64,000 nt of DNA from Ulota crispa (lineage: Eukaryota; Streptophyta; Bryopsida; Orthotrichales; Orthotrichaceae): positions 11,496,789-11,560,788 of the forward strand of contig OY987242.1 of assembly GCA_963920765.1 (NCBI GenBank). Reading direction: 5' to 3'. Shown here piece after piece: positions 1-64,000 of this stretch. How positions within the stretch are numbered: position 1 is the first letter of the stretch; every line of letters starts with the position of its first letter. The position numbers and the translations under genes are program-made. The notes under the pieces are model-generated. The model did no database searches, was not told the origin of the DNA, and was given only the letters and a program-made list of their open reading frames with translations.

Positions 1-473
1 GCCCGGAGCCTTCTTTGGCACGGCTGGGCAAAAATTTGCCATCAGCATGTCAACGCTAGACACTCTAAAATAAAAAACAATCCTAAGGCCACAGTAAATG
101 ACAGGCTGGAGCCAACCGGTGGAGATAGAGCATCTTACCGGGCCTGGCACGTTGAATATCAGAAAAATTCAATACCGAGGCGCGGCAGGGCGCAGCGGGG
201 AGGCCGCAGGGAGCGGAGAGAAATCGACGGCAAAGCGGGCTGCCTGGCGAAGCGCAGCGAAGAACACGTCGTCATGGCGTTTCCCGTGGCGCCCCTGTCG
301 CCTGAGATTTCCCACCCACCGACGATCTCCAGCAGTAATCCCAATTGAACTTGCTACTGTAAACTTACCGTACTAATCTGCTTCTCCTTCCTCAGCTTCT
401 CCTCAAGGGTCCCTGAATTTCAAGCACTTCGTAAGTTGGCGCATTGGCGCTGGATTGCTCTTCCTGCACATTC
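1..473. other. Upstream flank and probable 5'UTR of the hydrolase gene
   Basis: No gene recognised. The stretch from about 160 to 330 is noticeably GC-rich compared with the rest of the intergenic DNA, which fits a plant promoter/5'UTR. Open frames here have no recognisable motif. No convincing TATA element was placed. Confidence 0.4.
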
Positions 474-3400
474 ATGGCATCCGCCATGGCCATGTACTCC
501 TGCCGATGGCAGGCATCGCCCTGTCTCCCTTCCGCCTCCTTCTCTCCGTCATCCTCACCCACGTCCACGTCGGCAAGCCTCCTTGATTATTCACTCTTTC
601 AACGAGGATTGCGAATTCATCAGGATTGCAAACTCTCAAGCAATTCACGGCCCTGTACTCGGAGACCCCAGTGGTGGAGCGTATCTGCTGAATTGAGCGC
701 CAGCCGTGGCCAGGCGGCGGATTTGAGTGATTCAGTCTCTGCTCTCGAGTTGGAAGGGAGCAGCGAAATCCATGTACAGACTAAGTTGGGTCTCGCGGCA
801 ATTTGGATCTTGGGTCGGGAGTTTTGCATGGACTCTTCTGTTCGGAGATTTTTTGCTTTGAATGCTTCTTCGAGATATTATTATTGCATTGGAGACACTC
901 GAAGGCTGTTTCCATGTCCTCAGAGATACAACATTTAGGTCGCGCTTTTTTGGTTCTGGAGGTTGATAGTATGAGTGTTGAATGTGATGATGCAGGACAT
1001 GGAAGTGGCGAGACTATAATATCCGGTATCAATGCGCGGGCGATTCCGGGCCGGCACTGGTCCTTATTCATGGCTTTGGAGCTAACTGGTGCGTGCGTGC
1101 ATGCATGCATGGAGCTTGCTTGCCTTGCCTTGCTATCTCCTCCTCTTGTTCATCCATATATAGCTACCAGTTTCATGTCAAATTGCGCCTCATGTTCTTT
1201 CTCCATGCTCATATCGAAACAGCGTTTTTCACTGATTCTGGTAACAGAGAATGTAATGATATAATACATGGCCAATCCACTACAAATTCTTCGTAGAGCA
1301 TTCCCAGTAACCTTAGCAAGTGTAGTATTCCCTCTGTCTCTCTAAAAACGTCCAAATCAGACACATTTCTTGTCCCACTAAAAAGCTCCCTTTTGCTAAT
1401 TTCAAACGCTAAGAAAGCGTTTGTCATGTTCAATGATCTCATGGGGGCAAGTTAAGCTATTAGGGAGCATTCCTCTCCTAGCAAGCTTGGCCTTGCCCAT
1501 ATGAGGTAAGCTTACCATTGTTGCTACTAATCTTTAAATCATCAATAATGGGGAGCTGGCAGCATGCACAAGTAGGGTACTTTTTGCATGGAATTTGGGT
1601 ACCCAAACGGCGACATCAAAGATGGAGGCTTTGCATGCATTTGGTAGATGATATATTGATTCTAGAATATAATGCATGTGTCACTGGCACAAAGACTAAA
1701 CACACAGTTAATCCTTTGCAAGGAAGCTTTTTGGACATTTTTTAGAGGGACAGGGGGAGTATAGTACATGATTGTTGCCTTGGTGAATCTGGCAGTGACC
1801 ACTGGCGGAAAAACATTCCAGTTCTGGCCAAGACGCATCGAGTTTACGCCATAGATCTTCTGGGCTACGGCTTTTCCGACAAGCCCAGCCCTCGAGAAGC
1901 GCCACCCAACACGCTCTACACGTTTGAGACATGGGGCAGCCAAGTCCTGGACTTCTTATCCGACGTTGTCAACGACCGGGCGTTTCTCATTTGCAACTCC
2001 GTTGGAGGTAACCCCAATCATTACTACTCTCTGTTTCATCTTTGGTATGGCCAGGATACAGTGTCCACGTTGGATTCTACTGGGGTTTAACCGATGTAGG
2101 AATGACCAGTGGCAGAATTGGACGAGAGAAATACCGTATAAGTTATGTTGTCCTCTTTCTTACACCTCACAAGTGATTTGTTTTGAGTATTTAGGGTTAG
2201 TAGGGTTAGACGCTGCCCTTCTGGCGCCACAGCAGGTGCGAGGACTGATGCTGATCAACATCTCGTTGCGCATGCTGCACATTAAGAAGCAGCAGTGGTA
2301 TGTGCGTCCCTTCGTCAAATCCCTCCAGAATGTTTTACGGTGAGCAATCTGAGTGCACGCCCCTTTTTGTTGTCCTGCAGCTCAGCAGGTTGCCTTTCCG
2401 TGGTGGGCACTCACCGGAGCAATCCTGTGTGTTTTTTCTTGTAACCTATATCATTCATGTTCCTCAATTCTCAAGTACCGTGTTACATTGCAGATTTACA
2501 TTAAAAATTTAAAATCTCACTTTCAATAGAAAGCTGTGAGATTGCAGTTTGTTTCTGCATAGACATGTTTCCTGTTGGTGTTCAGTATCGACGTTACTGA
2601 TCTGGATCTTGTGTGCAGAACGACAACCTTGGGGCAACGGTTTTTTAAGTCTGTTGCCAAACCTGCAGCCATTAAGAAAATCCTCTGCGAGGTTTGCTCA
2701 CGTTGCTTAAGTCTTTGCTTAAAACTTTGATTTTAGCAACCTGTTGCTCCTACTGCTGCTGCTTTCATACCTTACACAGCTTCTGGCAAATCTTGGCACT
2801 TGGAAAAATAAAATTGGGCCGTACGACTGACAAGCATGCGCATGTGTGTGTAGTGTTACCATGATGACAGCGCAGTGACCGATGAGTTGGTGGAAAAGAT
2901 ACTGACACCAGGGCTTCAACCAGGCGCAGTGGATGTGTTTTTGGACTTCCTTTGCTACTCCGGTGGCCCGCTTCCTGAGGAAATGCTGCCTCTAGTCAAG
3001 GTTTATCACTCACCACCCTCATTTTCATTATTAAAATATAACCTCTTTAGTTCTGTACTGGGATTCTTGACAGTTAATATATGCAGACTCTTTGAATTCC
3101 CTGTTTGCTTGATTAGCTAAACTTTGCTTTGACTTGGGGAAACAGGAGCATTGCGGAAGGAACTGTGCTGTGTCTAAAGGTTGTGTTTACGTTTGTTAGG
3201 TTCCAACGGTGATTTTGTGGGGAGAGAAGGATCCGTGGGAGCCGATCGCTTTGGGAAAAGCTTATGGTGAATTCGACACGGTGGAGGATTTCATTGTCCT
3301 TACTAACGTTGGGCATTGTCCACAGGTTTGATTACTGTTCATGATTTTCTAGTGCCGCTCGTCTATTTAAAACATTTGTTCTGTGAATAGTGTGCGATTC

Positions 3401-3666
3401 TTTACCCTTGTCTAACTTACCAGAAAAATTGTTGTTTAACTTAAGAGAAAAAAACCAGTTCTTTTCCCCACCCAATTTCTCCCCATAATTTTCTATATAT
3501 ACGTATGTATGTGTGTGCTAATTGAACACACAAGAGAAATGTTCTTGTTTCATGATATGGAGTTTTTTTAATGCTGTTTTTGAGCCTTGTTTTGTGGATG
3601 ATGCAGGATGAGGCTCCCCATCTTGTGAATCCTTTGGTGGAAAAGTTTGTGGCAAGCCACACTTAG
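474..3666 (+). CDS. Chloroplast alpha/beta-hydrolase fold protein (At5g19850/pheophytinase-like), 8 exons
   Basis: Exons: 474-784, 996-1088, 1796-2007, 2195-2339, 2619-2691, 2854-3000, 3200-3325, 3607-3666, about 388 residues, all with GT-AG borders and consistent phase. Exon 1 is Ser/Thr-rich and acid-poor at its start (MASAMAMYSCRWQASPC), as expected for a chloroplast transit peptide. Its 3' border (784) is the least certain; it gives the junction KTWKWRDYNIRYQ. Later exons carry the family landmarks: the oxyanion-region motif LVLIHGFGAN, DHWRKNIPVLAKTHRVYAIDLLG, the nucleophile elbow CNSVGG (Ser), the lid segment SLRMLHIKKQ, ILCECYHDD, CYSGGPLPEE, the catalytic acid in WGEKDPWEP and the catalytic His in VGHCPQDE. 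These match, from memory, the plant At5g19850-type plastid hydrolases related to pheophytinase. The substrate cannot be read from sequence. The catalytic triad is intact and no disruption is visible, so the gene is probably active. The first ATG in the frame is at 474; upstream in-frame sequence lacks an ATG. Confidence 0.88.
1325..1762. mobile_element. Stowaway-like MITE in intron 2 of the hydrolase
   Basis: The left end reads TATTCCCTCTGTCTCTCTAA and the right end is its imperfect reverse complement (TTAGAGGGACAGGGGGAGTA). Both ends border TA. The CTCCCTCtGTC-type terminus and TA target fit Tc1/Mariner-derived Stowaway MITEs of plants. It lies wholly within the intron between 1088 and 1796. 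About 438 bp, no coding content. Confidence 0.65.
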
Positions 3667-4767
3667 GACAATAAATCACATGACAGTGCATATAGCTAAA
3701 AGCAATGATATGTTCTCTTTACTTTCCCAAGTTTGTCTTAGCACAACTGGATTTCTCCTCTCGAAATGGCTCTAAATTTTTTAGATTACCGGCAGTTTGG
3801 ACATTTTTTTTCATCTAGTGAGCATGTGTTACAGAAGTGAAGTCGGTAAAGAAAGAGCGATTTGTGGTACATGTTCTCTAATCAGGAGGTTTTTGGGCAA
3901 TTCAGCTTTGGAGTTTTCATGAAATTTGTGAATCAAATGTTGTATTTGTAGCCCTTTTCAAAATATAAAATACCTGGAATGGTATTCTTATGTGATCTTT
4001 GAACTACTTTCCGTTTAATAGAAAAGTTTTCATGGATTATTGTAAGTGCTATTATACAAGGACTCATTACGCTAACATAGACATGTACCTTCATTCATTG
4101 CACAATTTTATTGTTTTGTTCAAACTTGTGCAGGTTAGTCCATGATTTGGATAATGAAGAGAGTGCTTGAAAGTGATGAAAGTGATGCTTTGTCCAAATG
4201 TGTCCTTGTTCATCCAAAGTAACAATTTCGTCTGTACAAAATAAAGACCAATTTGATGAAATTGAGGTAAAAACTCTGAAATCATGCAAGAATTAGAATA
4301 GATGTGAAGAAGTTTGAGCACATGAAACTTTAACTAATGCGTGTCTTTTCTCCATCATGTTCTTTTTGTTTTCACCATTCTTATAGTTGGAGACCTTGGT
4401 TGAGTGTGTGAATGCAACTTGCTTTCTTACAGCATCACCATTTTTTAGATAAACCTATTACATAGTATTCCAATTCTTGGACATAAAATTAGGACACACT
4501 TTAAGAAGATCCACCAATTAAATTTAACCTCTAATAATACTTGATCCTAATACGGAAAATCAGCTTCTTGGACTCCAACTAAATTTAGAAACACACTAAA
4601 AGAAATAGAGCTTTTTCACCAAAAAATCAAAAAACAAATAAAATCACAAGAAATTTGCTTGGTTACAGGGCAACCTACCTTGAACCTAAAGTCGAGGAAA
4701 ATAGGAGATACTTCCAACAATGTGGACGGAACTGACGGAAACTGTATGCTGGGCTGCCAAAACACAT
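3667..4767. other. Intergenic DNA after the hydrolase
   Basis: Holds the 3'UTR of the hydrolase and AT-rich DNA. Short open frames on the minus strand around 4090-4320 have no recognisable motif. No RNA gene or transposon terminus was found. Confidence 0.4.
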
Positions 4768-4910
4768 CAAAAAGGAAAAGTTACCAAAAAGGAAAGCCAC
4801 CAGAAAGGAATACTCACCAAATTCAAGTAGAAGTCACCAAATTCAAGTAAAAGCCACCAGAAAGGAAAAGCTACCAGAAATGAGAGGTCCTCAAAAAGGA
4901 AAAGTTACTA
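4768..4910. repeat. Degenerate short tandem repeat
   Basis: Successive variants of ACCAGAAAGGAAAAG and CACCAAATTCAAGTA recur several times. The array ends exactly where the MITE at 4910 begins. Confidence 0.6.
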
Positions 4911-5230
4911 AGGTAGGAGGCTATGAAACCGTCTGGGCCTTAAAACCGTCAACTCTTCTCAAATGTATGCCTTTTGTACATGCTGCTTTTTTTTAGGCTT
5001 CAACAATGTACAATCAAAGTACAATTGAGGAGGTGGACAATTTTAGAGACCTATTATCCTTCCACTTCAAAATTTCATAACTAATTCCACAAAACTCCAA
5101 AAAATACGAAACAACTTAGGTTAGATGCCAATTTCTTTTGTCTTTCAAGAAAAATTTACTGAAACCAAAAGGTTTTACCTCTCCAAATTACTTTCAGCCC
5201 TTAGATGGACGGTTTATGAGCCTCCTACCT
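4910..5230. mobile_element. MITE with AGGTAGGAGG termini (copy 1)
   Basis: Inverted ends AGGTAGGAGGCTATGAAACC and GGTTTATGAGCCTCCTACCT. The internal block CCACTTCAAAATTTCATAAC is shared with the copies at 51925 and, in reverse orientation, 28909. It sits about 200 bp upstream of the histone gene's transcribed region. Superfamily not assigned, because no clean target-site duplication was seen. Confidence 0.75.
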
Positions 5231-5399
5231 GAAATCCATGAATGCAGTTAGCCCGAAGCCGACAGGCGATGACGGCCGTGGATCGAGGCTGGATCCAAGG
5301 GCGGAGGTGAGCGCGGCAGTGGTCGTCGCCCGCGGCTATCTCCGGTCGCGCGGAGCTGTGCTGGAGCAGCGGAGACGACGGCTGGCGCAGCTCTTCCTT

Positions 5400-7294
<1,895 letters not shown>

Positions 7295-7984
7295 GCTGTC
7301 TTACTCGGACTTATGAAAAAAAAACCTAAAAATCAATAAAATCAAATTGGGGTTCTTTTGAACCCACCAAAAAATCTTGGTGCATGTAACACGAGTTTGC
7401 ATGACATTGTATGGATGGGTTTGTGCTTGTTTGGGATGAATTGCTGGAGAATGTGTTATGGGGAAGCGTTGACGGCATTGGAGAAGTTCTGTTGTGGTTT
7501 CTACCGCCGGCGAAACTTTGCCGACGTTGCGGCTCTTATTGTTTGGTGTTCTGGATTGGGCTGATGTATTTCGTAACCCTGATCTACAGCTGTTTGGGAC
7601 CCTTCGTAGTGTTTTCGGAGTTACACATTGCAGCATCAAGAATGATCAAGAATGATTACGGCAGTCTGTGAAGTGTTAGTTGTTGAGAGAGTTGTAGTGA
7701 GGTTTATCTCTGCACAGTGCATGTTAACTCGGAATTAATATCAGAGTACTACAAGCAGATACGTTTGGATGCTTTGATTTGTTTTGTTTTTTGTCAAATT
7801 TGGTTATTCTACCTCCAATACCTTTTTCTGCCTTCGTTGTCTACAAGACTGCAACTGCTGTACAAAAAACCTTCAGACTTTCAAGTTTGTTTGTTCCATT
7901 GCCAAAACCCAAATGATTGGTACCAAAGTTGTGGACAAAAAAATACTCCCTCAGACCCCACAATATCGGTTCCATATTGCACAC
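7295..7984. other. Histone H3.3 3'UTR and flank
   Basis: An A-rich stretch and an AATAAA-like sequence (CAATAAAATC) lie within 50 bases of the stop codon and could serve in polyadenylation. Open frames on both strands here have no recognisable motif. Confidence 0.45.
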
Positions 7985-8301
7985 AAGGTAGGAGCACCCA
8001 TAAGCGTCAATCTAAGGGTTTTGAACATGCTACGTATTAGGAATCAGCTAGCAAATTATAGGATCCTATGAGGAACAGAAAAATAATGAGTTTGCAATCT
8101 TGAATGTATTATTTGGATACGGTGAGAATAAGTTCTGAATTTTTACAGAGCAAATTGCCATTGTATCCATAACCACTTATAAGATTTCATGTTCACACGT
8201 TGTATATCCTTGTCATTACATCTATTTACTTCCAAAGATTTTTCAAGATTTCTAAGTTGACAGTTATGGGGACAGCATCGCTTATGGGTGCTCCTACCTT
8301 A
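7985..8301. mobile_element. MITE with AAGGTAGGAGCACC termini (copy 1, 317 bp)
   Basis: Perfect inverted ends AAGGTAGGAGCACCCATAAG and its reverse complement. A second copy of the same 317-base length lies at 38282-38598 and shares most of the interior, for example GGGTTTTGAACATG and AAATTATAGGATCCTAT. No coding content. Confidence 0.88.
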
Positions 8302-8321
8302 TAGTGCAAGACACCACTTAA

Positions 8322-8544
8322 CCCCTAAACGGCCCATCGGTCATCTCTGGCTGTATGTACGGCCGTATATATAGCCATATTTGAGCTGCTCTGAGGATTT
8401 TCCAAAAAAATTATGCACCCACCATTGTCCAACCCTTCAATATGTATGGTTGTAACATTTAATTTCCAGCTAATTCAAACTTTTGAATAATGACTGTGAC
8501 CGTATTTGGTACCGTATCTCTATAGTCCAAGGGCCCTTCAAGGG
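8322..8544. mobile_element. TTAA-flanked short element A, first of two in tandem
   Basis: Bordered by TTAA on both sides (8318-8321, 8545-8548). It begins CCCCTAAACGGCCC and ends GGCCCTTCAAGGG. Nearly the same sequence is repeated directly at 8556-8779. Confidence 0.72.
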
Positions 8545-8555
8545 TTAACCTTTAA

Positions 8556-8779
8556 CCCTTGAACGGCCCGAAAGCCCTTTGTGGTTGTATGTACGGTCAT
8601 ATGTACTTACGTATTTGAGCTGCTTTGAGGGCTTTCCAAAAAAAATTATGCACCCACCATCATACCACCCTTCAATATGTATGGTTGTGACACTTAATTT
8701 CCAGCTGATTCAAACTTTTAAATATTGATTGTGGTCATATTTGATACCGTAACTCCAGAGCCCAAGGGCCCTTCAGGGG
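8556..8779. mobile_element. TTAA-flanked short element B, direct repeat of A
   Basis: Bordered by TTAA at 8552-8555 and 8780-8783. It shares with element A the internal blocks TGTATGTACGG, TTATGCACCCACCAT and CAATATGTATGGTTGT in the same orientation. The pair is separated by only a few bases. Confidence 0.72.
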
Positions 8780-8863
8780 TTAAATGTCGAGGCGGATGTT
8801 TTGTGTCCGCCTTCAATACACAAGGGGCCATGTATCCACACTCACCCCCATGTGTTTAAGGGT

Positions 8864-9775
8864 TAAGGTAGAAGTACCCATTAGCAAGAGTTTAACCCCT
8901 GAGCGCCTGGCTGATTTCACCAAAATCAGGGTTTTTGGAGACCGGCAACTTTGATGCATTGTATCTCAGTCAATTGGATGATTCACAAAAAGTGACCATT
9001 GAAAATAGTGGAATACCTACTTAGAAAATGGCTTGCAAAGTTTGGGAACAATTGATCGTGAGAGATGGGAGATTATAACATTTGATCAAACAACATGTGA
9101 TGACAAAATCTCATTTTTTGGTAGGTGGTTGCTATTTGATGATTTTTACAAAATTCTACAAGCCCATGATTCATCTTAAATTTTGTGAGCTGCAAGATTA
9201 GATGTGAATGCACACACTTGCAAATAATTGAAGATTGCACTTCTTTTTATGTCAAGTTTTAGGGCTTCAAATTGATATTGCACGGAAAACAATGACCGGC
9301 ACAATTGGTGACAATTGCCATAATAAGGATCTAAAACATGCTTGAACCCTTGCCAACAACTTTCTTGCTACCACAAAGCTTACCCAAGAAAGCTTGCAAG
9401 GGATATTGACCGGTTGTAGCTTATAAAACGCTGCTTGCCACCACGCCCCGTATGCTTGCCACCACTCCCCGTATGGTGTTTCACTTAATCAAATTTCTTG
9501 CAACACTTGTACAACTTTTAGCTTTCTCACCATTACTCCATTGACATGGACAACTTGAATGCCTTCATAATTGTAGTTTGTAGCAAGACCAAAAAGTTAG
9601 ATCCAATGCCTCAAAATAAGGTTTTAAATTAGAGGAGGCAATATATGGGGCGCTCGGGCTCTCAAGGGTTAAGAATTTGAACCCTATGTACTTACAATAT
9701 TCATTTCAGTTTTGAAATGAATATCCTAAGTACATATGGGTTGCAATTCAGTCACGCTTGCTAATGGGTACCTTA
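8864..9775. mobile_element. MITE with AAGGTAGAAGTACC termini, split by a nested TTAA element
   Basis: The left end AAGGTAGAAGTACCCATTAG matches the reverse complement of the right end CTAATGGGTACCTTA apart from a short gap. The host MITE is interrupted at 8892-9672 by a TTAA element. Just inside the right end is a hairpin of about 60 bases (9685-9751) whose arms read TATGTACTTA and TAAGTACATA, then ATTCATTTCA and TGAAATGAAT. Confidence 0.62.
8896..9668. mobile_element. TTAA-flanked element, 773 bp, nested in a MITE
   Basis: TTAA on both borders (8892-8895, 9669-9672). Ends CCCCTGAGCGCC and GGCGCTCGGGCTCTCAAGGG are an imperfect inverted pair. AT-rich inside, no credible coding frame. Confidence 0.7.
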
Positions 9776-10056
9776 TAGTTGGCCAAGTATGTTCAACAGC
9801 CACCCATACTTGGTGGAGTTTCAACTTATCGTGGGATATCTTGCAGTTGAAGTCATACTAAGTTCATCTCCAACTTGTTCTCATGTGCATGATGTAAGTT
9901 CTAAATAGTGTTTCATAGTCAAAAATGTATTGGCAGACAATGTTTGAGAATAGTAAAAAATGTATTGGCATACAGTGTCTGAGCATGACTTACTTACATG
10001 GGATGCACGTACAAAATTGTACTTAGCAAGAGTTAAAAAGCATGGTGGGGTAATAG

Positions 10057-10299
10057 TTTGGGGTAATTACAAATAGGGTCATGAAAATAAAAATATTAGG
10101 GATAAATGCACAATTTCAAAATAATTACAAATATGGGCACAATTTCAAAATAATTTGTGATATTCTGTAATTTTCTTGGTTTGGACATTGGTTGATTTAG
10201 ATACATCACATTAAATGTTGAGCTAACTTCCAAAAAATTTAATGGTGTCTCCAAAAATTGTCATCCTTTTTACTCTTTTTCTTGAAAGTTAGCTAATAT
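10057..10299. repeat. Remnant related to the repeat at 46.8-47.1 kb
   Basis: Contains ATTACAAATAGGGTCATGAA and AATTACAAATATGGGCACAA, then a block resembling that near 46990 (ACATTAAATGTTGAGC against ACACTTAATGTGATAT). Its right part is cut by the TTAA element starting at 10304. Confidence 0.4.
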
Positions 10300-10303
10300 T
10301 TAA

Positions 10304-11222
10304 CCCCTAAAGACTTGAACATCCTTTTTTGGCAATATAGCAATTTTGGGCAGCTCACTACCAATGGGGTCTTCATTTCTTTTCTTTGAAAATTTTCACA
10401 CATGACGTTTCTGAGAAGAAGCTTTAAGGCCCAACAAATACCATAACTTCTGACTTCATGGTTCAAAAGTTATTGCATGATATGTAATTTTCTTTGCTTG
10501 GCGGGCAGCCATTAATTTCTTTAAAAACTACATTTTTTGAATTTTGTTTTTTGAAATTGGTTCTTTAGTTACAATTACTTCGGAAGCTTTGAATCATTCC
10601 AATTTTATCAATGAGATGAAAGTTATGAGAACATTTTGTTTGTGGGCAATTATGGATTCTCTACTCTAAAATAAACTTTGAAGTCCTTTATTTTACTCAA
10701 TTTTCAATATTTCAGAAAGAAAACAAAACCAAAAGATGTCAATTGTTTCTCACAACATTACAACCTAAGAGTGGAATCATTCATTTCTATAATAGGTTCT
10801 TAACAATTTAGTGGTCTAAATCATTCTCTACTTCTTTTTACTTACTATTTTTTTTTCTTATGTTGCATTATTCCAAATGATTTGAAACTTTTCAAGTGTG
10901 TACCCAACTTGCTTCAAAGAACAAGTCTAAAAAATTACAACCATTTTGGAGTTTTTTTCATACAAATATGACCTTGTGAAGTTCAGCTGCCTGGAATTTT
11001 GCAGAGACAAAAAATGGCTTTTTATCAATTCAAACTCAAATATCTAACAATCTACATGGTGAAAATTCATGAATTTTTTAATATGTCTTTGGATATTAGT
11101 GTAGTACAAGATCTTACGACTACATTTGTCAAAATGTCTTCTTTTCTAAAATTTGGTACTTGTACTAGAAAGGACAATTTTGGAGCAATTTTGGTGAAAA
11201 TTTGAGCTTAGTGCTTTAGGGG
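10304..11222. mobile_element. TTAA-flanked element, 919 bp
   Basis: TTAA at 10300-10303 and 11223-11226; begins CCCCTAAAGACTTG and ends GTGCTTTAGGGG. Nearly the same length as the copies at 36351 (917 bp) and 52986 (942 bp). A short open frame at 10999-11205 has no recognisable motif. Confidence 0.8.
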
Positions 11223-11226
11223 TTAA

Positions 11227-12940
11227 TCCTTAAAGGACCAAGGGTGTTTTTTCAAAAAAAACCTTAGGCCGACTTTTAGTGCATTGAAAAAATTGAAAAT
11301 GAAAACTTTTTTTGCTTGAACTACAACCATACAAAATTGCATTGAACAAACAAATCAGTGTGTCTAAAAAAATTCAGCCCATTTGATCACAAGGATTGTA
11401 ATTTTCTAATGTTTGAAGTGAAAAAACCAACTTTTTTTCATTATAGCAAAATAAGATTAGCATGACTTTGAGCCCTCTTGGAGTAAAAGTTTTGTTTTAC
11501 ACAAAAATGAGGTTTTTGACCATTCATAAGTATACGATGCTAAGATCACTCATGAAAAATTATAGAAGCAAATATAGAATCTCACTTATTTTGAATTACT
11601 TTGCAATGCAACAAGGTTGTATGGATTTGCAAAACACTAGTTATTTTTTCATGATTTCATGTGCAATAGGGAAGTCTTTCCTCTCAAATTTGAATAGTGA
11701 GAAGTTACAGACAAACATTTAGAATTTATATTACCACAAATAACAAAAATCTATGATATCAGAAAATTTAATCTTATAATTGATAATTAACTTATATTTA
11801 AATTGCTAAAAATTCATTGCAATCAACAAAAGCTTGTGATATCACAATACTTAGTCTTATGACATTACAAAACTTAATCTTGTGATTGATATTAACTTGT
11901 ACTCAAATCATTATTGATTTATGGATAAAAATAATTATAAAATTTGAGTATATCAAATATATTTGAATTTGTGAAATTGTGTCAAAAACTAATTACATAA
12001 TTTAGTTTTTAACTATAAAAATGGAAGGTAAGTTACTTCAAAATTTGTTTTTAAAATTTGAATTTTGATAGAATACTCTTGTAATTCTAAATACTAAAGT
12101 CAAAACTCTAAAATCTAATGTTTAGAATTTTAAACCCAAAATACTAAAAATGTTTTGGACTGCTAAGGTAATTATAAATTTTTATGAAATCTGAAATTCC
12201 AATAATCCAAGAAAACAAAAACAAAAAAAAAATCTAAAATCCCAATAATTATTATATGTTTCTAAGCTATTATCATTATAAATTAATGATTTTTTATCAA
12301 ATTAATGTCAGATTAAACCACAATTAAAGTAAAACGTAAGAACGCTAGAGAATTTATAAAACAATTATTATTTTTAACACATAACAATTGTTTTCAAAAA
12401 AAATTGTTGCAAAGTTAGAAAAAAAACTAGATTTAGTCATATTTATTTTTAATTTGAGATTTTTTTTAAATATTTCATGGATTCTACATTAGCAACTATG
12501 ATAAGTAACATTGCTAATTTATTGGATGATGTACAAATGGGAATTTTTAAATAGTGTTAAAATATTTGGCAATAACTTTTTTACTGCTAACAACATAATA
12601 TAATTTTCGAAATTGATAAAATATAAATTTATTTTCATATTAAATAATATTTTGAATTTTATTTTTATGTTATAGATATAAAAATGCAGAATAAAATTGG
12701 AAAATGACATCAACTGCTCAATTTATGTAATTAATTGTAGCTTTTGCATAATTATTCCTACCAAGAAGGATTAAATTTAGATTTTATATTTCTTGTACTA
12801 GAGACAAACAATTTGATGACATTTGGGAAAACATTCAAAATAGCATAGAAAAATTACTCTCAAAAACTAAGCTCATAAAGAATAGAATTCTCACCAAAGT
12901 AAAAAAAATTATTATCAAATTCAAGTTTCTTCCCACATAA
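11227..12940. other. Very AT-rich DNA, no gene recognised
   Basis: A sequence like a further TTAA-type terminus (TTAATCCTTAAAGGACC) starts at 11223, sharing its TTAA with the preceding element. I could not find its partner. The rest is A/T-rich with long runs of stop codons in all frames. Confidence 0.35.
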
Positions 12941-12947
12941 TAGACAA

Positions 12948-13265
12948 TTGACTGACAAAGGGAAGAAACAAGTAAATCCACAATCTTCTGACGATGAACG
13001 TATAATGAGCCTTAAAAAGCTCACTCCAGCTCTGGCAATAGCCAATGTGAAATTGGTCGATACATGGAAGCGTCAGATTATTGCCAGTAAAGAACAACTG
13101 AAGGCTATTGACATCAGAGCAATGATAGCAAACGAGGGATTGATGCAGCAGCTGATCTAGGGCCTACAAAAGAATTTGGCTATGAAAACTGCACCTCCTA
13201 CACCCTCTACTGAACCTATTGCTTTTACATTTGGCCAAGAGAATGAAGTGGCAAATCTTAAAAAA
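12948..13265 (+). pseudogene. Remnant of an unknown coding sequence, left of the CACTA insertion
   Basis: Reads KGKKQVNPQSSDDERIMSLK, then a Lys-rich helical stretch, a stop at 13158, and further in the same style (TAPPTPSTEPIAFTFGQENE). Base composition is clearly less AT-rich than the flanks, suggesting former coding DNA. No family recognised. The CACTA element inserted at 13271 interrupts it; similar-looking charged coding remnants resume at 16165. Confidence 0.4.
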
Positions 13266-14168
13266 TATTTCACTAGTAGAAAATTCAGCACAAAATCAAC
13301 AGAATTTCAACCAAAAACTGTTGATTTTTTCTGTGAATTTGGTCAAGTTGATTTGGGTACTTTTCTGTTGATTTTTTGTTGATTACTTACAGTTTTCTGT
13401 TAATTTGTTGTTGATTTCTACTACGTATTTTATGTTGTTCAATTCTATTTCTTTTCATTTTTAAATTTTTTTTTCATAGAATTTGTTATTATTTTACAAA
13501 AATGTGAACCCTTTAGGGGGATGGGCAGCTGCCTGAACTTTTTGGGCAGCTGCCCGAACTCCCGGGCAGTTGCTGACAGTAGGGTTTGAACCCTCCACCT
13601 CTCCTCTCACACTCTACAACCTTAGCACATTCTCAAAACCACTAGAGCATGTGCAAATGCACATGCGTACATTAGTATCTTAATTCTATTTGTACATTAA
13701 ATGTTCATGTCTTTAGTCATCTAGTAGACTTTGGAGGCTATTTTTGCCCATTAAAGGACTTTTTTTCAAAAAACTTAGAACTAAGAAAAGTTGGTAAATG
13801 TGTTTTTCTTTCACCTCCAACAATTTTTTTTGAATTTCCATCTTTTTATCAAAAGTTATGAGCTAAAATCAAAGAAGGTGTTTAGAAATTTTAAATAAAT
13901 TGTTTATTTCCATCCTTTTGATTTTGTTTATAATTTTTTTTTGGGATTCACAAATCTCATAAGGATTGTTGTAGGCAAAGGTTGGATTCATTAATAATTA
14001 TTCTTTAGTGTTAGTTTTTTTGTAAAAAGAACCTTATTTTGTTAAAATAGCCTCCATAGTTTGATAGCTTCAAATAACATGAAGTCGTGAAAAGTTACGA
14101 AATTAAATCCTTGTAATTATAAAATCAAAATTCTATTGACTTTTGAATAGTTTTGGATATTTTTTAAG

Positions 14169-14580
14169 GGCATTAATATGTGAACCACACCCTTTGAACT
14201 ACTGTACCACACCCCCAAGGTAAAATTCAGATTTCTACCATCAAAAATTTGAGTTTGAGAATTTTGAATTCAAATTTGGACTTAGAGACCATGATATTGT
14301 CTAGAACCATAAAAAAAGTTGCAATTCAACAACACCCAATGAAAAAGCTTATCTTTTTTTACAAACAAAAGTAAAATTAATAATTTTCTCCCTAACTAAA
14401 CTTTTTCATTGGAGGTTGTTGAATTGCAACTTTTTTTATGGTTCTAGACAATACCATGGTCTCTAAATCCAAATCTGAATTCAAAATTTTCAAATTCAGC
14501 TTTTTGATGGTAGAAATCTAAAATTTACCTCATGGTGTGGTACAGTAGTTCAAAGGGTGTGGTACACATATCAATTCCCA
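14169..14580. repeat. Fold-back element (about 190-base arms) nested in the CACTA element
   Basis: The left arm (TGTGAACCACACCCTTTGAA ... CACCCAATGAAAAAGCTTA) is matched by the reverse complement in the right arm, closing over a loop of about 40 bases near 14370. Its arms are related to those of the larger palindrome at 50414-51535, sharing TTAGAGACC and CACCCAATG-AAAAGCTTA. Confidence 0.85.
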
Positions 14581-15229
14581 TCTTTTAAAGCTTATAAAAA
14601 TATTTTATAAGATTGTTTTTTTTTAATTCATTTGGTTAGTAATAGAAGGAAAAATACTAAAAATACCCTTTAAGTCTTTCAAAATATCAAGTTTACGCCA
14701 AAAATATGTGAAACATAAAAAGTAGTCATTATTTTTTGTAGGAATATCAATTATACTCCTATTGTTTTGGAAAATTAATAAAAAAACTCTTCTATTTTGA
14801 AATGTTAAATATATCCTTGTGTTATTTGAAATATAAAAATCACCTTTGGTTTCTTGTAAGAATTTGCATTAAACTATACACTTGGTTATCATGTAACACA
14901 AAGATATTTTTGGTACTTTTAATCCTTAAGGGACATTTATGATTTCTTCAAAGAATTGAGGAGCATCATTTACATTTGTTTGTAAAGAAATTTTGATATT
15001 TAAAACAACAAAATGTTGTACTTTTTATATAAAATTTTGTTGAATTAGTGAAGTTGTGTCCAAAAGTATGTAGATCAACAAAAAATTGTTGAGTTTTTTG
15101 TTATTATGGTCATGTTTTTACTTGACTTTAAAGGCTGCTAAGTTTAAATCTTACCAAATTGTGAAAAGTAAAGAAAATAAAATCAGTCAATGTACACTCA
15201 AACTTCTAAAAGATTCTTTTTTTTTGAAA

Positions 15230-16010
15230 ACTTCTTTTATTTTTTAAAACTTCAAAAAAATTTAATGAGGTTCAAAAAGATTTTAGAAAGATTTCAAAAA
15301 CAAACCTAAACTATTGTGATAGTTTTTTTGAAAGTATTTTGATGACTTACAAAAAGATTCCTAAAGGACTATAATTCAGTCTAAGAGATTCTATTTCTAT
15401 AAGTATTTTGAAGTACTTTAACAAATTTCATAAAGATTTTAAAAAGATTCTCAAAGATTCTAAAAAGGTTCTTGAAAATTCTTAGAGATTTTCAAAGATT
15501 TTTTGAATTTCAAAAAAGATTCTCAAAAGATTCTCAAAGATTCTCAAAGATTCTCAATTGTTCTCAAACATTCTCAAAGTTTCCAAAAAAACTTGAGAAG
15601 ATTCTAAAAGATTCCAAAAGATTCTCAAAGATTCCAAAAAGATTCTCAAAGATTCTCAAAGATTCTCAATTGTTCTCAAACATTCTCAAAGATTCTAAAA
15701 AAACTTGAAAAGATTCCCAAAGATTCCAAAAAATTCTCAAAGATTCCTAAAAGATTCTCAAAGATTCTCAAAGATTCTCAAAGATTCTCAAAGATTTTCT
15801 AAGATTCCAAAAAAACTTGAAAAGATTCCAAAAGATTTCCAAAGATTCATGAAGATTCCTAAAAGATTCTCAAAGATTCTTAAATCTCAAAAAGATTCTT
15901 AAATATTCTTAAAAATCATGAAAAGATTCTCAATGATTCCCAAAAGATTCTTGAAGATTCTTAAAGATTCACAAAATATTCCCAAAAGATCTTCAAAAGA
16001 TTCCAAAATT
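15230..16010. repeat. Tandem repeat array of GATTCTCAAA-like units
   Basis: Dozens of variants of a 10-11 base unit (AAAGATTCTCA, AAAGATTCCAA), with higher-order blocks separated by AAAACTTGAAAAG. The open frames here (repeating KDSQRFSKI) are products of the repeat, not a gene. Internal tandem arrays are common in CACTA elements. Confidence 0.9.
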
Positions 16011-16164
16011 TCTGTTGATTTAGATAATGGTATCCAAATCAACAGAACGTATTTAATTTTTTACAGAATTCTGTTAAATAAGTCAATTAGCGTGGGCAAG
16101 TGCCCAAATTAACAAGAAACTGTTGGTTTTCTGTTGTTTTGGAAGGAGTTTTCTACTAGTGTTT

Positions 16165-17340
16165 GACCTTGGAGAAGTAGCATAGTACGGAATTGTTCAA
16201 AGTTAATACGAAGCTTACTCAACTGAAAAACGCCTTGGAGAAATAATTAGCAATAGCTAAGAAGATGGAACAACATGTGTTGAAGAAAATTAGCGTTTTC
16301 TTGGAGAAGAAAGGAGAATAGAACAAGATGATAAACAAAGCAGTCAATAGCCAGAAGCTGATAGCTGAAGAGTTGACTATAATAAAAGTTGGACTACAAG
16401 AAGAGAAAATTGACTGTAAAGTTGATCACCAAACTATTGTTAGATTGATGACAGAGAAAAAAAATAATAGACTAGCTTTTTGATAGAATCAGAAGTCAAG
16501 CTTTTAGACAAGTGACAGCCATTGACTTCAATTTGGAGGTGAAGCTAGAGCTGTAGGAGCGTACGAGGCAATTGCCGGTTTCTAAATTTTTATTTGAAAC
16601 TTATGAGCATCAACGGCAATAGTTTCTGCTGTTATCTTCTTTGACCATGTGCTAGCCAATTGGCAACATTGTTTTTCAGAGGCTATGGTAAGAAGCAAAA
16701 CAATTGAAAGCTCAATATTTGATAGTTGAGATTATAGTCAGAGGCGATGTTCAATTGTATGATCATTTTTTGGCCTTAGTAGCAATGGGTGATGTGGAAA
16801 TGCACTTTCTGTTACACTATAATCAATTAGAGCTACAGTATGCTAATATGCAATTGACAATCAATGATTCTGTTCCAACCAGAACGTTGGCTATAGACAG
16901 ATATATGAAGCCCATCTAAATGGCAATTCAAGGTGCTTCATGGGAGAAACTGAGGCAATGACTCACAGTACTAGAGGGTTAGATTATTGCCTAACATGAT
17001 CCCAAAGAGTTGCAAAACATTGTTGCAAATAGCCAAATGAGGTTTAGAAATGATAATTGTACAAATCCAGGACTTAGTCGTTACTTTTCAAATTCTACAT
17101 CTACCTTAGTAGGCTATATAATGCCATGGGACTCCTTAGAAAAAATTGCTCTCCATTATTATACCGAGTCCATAGCAAATTGGAGTTATCATCAAAGGCT
17201 ATTGACGAGGAGAAGCAAGTTCCAGTTCCTCAAAACATAATCATAGACAGTCCCTTAAGCCAACTATATTTAAAGAATTACAATGCTATGTTTGATAACC
17301 ATACAGAGGTACAAATCGAGAGCTAGAAGGTAATTGACTA
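16165..17340 (+). pseudogene. Decayed coding remnants, unknown family
   Basis: Pieces in several frames with frequent stops: NKAVNSQKLIAEELTIIK (coiled-coil-like), MKAQYLIVEIIVRGDVQLYD at 16704-16919, and MQNIVANSQMRFRNDNCTN at 17010. The composition is coding-like compared with the flanks. Probably the continuation, after the CACTA insertion, of the remnant at 12948. I cannot assign a family. Confidence 0.35.
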
Positions 17341-17619
17341 ACTATTAGAAGACTATGACATATCAAAGAATGAAGAGCATGGAGTAGACAAGATCATCCG
17401 CTAGAGGGATGAACGCAAGAGATGGACAATATAACCCCCTCTTGCAGTGACAAATCATCCAAATTTCTGCCACTGCTCAAGACAATTCAAGTGGGATCTA
17501 ATGGCGACTATTGTCATTGTGGAATAGAATTGGCCATGGATCCAAGGGGAATTTAATATGCCAGAATAGTTGCTGATGTTTATAGCCAATTTTTTGATGA
17601 ACATGGAATCCATTAGGAC

Positions 17620-18375
17620 CTCGTATGTTTTAGGGCAGCAGTTTTTGCTAAAGCCTTAGCTCATTGGTGTCGTAAATGGCATATGGTTATAGACATAAAC
17701 ATCTACCAAGAGGGTAATAAGGAGATGTGGCTATTGGTGAAGATGCAGTATCATAATGCACGATTTATACGACTGGTAGAGACAATATGTGGGCAGGTGG
17801 ACAAGGCAGGTTGTGAGGAAATTGTTGGAAAGGGGAAGGGAATTGCTAACCGGGATTCAAAGATGACAAGGGGTGTCCATGAAGTGGGTTGTGGGGAGGA
17901 GGAGGAGGGACTAAAGTTCTTTTTTGCACATGGAAAGGGTAGAGGTGACAGTGATGCTGGGGGTGGATGTAATGATGTGAGCATGGGGTTCAAGGTCGTT
18001 TATCAAGAGGGGCAACTTGCTGCATTAGAGGAACAGAAGGAGAATGTGGAGAAAGAGGCGCCAAAGGAAGGTACTCCCAAGAAAAAAAAAGAAAAAAAAG
18101 AAGGAGGGGAAAAGGAGGCAGAAATTGATGGTTAAGGGTGAGAGTGCCCAAACTTCCATGAAGAACCCCCTTAGTTCTCAGCCTAGTTCCTTCACGGAAT
18201 TGAGGAATTTAGCATCTGGGGTGGAAGTTGATGGAGGTGAGGCAGCATGCAACACGGACAATTCCACCAAGGTGTGCTCACCTCCAAGCAAGAGGAACAC
18301 TAGGTTGTAGCAAAGACAGTTAAAATTGTCTACACATGTAGACAGAGCTCTGTCCAAGAAGCGTAGAAGGTCGTA
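17620..18375 (+). pseudogene. Charged Lys/Glu-rich coding remnant upstream of the SET domain
   Basis: An open frame runs from about 17620 (LVCFRAAVFAKALAHWCRKW) to 18135, with Gly/Glu-rich and KKKKEKKEGGEKEAE segments. The frame shifts within the poly-Lys tract (about 18085) and continues as KGESAQTSMKNPLSSQPSS until a stop at 18308, then more basic residues. Such basic, nuclear-localisation-like stretches would suit the N-terminal region of a chromatin protein and the SET pseudogene follows on the same strand, but the link is inference. Confidence 0.4.
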
Positions 18376-18603
18376 GGTACTTGGGCAATTTTGCTGTTGT
18401 TCTGAGTATATGTTCTAGTATTTATTTGCATTTATATTTTTGGTTAGATGAATTTTTTGCATTTCCAATATTAGTCTTACTGAGCTGGGTATCATGTGGG
18501 CAAAGAGAAATTGTATTGTGCCTTCACAATGGAGGCTATTGAAATAGAAGGAGACTAAGTTTTACTAGTATTAACTTATTTTATTTATAGTTCCTACATT
18601 CTA

Positions 18604-19578
18604 ATGTGGTCTGATGGTTTTTTTCCTATAGGCTATGAAGACTTGTCTAGGGGCTTGGAGGCAATTCTGATCCCTGTAGCACCTCATGATTCAAAAATGA
18701 CACCTTTCAAGTACATAGCTACTAGTATAGTACATAACAATGCTTACATACATACTTCTATTGTTGGGTTAGGGAAAGGTGAGTGTTGTTCTTGTGTCTC
18801 AAAGGATTGCCTAACTGCAACGGTACCTTGTTAGTGTTCAAATGCCACTGATGGTGGGGTTTGCATACAACCTAGGTGGGTTGTTGAAAACTAAGTTTTT
18901 GTTAAACAGTGGTAGAAAGAGGAGGTTCATTACGGAGTGTAATTTGAAATGCCCTTGCCACATTAAGTGTGGTAACTGTGTGGTTCAACAGGGTATGAAA
19001 TATATGGTAGAAGTGTACCACATAGTGCAAACCGGATGGGGGATCCAAGCTAGTCAGTCTATCCCCAAAGGTGCGTTTGTTTTTGAGATGACTAGAGAGG
19101 TGTTGACTAATTCAGAAATGGCAATTAGAAACCTAGTAGTCAATGACGGTCCCTCATATAGTTTGCAACTAGACGCTAATTGGGCCACTGAGCGGAAGTA
19201 AAATGACAACACGGCGTTGTGTTTGGATGCCACGCACTATGGCGATATTGCGAGATCCTTGAATCACAAGTTGGACATCTACCATGTTTTTCCTATTGTT
19301 AAAAAAGTGAATGAATGCATATGAATTTTCTAATCGATTTATTACTCATCTTGTGCAGGTGTGGAGATGCTAACCTGATCGATGTGCTTGTGAAGATCAA
19401 GAACGGTGGAAAATGCTTCTACTACGTTGCTTTTTTCACAAACTGCATGATCAAAGAGAAAGAAGGGTTAATTTGGGATTATGGAATAGACTTTGAAGAC
19501 TGCAACCCAACGATCTTGTGCTTTTCATGTAAGTGTGGAAGTGTGTTGTGCAAAGACCAATTTTCAAATTCTATTTGA
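18604..19578 (+). pseudogene. SUVR-type SET-domain histone methyltransferase pseudogene
   Basis: Pre-SET remnant: FKYIATSIVHNNAYIHTSIV then GECCSCVSKDC, matching the plant SUVR pattern (F-YI-VYQNAY, CC--C--DCL). After the TAG at 18832-18834 the homology continues in another frame (GFAYNLGGLLKTKFLLNSGR), so a stop and a one-base G insertion near 18855 break it. SET core: CPCHIKCGNCVVQQGMKYMV, GWGIQASQSIPKGAFVFEM, LQLDANWATERK, a TAA at 19199, then ALCLDATHYGDIARSLNHK. A donor at 19271 and an acceptor at 19359 would join NHK to CGDANLIDVLVKIK, restoring the SUVR4-like NH-C-DAN motif. The end has LIWDYGIDF and post-SET CKCGSVLCKD. Family members methylate histone H3K9. Two nonsense codons, one frameshift and the change of the usual EY-GE to EMTRE argue against activity. 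It lies in transposon-rich DNA, so it may be captured. Confidence 0.82.
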
Positions 19579-19830
19579 TTATAGCAGTATTTTCATGGTG
19601 GGGTTTGCATAATATTATAAGTGATCATATTATGTATGATATGTTGTATTCAGAAAGACATGTATCATGATTCATGTGTTTGGAAGTTTCCCTTAGTTTC
19701 TTGATTGTTTATATTCTAGCCCATACCATTTAAGTTGAGTTGTTAATGACTACAAGTAATGGTCCTATAACAATTAATCAATATACTAGGCAAAATTAGT
19801 TCAAAAGCCATAGTAGTATCAAAATACAGT
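19579..19830. other. Spacer between SET pseudogene and tandem repeat
   Basis: AT-rich; nothing recognised. Confidence 0.35.
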
Positions 19831-21015
19831 CTAAGCCAATTGAATGATTTGATTTCATCATTAAGAATTAAGCAATTACAATTCTATCAAACAAAGATTT
19901 CAAGCAACCAAATCTGACGGCATTAGTACATGAACTCATGTCTCCAAAGTCCAAGAACTGTCCACCAAAGCTATTGGTTTGAACTCAGAAGCAACAGTAG
20001 CTAAAAATTGAATAGTCTGGGCCAATCGATTTGTTTCAAGTTTTAGCAGTATGAATGAAGAAAAACCTCGTCTATCAAACAAAGATTTCATGCAATCATT
20101 TCTGATGTTCCATGAGCACAAATTACTAACTCCAAGGTCCAGCAAGTGTCTAGTTGTCCACCAAATCAATTGGAATGAACTCAGAAGCAACTGTGGTATA
20201 ACTTAACAGTCGGGGCCAGTCGATTATTTTTGAACACTAAACACATTTGATAAAATCAACTCCTTCAAACACAACTTTAATGCCACAAGTTCTATCATTA
20301 TCTCTAAAGAATCACTGTCTAAAAGGACCATCAACCATTGATTAATGCAATTGCAAAAACAATATCAAATGAAAAGTTAGTTCCAGTGTGACATGTGAGC
20401 TAATTGTTTCTTTTTGAATACTAAGTTTAAACCCTGAACCAACTCTATGAAACACAAATTCCATGCATCCAATCTAGCTGTTATTTTTGAATAAATAAAT
20501 ATCTCACAGATTAAACAACACCCCACCAAAGCTATTGGGTTCATTTTAAATACATCAATACTATAAATTTACAAAAATTGAGTTAATGGTTTTATTTTGA
20601 ACACAATACGCGTTTCATAAAATAAAATTTATCAAACACCAATTTTAGGGAACCACTTTTGACTTTAATACTATAGAAATCACTATCTAAAAAACCCAGC
20701 TAATATTAATGAAAGCAATGTCCTAAACCAAAAGCAAATCTACCTTCCATATGAATTAAGACCAACTGTTTATTGTTCAACACTAAATATTTAGCAGAAC
20801 CAACTCTAAGAAATATGGATTCCATGAACCATTCTTTACGTTATTTTTACATGAATACATATCTCAAAGATCTAATAGCAGTCTATCAAAGCTATTGGGA
20901 TCAAATGAAAAACATCAATAGTATGAATTTAAATTACTGGGCTAATTCATACAATATAAACACAGCAAAATCAACTTTATCAAACACAAATCTCATGCGA
21001 GGAAGTGTATTAGAG
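19830..21015. repeat. Degenerate tandem repeat, unit about 180-210 bp
   Basis: The same string of words recurs in order: TCTATCAAACAAAGATTTCA, then a -TGAACTCA-/-CCAAAG- block, CACCAAAGCTATTGGGTTCA-like, AGAAGCAAC, AATTGA, GGGCCA-TCGATT. Copies are seen at about 19885, 20065, 20250, 20445, 20620 and 20800. Later copies are more diverged. It lies between the SET and transposase pseudogenes and could be the subterminal repeat of a large transposon. Confidence 0.6.
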
Positions 21016-21146
21016 GTAATAGTACTAATATGAAAAAGTAATCACAGTTGTAAGAGCAGAATAGTATGCTCTAGTCAACGCTAAAGTGCACATCTGTAAT
21101 GTGAGAATACTAGCCAAAAAAACCTTTGGGATTATGCAACATATAA

Positions 21147-21317
21147 CACTAGTAGAAAATTGCATTAGAATTTACTGAAATTTGTAAGGTAGTTTATGTT
21201 GAATTCCATGTTTCCAACGCAAAATTTTATTAACACAAACTTTTGCGTTGGAAACATGGAACTCAACATAAACTACCTTACAATTTTAGAGAATTTTAAC
21301 GTTGTTTTCTTCTAGTG
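21147..21317. mobile_element. CACTA-derived hairpin MITE, 171 bp
   Basis: Ends CACTAGTAGAAAA and TTTTCTTCTAGTG match the termini of the large CACTA element at 13271. Internal arms GTAGTTTATGTTGAATTCCA and its near-complement fold into a hairpin around about 21228. No exact three-base target duplication (TAA on the left, CAA on the right). Confidence 0.8.
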
Positions 21318-21552
21318 CAACTACCTTGTCGTACTTTAAGTATCCAAAAATACTTTAGTCACAGTACAAGTGAAGTACTTAGTATCCATTCATACTTGGA
21401 AGCGTACAAATATGTTGCAAACCGAATAAACTAAATCCTAAGACAATTCAATGAAATTCTAACCGTTGTTGAAGCCCCACTATTCTCGTAAGGCGTCTTC
21501 ACACATTCTTTGCAATTTAGCTGATAGCTTGTAAATCTAAGTACCCTTGACT

Positions 21553-24500
21553 CTATGTGACGCAAGGGTCATGAGGAAATTTACAAGCACGTACCAAATG
21601 AGCATCAACATGTGCAGCCACAGCCTTGTCACAAAATACGTACGTCTTGTCTAGGCGTCCATACTTCTTGTAGTACTTTCCCCAGATAATAGAATTGCCT
21701 GCCATGAAATTCCCTCCCCAAGGACAGGACAGAGGTTCCTCCAGTATGTACTTGGACTTCTCACACTGTAGAACGTAAAAGCTGACGCCATCATTGTTAA
21801 CTTCTTCTGCAAGTACCATGAAGTTATTGCCAACTTCCACCATGTCGCCGATCTCCACTGATACTCCATTGTGTAACCAATTCTCGACATCGTCCATATC
21901 TTTGGCTTGTTCTGCAACTGTGGAAACGCTCATGGATACTAGCTTTTGCACCCACTAATCTTGCACATGTGAAACTTTCTCGCAATTATGCCATTCACCA
22001 TCAACACATGGAATACAAAAACAAGATAATGCGCGAGTTTTTAGAAGGCAAGGATCTGTGGTGGAGAAACCCATAATAGAGTGTAGGCTTTTTGAGCCTG
22101 AAATAGTATGAAACTTCAAGCTAATGTCATCATGATTAACTTCTCCCTCAGCAATGTCCCAAAATACTCTAGAAAGAGTAGATGTAGTCAATTGCTGGTA
22201 AGAACTGGGAACCCTCTTTGTATATTTCTCCTCCAAGAATTGCACCACTTCTGTGGCATTTTGTAGCGATTGTAAAGGGTTTCAATCTGTTCATTTGCTA
22301 ATACTCTCTTAACCACTGCTCCTGCACCATCCCACTCCCCTTTGCCATGAGTTGATTCAAAGAAATTCCATTGCATGAAACAACCCCTAGTAAGCATTGG
22401 ATATCTAGCAACAAAATACATAGCAATTGCGCATTTAAACTGCGCACTACAACCATTGCTAAACACCCAATGTTTTGCGAGAGTAAAACCAGAATCCACC
22501 AACCAGTCCCAATGCAATAATAAACAATGTTGAACAAAAGAGGAATCGTGAACTTTATCATCAGAAATATAAAAATGAGTTTGCTTAAATATCTCATTTC
22601 CCTCCCTCCACATAGTGATATGAACTAATATTGTGACTAATGTGCTAAAATAATATAGACTTTGCACTTCATTTTGAATAGCAAATGAGTAGTTTTCAGC
22701 ATAATCAATATGCGAAACAATGACTCCCTCAAGAATGTCGGTCATCATCATTATGCATTGCTCGTCTTGCCATCTTGCTCTAAAATTGTGTGTTATAAAT
22801 GTTGTCGTTGTCTTCTCCATGTATGACAAGAAAACATGTACTGGAGTCTCCTTGAAAACCTCCTTCAATTGTTTTCTGGCCTTCCCTGTGTTTGCATCAA
22901 CACCAACCTGGTAATACTCAAAGCATTTCCAGTTTAAAACAAATGATGTTGATGTACACAGCTCTTGGTCACAAAATGTTAGTAGCTGAAATCCACAATC
23001 TACACAATCTCCCATAAGATATGCTAACTTATGCCATAAATCATATTTGCCCTTAGGACAAACGCATGTTTCCCACATTAGTGTAATGCGCTTAAAAATA
23101 TTATTGTGAGCTTGGCAGCCTCCCTCCCTACCTCCCTCCCTACTTCCCTCCCCACCTTCTTTTCCACTGCCAAAGCAAACTCAATAATGATAGGTACATT
23201 CAGTAGTAGCATGTAGACCCCTAACTTTGTCCCTAAGGTTATTTAATCCCACTTTTATGAAGTCCATTTCAACGTGATAAATGCAACAGCAAGTATTTCT
23301 TTCTTTTAGTTTCTTGATCCACCAAGGTTTCAACTTCTCAAAAGCTCTTTGACAAATATTGCATTCAAGGTGGACCTCTTGAAATTGCAAAAAAAAACAA
23401 GTCTGCAAAATGCACCCCACAAATGGAAAGATGTCAGAACAACTTTATACTCATCATTGTACAAGTATTAATTTTCATAATCTGTACATTCTAATAGTTA
23501 CTGTACATAGTAAATGTATTGTTTTTCTATCCAGATCAACTATGAATACTATTTGTACTTGAATCTACAAAATCCAAAGTATACAAAGTACACACATGAA
23601 CATTCCATAGTACAAATAGTATATATAATATACTTATTAAAATTCAAGGTATTATAATACTCCGCTTTCTGTACTTTTACAAAGACATAAAAATAATACA
23701 GTCTATGGATTGTACTTTGGATTCTGTTGAAACAATTAAATGTAACAATTCGTACAAAAATGTACAACAAGTATAAATCATTGCCTCTTTTAGTACACTT
23801 ATAATAGTTAATAGCAAAGAGAATGTGGAAATGAATACTTTAAGTAATCATATAGTATAAGTTCTACTATTCACAATTATGGAAATCCAGTTATTGTATT
23901 ATTCTTCTACTGTGAAATACTATTAGTGCTTTGATTATTCAAATACGCACATACTTGAGTTATCATGAGTACAACAATACAACCGTCGGAGTGAAATAAG
24001 TATTAGATTTACAAAATAGATTCTAAAGTTCTTTCCCATTGTACAATGTGCACAGACTACATCAAAGTATGTAACAACTCCAATTTAGAGTACTATATGT
24101 ACTTTGAGTGATCTTAGCAATGAATGAATCGCATTGGAGTTGCTTTTCGTGAACCCGTAAAAATGTATTATTACATAAGTAGCTTAGTAGCTTGTAAATT
24201 TGAAATGCACATCTTTCTTATAAACTTAACGTAATCTGCACTCACAACTATGGTTACAAAAAATTAGACAAAGTGAAAACTACAAGAAGGATACTTGAAG
24301 AGTGAATCATACCTGCGTCTTGCACAAGTAGTAGGTAGGATGCGGCTCCAGCCATTGTGCACGGCCCACCCTATGCCTCACAACATCTTTCTTGTTGGGA
24401 GAAACCTTAGTTTGACTATTCCACCATGCATGGACACATTCTTTGACATAGTCTATTAAACCTGCTCTTTTAAGTCTATGCAATTGCAGCTTTGGCACAG

Positions 24501-25110
24501 TGTCATGAACAGCGATTGCATAAATCCTTCTAGTCAAAGCAAGGTTAATACTCTCAATCATTGTATCCAACACACAAGACAAAGCTCTCACCCTGCCCAT
24601 CCCTAAACTCACAGCAGCATCCAACAAAGCACTTTTCCGAGCTAAGAGTTCATTAGAATTAGCTACTTTCACTAATTGCAATTCATGCTTGAAATTCTAA
24701 AGAAAAGAGTGACTTATTGTAGCTTCCTGTGGTCAAGGGTAGTAGAGCGGTAACAACAGCCCAACAATTTCATGATGCAAGAATTTCTCCAATATATTCC
24801 TTCTAGTATGAGGACTAAGGCATTTTTCCAATTCTACAACAAAAACTTGTGCCTAACATAAAGATCTGCGGTGCAATTCCTTCACTGGAAGGTGATCATT
24901 CAAATCACGATTTGAAGGCAAAGACAATGAATTGGTTGGACGTAGGGTATTTTTCAACCTATGGCTATCACGTTCTTGTTGGAGGGCTTTCCTAAGTTTG
25001 GCATTATCTGCAGCAGCAGATAAAGCCCCCTCATGAATACAGGCTTGGAGAATCCTCTCTGCTAGGCCAGGGTAGTTAATGCCATGTTTTGCACGCTTTT
25101 GCTAACTGGC
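21553..25110 (-). pseudogene. Decayed DDE-like transposase gene, multi-exon, unclassified eukaryotic family
   Basis: Reading on the minus strand: 25110-24690 gives NYPGLAERILQACIHEGALS and LRKALQQERDSHRLKNTLRP, with stops; 24681-24307 gives VSPNKKDVVRHRVGRAQWLE and HPTYYLCKTQ, ending at a good donor CAG|GTATGA; 23420-23181 gives WIKKLKERNTCCCIYHVEMD; 23078-22188 is a 296-codon open frame with HIDYAENYSFAIQNEVQS, HFYISDDKVHDSSFVQH, HWVFSNGCSAQFKCAIAMY and FFESTHGKGEWDGAGAVVKR; after a frameshift near 22270 the C-terminus continues to 21553 with one TAG at 21955-21957 (GNSIIWGKYYKKYGR). The order VSPNKKDVV, CCCRYH, HxDxAENY, SDDxxHD, FSDGCxxQFK, HGKGxxDG is that of a repetitive protein family I recall from animals and lower plants. 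D in DYAEN, N in place of D in FSNG, and E in FFES are candidate catalytic positions. Broken, so probably inactive. Confidence 0.75.
23420..24306. other. AT-rich intron or insertion inside the transposase gene
   Basis: Between the donor at 24313 and the next coding block on the minus strand. Full of GTAC-containing words (TGTACTTTG, GTACAAT), no coding signal. Either a long intron or later insertion. Confidence 0.4.
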
Positions 25111-26040
25111 GTTGCCCATAAGATTAGACGAAACAGAAATGAACTTCAAAAACATATACAGAACTGTTACTCAATTGTTGTGAAGTTGTAAATCCCACAC
25201 AAAAAAATAACAATTCTAGAAAACAAACAGATCACACCACATTTGTTCTAGAGTATCACTAAGACCTCAACTTTGGAAAGAATATCATGAGACATTCAGT
25301 ATATAGTGGATTCACAGCTATGAGTAGGTGAAGTCACAAAATCAGACTGGAATTGCGTGTAGTCAACAATATTACAAAAACAACTATGGCTATTAGCAGA
25401 CAATGCACTAGTGAAAAGTGCACGCCGAGGGGACTCCTCTATTGTGTTGCACTGTCGTAAATAGTATTGGCTATTGCCTTGTTTAGACACGGGTGTTTCA
25501 TTGACAAAAACTGAGTTACAAGACCACTCAAAAAATGCAGAGCCCGATTCAGCCGTTGACACACTTTCAAAACCCTCTCTAGTTGATGACACATGTAGAG
25601 CCTCAGAGTATGTCTCTCTTGACAGGAAGTACAAGGTAATTAGAGATTGGACAGAAGAAGGGACACCCTCACAATAGGTTTCAGTCACATGAAAATAGGA
25701 AGTGATGAGTTTTTGGGCCAAAACACTAGAACGGATTGAAGTGGACATTGTTCAAAATCTAAGGCGGCCAGTGTCCATCCACGTCAAACCCCAGCCTGTT
25801 TTGTAAGTCCCACCTGCACAATACCGCAAGATTGCAATGAGATATTGTAAAGTAAGAAGAAGATGACAACAACATATAGGTGGAATTTGGTGACATAGCA
25901 AAACTGTAATTAGTAATGAACGTACAACCTGAATGAATTAAAAGATCAGGTATTACGCACCTCAAAACAAAACCCCAAGGACCTCGACAGTCTTGTGAAT
26001 CTTGCCTACCAAGTACAATAGGACTAAACCGACATAGCAA
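25111..26040 (-). pseudogene. Possible N-terminal remnants of the transposase gene
   Basis: A 150-codon open frame at 25748-25296 (Ser/Thr-rich, e.g. FESVSTAESGSAFFEWSCNS) and a second at 26040-25759 lie just 5' of the transposase on the same strand. Neither has a motif I know. The stretches near 25845 and 26045 share GGAAGAAGATGA, a word like GGTGGAATTTGGTGACATAG and similar flanks, forming a roughly 190-base direct repeat. Confidence 0.3.
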
Positions 26041-28187
26041 AAAGCAAGGAAGAAGATGAGAGCAACTTATGGGTAGAATTCAGTGACATAGCATAATATT
26101 AATTGATAGGCACCGTTGAATCACAGTGAAAAAAATTGAGGAAAACATCCACGTCAAGAGAGATATGGCGTTACAGACTTGGCAAGAGAGACTTGGGGGG
26201 GGGGTTGAGAGATATGACAGTGTCACTCCATGGTCATGCATCCAGGCAGAGAAAGTAAAAACAAAACTTGGTGTTCCAAGCACAAAGTCTCCAAAAAGTG
26301 ACGGCAATAGTAGTTGTTCCAAGGTCAGCTCAGAAAGCATGCAGAGAGATTCGTTGCATGAGGAAGGTGAGAAATCAATGAGGAAGACGATCCTTGCTGG
26401 CAACAAGCAATTAGGCTTGGTGGACTCCAAAATTAACCAATTCTGAACTTTATGGTGGCATCATTAATGGCAAAATATTCTATAAAGTACTTAATATACA
26501 AAACAAAAAAATTTGTACTCAAAAAGTGCAAATTTTGGCATTTTTTTAATGTGAAATAATGCGAACTTTGAAGGTTTGGCGTCAAGCCATTCTAGAAAAG
26601 GATCTAAATATTTGGGATCCTAAGGAATAATTAATATAGCGTACTTTTCTAGAAAGTTATTCCATTCCAAAAAAAAACACCTCTATTTTGTAATTTCTTA
26701 CCAAGTACGAGATTTAATTCAAATTTTAAATACAGATTTGGATAGAAGAATATTCTTGGTATGTTGATGCTAATGGGCAATAGAATGAGGATTTTCTAAG
26801 TCCATAAAAAATGTACTTTTGCGTGATTTGAAGTACTATGACATTTAAGATGTGGTCACAAAAAATACAATTTTCATACCTTAAAAGAAACTTTATTATG
26901 TTTTAAATAGTGACCCTATAAACTTGAGTTATGTACCTTGTTGGAAATAAATAGAGAGCTCTGAAAATAATGTTAAAAGTTCAAGTAACTTAAAGTACAA
27001 AAATGTGTACAAGGTTGTTTTTCAGTTGTGACATGAAAAGTACAAGGGTCTAGTGTACTTTCACCTAACTGGCCATTGTGAAACTGATCCGCACTTTGGT
27101 TGGCCAATCAGTATGTGGACGTTGGTCCTCAATGCACAAAGAGACATTGGCATTGCTTCTTCAACGTATTCTACCTTGGGAGGTTAGATCAAGGATTCTT
27201 TTTATTGGAGGATTAAAGGCTCCTAACAAGATATACCCGTTTCCTAATCCTCTGGCAGTTGTGAGGTGTCTTTTGCACAATCTTGTAACACGTGGTCTAA
27301 TTTTACATAGAAGTTTAATGATATTTCGTTTAGATCCCCTAAATTGGCATTCATTTTATAAGATTCCCAGAACCATACACTTGACCAGTGCCATAGAGCC
27401 GTAGTTAGTTCAGTTGCTATGACTACTATGCCATGCCTTCATATTTAGCAAGGATTCCTGTCTATTCACTTTTATATGAGAAATAAAATTTGGTACATCT
27501 ACTTACGATTACCAATTATTGTTCATCCTTGCCCAGTGACTTCATTTTCTAATGCCAGACTACACAATTGACTTGTCATTTGTCTTTTCATCTTGATATC
27601 TATTTGTAATGTTAATGTTGTAGTACGTTTAAATAAACCTTGTATCTTCTCTTTGTCTACACCGGCCTTGCCATGGCCATCAATCCTGTAATGGCGAAAG
27701 GAAGGGCTAAACCCAAAATCCAATCTGATAAAACCACCGATTTCCGTACGCTTCCTTTGGATGCAAAGGGTGATCTCCCTTTGGATTACATCGAGGGATC
27801 TCTTGATGTTATCCACCGACAAAGTTATACACAGCCATGGATTCAAATCTGAAACTTCACTATTGAAAATAACATTACAAAATCAACCAACGCTAGTTCC
27901 TACAATGGTGCACGACAAAGTGAAATCGTAGTAGCTCTGCAATTTGCAATAATCATTGGGAGATCCCACAATCTTGTGCATTGTGGGATTTGTGTTCTTT
28001 CTAAATTTTGGACTTGCCAAAGTCCAAAAGTAGTTAAAAATGGCATGAACTCAATAAAAATTGTTTTTCCACGTAACTCTTGCAAAACTCTACCTTTGGA
28101 GAAAAAGTTATATAAGTTGGTCATAACTTGTAATAGCATGAACCCACCCAAAATCCCACTTGTCCCCCTAAAGGAACAAATGGTCCT
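26041..28187. other. Mixed intergenic DNA, no gene recognised
   Basis: Open frames at 26126-26446 (+), 27078-27404 (+) and 27640-27852 (+; MAINPVMAKGRAKPKIQ) are less AT-rich than their surroundings but match nothing I recognise. They may be remnants of transposon or captured genes. Confidence 0.35.
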
Positions 28188-28191
28188 TTAA

Positions 28192-29791
28192 CCCCTAAAG
28201 ACTCAAGCCCTTTTTCTACCAAAATCATTGAAAAATGCCACTTTTGGGAGAATGAGTAGAAATATAAGAAAAAAAGTTTTTTTCAAAATTTCAACCATAA
28301 CATCTTGCCCTAGACAACTAGAGGTTCTTGTGGGAAAAAATGAGCTCATTTCAAACAAAGAGAAGTGAGATATTGTCATTTGAAGTGAAGACAAAAGTGT
28401 ATTTTTGTGCTGACCAAAAATTTCAGAAGCCTTTAACCACTCTTATAGCAAAAAGATTGCTCTACACAAAACTGATATTTTATTTCTCCATGTAGTAAAT
28501 CAAGTTAGGTATGTGTAAGAGAATTTTCATATCAAATGGAGGTGCATAACATACTCCAAAAAATCTTTGAATGCCAGAAAGTCATGAAATTTGCAAACAC
28601 ACTAAACAAAATTGGAGGGTTTGTGTACACTTCAGAAATTCAAAGTACACTAATCCAAGTACTGAAAACCAAGGAATCCTAACCAACTAGAACTTAATAA
28701 AAATAAATTAAAAATGGTTATAAGTGGCTCAAAATTTAAAAAAATTTAAAAAATTTGAGGAGGGGCAAGTAAAATGGAGGATAGAGGGACCCTTGGGACG
28801 GGCTCATGGGCCCCCTCCTCCCAATCCCCCACCTCCCTAGCCCGCAGTCCGTGGGCTGGCCACATGGCGGGCGCTATAGGCCTTGCCCCGGCTTGTGTTA
28901 AGGTAGGAGGCTCATAAATGGAACATCTAAGGGCTAAAACTGAATTTTGGATAGGTGAAATTCCTTGAAATAATTTTCAATAAACTTTCCTTGAAAGACA
29001 AGATGAATCTACATCTAACCCAAATTGTTTCATATTTTTTGAAACTTTGTGGAATTAGTTATGAATATTTGAAGTGGAAAGGCCATAGGGCTCTAAAATG
29101 GAGCACCTCCTCAAATGTACATGAGTTATACATTGTTGAAGGGATATGAAAAACAAAATGTATAGAAAGAGTACATTTGAGGAGGTGCTCTGAATTTGAG
29201 CCTCCTACCTTAGGGTTGGGGGGGGTCCAAAAAAACTCCATGTCTTCCCAAATCTTGGTCTGTTGGAGTCAAGTTCCCATTTCTATTTCTAGACGTTCCT
29301 GCACGCATCCAAAGTACACGCTTACAAAGGCTCTATTCTCATGTGGTTAACTCTTACTTTAGCAGGTCCAACGCAGCTATTTTCAGGAGCTATACATGCC
29401 TTGTGTCATCGGCAGAGACATCCGCGCGCCTCCATGCTTATTGTTTGCAAAATTGGTCATTGCTGTTAAGCTAGGCGCAGAACCTGCCAAGGAATTTTTT
29501 TTGTCTAAAACTACTGCTAACTCTACCTCCACTACCTGCCCCTTTTTACAATCAACTCTCACATATAAAACGTAGGTGCTACCCATATTGCCTTTTCTCC
29601 CTAGTTTTAAAAAAATTCATACATAATTTCTTTTTAAATGTTGGAATAAAAGAAAAATTAGATAGCTGGGTAGGTCTTTGAATTCCTCACTTTCAAAAAA
29701 AAGTTTCAAAAAATCACACAAACTATATTTGCTATAGGTACATACCCAAAGTCTCACTTGGCCCTTAAGGGACCACTTGGGCCTTTAGGGA
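28192..29791. mobile_element. TTAA-flanked element, about 1.6 kb, with a nested MITE
   Basis: TTAA at 28188-28191 and 29792-29795. Begins CCCCTAAAGACTCAAG; the right end CTTGGGCCTTTAGGG resembles other family right ends. It contains the MITE at 28909 and a GC-rich patch at 28780-28900. A second possible right border (TTAA at 29799) leaves a few bases of doubt. Confidence 0.65.
28909..29212. mobile_element. MITE with AGGTAGGAGG termini (copy 2, reverse orientation)
   Basis: Ends TTAAGGTAGGAGGCTC and GAGCCTCCTACCTTA. The interior (AGTTATGAATATTTGAAGTGG, ACATTTGAGGAGGTG) is the reverse complement of the interiors of the copies at 4910 and 51925. Confidence 0.8.
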
Positions 29792-29795
29792 TTAA

Positions 29796-31119
29796 GGGTT
29801 AATAACGCGTGGGGTGGCAACTTCCATAAAATGTTTAGAGAGGACCGTTTTAAGAAAGGGTAAAAAGAGCCGAATACTCCACTTTTTATGATCTTTTATA
29901 ACCACAAAAGAGCTTTTAATAAAGCTTTTATAGGTAGTATTGAAGATTGAACACCGGGATAATAGATTTTTTTTTAGAAGAGTATTTAAGAATAATAAAT
30001 TTTAATAAGTCCAAAAAGGAGTTGGGGGGACCTGATTGGTGCTACTGGTATGAGAAATTGTTTGTATTAGTAGTTTTTAAAATTACTTTTGAATACCTAA
30101 ATTTTTTATGATTGATATAAAAATTACACCATTCAAATCCTCTCAAAGTCTTCTTTCTTACTATGTTCATATAACTTACTAAATAAAATAACATGTTCTC
30201 TTCTTGTATAGTGGCCTATAAACTAGTTTTGTTCACCATGTTTTACATTTCAAAAACTTTGGCATTTTAGAATAAAATTATCATTTTTTGAATCTTGTAT
30301 TACCAACTTTAAACTCTTACTCAATCTCAATCAAGCATGTCAAATTTTGAGTTTCAAAAAACCAAAACCCTATTTTTGGTGAATTATTTTACATAATATT
30401 CATGATTTTAGATGATAAATGATTAAAAAATTTGGTGATGAATTTTTGAAATTTGATTGCATGGATATGTACATAGGAAACATATATACACACATCTTTC
30501 CTTCTAACAAGCATCTCCAAAAAAAATTAAAATTTCTTCTATGTAGATTTTAATGTTGAGGTGATTATGATCAAATCTTGTAAATTAGATGTTCATGTAT
30601 TTTTAACTATATTTTGGCAAAATAACCTTATCATTATACTCAAAGATTTAAGTCTAATCATGATGTTTAAGTCAAACATGGAGGGCATGACCCTATTAGT
30701 ACAATGGGCGCGTAGGGTGTACTAGTTACTTCTAAATGATTTTTGGCTTTCAATGGCCTCTATCTTATTTGTAAGTTTTTTATAAATTTTACCCAAAAAT
30801 AATAAAATGCTATCTATATTTTGCTGCATGTTGTTTCTAAAATGCAATAAGTTACCTCCTCCTTAAGGGACTTTTGCATTAATAGAAATAGGGAACATGT
30901 AGGGATCTCTTAGATGATAATTGTGTTTCTATCTAAATAATCGTAACAAAAAGTATCCGCAATATATCCCAAACATAATAGGTAACAGCCCGTCTCAAGC
31001 CTACTTTAAGGTCATTGCATATGGTACTTTACAAATCTTAATCTTGACTTGTAAATAGGTGAATTATAATGAATCAAAATGTACAAAGCTCTAAGCCTAG
31101 CCACCAAGCCTTACCATCA
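29796..31119. other. AT-rich DNA with a diverged single arm of the 54.2-55.2 kb palindrome
   Basis: 30300-30530 follows the same order of words as the left arm of the palindrome at 54232: CAAGCATGTCAAATTTTGAG, a dihydrophobic AT block, GGTGATGAATTTTTGAAATT, GATTGCATGG and ACACATCTTTCC. No gene seen. Confidence 0.45.
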
Positions 31120-31122
31120 TAA

Positions 31123-31541
31123 GGGCATCCCCAATCTAGCTTAGATTTCAACTCCGCAAACTCTGTCAGACTGTGTCTGATGATGCCTCAGTTGCAGAGC
31201 ATGGGCATTTCTCCAGTGCAGTAGCCCCAATGCAAACAAGTTCTGACACTCACTAACCATGATTTTTTATTAGTTTTTGTCTCTTTTAAGTGCTTATGAG
31301 TGGCTGATTCATGTCAAAAGTATCTGGAATTCCCTAAAATTGCGTCAATGTCAAAGCTGGAGTGATATGCACGACTCTCCAAATAGTGAAAATTTACAAG
31401 GGAGGGACTCTTATGTGGGGAGCCCTAAAAAATGCAATATGATTTAACTGCTGCATTGAAGCCTATGTTTTTGCTCAAGTCCAATTTAAAGCACTGCACA
31501 AGCTTTTACCTGCCTCTCTTACGGCTGCATTCGGGATGCCC
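31123..31541. mobile_element. PIF/Harbinger-like MITE, uninterrupted copy, 419 bp
   Basis: Ends GGGCATCCCCAATC and GGGATGCCC, with a direct TAA duplication (31120-31122, 31542-31544). The three-base TWA target fits PIF/Harbinger. It carries the empty TTAA site at 31496-31499 that is occupied in the second copy. Confidence 0.85.
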
Positions 31542-31544
31542 TAA

Positions 31545-34500
31545 GAACGATCATATGATATGCCACAAGAATGGTAGGACCACAATTAATTACAGAATAC
31601 CATTATATGGCATGTATGAAGAAGCTCATGCTATCAAAAGTTGCCAGAACATGATTAATGTTCACTCGGAAGGACTCAAATCTCCAAAAGTACGCCGCAC
31701 ATATATCTACTCGTTCTGGAGTCTAGACCCAATGTTGCAATTTTGAATGGTGAATGCAATCGTGTTCCATGTACATGGAAATTATGGTTTTTCTCATCCA
31801 TCTAGGTGTTGTTGTTGGATTCTTTGTGTTAGTTTTCTACTTTCACTTATATTTAATCTTTAATTGCCAATGCACATGTTTTTTGTTTGATGGATGATAA
31901 ACAAAAACACCTCATAGACTGAAAAAGTCATTTTTCATCTATTTTTATTAAAATGTGATTGTAAAGACATGGTCCATCATGGAAGGTAAGAACATCCTCA
32001 CTAATTGCACTCAGTTTTATAAGTAACCCAAATTGTGTGAAGGTTTATAAACACAATATTAGGTCCTCTTTTACAATTTTCATGAATGCACTGTGCAATA
32101 TTGACTTATGCAACTTTTGTATACAGAATTGACCCTTGAGTGGGGCAACCAAAATTGACTTCACATGGTTTCACAAACCTCTTTGTGGCTCCAGCTCTAA
32201 TTTTTTTACTTTATTATAAATTACAATTATCAAGGCAATCAAGTGGTCCATGAGTGCCTCAAGAGCCTCAAGAGCCTCAATTGGGTGGGACACCATATGG
32301 GACAAGATGGCAAGCAACATCTTTTAGGTTGCAACTTGTTACAATTCCATGCAAGCTTCCTTGCATGTCCTTTGTGGTAGTGGAAAATTTGTTGGCAAGG
32401 ATTCATGCATGTTCTAGACCCTTGTTGTTGAAGCTTTCACCAATTGTGCTAGTCAGCATTTTTTGCACAATAGTTATTTATAGCCCTAAATCTTAACATA
32501 CAAAGAAGTACAATCTCCAATAATTTTCTAGTGTGTGTGTTCATATCTAATCTTGCTACTCACAAAGTTTGCAATGAATCAAGGGAGTGTAGAATTTTGT
32601 AAAAATCAATCAAAAAATCAATATATAGCAATTACTTGCAAAAATTTGAGATTTTGCCATCACATGTTGTTAGATTGAATGTTATTGTCTCCCATCTCCC
32701 ATGGTCAACTATTCCCAAAATTTGCAAACCGATTTCTAAGGAGGTGTTCCATTGTTTTCAATGGTTTTTTTGTGTGGATCATTTGAATGACTCAGATACA
32801 ATGTATCAAAGTGGTAAATCTCCTTAAACCTTAATTTGGGTGAAAATGGCTTGGGTGCTTAAGGATTAAAGTATGTGGACACTCGCCACACCAGTGTAAC
32901 ACCACTACAATAGGTAGCCATTGTGACTAGGCTAGCTTTTTAAGGGTCAAGAGATTTTCTTTAAAAAAATCTTTGAGGGACATGCAAATGTTTCACTTTG
33001 CACTCTAACTTTTCCACTTCAAGAGATAGTTTTTTAGAGGTGACTTGGACATATAAGTTTAGAAAAAAAGCTTGAAAAATCAAAGTAATTAGAGTTTGTC
33101 ATTACAAACTTAAATTAGAACAGAATTTTTGGAAGAGGTACTAGGTTTGCCTTCATTTGGAAAGAAACACTCAATAGGGGTTTTAGATATCTCAAAAAAA
33201 CGGTGAATGAATGGTTGTGAACAAGTTTTTGTTCATGGTGAAAGTGAAGTCACAAAAGTGAACCACCTATGAGGACCTCCAAGAGGTTCTCATGGGTCAT
33301 TCACGGGCATGAACGACATGAAGCCTCTCCCTCCTCGCCTCTCCTGCTAGCTCCTCCGCTTGTGTTCCTGTCGCTCCCGCGCCCACTCTTGTTTGTGTTG
33401 TTGCCTGCCTCTTGGCTCTCGCTCTGTGCCTCTGGCTCTAGCTCTAAGCCTTTAGACAGTTTGGATGCAGAGTTAATTGCCAGGTCAAGGTCATTCAAGG
33501 AATCACAATGCGCGAGAAGCGACGATGGTGGAGCGGAAGAGATGTTGATTAGAAGCGGACAATTGTGGAGACATAGGGTTCTAGATTAGAAGCAACAATG
33601 GTGTTCAAAAGATCCGTACTAGATTGGTGATTGTGGGTAAAGTTGAAAGGGTGGTGAGTAGTCCACTACAATTTGGATATTTGAATGGGTGATTATGAGG
33701 TCATGAACGGTGGCTTGACTAACTTGTGCACTAATTTCATTCACATAAACAAAATTGCTGGTGAATAGCATATTTGAAACCCCCTAATTTTTGGTTTTCA
33801 AATTTTATCTATAGCTAATGATGAACACAATGCAAGTTAAACTTGTAAGGAATATAATCAAACAATTGAACTGTTTCCAAAACTCTTGTTTGAAAGCCAA
33901 TATTCATTATTTTAAGAAAATGTGTTTTATAAAACATGCATGTATTTTTTGAAAATTAGAATCTTTTCATTAAAAGATTGATATTTTAACATCTCTAGGG
34001 ATATAAGATCCTAAGCAAATGGGCAGAAAAAGTAATTAAAAAAATTCTTGATATTTTGAAGGCTTTTATGAAAATATGATAATTCTTGATTGTTTATGAA
34101 ATGATTTGATTTGCATAACCTCAAGTGTTTAAAGACATTTTTTCATGTTATAGTGCACTAGAAAAATATCGTAAGTGTACTAAAATGAGGCCTTTATTCA
34201 TAAAAATGATATTCACATGTTCCAAAAACAAACAATAGATAAGTATGATGTCTCACCCTATATGAGTTGTAAGGACAATGTGTTGAAATTGTGAGTGTCT
34301 TCAAGGTTGTGATATTCTATTCTATAATAAATGTTGATTCACAAAGGCATGATTTGAGATACGTCTATAGAGATGGAATCCTATGTTGATTTGGTAACTT
34401 ATATCTATAATTCACAATTGACGTTCACAAGAGCAAATGATCCACCTTACTCGCTAAATTTTGTGTTATGTAGAAAATACATTTGCAATACATTATATAA

Positions 34501-35166
34501 AAATTATGAAAAAAACACCTTACTTTTAGGAATTTTAAGTTAGCCTTACTTAAAGCAAATGATTAAAAAAAATTTGAAACAAATTTTATGTATGCAATTA
34601 TTGTACAAAGCAATAATAACTTATGACAATGTCACTTGATGAAACCAAATTGATGCACTCATGAGAAAACAAGCATTTTAGATAAGTTTAGATAGTTGCA
34701 AGGAGATGTTGATCAATGAAATAATTGTTTGATACAATAATTTAGAACTATCCTTATAAATCCTAGTATGCATTACATGTTTCTCTATTTCAACACTAGA
34801 TATATTTTGCTAATGTATTAAATGGTCATATTTGTTGAAGATAACAAATGATTTTAACATGCTTTATTGCAAGAGGTGTATGAAATGGATATAATACATC
34901 GAAGTATGCTTAAAATTTTATTTTTGTCTATTTTTCAACTATTTACCTAATTTGATCACCCAATGTTTCATACTTTTTGTTCAAAACTTTGAATGAGTTC
35001 TTGTTGAGATGGAAAAAGGAAAACTTGCACAAATTAAAGATCTTATTTTTAAATTCTCTTAGGCCAAAAACTTGTTTTGCCTCAAAAGCTCCATACTTAC
35101 ATGCTTCACCCTCCTACACTCTTGAGGTAAATTCACACCAAAGGGGGTAATTCAAAAGTCACAAGG
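31545..35166. other. AT-rich DNA, no gene recognised
   Basis: A possible TTAA-family element may end at GTGCTTAAGGATTAA (about 32869), with its start perhaps near 32129 (TTGACCCTTGAGTGGGG), but the left TTAA is absent, so I do not call it. 32253-32285 has a short tandem CCTCAAGAG. The rest shows no coding signal apart from the GC-rich patch listed separately. Confidence 0.35.
33269..33590 (+). pseudogene. GC-rich open frame, possible captured gene fragment
   Basis: A 106-codon frame starting with ATG in a GC-rich island that stands out from AT-rich surroundings. It has a hydrophobic Leu/Pro-rich segment (LLLAPPLVFLSLPRPLLFVL) followed by a Ser-rich region. No family recognised; it may be a host gene fragment carried by a transposon, or chance. 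Confidence 0.25.
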
Positions 35167-35170
35167 TTAA

Positions 35171-35737
35171 CCCCTAAAAGCCCAAGTGGTCCCTCGGGGG
35201 CCAAGTGGGGCTTCGGGCATGTACTTATAGCTAAACCGCTTTGTGTGATTTTTAAAACTTTCATGGAAGATGAGGAGTTCAAAGATTTGCGTGGGCATCT
35301 AATTATTTTTTCATTCCGACATTTTTTGAAAAGTTGAAAATGAATTTCTGGAAAATACGGGAGGGAGGTCAGCCCAAAACTTTATTAAAAATTGCATTTT
35401 CTTTAAATAAAAATATGAAATAGGTTCTTTAGACTTGTATATATGTGGAAGACTTTGAATCATTCAATTTTGATAAATGAGATGAAAGTTCTGAGAGGTT
35501 TTAGTTTGTGGGTAGGTGTGGAAGTTTTTGGGCTGCCCGTCCTCCTCCGTTTTCTAAAGATTCATTTTCAACTTCTTTCAATAAATGTCGGATTGAAGAA
35601 ACAATTATATGGCCGCACAGATCTTTGAACTCCCCATCATCCATAAAAGTTTCAAAAAATCACACATAGTGGTTTAGTTGTAAGTACATGCCCAGAATCC
35701 CACTTGACCCCCAAGGGGCCACTTGAGCCTATAGAAG
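35171..35737. mobile_element. TTAA-flanked fold-back element, 567 bp
   Basis: TTAA at 35167-35170 and 35738-35741. Arms of roughly 200 bases are inverted repeats: left CCCAAGTGGTCCCTCGGGGG, GGGCATGTACTTATAGCTAA, against right-arm complements with TTAGTTGTAAGTACATGCCC and GGGGCCACTTG. Almost the whole element folds back. Confidence 0.82.
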
Positions 35738-35993
35738 TTAAAATTTCAAAGTCTCATCAAGTGTTTGCACAACAGGGTCTAATTTTGACCATATCCAATG
35801 TGGCATATGACATGATGGGTAGATTATATCTCAAGCTTGTGAGAGTTATAACTTGATCCCATGAGACAAAAATCTTCAAAATATTAAATGTTGTACAAGA
35901 ATAATAAGGGTATTGCAACCCCATCAAGAGAGCGAGATCTCTTCCTTCCATGCTCACCCCATGAAGATTATCTCTCCTCCTTAGGGCATCCCC

Positions 35994-37323
35994 AATCAAG
36001 TAGGGAAAATAGCCCCAGGAATTGTGTCAGATCGTGTCTGACTCTGCGTCAGTTGCAGATCAAAGGCATTTCCCCAGTCTAGTAGCTCCAATGCAAACAA
36101 GTTCTGACACTCACTAATCACAAATTTTTTAATAGTTTATGTCTTATTTAAGTGCTTATGTGAGGAGATTCATGTCAGAAATATCTGAAATTGCCTAAAA
36201 TTGCGTCAGAGTCAAAGCTGGAGTGGTATGCATGACTCTCCAGATAGTGAAAATATGTAAAGGAGGGGCTCTTGTGTGAGAAGCCCTAAAAAGTGCAGTT
36301 GCAATTAACTGCTGCATTGGAGCCCATGTTTTTGCTCAAGCCCTGTTTAACCCCTAAATCCTTGGGGCCTTTATTTTGTCAAAAGACACCCAAAACTACC
36401 ATTTCTATTGCAAAGAGTAAAAAAATTTGAAAATTGGTTTTTTTTGTATATCTAATCATAGGATCTTGTACTAGACTTGTATAAGAATGTGCACACAAAA
36501 ATGCATAAACTTTGACCACACAGATTGCAAGATATTTGCAATTGAATTGTAAAAAACAAGCTCTTTTGCACCTTGCATGACTAGATTATTTGACTTTGAG
36601 CTTTTTTAACTTAAAATTTTTGCATTGCAGAGTTTTGAGATTTATGTTTTTATGTTGGAAAATTGAGCTAAGAATTTAAAAAAAAAAACTAAACCAAAAT
36701 AGCTAATTTTCACTCTTAAAAAAATCATTAGGTGGATGAAGGTTTGTGATTGAATAAAAACTTAAATTGTTAATAACCATGCAATGGAATTGAAATGCAA
36801 TAATCTCAATGGTGATATTGTTCTAAAAAGAAAACTTCACCCTCCTCAACAGTTTTTTTTGAATAAATGTTAAACTTGCATTCAAAAATGAAGTTTATAT
36901 GTTATTTTTTCAAAATGATGCTTAAATTGCCCGAAAAACAAGATTGTCCATAACTTTCTCATAACTAGTCCAAATGGAATGAATCAAAGCTTCAGATGTA
37001 TAAAAAACTATAGCCTATGAGAAAAAAAAATTCAAAAATTCAAATTTTTGTAGTTTTTTTTGTTGCCCAATCTCCATAAATTTTTGCTTATCTAGGCATA
37101 ACTTCTTTTTTTGGGCATGGATTGGAATACAAATTATATTCCCCAAAAGCTTATGTGTTTTCCTATCTTCTAAAAAAAGTTTCAAAAAATCAAGACAAAA
37201 ATTGAGGCTGTAAGTACCTGCCCAAAATCTCATTTGTCCCCCAAGAGGACACTTAGGGATTTAGGGGTTAACACACTCCACAAGCTTTTGCCTACATGTG
37301 TTGTGGCTCGATTAGGGATGCCC
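35994..37323. mobile_element. PIF/Harbinger-like MITE copy 2, split by a TTAA element
   Basis: Ends GGGCATCCCCAATCAAG and GATTAGGGATGCCC with direct TTA duplications (35991-35993, 37324-37326). Its 35994-36346 part is a close homologue of 31123-31492, and 37272-37323 of 31500-31541. Between them sits the TTAA element. Confidence 0.87.
36351..37267. mobile_element. TTAA element, 917 bp, inserted in a MITE with a known empty site
   Basis: Borders: GTTTAA|CCCCTAAATCC and GATTTAGGGG|TTAACAC. The undisturbed MITE copy reads CCAATTTAAAGCACTGC at the same place, with one TTAA. This directly demonstrates TTAA target duplication. Interior AT-rich with no transposase. Confidence 0.93.
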
Positions 37324-37475
37324 TTATAGAATCTCTAGGATTGTCTTGCAAGGGTTCAACACATTTCAAGCATGAATGACAAGTAATTGAAGAGCAAAGA
37401 CCACCTTTGAAGTGCAAGAGTGGAGAACAAAAATTTTAAGAACCTCTCAAATAAAGATGTATTGTAAGTACAGGG

Positions 37476-37813
37476 CAGATTCGGCAGAAAATAATACCCC
37501 AACTGTAGCCAAATTATTCTATAAATCATTCTCTAAAAATGCTAAATGTTAAACAAAACAAAAAACTGACATGCGTGATAAATTGACATGCGTAATAAAT
37601 TGACATGTGTGATAAATTGACATGAGTGATATATTGACATGCGTGATACATTGACATGCCTGATATTGCCAATACACTTAACTAATTTTGTTCCAAGACC
37701 AAACAATAACGACTTTTTTTAAAGGGCCGAATTTGTACCAAATTATTGAAGCATATGCTGAATGAAAATTTTCTCAAAAAATATCTGATTTGGCGGCTAA
37801 CAGCCGAATCTGC
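37476..37813. mobile_element. Possible MITE with GCAGATTCGGC termini
   Basis: Inverted 11-base ends GCAGATTCGGC and GCCGAATCTGC enclose about 338 bases including the 18-base tandem repeat. No clear target duplication, so the element is tentative. Confidence 0.5.
37567..37667. repeat. 18-base tandem repeat, about 5-6 units
   Basis: Unit TGACATGCGTGATAAAT with single-base variants (GTAATAAAT, GTGTGATAAAT, GAGTGATATAT, GCGTGATACAT). Confidence 0.9.
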
Positions 37814-37893
37814 TTTCCACCTACATTAATCTCTTGAACTTTTAAATTTGATATGGAACGCTGAAGATGCTCTTAGTGGTTAAAGTTGTTTAA

Positions 37894-37973
37894 CCCCTAA
37901 ATGCCTGAGGCACCAAATTTTAATGTTCTACACACTAAATTTTGGTGCCTCAAGCATTTAGAGTTAACCCTTA
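37894..37973. mobile_element. 80-base TTAA-flanked hairpin, minimal member of the family
   Basis: TTAA at 37890-37893 and 37974-37977. Arms CCCTAAATGCCTGAGGCACC and the near-complement GGTGCCTCAAGCATTTAG pair almost completely over a loop of about 16 bases. The right TTAA is directly followed by CCCTTAAATGCTGC, like another family terminus. Confidence 0.8.
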
Positions 37974-38281
37974 AATGCTGCTTTGGTCACTGCGACTAGC
38001 TCAATTACAATATTTACATTATTCCTCTCAGTGTCTAGCAATCATAATATTAATTCTTAAAGTTGTAAGGGTCAACAGTGCATGGTGCTCTCATGAAAAT
38101 TGCAAGAAGGGCAGCTTGGGACCTAACACCATATTTTTATATCTTAGCATTTATCACAATTTGAGTTCCTGCATAATATGATGGCATTTGATTAGGTAAT
38201 TTTTTGTGTTCTGTGAAGAACCATGTGTTTATGATCACTTTTGAAAAAAATCAGATGAAAATTGACTTTTTGTGTAACACA

Positions 38282-38598
38282 TAAGGTAGGAGCACCCATA
38301 AACGTCAAATTAAGGGTTTTGAACATGATGACTATTAATTAACAATTAGCAAATTATAGGATCCTATTAGGAACATAAAAAAATGAGTTTGCACTTTCAA
38401 ATATATTATTTGGATACTGTGACAAGAAGTTGTGAATTTTTAAAGAGCAAACTGCAATTGCATCCATAACCACATTTAAGATTTCATGTTCACATGTTGT
38501 GCATCCTTGTCATTACATCTATTCACTTCCACAAATTTTCCAAGATTTCAGATGTAACAATTATGGGGACACTGACGCATAGGGGTGTTCCTACCTTA
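38282..38598. mobile_element. MITE with TAAGGTAGGAGCACC termini (copy 2, 317 bp)
   Basis: Same length and interior as the copy at 7985 (GGGTTTTGAACATGATGACT, CATCCTTGTCATTACATCTA). Right end CCTACCTTA is slightly diverged (GGGGTGTTCCTACC). A TTAA element is inserted directly at its right tip. Confidence 0.88.
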
Positions 38599-38599
38599 A

Positions 38600-39227
38600 C
38601 CTCTAAATGCCCAAGCAACCAAATTTGGGTTGCAAGGAAACTTTGAAGATGAATAAAAATTTATCAAACCATTATTTTCAGTATTTTATTTTCAATATAA
38701 GTTTGTTTTGAAGTCTACTTTCAACATCAAAAATCTGATTTGTAAAATAAAATTTGATGATTTTTCTACTTGAGATTTTGTACAAGGGTGTACACTGCAA
38801 TCTTGAGTTTTCTAGTGTTGGAAAATCTTGAAAATGAGCCTCAAATACGCTAGAGCTTGGAGAAAAATCCACATTAGAAATCCATTTAATAATAATGTAG
38901 GAGTAGATTTTCAAAACCGTAAATTGATTCAAGTTAGACATGTAATGACCTTAAACCTTGTATTTTTGTGGTGACCAACTTTTTGAATTTGACATGTGAA
39001 ATGAGGATTAAAAGACTATAAGTCACTTTTGCAATTTTAACACCCTCATGTTCAAACATTATAATCTTTCAAACTATAAGTGATATTGTTGTGTTTTCTT
39101 TTTTCATGTAATCTCTAACATGTTTAGTTTAAATTTGTACACTTGATGAAATTCATAGAGAGATTGATTGATTGTTCAGTTTCATGGAAAGTCCAAGAAG
39201 CTCAGATAGGACTTGGGCATTTAGGGG
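38600..39227. mobile_element. TTAA-flanked element, 628 bp, inserted at a MITE tip
   Basis: TTAA at 38596-38599 and 39228-39231; begins CCTCTAAATGCCCAAG and ends CTTGGGCATTTAGGGG, an inverted pair. The left TTAA overlaps the last bases of the MITE. It ends about 370 bases before the eIF3b start codon, so it borders the promoter. Confidence 0.83.
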
Positions 39228-39231
39228 TTAA

Positions 39232-39598
39232 TCTTTTTCCAGAGCTGGAGGATGTTTCTCGTCCTCCTCGACGTTTAGGGTTGTGATCATAAAATGGTTC
39301 CCCTAAGTTGCTCCTTTTTGTCTCGAAGGAGCGTGGGGAGCACAGAGAACGTGGGGAACATAGGGAACATCACGAACGAGGCGAGCCTGACCTAAAAAAC
39401 CCTAAAACTTCGAAAGAGCTGTGGCCTGCTTTAGTTATTTTGCATTGTATCTTGCGTTCAATCGGCCACCGCTGTATCTTTGTTTCCCTTTTTTCTCGCG
39501 TTGTCTCCATTTTTTGCACTAGGGACTGTTGTTATCGCAACCCGGACGCGACGGCCGTTCTTTTGAGTGCTCAAGTGGCGCCCACGGCGCCGCACGAT
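39232..39598 (+). promoter_or_regulatory. Promoter and 5'UTR region of eIF3b
   Basis: Higher GC than the transposons upstream, with a purine-rich repeat of GGGGAGCACAGAGAACG-like units at 39330-39385. The frame of exon 1 is open through here but has no ATG before 39599, so I treat it as leader. No core promoter element was identified. Confidence 0.45.
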
Positions 39599-42500
39599 AT
39601 GGTGCCCCGGCACGATATGGTGCCTCCGGGGATGGAAGAGGAGGAGCAACAGCCGCGAATCCAGTTGAATATCGACTGGGGTAATGTGGATTTGGATTCC
39701 ATCGTGCTGCCCCCCGGCGATGACATGGGCATTAAGAGGTAATCCAGAAGGAATTCCCTCTTGTAAGGATTACGTGCGCAGGACGTTTTTTGCATATGAA
39801 TACTACAATCTCTATCCTTTCAGTCTTGGTCTGTCTTACTCACTTTGCATCTAGAATAATTTCATCCTTTTATAAAAAACGATTTTTTGAGGTTTATCTT
39901 TTATTGAGATGTAGCGCATGTATGAATGATTTGCAGCGATGACGAAGAAGAGGAAGAAGAGCCTCATGAATCTGAGACAGGTTTCGGTAGCGTTATTGTA
40001 GTTGATAATTTGCCCGTCGTGGCATCTGAGAAGTATGAGAAGCTGGAAGGTGTCATCCGCAAGATTTTTGGTCAAATTGGTGTCATCACTCCGAACGGTC
40101 TATTGATGCCAAGGGACGAAAGTGGGAAGACTAAAGGCTACGCCTTTATCGAGTACAGCAGTTCTCAGGTACAGTGTACATCTGCTAAGTTTCGATTATG
40201 TGTGATTTCAAGTTGCTGTGTATCCTGCTGAACACCTTGGACTTTGCGAGTTGTGCAGTTGAGGTTTAGTTGCTAAACAATGGGAGCTGACCTAAACTTA
40301 CGAAACTGATATTGTTGAACAGTATGGTATTGGAACTGTAATAATTAGTTTATGTAGCGGTTGTACCTTTAGATGTAAAGTCGTCTGCATTTTCAACATA
40401 GAATTTTGTTTGAATTTTCGAGTCTTATTCTTGGGGCCCTGTTCGTGTGGAATAACTTAATGTTTCTTGCTGCAGGAGGCACAAACTGCTCGCGAGCAGA
40501 CGAACGGCTACAAGCTTGACAGATCCCATGTCTTTGTCGTTAACATGTATGACGACTATGAGAAGTTTATGAGAGTGCCTGATGAGTGGAACTCGCCAGA
40601 AATTAAGCCCTATACTCCTGGGGAAAACCTTGTAGCTTGGCTGACAGACGACCGGGGCCGGGATCAATTTGTTATTCGTTTCGGATCTGAGACCGAGGTG
40701 TACTGGAACAACGCAAGTCAAGGGAAGCCTGACCCAGTGTATCATCGCTCTGTAAGTTACTTCATTCTGTCGTCATTGATTTTGGTTAGAACGGGGTCAG
40801 TTGTATATTGGTCAATTCAGGCTGATGTAATCTGAGGTTTGCTAACTTTCTCTTTTGCGAAAACAGTTCTGGACGGAGAGCTTTGTGCAATGGTCGCCAT
40901 TGGGTACCTATCTGGCCACTATTCATAGGCAGGGTGCTGCCGTGTGGGGAGGAGAGAAGTCCTTCAATCGTCTCATGCGTTACATTCACTCTCAGGTATG
41001 TCGAGTGCTGTGCTTTTTGCTTTTTTTTTTCTTGAAGTGTAGAAAAATCACTTGTTTTATGGATATGGACAGAACCTTGTTATAGCAGCCTAGTTTTCCA
41101 AATAGAAGTGATTTACTTTATGAAGGCATGGAAGAATTAACCTTAATTTGTGTCTTCTCTTTGTTCTGAGCAGGTCAAGTTGATCGATTTCTCTCCAGGA
41201 GAGAAGTTTATGGTGACGTACAGCAGCCATGAGCCCAGTAACCCACGGGATACTCAGGTACGCTCAGTGCTTATGTGTACTTCTGTTACCACAATGACTT
41301 TCAAACAGTTCATAATTCAGTTCCAATTGTTCCTCACATACTGTACCCTTGTTGGGATCTCATACATGTTACGCGTTTCCGATTTGAGAAGAGTTTATCG
41401 TACTGTCGTGTAGAACTTATTTGTACCGTTGGTGTCCAGTTTAAACTCATCCAAGCGACTGTCCTTCGTGGTTGGCTTGCAGAGAGTTACTTTAATGGTC
41501 TTTGATGTTCGTAGTGGCAAAGTCCTCCGTGAGTTCAAGGGAAGCGCGGATGACTTTGCAACTGGCGGGACTGGAGGTATTGCTGGTGTGTCATGGCCTG
41601 TCTTCAGGTGGGCCGGCGGCCGGGAGGATAAGTACTTCGCACGAATTGGTAAAAATGCGATTAGTGTGTATGAGACTGAAAGCATGGGTCTACTGGATAA
41701 GAAATCACTGAAGGTGGAGAATGTGGTTGACTTCTGCTGGTCTCCAACCGACCCGCTTCTGTCGCTCTTTGTACCTGAAGGCGGTGGTGGCAACCAGCCT
41801 GCTAGGGTGAGTATTCTCACATGTTCTTTTTCTTGTTTTCTGCTGGTAACTGGTGTTGTCTACAGTTCTGGCTATACGGTTTGATCAGTTCAGTTGGCTA
41901 AACACGTATGCCTATATGCTGAACATGGACTAAAAGTAATTCTGTTTGTGTTCGTTCAGGTAAGTCTGGTGTCTATCCCCAGCAGAGAGGAGTTGAGGCA
42001 GAAGAATCTTTTCAGTGTCAGCGACTGCAAGATGTACTGGCAAAGCAATGGCGAGTACCTGGCTGTTAAGGTGGACCGGTACACAAAAACCAAGAAGAGT
42101 ACCTATACTGGATTTGAGCTTTTCCGTGTGAAGGAACGTGATATCCCTATTGAGGTTCTTGAGCTTGAGAACAAGAATGACAAGATCGTGGCATTCGCTT
42201 GGGAACCGAAGGGTCACCGTTTTGCTATCATCCACGGTGATGGTCCACGACCGGATATTACTTTCTACTCAATGAAGGGTCGTGTGACGAAGCTCACCAC
42301 CCTCAAGGGCAGACAAGCTAACGCCCTCTATTGGTCCCCCCTTGGACGCTTCATCATTCTTGCTGGTACGCTTTCCCCTTTTTTTGCTATTCTAGCTGTC
42401 TTTGTTGCTCACACACGCCGACGCAATAGTTCACATCAGAAGTTGCCCACTATCAAGATGTGGTTTTAATCCATACATTTGTGGTGTCCGTTGTTTTGAA

Positions 42501-43368
42501 ACGCAATCTCTGGCATTCTCTCAGGTTTGAAGGCATATAACGGTCAGCTTGAGTTCTACAACGTGGATGACTTGGAGACAATGGCGACGGCTGAGCATTT
42601 CATGGCTACTGACGTTGATTGGGATCCTACTGGCAGGCAAGTACCTCTGTCGCCGTTGCCACCTAGTTTATTCATACTCCTGGTATCTGTTTGAATGTGA
42701 GTGTAATATACTAGGCATGATAGTTTTGCATTTCGAATGTTTAGTTGGTTGCTTGAATGGGAGTTTGCGCTCTTTTGCAGGTTCTGTTCAACTTCAGTCA
42801 CGTCCGTCCACCAGATGGAGAATGGATTCAACATCTGGTCATTCCAAGGGAAGTTGTTGTATCGCCTACCAAGGGACAGGTTCTTCCAGGTATGTATGTG
42901 TATATGGCTGTCTTTCCTGTAGTATCAAGTTTCTAGATGTCTCGTTTGCAAGCAAGCAGGTGGTCTCTTGAGGTGAAATATTTCATTCCATAAGTGACGT
43001 CATTTCATCTTTCCATTCAGTTTCTATGGCGCCCAAGACCCCCGACACTGATCACTGCTGACGACGAAGCTGAGATCGCCAAGAACCTGCGAAAGTACAG
43101 CAAGAAGTACGAGGCTGACGATCTTGCAAGATCTCTGGAGGGTACCGAGAGGGACACTGAGAACCGCCGGAAGTTGGTGGATGAGTGGAAGTCGTGGGTC
43201 GCCCAATGGAAGTCAGCGCAGGAGGACGAAGCGGAGATGCGTCTCATGCTCCGTGACGGTGTCCCTAGCGACACCGAGGAAGACTACGAGGCAGAGGAAG
43301 TAGAAGTAGAGGAGATTATCAACATCGAAGAGGAAGTCGTTGGGTACGGATTTGAGCAGACTGACTAA
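39599..43368 (+). CDS. eIF3b: Translation initiation factor eIF3 subunit B, 10 exons
   Basis: Exons 39599-39738, 39937-40168, 40476-40751, 40867-40995, 41174-41257, 41483-41806, 41960-42365, 42525-42636, 42781-42889 and 43021-43368 join to 719 residues, close to the usual plant length. N-terminus: acidic (IDWGNVDLDSIVLPPGDD), then SDDEEEEEEPHE; RRM with IVVDNLPVV and KGYAFIEYSSSQEAQ; the beta-propeller follows (DQFVIRFGSETEVYWNN, FVQWSPLGTYLATIHRQG, FDVRSGKVLREF, FCWSPTDPLL, MYWQSNGEYLAVKVDR, FAWEPKGHRFAIIHGD, ALYWSPLGRFIILAG, VDWDPTGR, TSVHQMENGFNIWSF); then FLWRPRPPTLI and a C-terminal Glu-rich helix. eIF3b is the scaffold of the eIF3 complex that recruits the 40S ribosome. The intron after GR uses a GC donor. 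The second and third in-frame ATGs (39617, 39632) are alternative starts. Gene intact. Confidence 0.95.
42637..42780 (+). other. GC-AG intron in eIF3b
   Basis: The exon ends GGCAG and the intron starts GCAAGT; the acceptor is TTTTGCAG. Only this border keeps the conserved frame (DPTGR joined to FCSTSVTSVHQMENG). Using the nearby GT (gcaa|gtacct) would throw the next exon into another frame. Confidence 0.88.
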
Positions 43369-44185
43369 ACGGTAGACAATTGTTCAGGCCTGATATCAGG
43401 TTTTTGTAGCACAAGGTTCGTTTCATCAAGTTCCAGCAGCAGCAGCATTTGTCGTTTGTCTAGTAACATTGAAGTATTAGACAGAAGAGGTCTCGCTCAT
43501 TATCCGTTGATAATGCGGTTTGGTTTTGTAGTTTGCCCCCTTCCCCTCCCTTTCCTTTCAGTAAACGTGGGGGTGTTTCGCCTTCTTTACTACATTCTGT
43601 CTGTCGTTTTACTGTTCGTTTTCTTTGTCTTTCTTTTTGTCCAGCTTTGCTGTGATTTTAAAGTTCATACATGCCCATATAAACAGAAGACGGTTTTGTG
43701 TTGATCGAACGATTGCAGTGGTCTCTTCTTGAATCTCCTGATCTTCTGAAGTTTTCTTGAACAATTTCTGAGTTCAGTAAGTGAAGAAGCAATGTGGAAG
43801 GCCTTGGAGTTGGTTCGGATGGGCGGTTCCTGCGTCTGCTAAGCGTGTCATGAGCACTGAGTTTAGGGGCGGTTCACACTCTTGTCACCTGAATTCTCCC
43901 AGCACCTGATTGGCCGAGAGGGGTTGAAAGTTGGGACTGATTGCGTCATACTACTAGTTCATTTAGAAATGCCTACAAATATCTACACTTCTTGGACGTA
44001 GAAACTCAAGAGTAAAATCCTTTCACTCATAATACCCAAGCAACTCTTTGTATTGGTTCCTCCTCCCCTTTTGCAGCAAATCAATAAACGGTTCCTCCCC
44101 TTTTGCAAATCAAATAGAGCATCTGATTTGGCGAGGCCTAAAGGCTCTCAATCTCCACCCATGCTCTTTGAAAAGGTGACCTTAC
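43369..44185. other. eIF3b 3'UTR and flank
   Basis: T-rich 3'UTR including AGCAGCAGCAGC at about 43436. After 43700, nothing recognised apart from GAGCATCTGATTTGGCGAGGC at 44117, which may be the left end of a MITE whose right end is near 45640 (CTAAATTCGCCAAATAAG). Confidence 0.4.
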
Positions 44186-45517
44186 ACCAGCCCACCTTAA
44201 AAGTGGTAAATCCACTTTTATGGTAAATCCACTTTTATCCACAATTAGCTAAAAATTGGTAATTGGTAACTGGTAAGAGTTAGAAGTGTTTATAACCACT
44301 TTTAATTGTTTTATCATTTGTATTGGTGCCCACAAGCTTAACTGATTCAAAAGTGAAAATATTTTAGATTGCAAATCACCTTCCCCTTGCAATATTTATC
44401 TTTCTCCTATCCAAAAATGGAAAAATCAAACTCTACAAATGCAATATTTGAGAATAGTGTGGCTATACCTCCCTTCCAGTCAAGCAAGATTCAAATTGAA
44501 CGCCACCTTTGTAAATTGGGAAAAATGGAGGTACCAATTTGTGCTCCACCTTAAGGCTTAAACCCAAAAAGTTACCCTAAACCAGATTCAAAGGTATCAG
44601 ATTCAGTTTGAGCCACTAAGTTTTTCCCTTGCGAATTCCTCCTCATGTGAGGGCATGTGTACCAAAAAAGACAATGGAGCTCAAATTAAGGTGACCACCT
44701 TAATCCTTCAAAAGTCCCAAAATATATTGTTTTTCCCAATTTAACGAATATGGCGTTATTGCTAATTGACAAGCTTCCAACCAACCTCAAATGTAGTCTT
44801 GTGGTTGCATTGTCAAACACAATAGCAAAACCATTGCCCTCCAAGTATGGTGTGTGCATGACTTTGTGGTCCATCTAAACTTGACAGTACAAAGGAAAGT
44901 TGTCAACTTGGATATCTTTTTGTCACTTTAAACATTTTAATGTTACTTCATACACGGTTAGTCAATTTGAATGTGTCAATCGAAACATTGTTTTCTTGTA
45001 GTGATCCACGCAAGCTAGAGAGCATGGCTAGGCAAAGTCCGACTCAAGGACGTTTGACAAATGTTATCTTGGACTAAAAATGGTTGGTAAAGAAGTGGAG
45101 AATGGTGGAATGGAAAAATCTGCAAAGAAGTGGTGAACCCCATACACAAGTGTTGTATGGCCATCCAAACAATGCTATTTTATGAGTGTAAAACAATGAG
45201 CCCATGAGCAATGAGCCAAGATTTTGTGAGCTAACACTAATTGTAAGCTCAAAATTCATGGAAAAACTTTAAAATAATAAGTTTTTCAAGAGATGGGTGT
45301 TTATAATGCACAATTACAACAACCTATGTACACGTTTATAGGTGAAATTTAATATTTTGGTTATAAATCTAAGCTCATGGCTCACTACTCATGTATTCCT
45401 GCTCATGATTTAGCATTCCTTATTATCATCCAAAGGCTTAAAAGTGGTAGACCACCAAGCTTAAAAGTGGTAAAGGTGGTAAATATTTATAGATTACCAC
45501 TTTTAAGGTGGCCTGCC
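44186..45517. mobile_element. Element with CCACCTTAAAAGTGGTAA inverted ends
   Basis: Left CCAGCCCACCTTAAAAGTGG and right CCACTTTTAAGGTGGCCTG are inverted repeats; short tandem copies of GGTAAATCCACTTTTA follow the left end, and AAAAGTGGTA words precede the right. Interior without recognised genes. Superfamily unknown. Confidence 0.55.
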
Positions 45518-45819
45518 TTACACTCAAACACACCCCATAAATAAGCAATTGACCACTTATTTAGGGAAGTAGAGAATAAAGCTCACTAAACTTAGGGTGA
45601 ATAGTGCATGAATAGTGGTTTGGAGAATGACTTGCTAAATTCGCCAAATAAGAGAGGTTGAGAGGGGCTTGAGAGGGGCCTGGCTACTTTTCATCCACTT
45701 TGAGCAAGCTAAAGCCACTGGTGGGAACTCTTAGTTGAGATTTGTATAAGCTTAGTTAGTGAGGTGGAACTTATTGTGAACTACCCCTTCTCAAATGGCT
45801 ATGTGCTATTGTAGAGTAG

Positions 45820-45923
45820 CTGTACAGAGGCCTCACGTACAGAGGCCTCACAAAAACATTGTCGAGTTTTTCTCTTTCCTCCAAAGAAAAACGTGACAAT
45901 ATTTTTGTGAGGCCACTGTACAG
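45820..45923. mobile_element. Hairpin MITE of about 104 bp
   Basis: Ends CTGTACAGAGGCCTCAC and GTGAGGCCACTGTACAG, inner arms AAAAACATTGTC and GACAATATTTTT. The left arm carries an internal duplication of GTACAGAGGCCTCAC. Confidence 0.7.
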
Positions 45924-46804
45924 TACAATAAAAAAAAACCAGTTTTACGTACAAGACTAATTACAAGACAAATTGGCTTTGAAATGCATTTGAGAAGAGC
46001 CTTATATTTCTAGAAAGCAAGGTTTCCCACCTTTCCAATAAGATTAGTTTCACACAAAATGGATAAAAACAGTAATCACAAGGTGTAGCTAAATGGACAA
46101 AAAAGGTAAAAAATTCCACTTTATATGCTACCCAAAAACGGTTCTACAAAAAATTTGATAAATGCTATGGAAAATTCAATTGGTGAAAACAATCAAGAAT
46201 TGGCCTTGAATATAGGACAACAAATTTCTAAGATGACATGATAGCACCATTTCAGTAAATATTCAAATACTACAATTATATAGCTAATGATTATATAGAG
46301 AAACAATATAAGCGTATTTTTGGAGCTATTTGAATTTTTTAGGATTGCACAATTGAAATTTGGCAGTCTTCTTGGATGTTTGATGTATTGTGTTGTTGCT
46401 TTTATCCATCTTTGACCAAATAATGATATGTATTTTGAGGCCATGCTATATAAACACCATTCTTTATCAATTCACATAACTAATTCTATTGTTGTTTTTT
46501 TAGTTGGATGCAAAATTCTTGTGATCACAAGCTTTCTTCAAGACCAATTTCCAAAATCTTGAGTGATTTTACTCTATAGGCCAAAAACTACTATCCTAAA
46601 CCAAAATATGGTTTGGTGGTCTCTAAAGGATTAAAGTAAAAAAGATTGGGTGAAAAATGGATGAAAGTGCCAAACCTCACTCTACAAAAACATTACGGTG
46701 CACTCAAATTTGGATAAAACTTGTTAAGATATCAGTGTGTATGTTGCTCACAAATAAATTGGAATAATTTCCCATCCTAAAATTTAGCAAGATATTTTTG
46801 GGGA

Positions 46805-47148
46805 ATTCACAAACATGGCACAAAAATATAAAAAATACTACAAACAGGGGCATAGTTTCAAAACAATTACAAACGGGGCATAGTTTCAAAACAATTACAA
46901 ACGGGGCATAGTTTCAAGACCCCTTTACTAAAATTTCTTTATTTAGGCTTGATTTTTAGAGATTTTTAAGTTTCTGGAAGTTAAATAACACTTAATGTGA
47001 TATATCTAAATTAACCAAGGGTCCAGTCCAACATTTTATTGGAATTAAGATGTTTTTTTAAAATTGTGCCCCTATTTGTAATTATTTTGAAAGTGTGCCC
47101 TATCTGTAACAATTTTCATTTTTGTGCCCCTATTTGTAAATTTCCAAT
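46805..47148. repeat. Inverted-repeat element with internal tandem copies
   Basis: Left side: three tandem copies of ACAAACGGGGCATAGTTTCA (46843-46920). Right side: complementary words GTGCCCCTATTTGTAA at 47066 and 47136. A diverged relative lies at 10057. Confidence 0.6.
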
Positions 47149-49256
47149 GTTTTTCTTTCTTGAGATCTCTATGCACAAACCCTTTAACACTTTCACTAAT
47201 TACGGCTTTTCTTTCAGCATGTATCACAATATCATATGCAATCTTGGAAGTTCTGTAGGAAATTGGTGCATTTTCTAGTTTTGTGTGGTATAAATTTGTC
47301 ATTCCTATTTACCATGCGGTAAACTGCCAAGTTTTTAAATTTCTCCTTGGGCATGTTTCCAAAATGTGATGTGTATGGTTGGATTTTTTCCCCATGATGC
47401 TTTCAAAGGGTTCATGCATAATTTAGGGTCCCATAATTTAATATCATTGGTAAGAGTTGAATTTAGATAAGCCTCCACCTTCTTGGGGCCAAGGATGTTG
47501 CTTTTGGGAAATGCATGCATCCAAAAGAGGATTCATGCATTTTTTGATAATTGATTAGTACCACATATCAACACATGTAATTCAACACAATTTACTATTA
47601 TGAAAATCAAGTAAGCCAAACAAATATGAAGCATTGTTTGGACTAAGGCATGCCTCTTTAATTTAAGTTTTCCAAAAGTAAATGCAAAAATTAACAAATT
47701 AACCCTCAACTATGTGCACAAATTAAGTCCACTGATTCCCTATAAAAAAGTTTGCACTTGAATATATCCTTGCATATATCACATGGCAGTAAGTGTGCAA
47801 CATTTGTGGTGGCAAGGCCACCATGTTCCTTAGCATGATCACAGTTGAATCCGACTTCTCTATTCTTAAACATTCAAAAGATGAGCATTGTAAATTGTTG
47901 ACTAACTTGAGGGGGTGTTCCAGTGCAAGCAATTACATGCTTTGTCATAGTTAATATGATATCAAATATGCAAATATAAAAACAAGTTTGCTAATTTATG
48001 ACAAAACACAAATTAACTTTCAAGATGTGCATAAATTAGGCTAATTTTGCAATTTATGAAAAAACGTAAATTAAAGAGGCCTGGACTAAGGCCAACTAAG
48101 AAAGTCAAGTAATTTAAAAGGTTAGCATACAAATTTGATACTTACTTTCAATTTTCTACAAATGTATGACATCATCAATGATATGATCAAACTCCTCATT
48201 TGACCCTTTCAACTTGCTCCAACTTCACAATGCAATTGTGTTTTTGAAAATTAGATTCAAGAACACAAAGGAGGAAACTAACCTTAGCCTCCTCTGAGGA
48301 GGCTACCACTATATGCCATCTTGAGCCCTAGTTTAATTTAATTTTTATTCATTTTTTTTATTTTTTTATTTTGGCAAACTTTCCATCCCTTTGGCTTAAA
48401 TTCAAAAAAGGAAACCAAAGAAAATGAATATCTTAAATAATGGTGGGAATGTTGTCCAAATTGTTGAGACATTTTTGTTCTCCCCAATTAATTTCCTAAT
48501 TTTACATTTTGAAAATTGATACCTCATTCAAATATTTTTTGTATCACTCAAAAATATTCAATTTTTTTGGCTAGCATTTACCTAAACCTCAGCACTCCCC
48601 ATACATTGATGCTACTTCCCTTGGATGATTTGTTCAATTTGTGTGAAATTATTTTTCCACGAGGGCAAAGTAGAGGTTTGCCCAATGATATTTCAAATAA
48701 TAGATTTTTCTTTTCAAAATGATTTCTTTTACAGAAGGCATACATAAGACTTCAAGGAAAATTCAAAGGGGGTGACTTGATGTTTTAAAGAAAGACAGAA
48801 CTGTTACATGTAGTGAAGCTGCTGTTCATTCATATTACCGTGGAGCAATGTTGGGCCTCAAAATACTGTAGTTATAGGGACTAATCCTCAAACAATATTG
48901 TAGGTACTAGTGAGGCAATCCCAATCATCATAGAAAAACAAATACCTAAGTATAGAACCTGAGTATGCATGCATGATCAATCACAATAAAGAAATAATGA
49001 TAATGAGGAATCAACTGTAGATTTGGACAAATTCAAATGATTTTTCAAATTTTTTATGTGCACATTACAAGCAAACATAACAAAAATTGATGTTGTAAAC
49101 AAGTACAATGGTCATATGATCCGCACTGAGTTGAGTTGGAGGACCCCGACCTAAGCTACCACAATTAAAGAGTACTCTTGTACAAAGAAATTTTTTGTGA
49201 ATACTAGACTGCTAGGATTGGGTAAGTTGTAGACCGCTAGGATTGGGTATGTTGTC
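47149..49256. other. AT-rich DNA, no gene recognised
   Basis: No coding signal or clear transposon end. A short direct duplication of GCTAGGATTGGGTA occurs at 49210-49250. Confidence 0.35.
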
Positions 49257-49259
49257 TAA

Positions 49260-49566
49260 GAGCATTTGCACCCTTATATGCAATCATTGATGCGTTAAGA
49301 GTTTACATCTATTTTTGAAAAGCCCTCAAAATTCTTGTCCCCCACCCTTGCTTTTCAAACATGTCCCATGAATAATCAATCGACCAATAATCAAGAGGAA
49401 TATAGGATACAACTCACTAAACATAGGACAAATAGTGATTCAAAAGCCATTGCTAGACACAAGTCAAATTGAATTCCAAAAGGACATTTTGAGGGCCTAG
49501 AACACTTATCCAATCATACAAGTGTTGCTTGTGTCAAACCCTGAGCGCGTAAGGGTGCGGATGCTC
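49260..49566. mobile_element. PIF/Harbinger-like MITE with GAGCATTTGCACC termini, 307 bp
   Basis: Ends GAGCATTTGCACCCTTA and TAAGGGTGCGGATGCTC with direct TAA duplications (49257-49259, 49567-49569). It shares an internal block (GAATATAGGATACAACTCAC) with the one at 57584. Confidence 0.8.
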
Positions 49567-49570
49567 TAAG

Positions 49571-50335
49571 GCAAGGTTTGGGAAGAACCGACTGCTAGTT
49601 CAATGCTAGCCAAGTGAAATGAGAAAAAATCATTTGCAATTTACAAACTTTGGCTAAAAATCAATCAAAAATCTTTGAAATTTTTTATTTATACAATCAA
49701 ACCTCTCTTATTGCATGGGAACGGTGGGGAGTTTTTTTAGTAGTATGCACCAATGTTTTTTTCTTGGCAAATTTTTGCCAGATTCTTACATCAAAATGCA
49801 TGCAGCGATTGTTACATTGAAGATTTTAGGAGAAAAAGTGGATGATATTGCCAAGTCCGTACTCAGGAAGACACATTATTTGCCATATTTTGGATGAAAG
49901 TAGCTTATACTAGTAAACTTTTGGATGAATATACACAAATTGTTCATACTTTCCAATTTTAACAAAATTTTCCTTACCTCCATGCATTCTAGGGTGCGGG
50001 TTGCTCTACCTCAACAAATTGAAAAAAAGAACCCTAGTATGCACACAAAGAGGTTCAAGCACATTTTCTATTGGTGACATTGTACTTTGGTGGTCCCACT
50101 CTGACAAAAATAACTCCATCCATGATTATTGGACCACACTTTATGCACATACAGAGTATGCAATTTAAGAACTCCAAGTAGTCATGCAAATAGGGAATAT
50201 GCAATAAAAGAGGCCTGATTGTAGAATGAAATAGAGAAAACAACCACAAGAGCTCCTTAATAAACCGGTTCAATACAAGAATTGAAGGAAATCTACCGAA
50301 AAATCTCAAATGTTTCCAGGAGCTTGCTCTAAGGG
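49571..50335. repeat. Partial copy of the 51.2-51.4 kb arm, split by a nested MITE
   Basis: 49573-49655 resembles 51250-51325 (AAGAACCGACTGCTAGTTCA, GAAATGAGAAAAAATC) and 50222-50312 resembles 51370-51440 (AATAAACCGGTTC, AGAATTGAAGGAAATC). Between them are inverted ends ACAATCAAACCTCTCTTATTGCAT-like at 49694 and their complement at 50222, so about 530 bases appear inserted. Confidence 0.55.
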
Positions 50336-50413
50336 TTAAGTTGCTGGTTGCTGGTTATTTACCAATCAAAAGTTTTTGCAACCCAAATTAGTAATTTGAT
50401 GTGATTTATTTTT

Positions 50414-51535
50414 GGGAAAACATCAAAAATAGGCTTGACTATATTGGCTGTATTTCAAAAATAGTCTCGACAATTCAGAAATATTGAAAATAGGCCTCAT
50501 TTGGGACTTGGGTTTTTGCAGTTGATTTCCTTCAATTCCCAAGCCGGTTTATAAAGGAACTTTTTCCATTATTTTCTCTATTACATATTATAAATATTGA
50601 AAAATTTAGATTTTTAACCAACTTTTCAACCAATGTTTACAAATTGTAAACGGTTTTTTCTCATTTCAATTGGCTAGCTTTGAATTAGCTCTCAATTCTT
50701 CTTGGACCATATATCTTAAGTAGGCCTTGGAACTAAGGTGATCAAAATTTTGTGCATGTTTATTTATAGGAATAGATATGAGCACACCCAGGATTTGATA
50801 TATACACACAAAGAGAGGGGTAAATTTTAGATATTTACCATCAAGCTGAATTTGGAAATTTCAAATTCAGATTTGGATTTAGAGACCTTGATTAAGTTTA
50901 GAAACACAATGGAGGTTACAATTGAACTACACCCAATGGAAAAGCTTAGCTAGGGGGCAAATTATTACTTTTATCCTTGTTTGTAAAAAAAGTTAAGCTT
51001 TTCCATTGGGTGTAGTTCAATTGTAATCTCCATTGTGGTTCTAAACTTAATCAAGGTCTCTAAATCCAAATCTGAATTTGAAATTTCCAAATTCAGCTTG
51101 TTGATGGTAAATATCTAAAATTTACCCCTCTCCTTGTGTGTATATATCAAATCCCAAGTGTGCTCATATCTATTCCCATAAATAAACATGCACAAAATTT
51201 TGGTCACCTTAGTTGCAAGGTCTACTTTAGATATATGATGAGACAGTTTGAGAAGAACCGATAGCTAGTTCAAAGCTAGCCGGTTGAAATGAGAAAAAAC
51301 CGTTTGCAATTTGTAAACAGTGGTTGAATAGCTAGTTGAAAATCTAATTTTTCAATATTTATAGTATGTAATAGAGAAAATAATGGAAAAAGTTCCTTGA
51401 TAAACCGGTTTGAGAATTGAAGGAAATCAACCGCAAAAACCCAAGTCCCGGATGAGGCCTGTTTTTTATATTTCTGAATTGTCGGGATTGTTTTTGAAAT
51501 ACGGCCAATTGTCAGGCCTATTTTCAATATTTTTC
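50414..51535. repeat. Giant palindrome, arms about 550 bases
   Basis: The left arm from GGGAAAACATCAAAAATAGG through GTTTATTTATAGGAATAGAT to CACCCAATGGAAAAGCTTAG is mirrored by the right arm in reverse order and complement up to GGCCTATTTTCAATATTTTT. The centre is near 50970. The inner 400 bases belong to the same fold-back family as 14169-14580. No gene inside. Confidence 0.87.
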
Positions 51536-51924
51536 CTTTATTTTACTAAGGAAGAAGGATGTCTACGATTCCTTCTTTTCATATATGAACAGCATAATGT
51601 CAAAGCGGGCAATGCATAATTATAGTTGCAATGAATAGGAATATCGACACATAAACAATGACCAGCACTGGTCCCAGTGTGTTTTTCAAAACACAACTCA
51701 AATTGGTACTATCACTGTGAAATGTGCTAAAAACTGACGCCCATTTAACACACATTTTTTTGTTGCGAAAATCTTATTTTAATCAAAAAACAACTCCTAA
51801 AAATATCTCACAATGGGTTCCAAAAATTCTTTTATTTCTTTAAACACAAAAACATCAACTCCAGTCAGTCCACTGGCCGCACATTCCAAAGGGACGGAAC
51901 CCCAGCTTGCCACCTGGAAAGGCA

Positions 51925-52254
51925 TAAGGTAGAAGGGGTCGAAAACCGTCCAGGCTCTAAAATCGCTCTCCCTTCAAAATGTTCTCGCCCTCGCCCTGTA
52001 CATGTATTTTTTCATAGATTTTCGAAATGTACAAACCCTATACATTTGAGGAGGCATTTTAGAGCCTTGTGACCTTTCCACTTCAAAATTTCATAACTAA
52101 TTCTACAAAACTCCAAAAGTATGAAACAACTTGTATTAGATATCAAATTTTCTTGTCTTTCAAGGAAATTTTACTGAAAAATATTTCAAGAAGTTCTACC
52201 TCCCAAAATTCAGTTTCAGCCCTTAGATGGTCGGTTTTCGAGCCTTCTACCTTA
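51925..52254. mobile_element. MITE with TAAGGTAG termini (copy 3)
   Basis: Ends TAAGGTAGAAGGGGTCGAAA and CGAGCCTTCTACCTTA. Interior CCACTTCAAAATTTCATAAC and CTTTCAAGGAAATTTTACTG as in the 4910 copy. Confidence 0.82.
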
Positions 52255-52981
52255 CATGCTAGCACGATTCCGATCCATTTCATATTTTCATGGGCTATGC
52301 ATAACTTACTGAGCAGTGACCAGTGAGCACCACCAGTTTTGTGGACCGCAGGTGGGAAAGCAAGCTGCAGAAATGTAGGAATTTGCAATTATAACACCGA
52401 ATTTGGAAAGTCCGAATCCATACTTGAATTTAAAATGACCCTGCAATAGTTCACCACCTAGAAAGGATATAAAATTGAACAACAACTACTCCAAAAAAGA
52501 AAAAAGAAAAGGAGCAAAAAAAACAAAGTACATTTTTACTATTACTGTTTTTCATAAATTAATTGGAGCTTCTCCAACTTTATATCCATAAATTAGCGTG
52601 TTTAGCATACGTAGATCAAATTCATGCTTTTGTTATAAAATTTTAAGTGAAGAGCTTATTTAAAAAAAGAGACATTTGTTATTGTCCACAAGGGTGTTTT
52701 TTAAGATGACTTCTTTGATCAAGCAAAGTGCATTTTTGAATGTATGTACATAAGAAAGAAAATGGATAGAATCATCCATACATGCACGTTCATTTCAAAC
52801 AACGAGATACTGTTAGTAAGTATCATTGAAACCTTGGTGAATCTAATGCTTCTGTGAGAGGGTTTGGGAATCTCATCCATTTGTAAATCATGAGGGTTTG
52901 AAAAGCAGTCAGATCTCATGTTGTTTTGGTTATTTGAATATGGCACCATGTGTTTTGAATTGGATACCAGACTGGCGAAAT
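52255..52981. other. AT-rich spacer
   Basis: Nothing recognised. Confidence 0.35.
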
Positions 52982-52985
52982 TTAA

Positions 52986-53662
52986 CCCCTAAAATTCTTT
53001 TGTGTTTACAGGTAAAAAACTGCTTCAAAATACTAGTCCCTAAACCAGGGTCAAAATTTTCATTAAAACTTACTTTTTAACAAATCCAACCGTAGGATTC
53101 ATTGGTTAACTTGCACAAGTACATTGTCCCAAAATTTCAGAATGAATATCCCCATCAATTGCAAGGTTAATGTGCCTAAACTTCAAAATTTAGGTTTTCT
53201 AGTCCTTCCAAAATATGAAGTTTTGTTTTTCAAAGAATTTAGAGAAAAGCATGCTTTTTGTATTTCTTGTGCAATTTTGGCAATAAGTTGGAAAATGGAT
53301 TGAAAGCATATATAAAAAAATTTAACCAAAAGAAATTCAAATTCATTTTTACAAAAATTGTAAAGTGGAAGGTATTGATGAATGGAAGATATAACTAATA
53401 TGCTAATAAATTTTGGAAGAATTTGAAAATTGTTAATCCCAATGGTGAGAATGCTCTAATAGACAATGAGTAACTTTAATTTTCATTCTCATTTGAAAAT
53501 TTTCAAAATTAAGAGTAAAAGATAACTTTATATGTTTTTTCTAACCTCTTCCTACCTTCATTGCCTGTAAAGTAAAACTCCTTTTAACTCTTACCTCATT
53601 ATTTGGAATTGAGTGATTCAAATTTTTTTGGGTAGGTATCAATTTGTACAATTCTATACAAA

Positions 53663-53725
<63 letters not shown>

Positions 53726-53927
53726 TACCCGATTTGACATTGAAATTGAAAAAACCTTATAACTTTTGCATTACTTATTGGAATGACATGAAATAAAGCT
53801 TCACATGTAGATTATGATGAGTAGCATTCATCCTAAAAATTTCATGAAAAATTTCCAAATTATGAAGTCAATAGAGCCTGCCCAAGTTCTCATAAAGCCC
53901 AAAGTGGGCTCCTTGGTTCTTTAGGGG
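52986..53927. mobile_element. TTAA-flanked element, 942 bp, with a TA microsatellite
   Basis: TTAA at 52982-52985 and 53928-53931; begins CCCCTAAAATTC and ends TTCTTTAGGGG. The interior includes a (TA)n tract at about 53668-53720 that probably accounts for its extra length over the 917-919 bp copies. Confidence 0.82.
53668..53720. repeat. (TA)n microsatellite
   Basis: An uninterrupted AT dinucleotide run of about 50 bases. Confidence 0.97.
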
Positions 53928-54088
53928 TTAAGGCAAGATGTACCAAAATTGTATCCTTAAAACTTTACTGAAGATGAATCATAGAAATGGTGGTGGTTGG
54001 AGCCTTTGTAGCCTCCATGCAATGCACTTTTTTTACCCAATTTGTTGGCTTTGGACAATAGGATGGAGGCTTTGCAAGGAAGTCCCAG

Positions 54089-54228
54089 TAAGGTAGGAGG
54101 TCCATAAACCAACCATTTAAGCCTACCCAACTTATCAATGATAGTAATAGATATGTAAGGGACATATCACTCTTTTCTAAATAGGGAACACATTTAGAAC
54201 ATGGTTGATTTATGGACCTCCCATCTTA
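54089..54228. mobile_element. Short MITE with TAAGGTAGGAGG termini (copy 4, about 140 bp)
   Basis: Ends TAAGGTAGGAGGTCCATAAA and TTTATGGACCTCCCATCTTA form an inverted pair. Much shorter than its relatives, so internally deleted. Confidence 0.72.
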
Positions 54229-54231
54229 GGT

Positions 54232-55183
54232 ATTGTACAATGGCCTTGAATAAAGTTTGTTGCCTTCTGTTTTATCATTTACAAGTCATGTCAAGTTATG
54301 TTTTGAAATTGAAATCAATTGGGCTTTTTTGATCTTGCATTTTTTATATCTCATTCTTGCCCCCAATGCCAACCAAGCATACCAAAATTCAACCTCAAAA
54401 AACTAAAATTCAAATTTTGACAAATTTCTTTGTGTCACAAATCAAGATTTTACATGGTTTTACAAGAAAATTGAATGAAAAATGTTGACGATGAATTTTG
54501 GAGATTTGATTGCATGGGTGTATAGGTAACATCCATAGGCACATCCATGTGCACATCTTCCATGCTAAAAAAAAAAACCCCATAAGTAAATCAAAATTGA
54601 TCTTCATAAGGTTTAGTGTGACATGTGATATGTCCAAATCTTGTAAAATGGATATTTTTTTCTGATAATCAAATTTTGCTATTTTACTCATACGCTACAA
54701 CTAAGTTTGTAACTTTGAACATGCCTTTGTGTTTATTTGGTGAAAAGTTAACTAAAAATTTAAAATATATATTTTACGAGATTTGGACATATCACATGTC
54801 ACACTAAACCTTATGAAGATCAATTTCTATTTACTTAAGGGGATTTTTTTAGCATGGAAGATGTGCACATGGATGTGCCTATGGATGTTACCTATACACC
54901 CATGCAATAAAATTTCCAAAATTCATTGTCAATGTTTTTCAATCAATTTTCTTGTAAAACCATGTAAAATTTTGATTTGTGACGCAAGGCAATTTGTCAA
55001 AATTTTATTTTAGTTTTTTGAGGTTGAATTTGAGTATGCTTGGTTGACATTGGAGACAAGAATGAGATATAAAAAATGCAAGATCAAAAAAGCCCAATTA
55101 ACCTCAATTTCAAAACATAACTTGACATGACCTGTAACTGATAAAACAAAGGGCCCGACAAACTTAATTCAAGGGTACTGTAC
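54232..55183. repeat. Long palindrome, arms about 430 bases
   Basis: Left TTGTACAATGGCCTTGAATA and right TTAATTCAAGGGTACTGTAC are the outer ends; the arms match nearly throughout (for example CACATCCATGTGCACATCTT on both). The centre is near 54705. Because of the symmetry, the open frames at 54410-54691 (-) and 54783-55013 (+) translate to almost the same peptide (AWKMCTWMCLWMLPIHPC); these are mirror images, not two genes. Confidence 0.9.
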
Positions 55184-56702
55184 TTAAAACCAAGCCAATG
55201 TTACATGGACAAAGCCTTCAAAGGATTATTTCCTTATTTTGTGTTATAGTTGTTAGTGCAAAAGGAGCACTTTAAATTTATGTAAGAGTTTTAAATCTTA
55301 TTATTAGAAGATTGAATTCGGGATTTGTAATTTGCAAAATGGATTCTAAAACCTTACTTTGTTTAGGAACTTTGGAAGGGATTAAAAACTACCAACTCGA
55401 AATAGGGGTTTTTTTAAGTTTTATCCTTGTTCATGGAATAGCATAAAAAGTATGACAAAATCATTAAGTCCATGGTGAGTTTCAATAAAACCGTGTCTAA
55501 AATGGATATAGTTGTTACAAAAAAATTTGATGGATACATTTAAGATTTGCAATATTTGTACAAATGCTTTTGATTTTTAGAAATTACACAACTACCCTTG
55601 ACATACTTTCAAAATTTTAAAATTACTCTTCTCCATAGCTATCAAAGGTGCACATGCATCACCTACGTCGAAGTTGGAAAGGCCTAAAAGTAGGTGATTT
55701 GCACCCACGATAATTATGAAGATAGATGTTTTTGCAATTATGAAAGAATGTCAGGAATAATTGTGCAATTTTTGGAAAACCAAAGACATCTATACAAAGA
55801 TTGCAAATTCCAAAAGTATCCATGAAAGTTTCCCTAATTTATTATTGCCAAAAGTTGGCAACAAAATGGCTTGGTTCACACCTTCAAGAATTCAAGGCTT
55901 GCTTGGCTAGTATGTCCGAGGTGGGTCCCATGCAACGTGGCTAAATTTACCAAAAAAATGTACTAGTTGTTTATTGTGACTACCAAGAATGTGAATACCA
56001 CAGTATTCATTTTTTTTATTTTTGTTTTTGCATATAACAATATATCTAGCAACTTGAGCTGGGGAAAGTTTTCTTAACAAAAATTCACCTAAATCTTACC
56101 TCAATTTCTGACCGGCAACCACAACACTACAAAAAATCTATTATAAAATGGAAGAAATTGTCAAATCCCTCCCCCAAGTAAATACCAGGTTTACCTATAA
56201 TATTGGTAAACTTTATGGATGAGCATCACGTAGTGAATTCCACCCACTTTTTCCCATTGTTTCCTTACCTGCTCGCATTGTGAGGTGCGTGTCGCTCTAC
56301 CACCGAAAATACCAAAAACCAACCCTGACTTTGAGCTAATCATGAAAATCACGTTTGGGAGCACCGGCTCTATGGAGCACGTAAAATCCAAAATTGCTTC
56401 AATTATAGCTGGCTCCCGGTAGTACCTGAGGACCAGGACCATCCTCTCTCCTGCCAACACCTGGACCTCAACAACCTGAAAAGCACTTGCAAGCCTAGTC
56501 TACAACTCTACATCCTCAGAAAGACTATAATCATGAAAACACTCATTACTTCAGGGGAAAAAAATGTAAAAAAAACAATATAAAATCCGTCTCTCCTGAA
56601 GTGAAGATTCTACCTTCAAAAGGGAATGTTTAGCAGATGCCCTGACGTTCCCTGTAGACTTTGGTGTGAGACTTTGAAAAACAGTCCTTCAAGCATTTCA
56701 GC
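55184..56702. other. Intergenic DNA with one unexplained minus-strand frame
   Basis: A minus-strand frame at 56460-56191 (VLVLRYYREPAIIEAILDFT) sits in slightly GC-richer DNA; it contains AGGTGCGTGTCGCTCTACC, similar to AGGGTGCGGGTTGCTCTACC at 49990, suggesting repeat DNA rather than a gene. Confidence 0.35.
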
Positions 56703-57159
56703 TAAGGTGCACCTTAAATGGACACTTTTGTTAAATCAATTCAAAAAGAAGGTGCACTAAGATTTTGAATACAAATATTTGTTAGGAAATGGGCATAGAT
56801 GGGCAGAAAATTGTCCTCATAATATTTTGTAGTTTTATGAATAAAATATGAATTTTTGAAGATGGGGTTGTAGATACACCTATTTTGAACACTAGACCTC
56901 TTGTAAATCAGTCATGAACCTTGGGAAAACAAACATAGAGAAAATCAAATGAGTGAACATGAGAGTTCAAGAATAGATCACTTTAATGCTGAAAATGGTC
57001 ACTGTGAACACTCATACCCATGGTTGGTGTCCCATTTGCCCAATTGTTAAATCTCATACCTCTAGTTTGTATCTCATTTACCCAACTACTGGGTCTTATA
57101 TGACCACTTTTATGAGTGTCCAAGAACAAATTGTGTCCATTTAAGGTGCTCCTACCTTA
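56703..57159. mobile_element. MITE with TAAGGTAGGAGCACC-type termini (subfamily 3)
   Basis: Left TAAGGTGCACCTTAAATGG (with four bases missing) pairs with the right end CCATTTAAGGTGCTCCTACC. It shares the outer TAAGGTAGGAG motif with copies at 7985 and 4910 but not their interiors. Confidence 0.72.
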
Positions 57160-57173
57160 AGTTAGGTTTGTGT

Positions 57174-57583
57174 GTAAGGCAACCGCACCCATACCTGAGC
57201 ATTTAAGGGTTTAGGGTGCTTTAGAGTATGGGAAAATTCATGAATTTTTTTGTAGGGTTAGTCTTTCAACAAGCTATCATGGAACATAATTTTTGTGAAA
57301 AAAGTATTGTAGATTATTTTATATTAAAGGGCAAAGTTGCAGCTCATAGGGGCCCTATTAGCAGCTCTAAACTACCCTTGAAACTACTTTGATGTGTTCC
57401 TATACATGTGCTTGACGGTCCCAATCCCAACCATCTCACAGCAACTTAGCAATTGACATGTGGCAAGATTTTCTTGTGCAAGTGACATTCACTGCTCCAC
57501 TTTGGATTCACAGTGAGTGGTGAACACCTCAAAAGTAGGGCTTCACTTTGGGGAGTGCTCATGTATGGGTGTTGTTACCTTAC
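57174..57583. mobile_element. MITE with GTAAGG-CACCCATAC termini
   Basis: Left GTAAGGCAACCGCACCCATA and right TATGGGTGTTGTTACCTTAC are an imperfect inverted pair. Lies directly between two other MITEs. Confidence 0.62.
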
Positions 57584-57898
57584 GAGCATCTCCAAAGTTG
57601 CACTTTCAACTTGACACTTCAAGAGATAATATTTATTTTTATAGGGCCCTTATAATTCTTGTTCCATAGCCTTGCAGTTTAAGAGTATCTTGTAAATAGT
57701 CATTTGATCATTCATCAAAGGGAATATAGGATAAAGCTCACTACACTTGAGGTGAATAGTGTTTTGAAGGGCCATTGTTTTGACACCATATAATGGAGTG
57801 TCATGAGAGAATTTTGAGGGGCTCAAAGCACTTGTCCTCACACTTGTCTTCATGCTTGAAATGTGTTAGACCATGTGAGGGCAATGCTAGATTTGCTC
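57584..57898. mobile_element. Degenerate GAGCATCTCC MITE
   Basis: Left GAGCATCTCCAAAG and right TTTGCTC with partial complementarity. The internal block GGGAATATAGGATAAAGCTC is shared with the 49260 copy. Confidence 0.5.
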
Positions 57899-58747
57899 TA
57901 ACCAAGAAAAATTTCTTGACAACTGTGATCATGTAGCAAAACGCTTGATATTTTGTGTTTCACACTTAATTAGAATGTTGATAAACTTCTGAAGTTCAAA
58001 AATACCTTATGGATACTGCAAACAAAATGTTGTTATAGGTTGAAATCTAGTGATAGAATTTCTAAACCTTTACTCTAAGTTTACTGCAATTGTAGTGAAT
58101 GTTCTCCAAAAAGTACAAAGCATCCTCCAATGAGTATTTAGAGGGGTTTGTTCACACTATCTCCCATGTCCCACAAAAATCTCATATTTTGATTGGTTAA
58201 GAGTTAAAAAAACAGGGATTTTGGGACTATCTCAAGTTTTTGTGCACTTAGAAGTGGTCATAAGTTAATACTTTCTACAAATTGTAGCGCCAAGAATGTG
58301 GGATTTTGCTTAAGAGTTGGATCAAGCAAAACTATAGAAATCCAACCCTAAGGCCAAATCCTACCAATATCTTTGCTTAACCCTTGAAACATCTTGCAAG
58401 CATAGTAAGCATGTCGCCATATGATTGGCATTTACTATCAACAAGAAGTTTTTATTTGGGATCTTGAATAGCTCATTAGGACCGAACTGATCAATATTTC
58501 AACTTCTTTGTTGATCTCAAATGTAGTGATCTCAAATATAGAAAAAGTATGGATCCATTCCAAATACAAGAAAAACACCTTATATTGTACTAGTTGCAAA
58601 GGGCCTTATACACGTTTGTAGACGTCCTTTGGGTTAAACTACTCAAAACTTTAACTTTCTTTAGTATTTTGTTTTGCCCTTTACAAACCAGAGAAAGTTA
58701 GGTCCTTGCATTGAGGTGAGACATGCAGAGGTGGGGATGTGGGACAT
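57899..58747. other. AT-rich DNA, no gene recognised
   Basis: No coding signal, no clear ends. Confidence 0.35.
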
Positions 58748-59369
58748 AAGAGCATCTCCTGCCACCCGCCATTTGAGCCCCGCGCTCCCCAGCCGTAACA
58801 TCTTCGTTGTTTGCAGTCCCCAACATCACTCTTCTTGTCCTTATGTAGGTGCGGGACCTTCATAGTGAAAGCACTTTCCTTTCAAATTCAAGCTTTCTCC
58901 AAGCCCCCTTCAAGATCCTTGTCAAGCACTATTCACGCATTGTTCATGCATTGTTCACGCTACAATGCCAAATGTACCAGTGCGATTTGTTGTAACGCAA
59001 GTACAGACCCTAACACCTTCCAAGGTGCAGCAGAACTTCACGCCCCTTAACCCTTGAGTGCCCCATGACCTCAAAATGGGGCGCTCAGAAATGAAAAAGT
59101 TCTTGTTTGATTTGTTATAATCATTCTATTGGTACGGTCAAACTATTTGTCCTTTTCCATGTACTTTGGAGCTTGTCTCACCTACCATTCCATACGGTTA
59201 GACTTTGCAGATCTTGTTTGTCATGACAATTTAGTTGAATTGAGTGTGAAAAAATTTAGATTTTGATGAATATAGACTGGACGCTTAGGGATTAATGTCC
59301 CCTCCAAACCTGATTTCCAAACCTGATTTCCAAAGCCTTCATTTGGCTGGGTGGCAGGAGATGCTCTTA
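58748..59369. mobile_element. MITE with AAGAGCATCTCCTGCCACCC termini, carrying a nested TTAA element
   Basis: Perfect 20-base inverted ends AAGAGCATCTCCTGCCACCC and GGGTGGCAGGAGATGCTCTT. The outer element is unusually GC-rich on its left side (CCGCGCTCCCCAGCCG). A TTAA element sits at 59051-59291. No exact target duplication seen. Confidence 0.83.
59051..59291. mobile_element. TTAA-flanked element, 241 bp
   Basis: TTAA at 59047-59050 and 59292-59295; begins CCCTTGAGTGCCCC and ends GACGCTTAGGGA. Ends pair imperfectly. Confidence 0.62.
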
Positions 59370-60283
59370 CTGCGAAACGCCACTTGCCTTATGATATTTG
59401 TAGGGCAGGCATGCTTTTAAGGTACACTTGCTTGCTTTTAGGTTACCCTGCAGCAAATATTCGAATAGCGATAGCACAACTGGCTTTTTAACCTGGCATG
59501 CTTTTACTAGTCAGTCACCATCGCAAAGGCTGTTGTCGACGCAAGAGCAAGTCCACTTCCAGCAACGCAACAGCGCTAACAAAACAAAAAGCTTGAAAAC
59601 CACAAACGCAAAAGCTCGGATGAAACTTTCAGTAAAGACGGAATGTTGAATCCAGTTCAAGTCTTCAACGCTTCGCAGTGCGCGTTGCTCGGACGAGGAT
59701 CCAAAGTCAAGCGAGATTCGAGCATCAATTCCACCGAGGTCTCTCAAGTCCAAAGAGCACGCCACAAGCGAAAGTCAAGCGCTTCGTTTTGTCCTGCTCC
59801 CCTTTTCTCCCCGCAAGCATTTTCTGTTTGCTGCTGCGCACGACGAAGTTTTACTGCGTGCTGGTCGGAGCGACGTGAGCTGTTGATTGTTGTTGTGGCC
59901 TATTCCATTGCTGCGCTTCTGCTTCTTCACACTCTGTTGCTGCACTAGATCTGCCGCCCTATGTTGCTGCTCGTTCTCGCATCGAGCGTGCCTCGGGATC
60001 ATTGAAGAAGGTGGTGATTTCGGTACCGGCAACCACAATCCCATGCCAGTTCGCATGCTGGTGTTGATTGCGAGATCTTAGTGTCTCGAGAACTGCCCGT
60101 CCCGCTTTTCGATGCAACTGACACGGGATCTGTGTGTACGCCGGCTTCGATAGTCTTCATACGTGGAGATGGTGTGTTTGGTCGTGTGAGGGCGGGATTT
60201 TGGGGTCCCGGAGAAGAGAGTGTGAGCTTTTCAAGTGCGAGAGTGGGAGCCAATGTGGGCGGAGACCAGTGCGTGACGACGAC
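59370..60283 (+). promoter_or_regulatory. Upstream region and 5'UTR of the LRR receptor gene
   Basis: GC content rises from about 59640 onward, consistent with a promoter/leader. Open frames here look like by-products. No TATA box or motif was placed with confidence. Confidence 0.4.
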
Positions 60284-63200
60284 ATGGGTGTGGATACTGC
60301 GACGGCCAAGAGGGCCGTGCTCGTTTTCCTTGCCGTGATCTCGGTGGCCAGCTCCGTCCATGGCCAGCAGACCGACCCACTCGACGGTAAGCTATCTGCT
60401 CCCATTTCCCCTATTTTCCCGGTCTCGTTCCCTTCCAAAATCCTCGTAAACCTCTAAAAGCCGCCGCCCTCGGCGATGCATGTTTCAGTGCACATGACGC
60501 ATTGGGAAGTGTGCTGGTTTGAGAAGGAAAAAACGGGGTCCTTTTCAATACAGGCACTCTAGTTGAAAGCGGCTGTGCAGGGCAGGGCTAATTACGGTGG
60601 GTTCAGTGTAACGATGGGGCAGCATCGGCCTGTAGGGTTGCACGGTGAATAGCTTACAGTACCCTAGAATTTAGAAACGAGTGCACCATTATTTGGACGG
60701 CACTTGCACGGGAGCCTTCTGCAGGAAATAGCATACTGAGCCTACTATCGAAACCATGCTCGAAAGGAGCTGGAAGAATGTGCACTTTGGGTTTTGCTGG
60801 ATCCTTGCAATAGTAAGAATAAGCTTTTTGAATTCGAGGCGTGACTCACAAACTGTACGTATTAGTAATAATTTTTAGAGTGGTTTGGAGAAAGCTCTGC
60901 TGGTTATGATCCACGACAAGCATTGGATTTTTCGGTTTCCTTAGAAGCTTTCCGAGTGCAGATTACGACGTGGTATTATATTATTCCTGGGGATTGGGTC
61001 TGCTTGAGGTGGCTGACTGTTGGCTCTTTGGTGCCTGCAGTTCTGGGCATCAACACTCTGTATACCGACCTCCTGCAATCCCCATTGCTGACCGGATGGA
61101 CCAACAGCACCGCTGCGAATCCATGTGGGGGTGCGTGGCTGGGCATTGTGTGCACGGGCACTTCTATTACAGAAATGTAAGTATTTGATACCACGCCTAA
61201 AATTTGGTGTTGAGAATTATTCAACTCAGCAAGTAGCGTCTGTTCATGGATGATCTGTATACCAATATAATTAGAGAGGGGTAAGAATCCAGTTGGGGTA
61301 TCACTTTCTGGACACACTAATTTAGGTTATTTTTGTTTAAAACCTCCAAAGTTTGTCTAATTTGTTCATTTTGATCAAGTACAAAGACCCTAAAATGAGA
61401 AAAAATAAATTGTGCACCTCAATGGAATCAAGATTTATATGTTTAAAGAATTTTTATTAAATTTATTAAATTTTTTGAATCCATTCATAGATGTCAAAAA
61501 AAATCTTGAATTTTGGGATTTGCAGGCATTATAGTGCACAATTTATTAAATTTTTATTGATAAAATAAATTATTTTGTACTCTACACAATTAATTGTAGG
61601 TCATATTCAAAAATGATATTAAAATAAAATTGTTTGATATTTTAAATGCTCGATTTTGGGGATTCTAGGTAAGTGTGACAAAACTTATTTTTTCAACTAA
61701 AAAATCAAATAAAATTACTTAAAAATCTTTGGTTGTAATCAAACTTTTTTTCTTGATACGTTATAAGTGTAGAAAACTAAAACCGCATTTCGTGAAGTCT
61801 TACTTTATTCTAATTAAAAACTGGATATGTTTGACACACCAACACATAGTGACATTGTAAGTTGGACAGCTTTTTTGGGTACCCCAACCAGAAACTTGCC
61901 CAGAGTTGTGTTGAATTCATTGAATTTTGCTTGCGTTCAGCCGTCTAGGAGGTTTGACGTTAAGCGGCAAGTTGCAAGGGTGGTATCTGCAGCAAAACTT
62001 CAAAAATCTTCAAATTCTGTAAGCACTCACCCTTTCCTCTCCACAGCCAATTCCATGCCCGGTTCTTGCTTAAATCTGGTCAACTTAGCTCACACTCATT
62101 GTATTTTGAGACGGTGGTTCAGAATTGGTACCCAAGCTGCTCAAACAAACATGGAAGAGGATGAAAGCAGTTTACCGATCACCGTGACCACGTGGATGAT
62201 CATGATTTGCTAGAAAACATGACAACCAGAACTTGAATTAGATGGCCAGAAACGGGTTGAAACTTTTTATGTAAGGTTATGAGCAGTGATCCCAAGTATG
62301 ATTTTCACTTTTAGCTTGAGTGATTAAAAATACTGCTAAGAAGCTCTTTTTTTTTCAAGTTCCACACTGTAAAGTTCTCATCTTTTGAGCTGTAAATTTT
62401 TTTTGGTAGAAATTCCGCAAAATTTAGCCAGTTTAAATATCACTATTTACTAGTTCTGTGGAGTTGGTTGTTGCTCGTGACCTATCCTGCTCAACCCCAC
62501 TCAGCCTGTTGGCTTTGCATGGTTTTGCACGCCCCTCTCAGCCTACTCACATTGCTTAATCTTGCACACCGGTTCGCAGTTGATAATTGACTCTAAAAAC
62601 TCATTACCTAATACACATTCTAACTTCACCCTAAAACAAATTTTGACTTGGCTTGATTGTTCCTGCTTTGATATCATGGGAGTTTCTTGTCATAATAGTA
62701 CTACCAACGGTGTCTGTGCAGTGACATGAGTGCCAACAACCTCACAGGAGATATCCCACAACAATACTCTACCAACCTTACTCAACTGTAAGCTTCACTC
62801 TACCCCATTTCCTGCACCATTTAAGAGCTGGTAGTGATGTTACTAGAATGTTCTTCTTATCTGGATGATTAATTTTCAAAGGATTTCCCTAGTTTGTGTT
62901 GACAACTTGACCTGGTTAGATTCGCTACTAGTTCTGTCTTTCTTTCCCTTGAGGGTTTTCTGTGCTTAGAGAACAGTGTACTGATTGTATTGCAGGATTA
63001 TGAACAACAATCAATTTACTGGAAGCCTCCCTCAGTTTGATCAACTACAAGCCTTAACAACCATGTACGTCTTAAAACTTCTTAGAGCCACTTTATGGTA
63101 GAGCCTACTTGTTGGCTTGATTATTTGAGTATCAGAAAATGAAGCAATGGGATTGATTAAAGTCTAGAATAGGGCCATCAAGGGCTTTATATTGAGGTTG

Positions 63201-63832
63201 GCCCAATTTGTTTTGTTGTTGACGTGGTCGCTTTTGCGGCAATTTTTTTGGCACTAAAAACCGAGTCACAACAATTGAGTGAATGCTTACATGTTTCATT
63301 CATTTGCAGAAATTTGAGCAACAACCTATTGAATGGCAACCTAAACCCCCAGATTTTCTCTGTGCTAGTGAATTGCGTTACCTTGTAAGTCCTTTTAAAC
63401 CGCGCTTGTGAATTCCTTTCTCTTGTTTTAATTTTGAGTTTCCTATCTAGTTGCCTTAGCAAGTTTTTAATTGTTTCGTTTCGTGTGCAGCGATGTATCC
63501 TTCAACCAAATCCAAGGCTCTCTTCCGGATTCCATCAGTGGCATGACTGCTCTGCGAACACTGTAAGTTACTCACCGATTAGTCCTTTTGATTTACTACA
63601 TTTCTAACATCTTTTTTGGATTTTTGTTACCATGTAAGGGTTTTTGAAAAGTCGAATACAAAAAAAAATACAAAATTTATTAGTTGTGCATTTTATGTTA
63701 GGACTACAAGTACGCAGAGTGTGAATTGCTAAGCATGGGGTGGGTAGGGTGGTTTCACAGGAATCTGCAAAACAATAAGTTGAGTGGTCCACTTCCAGCA
63801 TCTTTAGCCAACCTAACAGATTTGGAAACTTT
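60284..63832 (+). CDS. STRUBBELIG-receptor-family LRR kinase, N-terminal part (runs off the window)
   Basis: Exons seen: 60284-60386, 61042-61177, 62722-62787, 62996-63064, 63310-63384, 63491-63562 and 63761-63832, continuing past the window. A hydrophobic signal peptide (AVLVFLAVISVASSVHGQQT) precedes the LRR N-cap (VLGINTLYTDLLQSPLLTGW, ANPCGGAWLGIVC). Each following exon encodes one leucine-rich repeat, with introns at the same codon phase: DMSANNLTGDIPQQY, MNNNQFTGSLPQFDQL, NLSNNLLNGNLNPQIF, DVSFNQIQGSLPDSIS and NLQNNKLSGPLPASLA. This order matches plant STRUBBELIG-receptor-family (SRF) proteins, single-pass plasma-membrane receptor-like kinases; the transmembrane and kinase parts must lie beyond 64000. 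The repeat usually found between the cap and DMSANNLTG was not found in the 1.5 kb intron. No start or frame problem seen. Confidence 0.85.
61178..62721 (+). other. Long intron 2 of the LRR receptor gene
   Basis: 1544 bases, far longer than the other introns (105-655). 61320-61830 is very AT-rich and resembles intergenic DNA, so a transposon insertion is likely. An open frame at 61827-62213 has no LRR signature. Confidence 0.5.
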
Positions 63833-64000
63833 GTAAGTCAAGTTTTATCAAAACTTCTCCTCTTTGCCAGTGTTGTTGATAAATGCAATTTCTCCAGTTT
63901 AGGACTTGTTTTTCATTTGTTTTAAGGTTTGGTTCCTTTTATTTATTATGTAGAAGCACTGTCTAACACGGTTTTTTTTTTTTTTTTCTCTTTTGCTTGA
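63833..64000 (+). other. Intron of the LRR gene, cut by the window edge
   Basis: Starts with the donor GTAAGT after exon 63761-63832 and continues to the last base, ending in a poly-T run. Confidence 0.75.

Follow-up and report, generated by a model that had tools for sequence, protein, structure and literature searches.

Each insertion of a family of 925-bp units in the moss Ulota crispa duplicates a 4-bp target, which is almost always TTAA. The unit was detected in the window, the whole 64,000-nucleotide stretch of DNA that was analyzed. It is very probably a non-autonomous element (MITE) of the piggyBac superfamily. The superfamily itself is a known kind of transposon, found here in a lineage of hosts with few records of it. 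Among PDB chains, the plastid psaB protein of this genome gives its best scores with 7ksq, 6l35 and 8htu (1679 bits each), followed by 9lut (1641) and others at 1602 bits or less. The first three chains belong to the moss Physcomitrium patens, in keeping with a moss as host, and the chromosome-size contigs C1-C10 and a C11 point to about 11 chromosomes. The evidence comes from a filled and an empty copy of the same host MITE, from the bases flanking other members of the family, and from transposase-bearing elements of the same genome that have ends of the same type.

In the window, two copies of a PIF/Harbinger-like host MITE are found, one of them interrupted by the 917-bp insert (Table 1). 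Both are bounded by a direct duplication of TTA or TAA and have ends of the GGGCATCCCC type, a motif that we take to be a mark of the PIF/Harbinger family. When the empty copy (31123-31541) is aligned with the two flanks of the insert, TTAA is present once in the empty copy and twice in the filled one, and no gap is found at the junction. Identity between the two host copies is 82% over the 207 bp that span the junction, and they are paralogues at different places, not alleles. It had been claimed that TTAA is duplicated on insertion and that the flanks align without gain or loss, and both statements hold for this pair, the former being reinforced by 16 out of 16 further empty junctions. The coordinates given originally also hold, apart from the empty site, which had been placed at 31490-31515 and starts just after the TTAA of the empty copy.

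Table 1. Positions of the transposable elements and their parts in the window
Feature	Position	Strand	Remarks
Empty paralogous host MITE	31123..31541	+	TAA at 31120-31122 and 31542-31544; single TTAA at 31486-31489
Related TTAA element, 575 bp	35167..35741	.	Ends similar to the 925-bp element's right end
Filled host MITE, PIF/Harbinger-like	35984..37323	+	Ends GGGCATCCCC...GGGATGCCC; TTA at 35981-35983 and 37324-37326
Left target-site duplication, TTAA	36347..36350	.	From alignment with the empty copy
Non-autonomous element	36351..37267	.	917 bp; 925 bp with both TTAA
Left terminal inverted repeat	36351..36364	+	CCCCTAAATCCTTG
Right terminal inverted repeat	37254..37267	-	CCCCTAAATCCCTA on the minus strand
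Right target-site duplication, TTAA	37268..37271	.	From alignment with the empty copy
Palindromic TTAA element, 78 bp	37890..37967	.	Almost only two inverted repeats
636-bp element, CCCCTAAATGCCCAAG class	38596..39231	.	TTAA on both sides

Further copies of the host MITE were sought by searching the window's own genome (275 Mb, 157 contigs; 40 of 480 candidates scored) with the joined flanks of the insert. Counted from the resulting table, 39 of 46 rows, the window's own empty copy included, cross the junction by at least 20 bases without an insert. Junctions were fetched for 16 of the other host-MITE copies in these 39 rows and are all continuous, without an insert; they read TTAA in 14 cases, TCAA in one and TTTA in one, and several are identical to the joined flanks of the filled copy near the junction. 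Two other interrupted host copies, L119 (C1:37141660-37142060) and L120, appear in this table as halves, in four rows. Their inserts are two other elements, of ~290 and ~240 bp, each lying between two TTAA and with ends that include CCCCTGAAGGG, CCTGTGAAGGG, CCCCTGAGC and CCCTTGAGG. The L119 insert occupies the same host-MITE TTAA as the window element, and yet another element has one end, the only one read, at this TTAA in L121 (C7:21292400-21292610). The presence of three different TTAA elements at one TTAA in three copies of the host MITE suggests a preferred site. A gapless filled/empty pair is also formed by L007 and L023, the empty site being CTAA. The further filled and empty sites, for which a search had been proposed with the original prediction, include clean cases at L119, L120 and L007/L023, and a single end at L121. 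Less regular is L008, which sits in a relative of the window's 575-bp element: the empty L029 and L017 align across the junction without a gap but are 1-2 bases off TTAA, the window's empty copy has TTAA and a one-base gap ~10 bases away, and L035 has a two-base gap. One candidate, L028:8562-9478, in which the insert would lie in an L020-like end, was dropped because of gaps near the junction.

The 925-bp unit itself (36347-37271) starts with TTAACCCCTAAATCC and finishes with GGATTTAGGGGTTAA, and the ends of the 917-bp insert read CCCCTAAATCC...GGATTTAGGGG. No open frame of at least 110 aa was detected in the insert. The motif TTAACCCCTAAA, with at most one mismatch, occurs 16 times in the window, compared with 0.71 expected. 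A genome search with the element returned at least 41 places, itself included (40 of 4,122 candidates scored). The 40 further copies are 80-91% identical to the window copy, the 80% copy being that at C5:18804461, and the remaining 40 places show 86-91% identity or are the window itself. In most copies, homology stops at or near TTAA on both sides, and the terminal inverted repeats begin with CCC, CCCCTAAATCC being the form found in most of them.

Genes for piggyBac transposases have been detected in the same genome. The piggyBac transposase domain (PF13843) matched in 120 rows, representing at least 116 loci (116 of 528 candidates scored; best E 1.3e-73), and was absent from the control genomes (0/14). 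Stop codons are present in 110 of the 120 rows. The L020 transposase, in two uninterrupted pieces, and the L030 frame align with the solved structures 6x67, presumably that of Trichoplusia ni piggyBac, and piggyBat 9c0f. The DE, DN and GVDxxDQ motifs are all kept in L020 (TVDE and LMDN in one piece, GVDVADQ in the other), and their three aspartates are assumed to be the catalytic residues; the L020 gene is broken, and in L030 GVN replaces GVD in the third motif. A Cys-rich tail follows the transposase in L020. Upstream of this transposase, inside the 5.7-kb element, lies a Gln/Glu-rich open frame of 416 aa (L020:5802-7049, minus strand) that gave no Pfam match and may represent either a second gene or an N-terminal portion.

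For 20 of the 116 transposase loci, the surrounding 10 kb was read. A convincing end pair was found in six (L017, L018, L020, L022, L026 and L032), and none was seen at the remaining loci among the 20. Around eight transposase matches, no enclosing pair of CCCC-type ends was seen up to a distance of 1.5 kb; the elements are longer, and the 10-kb stretches showed ends at some of the 20 loci. The piggyBac transposase is carried inside 5-6 kb elements with TTAA-CCCCTAAA ends. L017 and L026 represent one 5.0-kb transposase-bearing element (90% identical; ends CCCCTCATCGCC and CCCTTCATTGCC), and their homology stops at most one base from the two TTAA of L017; L026 is flanked by TTCA on one side and TTAA on the other. 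The L020 element measures 5,746 bp and has CCCCTAAATGCCTAAG and CCCCTAAATGCCTAAA ends between TTAA. TTAA flanks L022, L018 and L032 on both sides, and their paired ends differ at 4, 4 and 2 of 16 positions, respectively. Three further transposase-bearing relatives with the left end in place, at C9:1933610, C4:5933793 and C4:14106323, have the ends TTAACCCCTACATGCCCAAG, a decayed TTAGTCCCTAATGCCC, and TCAACCCCTAAATGCCCAAG, and the left end of one transposase-bearing relative, L130, reads CCCCTAAATGCCCAAG, the prevailing form among the matches listed. A 6.3-kb element proposed at L035:1065-7354 was rejected, since its left end belongs to a neighbouring MITE, and only its right end was used. These transposase loci and the TTAA-CCCCTAAA ends of the elements that bear them support a piggyBac-type interpretation of the window element, for which piggyBac and Kolobok had both been named.

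Short copies with the same termini as a transposase-bearing element are also present. Searching the genome with L020 gave at least 85 rows (40 of 6,145 candidates scored), and at 29 places the two terminal stretches of L020 lie side by side in the same orientation, over 0.90-1.06 kb in total. Left ends are 82-92% alike and right ends 70-82% alike in these copies; the two located near 10.98 Mb on C5 may have arisen by duplication of a single one. Because both end stretches adjoin on the same strand within this length, the 29 places are short derivatives sharing both termini with L020. The end pattern TTAACCCCTAAATSCCYNAG, which pools several variants, is matched exactly at 3,474 places in the genome and at no place when read backwards, and TTAACCCCTAAATGCCCAAG is found in all but 20 of the matches listed. 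The same pattern without TTAA has 4,143 matches, so 84% of the ends have TTAA outside. Scanning 289,506 bases for TTAA-flanked inverted pairs gave 28, some of them compound; the reversed sequence yielded 4, and none of 20 block shuffles more than 1. Among the pairs in the window, 35167-37271, 35167-39231 and 37890-39231 were rejected as elements, being compound pairs that join the ends of different elements.

None of the fetched elements qualifies as the transposase-bearing parent of the 925-bp family, as they share only ~20 bp of end with it, and a longer match of L035 to the family falls in the neighbouring MITE. Sola3 elements also duplicate TTAA. So does the Kolobok superfamily (PMC9587614, PMC6004289), and TTAA duplication alone cannot separate these superfamilies from piggyBac. 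It could be hypothesized that a Kolobok-type or Sola3-type transposase moves the element and that its CCCC ends resemble those of piggyBac by convergence, the more so as the parent is missing from what was fetched (20 of 116 loci read). However, the piggyBac-encoding elements of the same genome end in CCCCTAAATGCC[CT]AA, the 29 short copies share both termini with the piggyBac element L020, and the matched non-TTAA targets of the 925-bp family, CTAG excepted, are those reported for animal piggyBac in a passage of PMC6651600. In addition, the enzyme genes found here with matching ends are of piggyBac, the piggyBac model being the one searched. A Kolobok or Sola3 origin is therefore considered improbable, and assignment to piggyBac is preferred.

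The origin of the four flanking bases was studied by examining the ends in all 41 places of the family. TTAA is present on both sides in 32 of them, L059 being scored as such despite the loss of one C, and C7:4961229 with one base gained inside. In four copies, a matched 4-mer other than TTAA is found on both sides in direct orientation: ATAA/ATAA at L002 and at L063/L064, TTAT/TTAT at L089/L090, and CTAG/CTAG at L087/L088. The flanks are unequal in four more, with TTAA on neither side in L005 (TTAC/GCAC) and C7:21314577 (GTAA/CTAC) and on one side only in L085 (CTGA/TTAA) and L099 (TTAA/TTGA), where the other end is 1-2 bases off TTAA. The remaining copy, L004, is truncated. When, for the 40 complete copies, the 4-mers from the two sides were re-paired at random, none of 300,000 rounds reached four matched non-TTAA pairs, the maximum being three, attained 45 times; an earlier re-pairing of 37 copies over 200,000 rounds did not reach four either. 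The four bases come from the target, as indicated by the matched non-TTAA 4-mers in 4 of 41 copies and by the failure of all 300,000 re-pairings to reach that number. In the 640-bp class, the facing pairs within 1 kb on chromosome C1, among the matches listed, have TTAA at both ends in 18 cases, at a single end in 4 and at neither end in 1. The flanks of this last pair, a case that had been predicted, read CTAA/CTAA. The central TA is kept in all matched non-TTAA sites. From the sequence alone, paired duplications of this sort distinguish a duplicated target from a TTAA that is a constant part of the element's end. For animal piggyBac, non-TTAA sites are given as ~2%, mainly CTAA/TTAG and ATAA/TTAT, and TA is thought to be conserved in the targets (passages of PMC6651600, citing Li et al. 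2013), but further sites reported in the same paper depart from this conserved-TA rule.

These flanks also bear on the possibility that the inserted element is a PIF/Harbinger element of the Tourist type, its 3-bp duplication (TTA or TAA) being extended by one chance base. Both trinucleotides are contained in TTAA, and the host element is PIF/Harbinger-like. But all four bases also match at sites with a different sequence, CTAG/CTAG and ATAA/ATAA among them, and symmetry of the inverted repeat requires a 4-bp site. The inserted element was accordingly rejected as PIF/Harbinger, a reading that we regard as very improbable. The view that TTAA is the outermost sequence of the element, with no target duplication and with an empty site due to deletion or chance similarity, has in its favor the 32 of 41 copies that carry TTAA at both ends like a fixed terminus, but it would leave no TTAA where the empty sites keep one, as the 16 fetched junctions agree, and the matched non-TTAA 4-mers together with CTAA/CTAA in a second family make its probability negligible. 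An extra TTAA belonging to the MITE, or members lacking TTAA on one side, had been named at the outset as evidence that would speak against duplication: the former was tested and does not hold, and members of the latter kind do exist but are few (2/41). Duplication of a 4-bp target is retained as the explanation of the flanks.

The 925-bp element, which is without a transposase of its own, was most likely moved by one of the 5-6-kb piggyBac elements of the genome, acting through the CCCCTAAA ends. The piggyBac enzyme would excise the element with TTAA overhangs, open a TTAA target and join the element ends four bases apart, and repair would then leave TTAA on both sides of the insert. ATAA/TTAT, CTAA and CTAG would occasionally be used as targets. 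The transposase responsible for moving the family is inferred, and any present activity would be a conjecture: the other copies are 80-91% identical to that of the window, and stops occur in 110 of the 120 transposase rows. The hairpin chemistry is proposed by analogy with animal piggyBac, for which TTAA hairpins and seamless repair are described in a passage of PMC7351741.

Other features have been observed in the window. The 575-bp element has inverted arms of ~215 bp, its two ends reading TTAACCCC and TTAACTTC, and its relatives occur in several of the fetched loci. In the 78-bp element, CCCCTAAATGCC and CTCTAAATGC inverted ends lie back to back between TTAA, and this arrangement could possibly be a minimal piggyBac substrate. 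Facing TTAACCCC or TTAATCCC ends are present at 10300-11226, 52982-53931, 28188-29795 and 8318-8783, and some of these stretches may be whole elements. A tandem array with a 17-bp period and TTGACATGCGTGATAAA-like units occupies 37546-37681. Outside the repeats, open frames at 39308-43368 resemble exons of a translation initiation factor, with a Pfam eIF2A domain in 41894-42466, and the gene is presumably eIF3b. An open frame at 18842-19198 has a weak SET-domain match just under the Pfam cut-off (21.6 vs 22.4 bits).

Compared with known systems, the moss elements share with the piggyBac superfamily the duplication of a 4-bp TTAA, the rare use of other targets in which the central TA is preserved, ends beginning with CCC, and a DDE_Tnp_1_7 transposase with three aspartate motifs. 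Differences are found in size, the transposase-bearing elements of the moss being ~5-6 kb long whereas intact beetle piggyBac elements are 2.1-3.5 kb according to a passage of PMC12732532, and in the ends, many of which begin with CCCC in the moss, in contrast to the CCCT of known piggyBac; CCCT-type motifs are described as the commonest piggyBac termini in animals in the same source. The 3,474 MITE-type ends of one pattern also far exceed the transposase loci (at least 116), unlike in known piggyBac. Short non-autonomous copies of a piggyBac family are likewise described in Daphnia (mPok1 and mPok2; PMC4912750), but the host here is a plant and several length classes are present, of ~240, 290, 640, 730 and 925 bp.

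In the literature, the description of TTAA-duplicating transposases of this type as little described in land plants is a fair one, although piggyBac labels do occur in plant repeat tables. Among the matches listed in the open PMC literature (titles and starts of abstracts), no recognizable paper on piggyBac elements in a moss was found; one that appeared to be such (PMC10619864) was set aside, as the passage concerned uses the word "piggybacking". Passages of other papers include PiggyBac among the MITE superfamilies identified in angiosperms (PMC10004981), give 1,230 PiggyBac copies in a table of the C-fern genome (PMC6890710), and count PiggyBac among the superfamilies present in all taxonomic groups studied (PMC4438587). 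More recently, plant piggyBac studies were described as still limited, with occasional occurrences, for example in red algae (passage of PMC12732532, 2025).

On balance, the data lean slightly toward the view that mosses have their own lineage of 5-6 kb piggyBac elements, which gave rise to several MITE families with thousands of copies and follows an animal-like relaxed target rule, that is, TTAA, then CTAA or ATAA, with TA constant. If true, this would be a well-documented radiation of piggyBac in a land plant. The piggyBac transposon, which originates from animals, is in wide use for genome engineering. The moss transposases, together with thousands of matching ends and clean filled and empty sites, provide plant material on the entry of the superfamily into land plants, and they also bear on the antiquity of the target rule and on a plant-derived enzyme as a possible tool.
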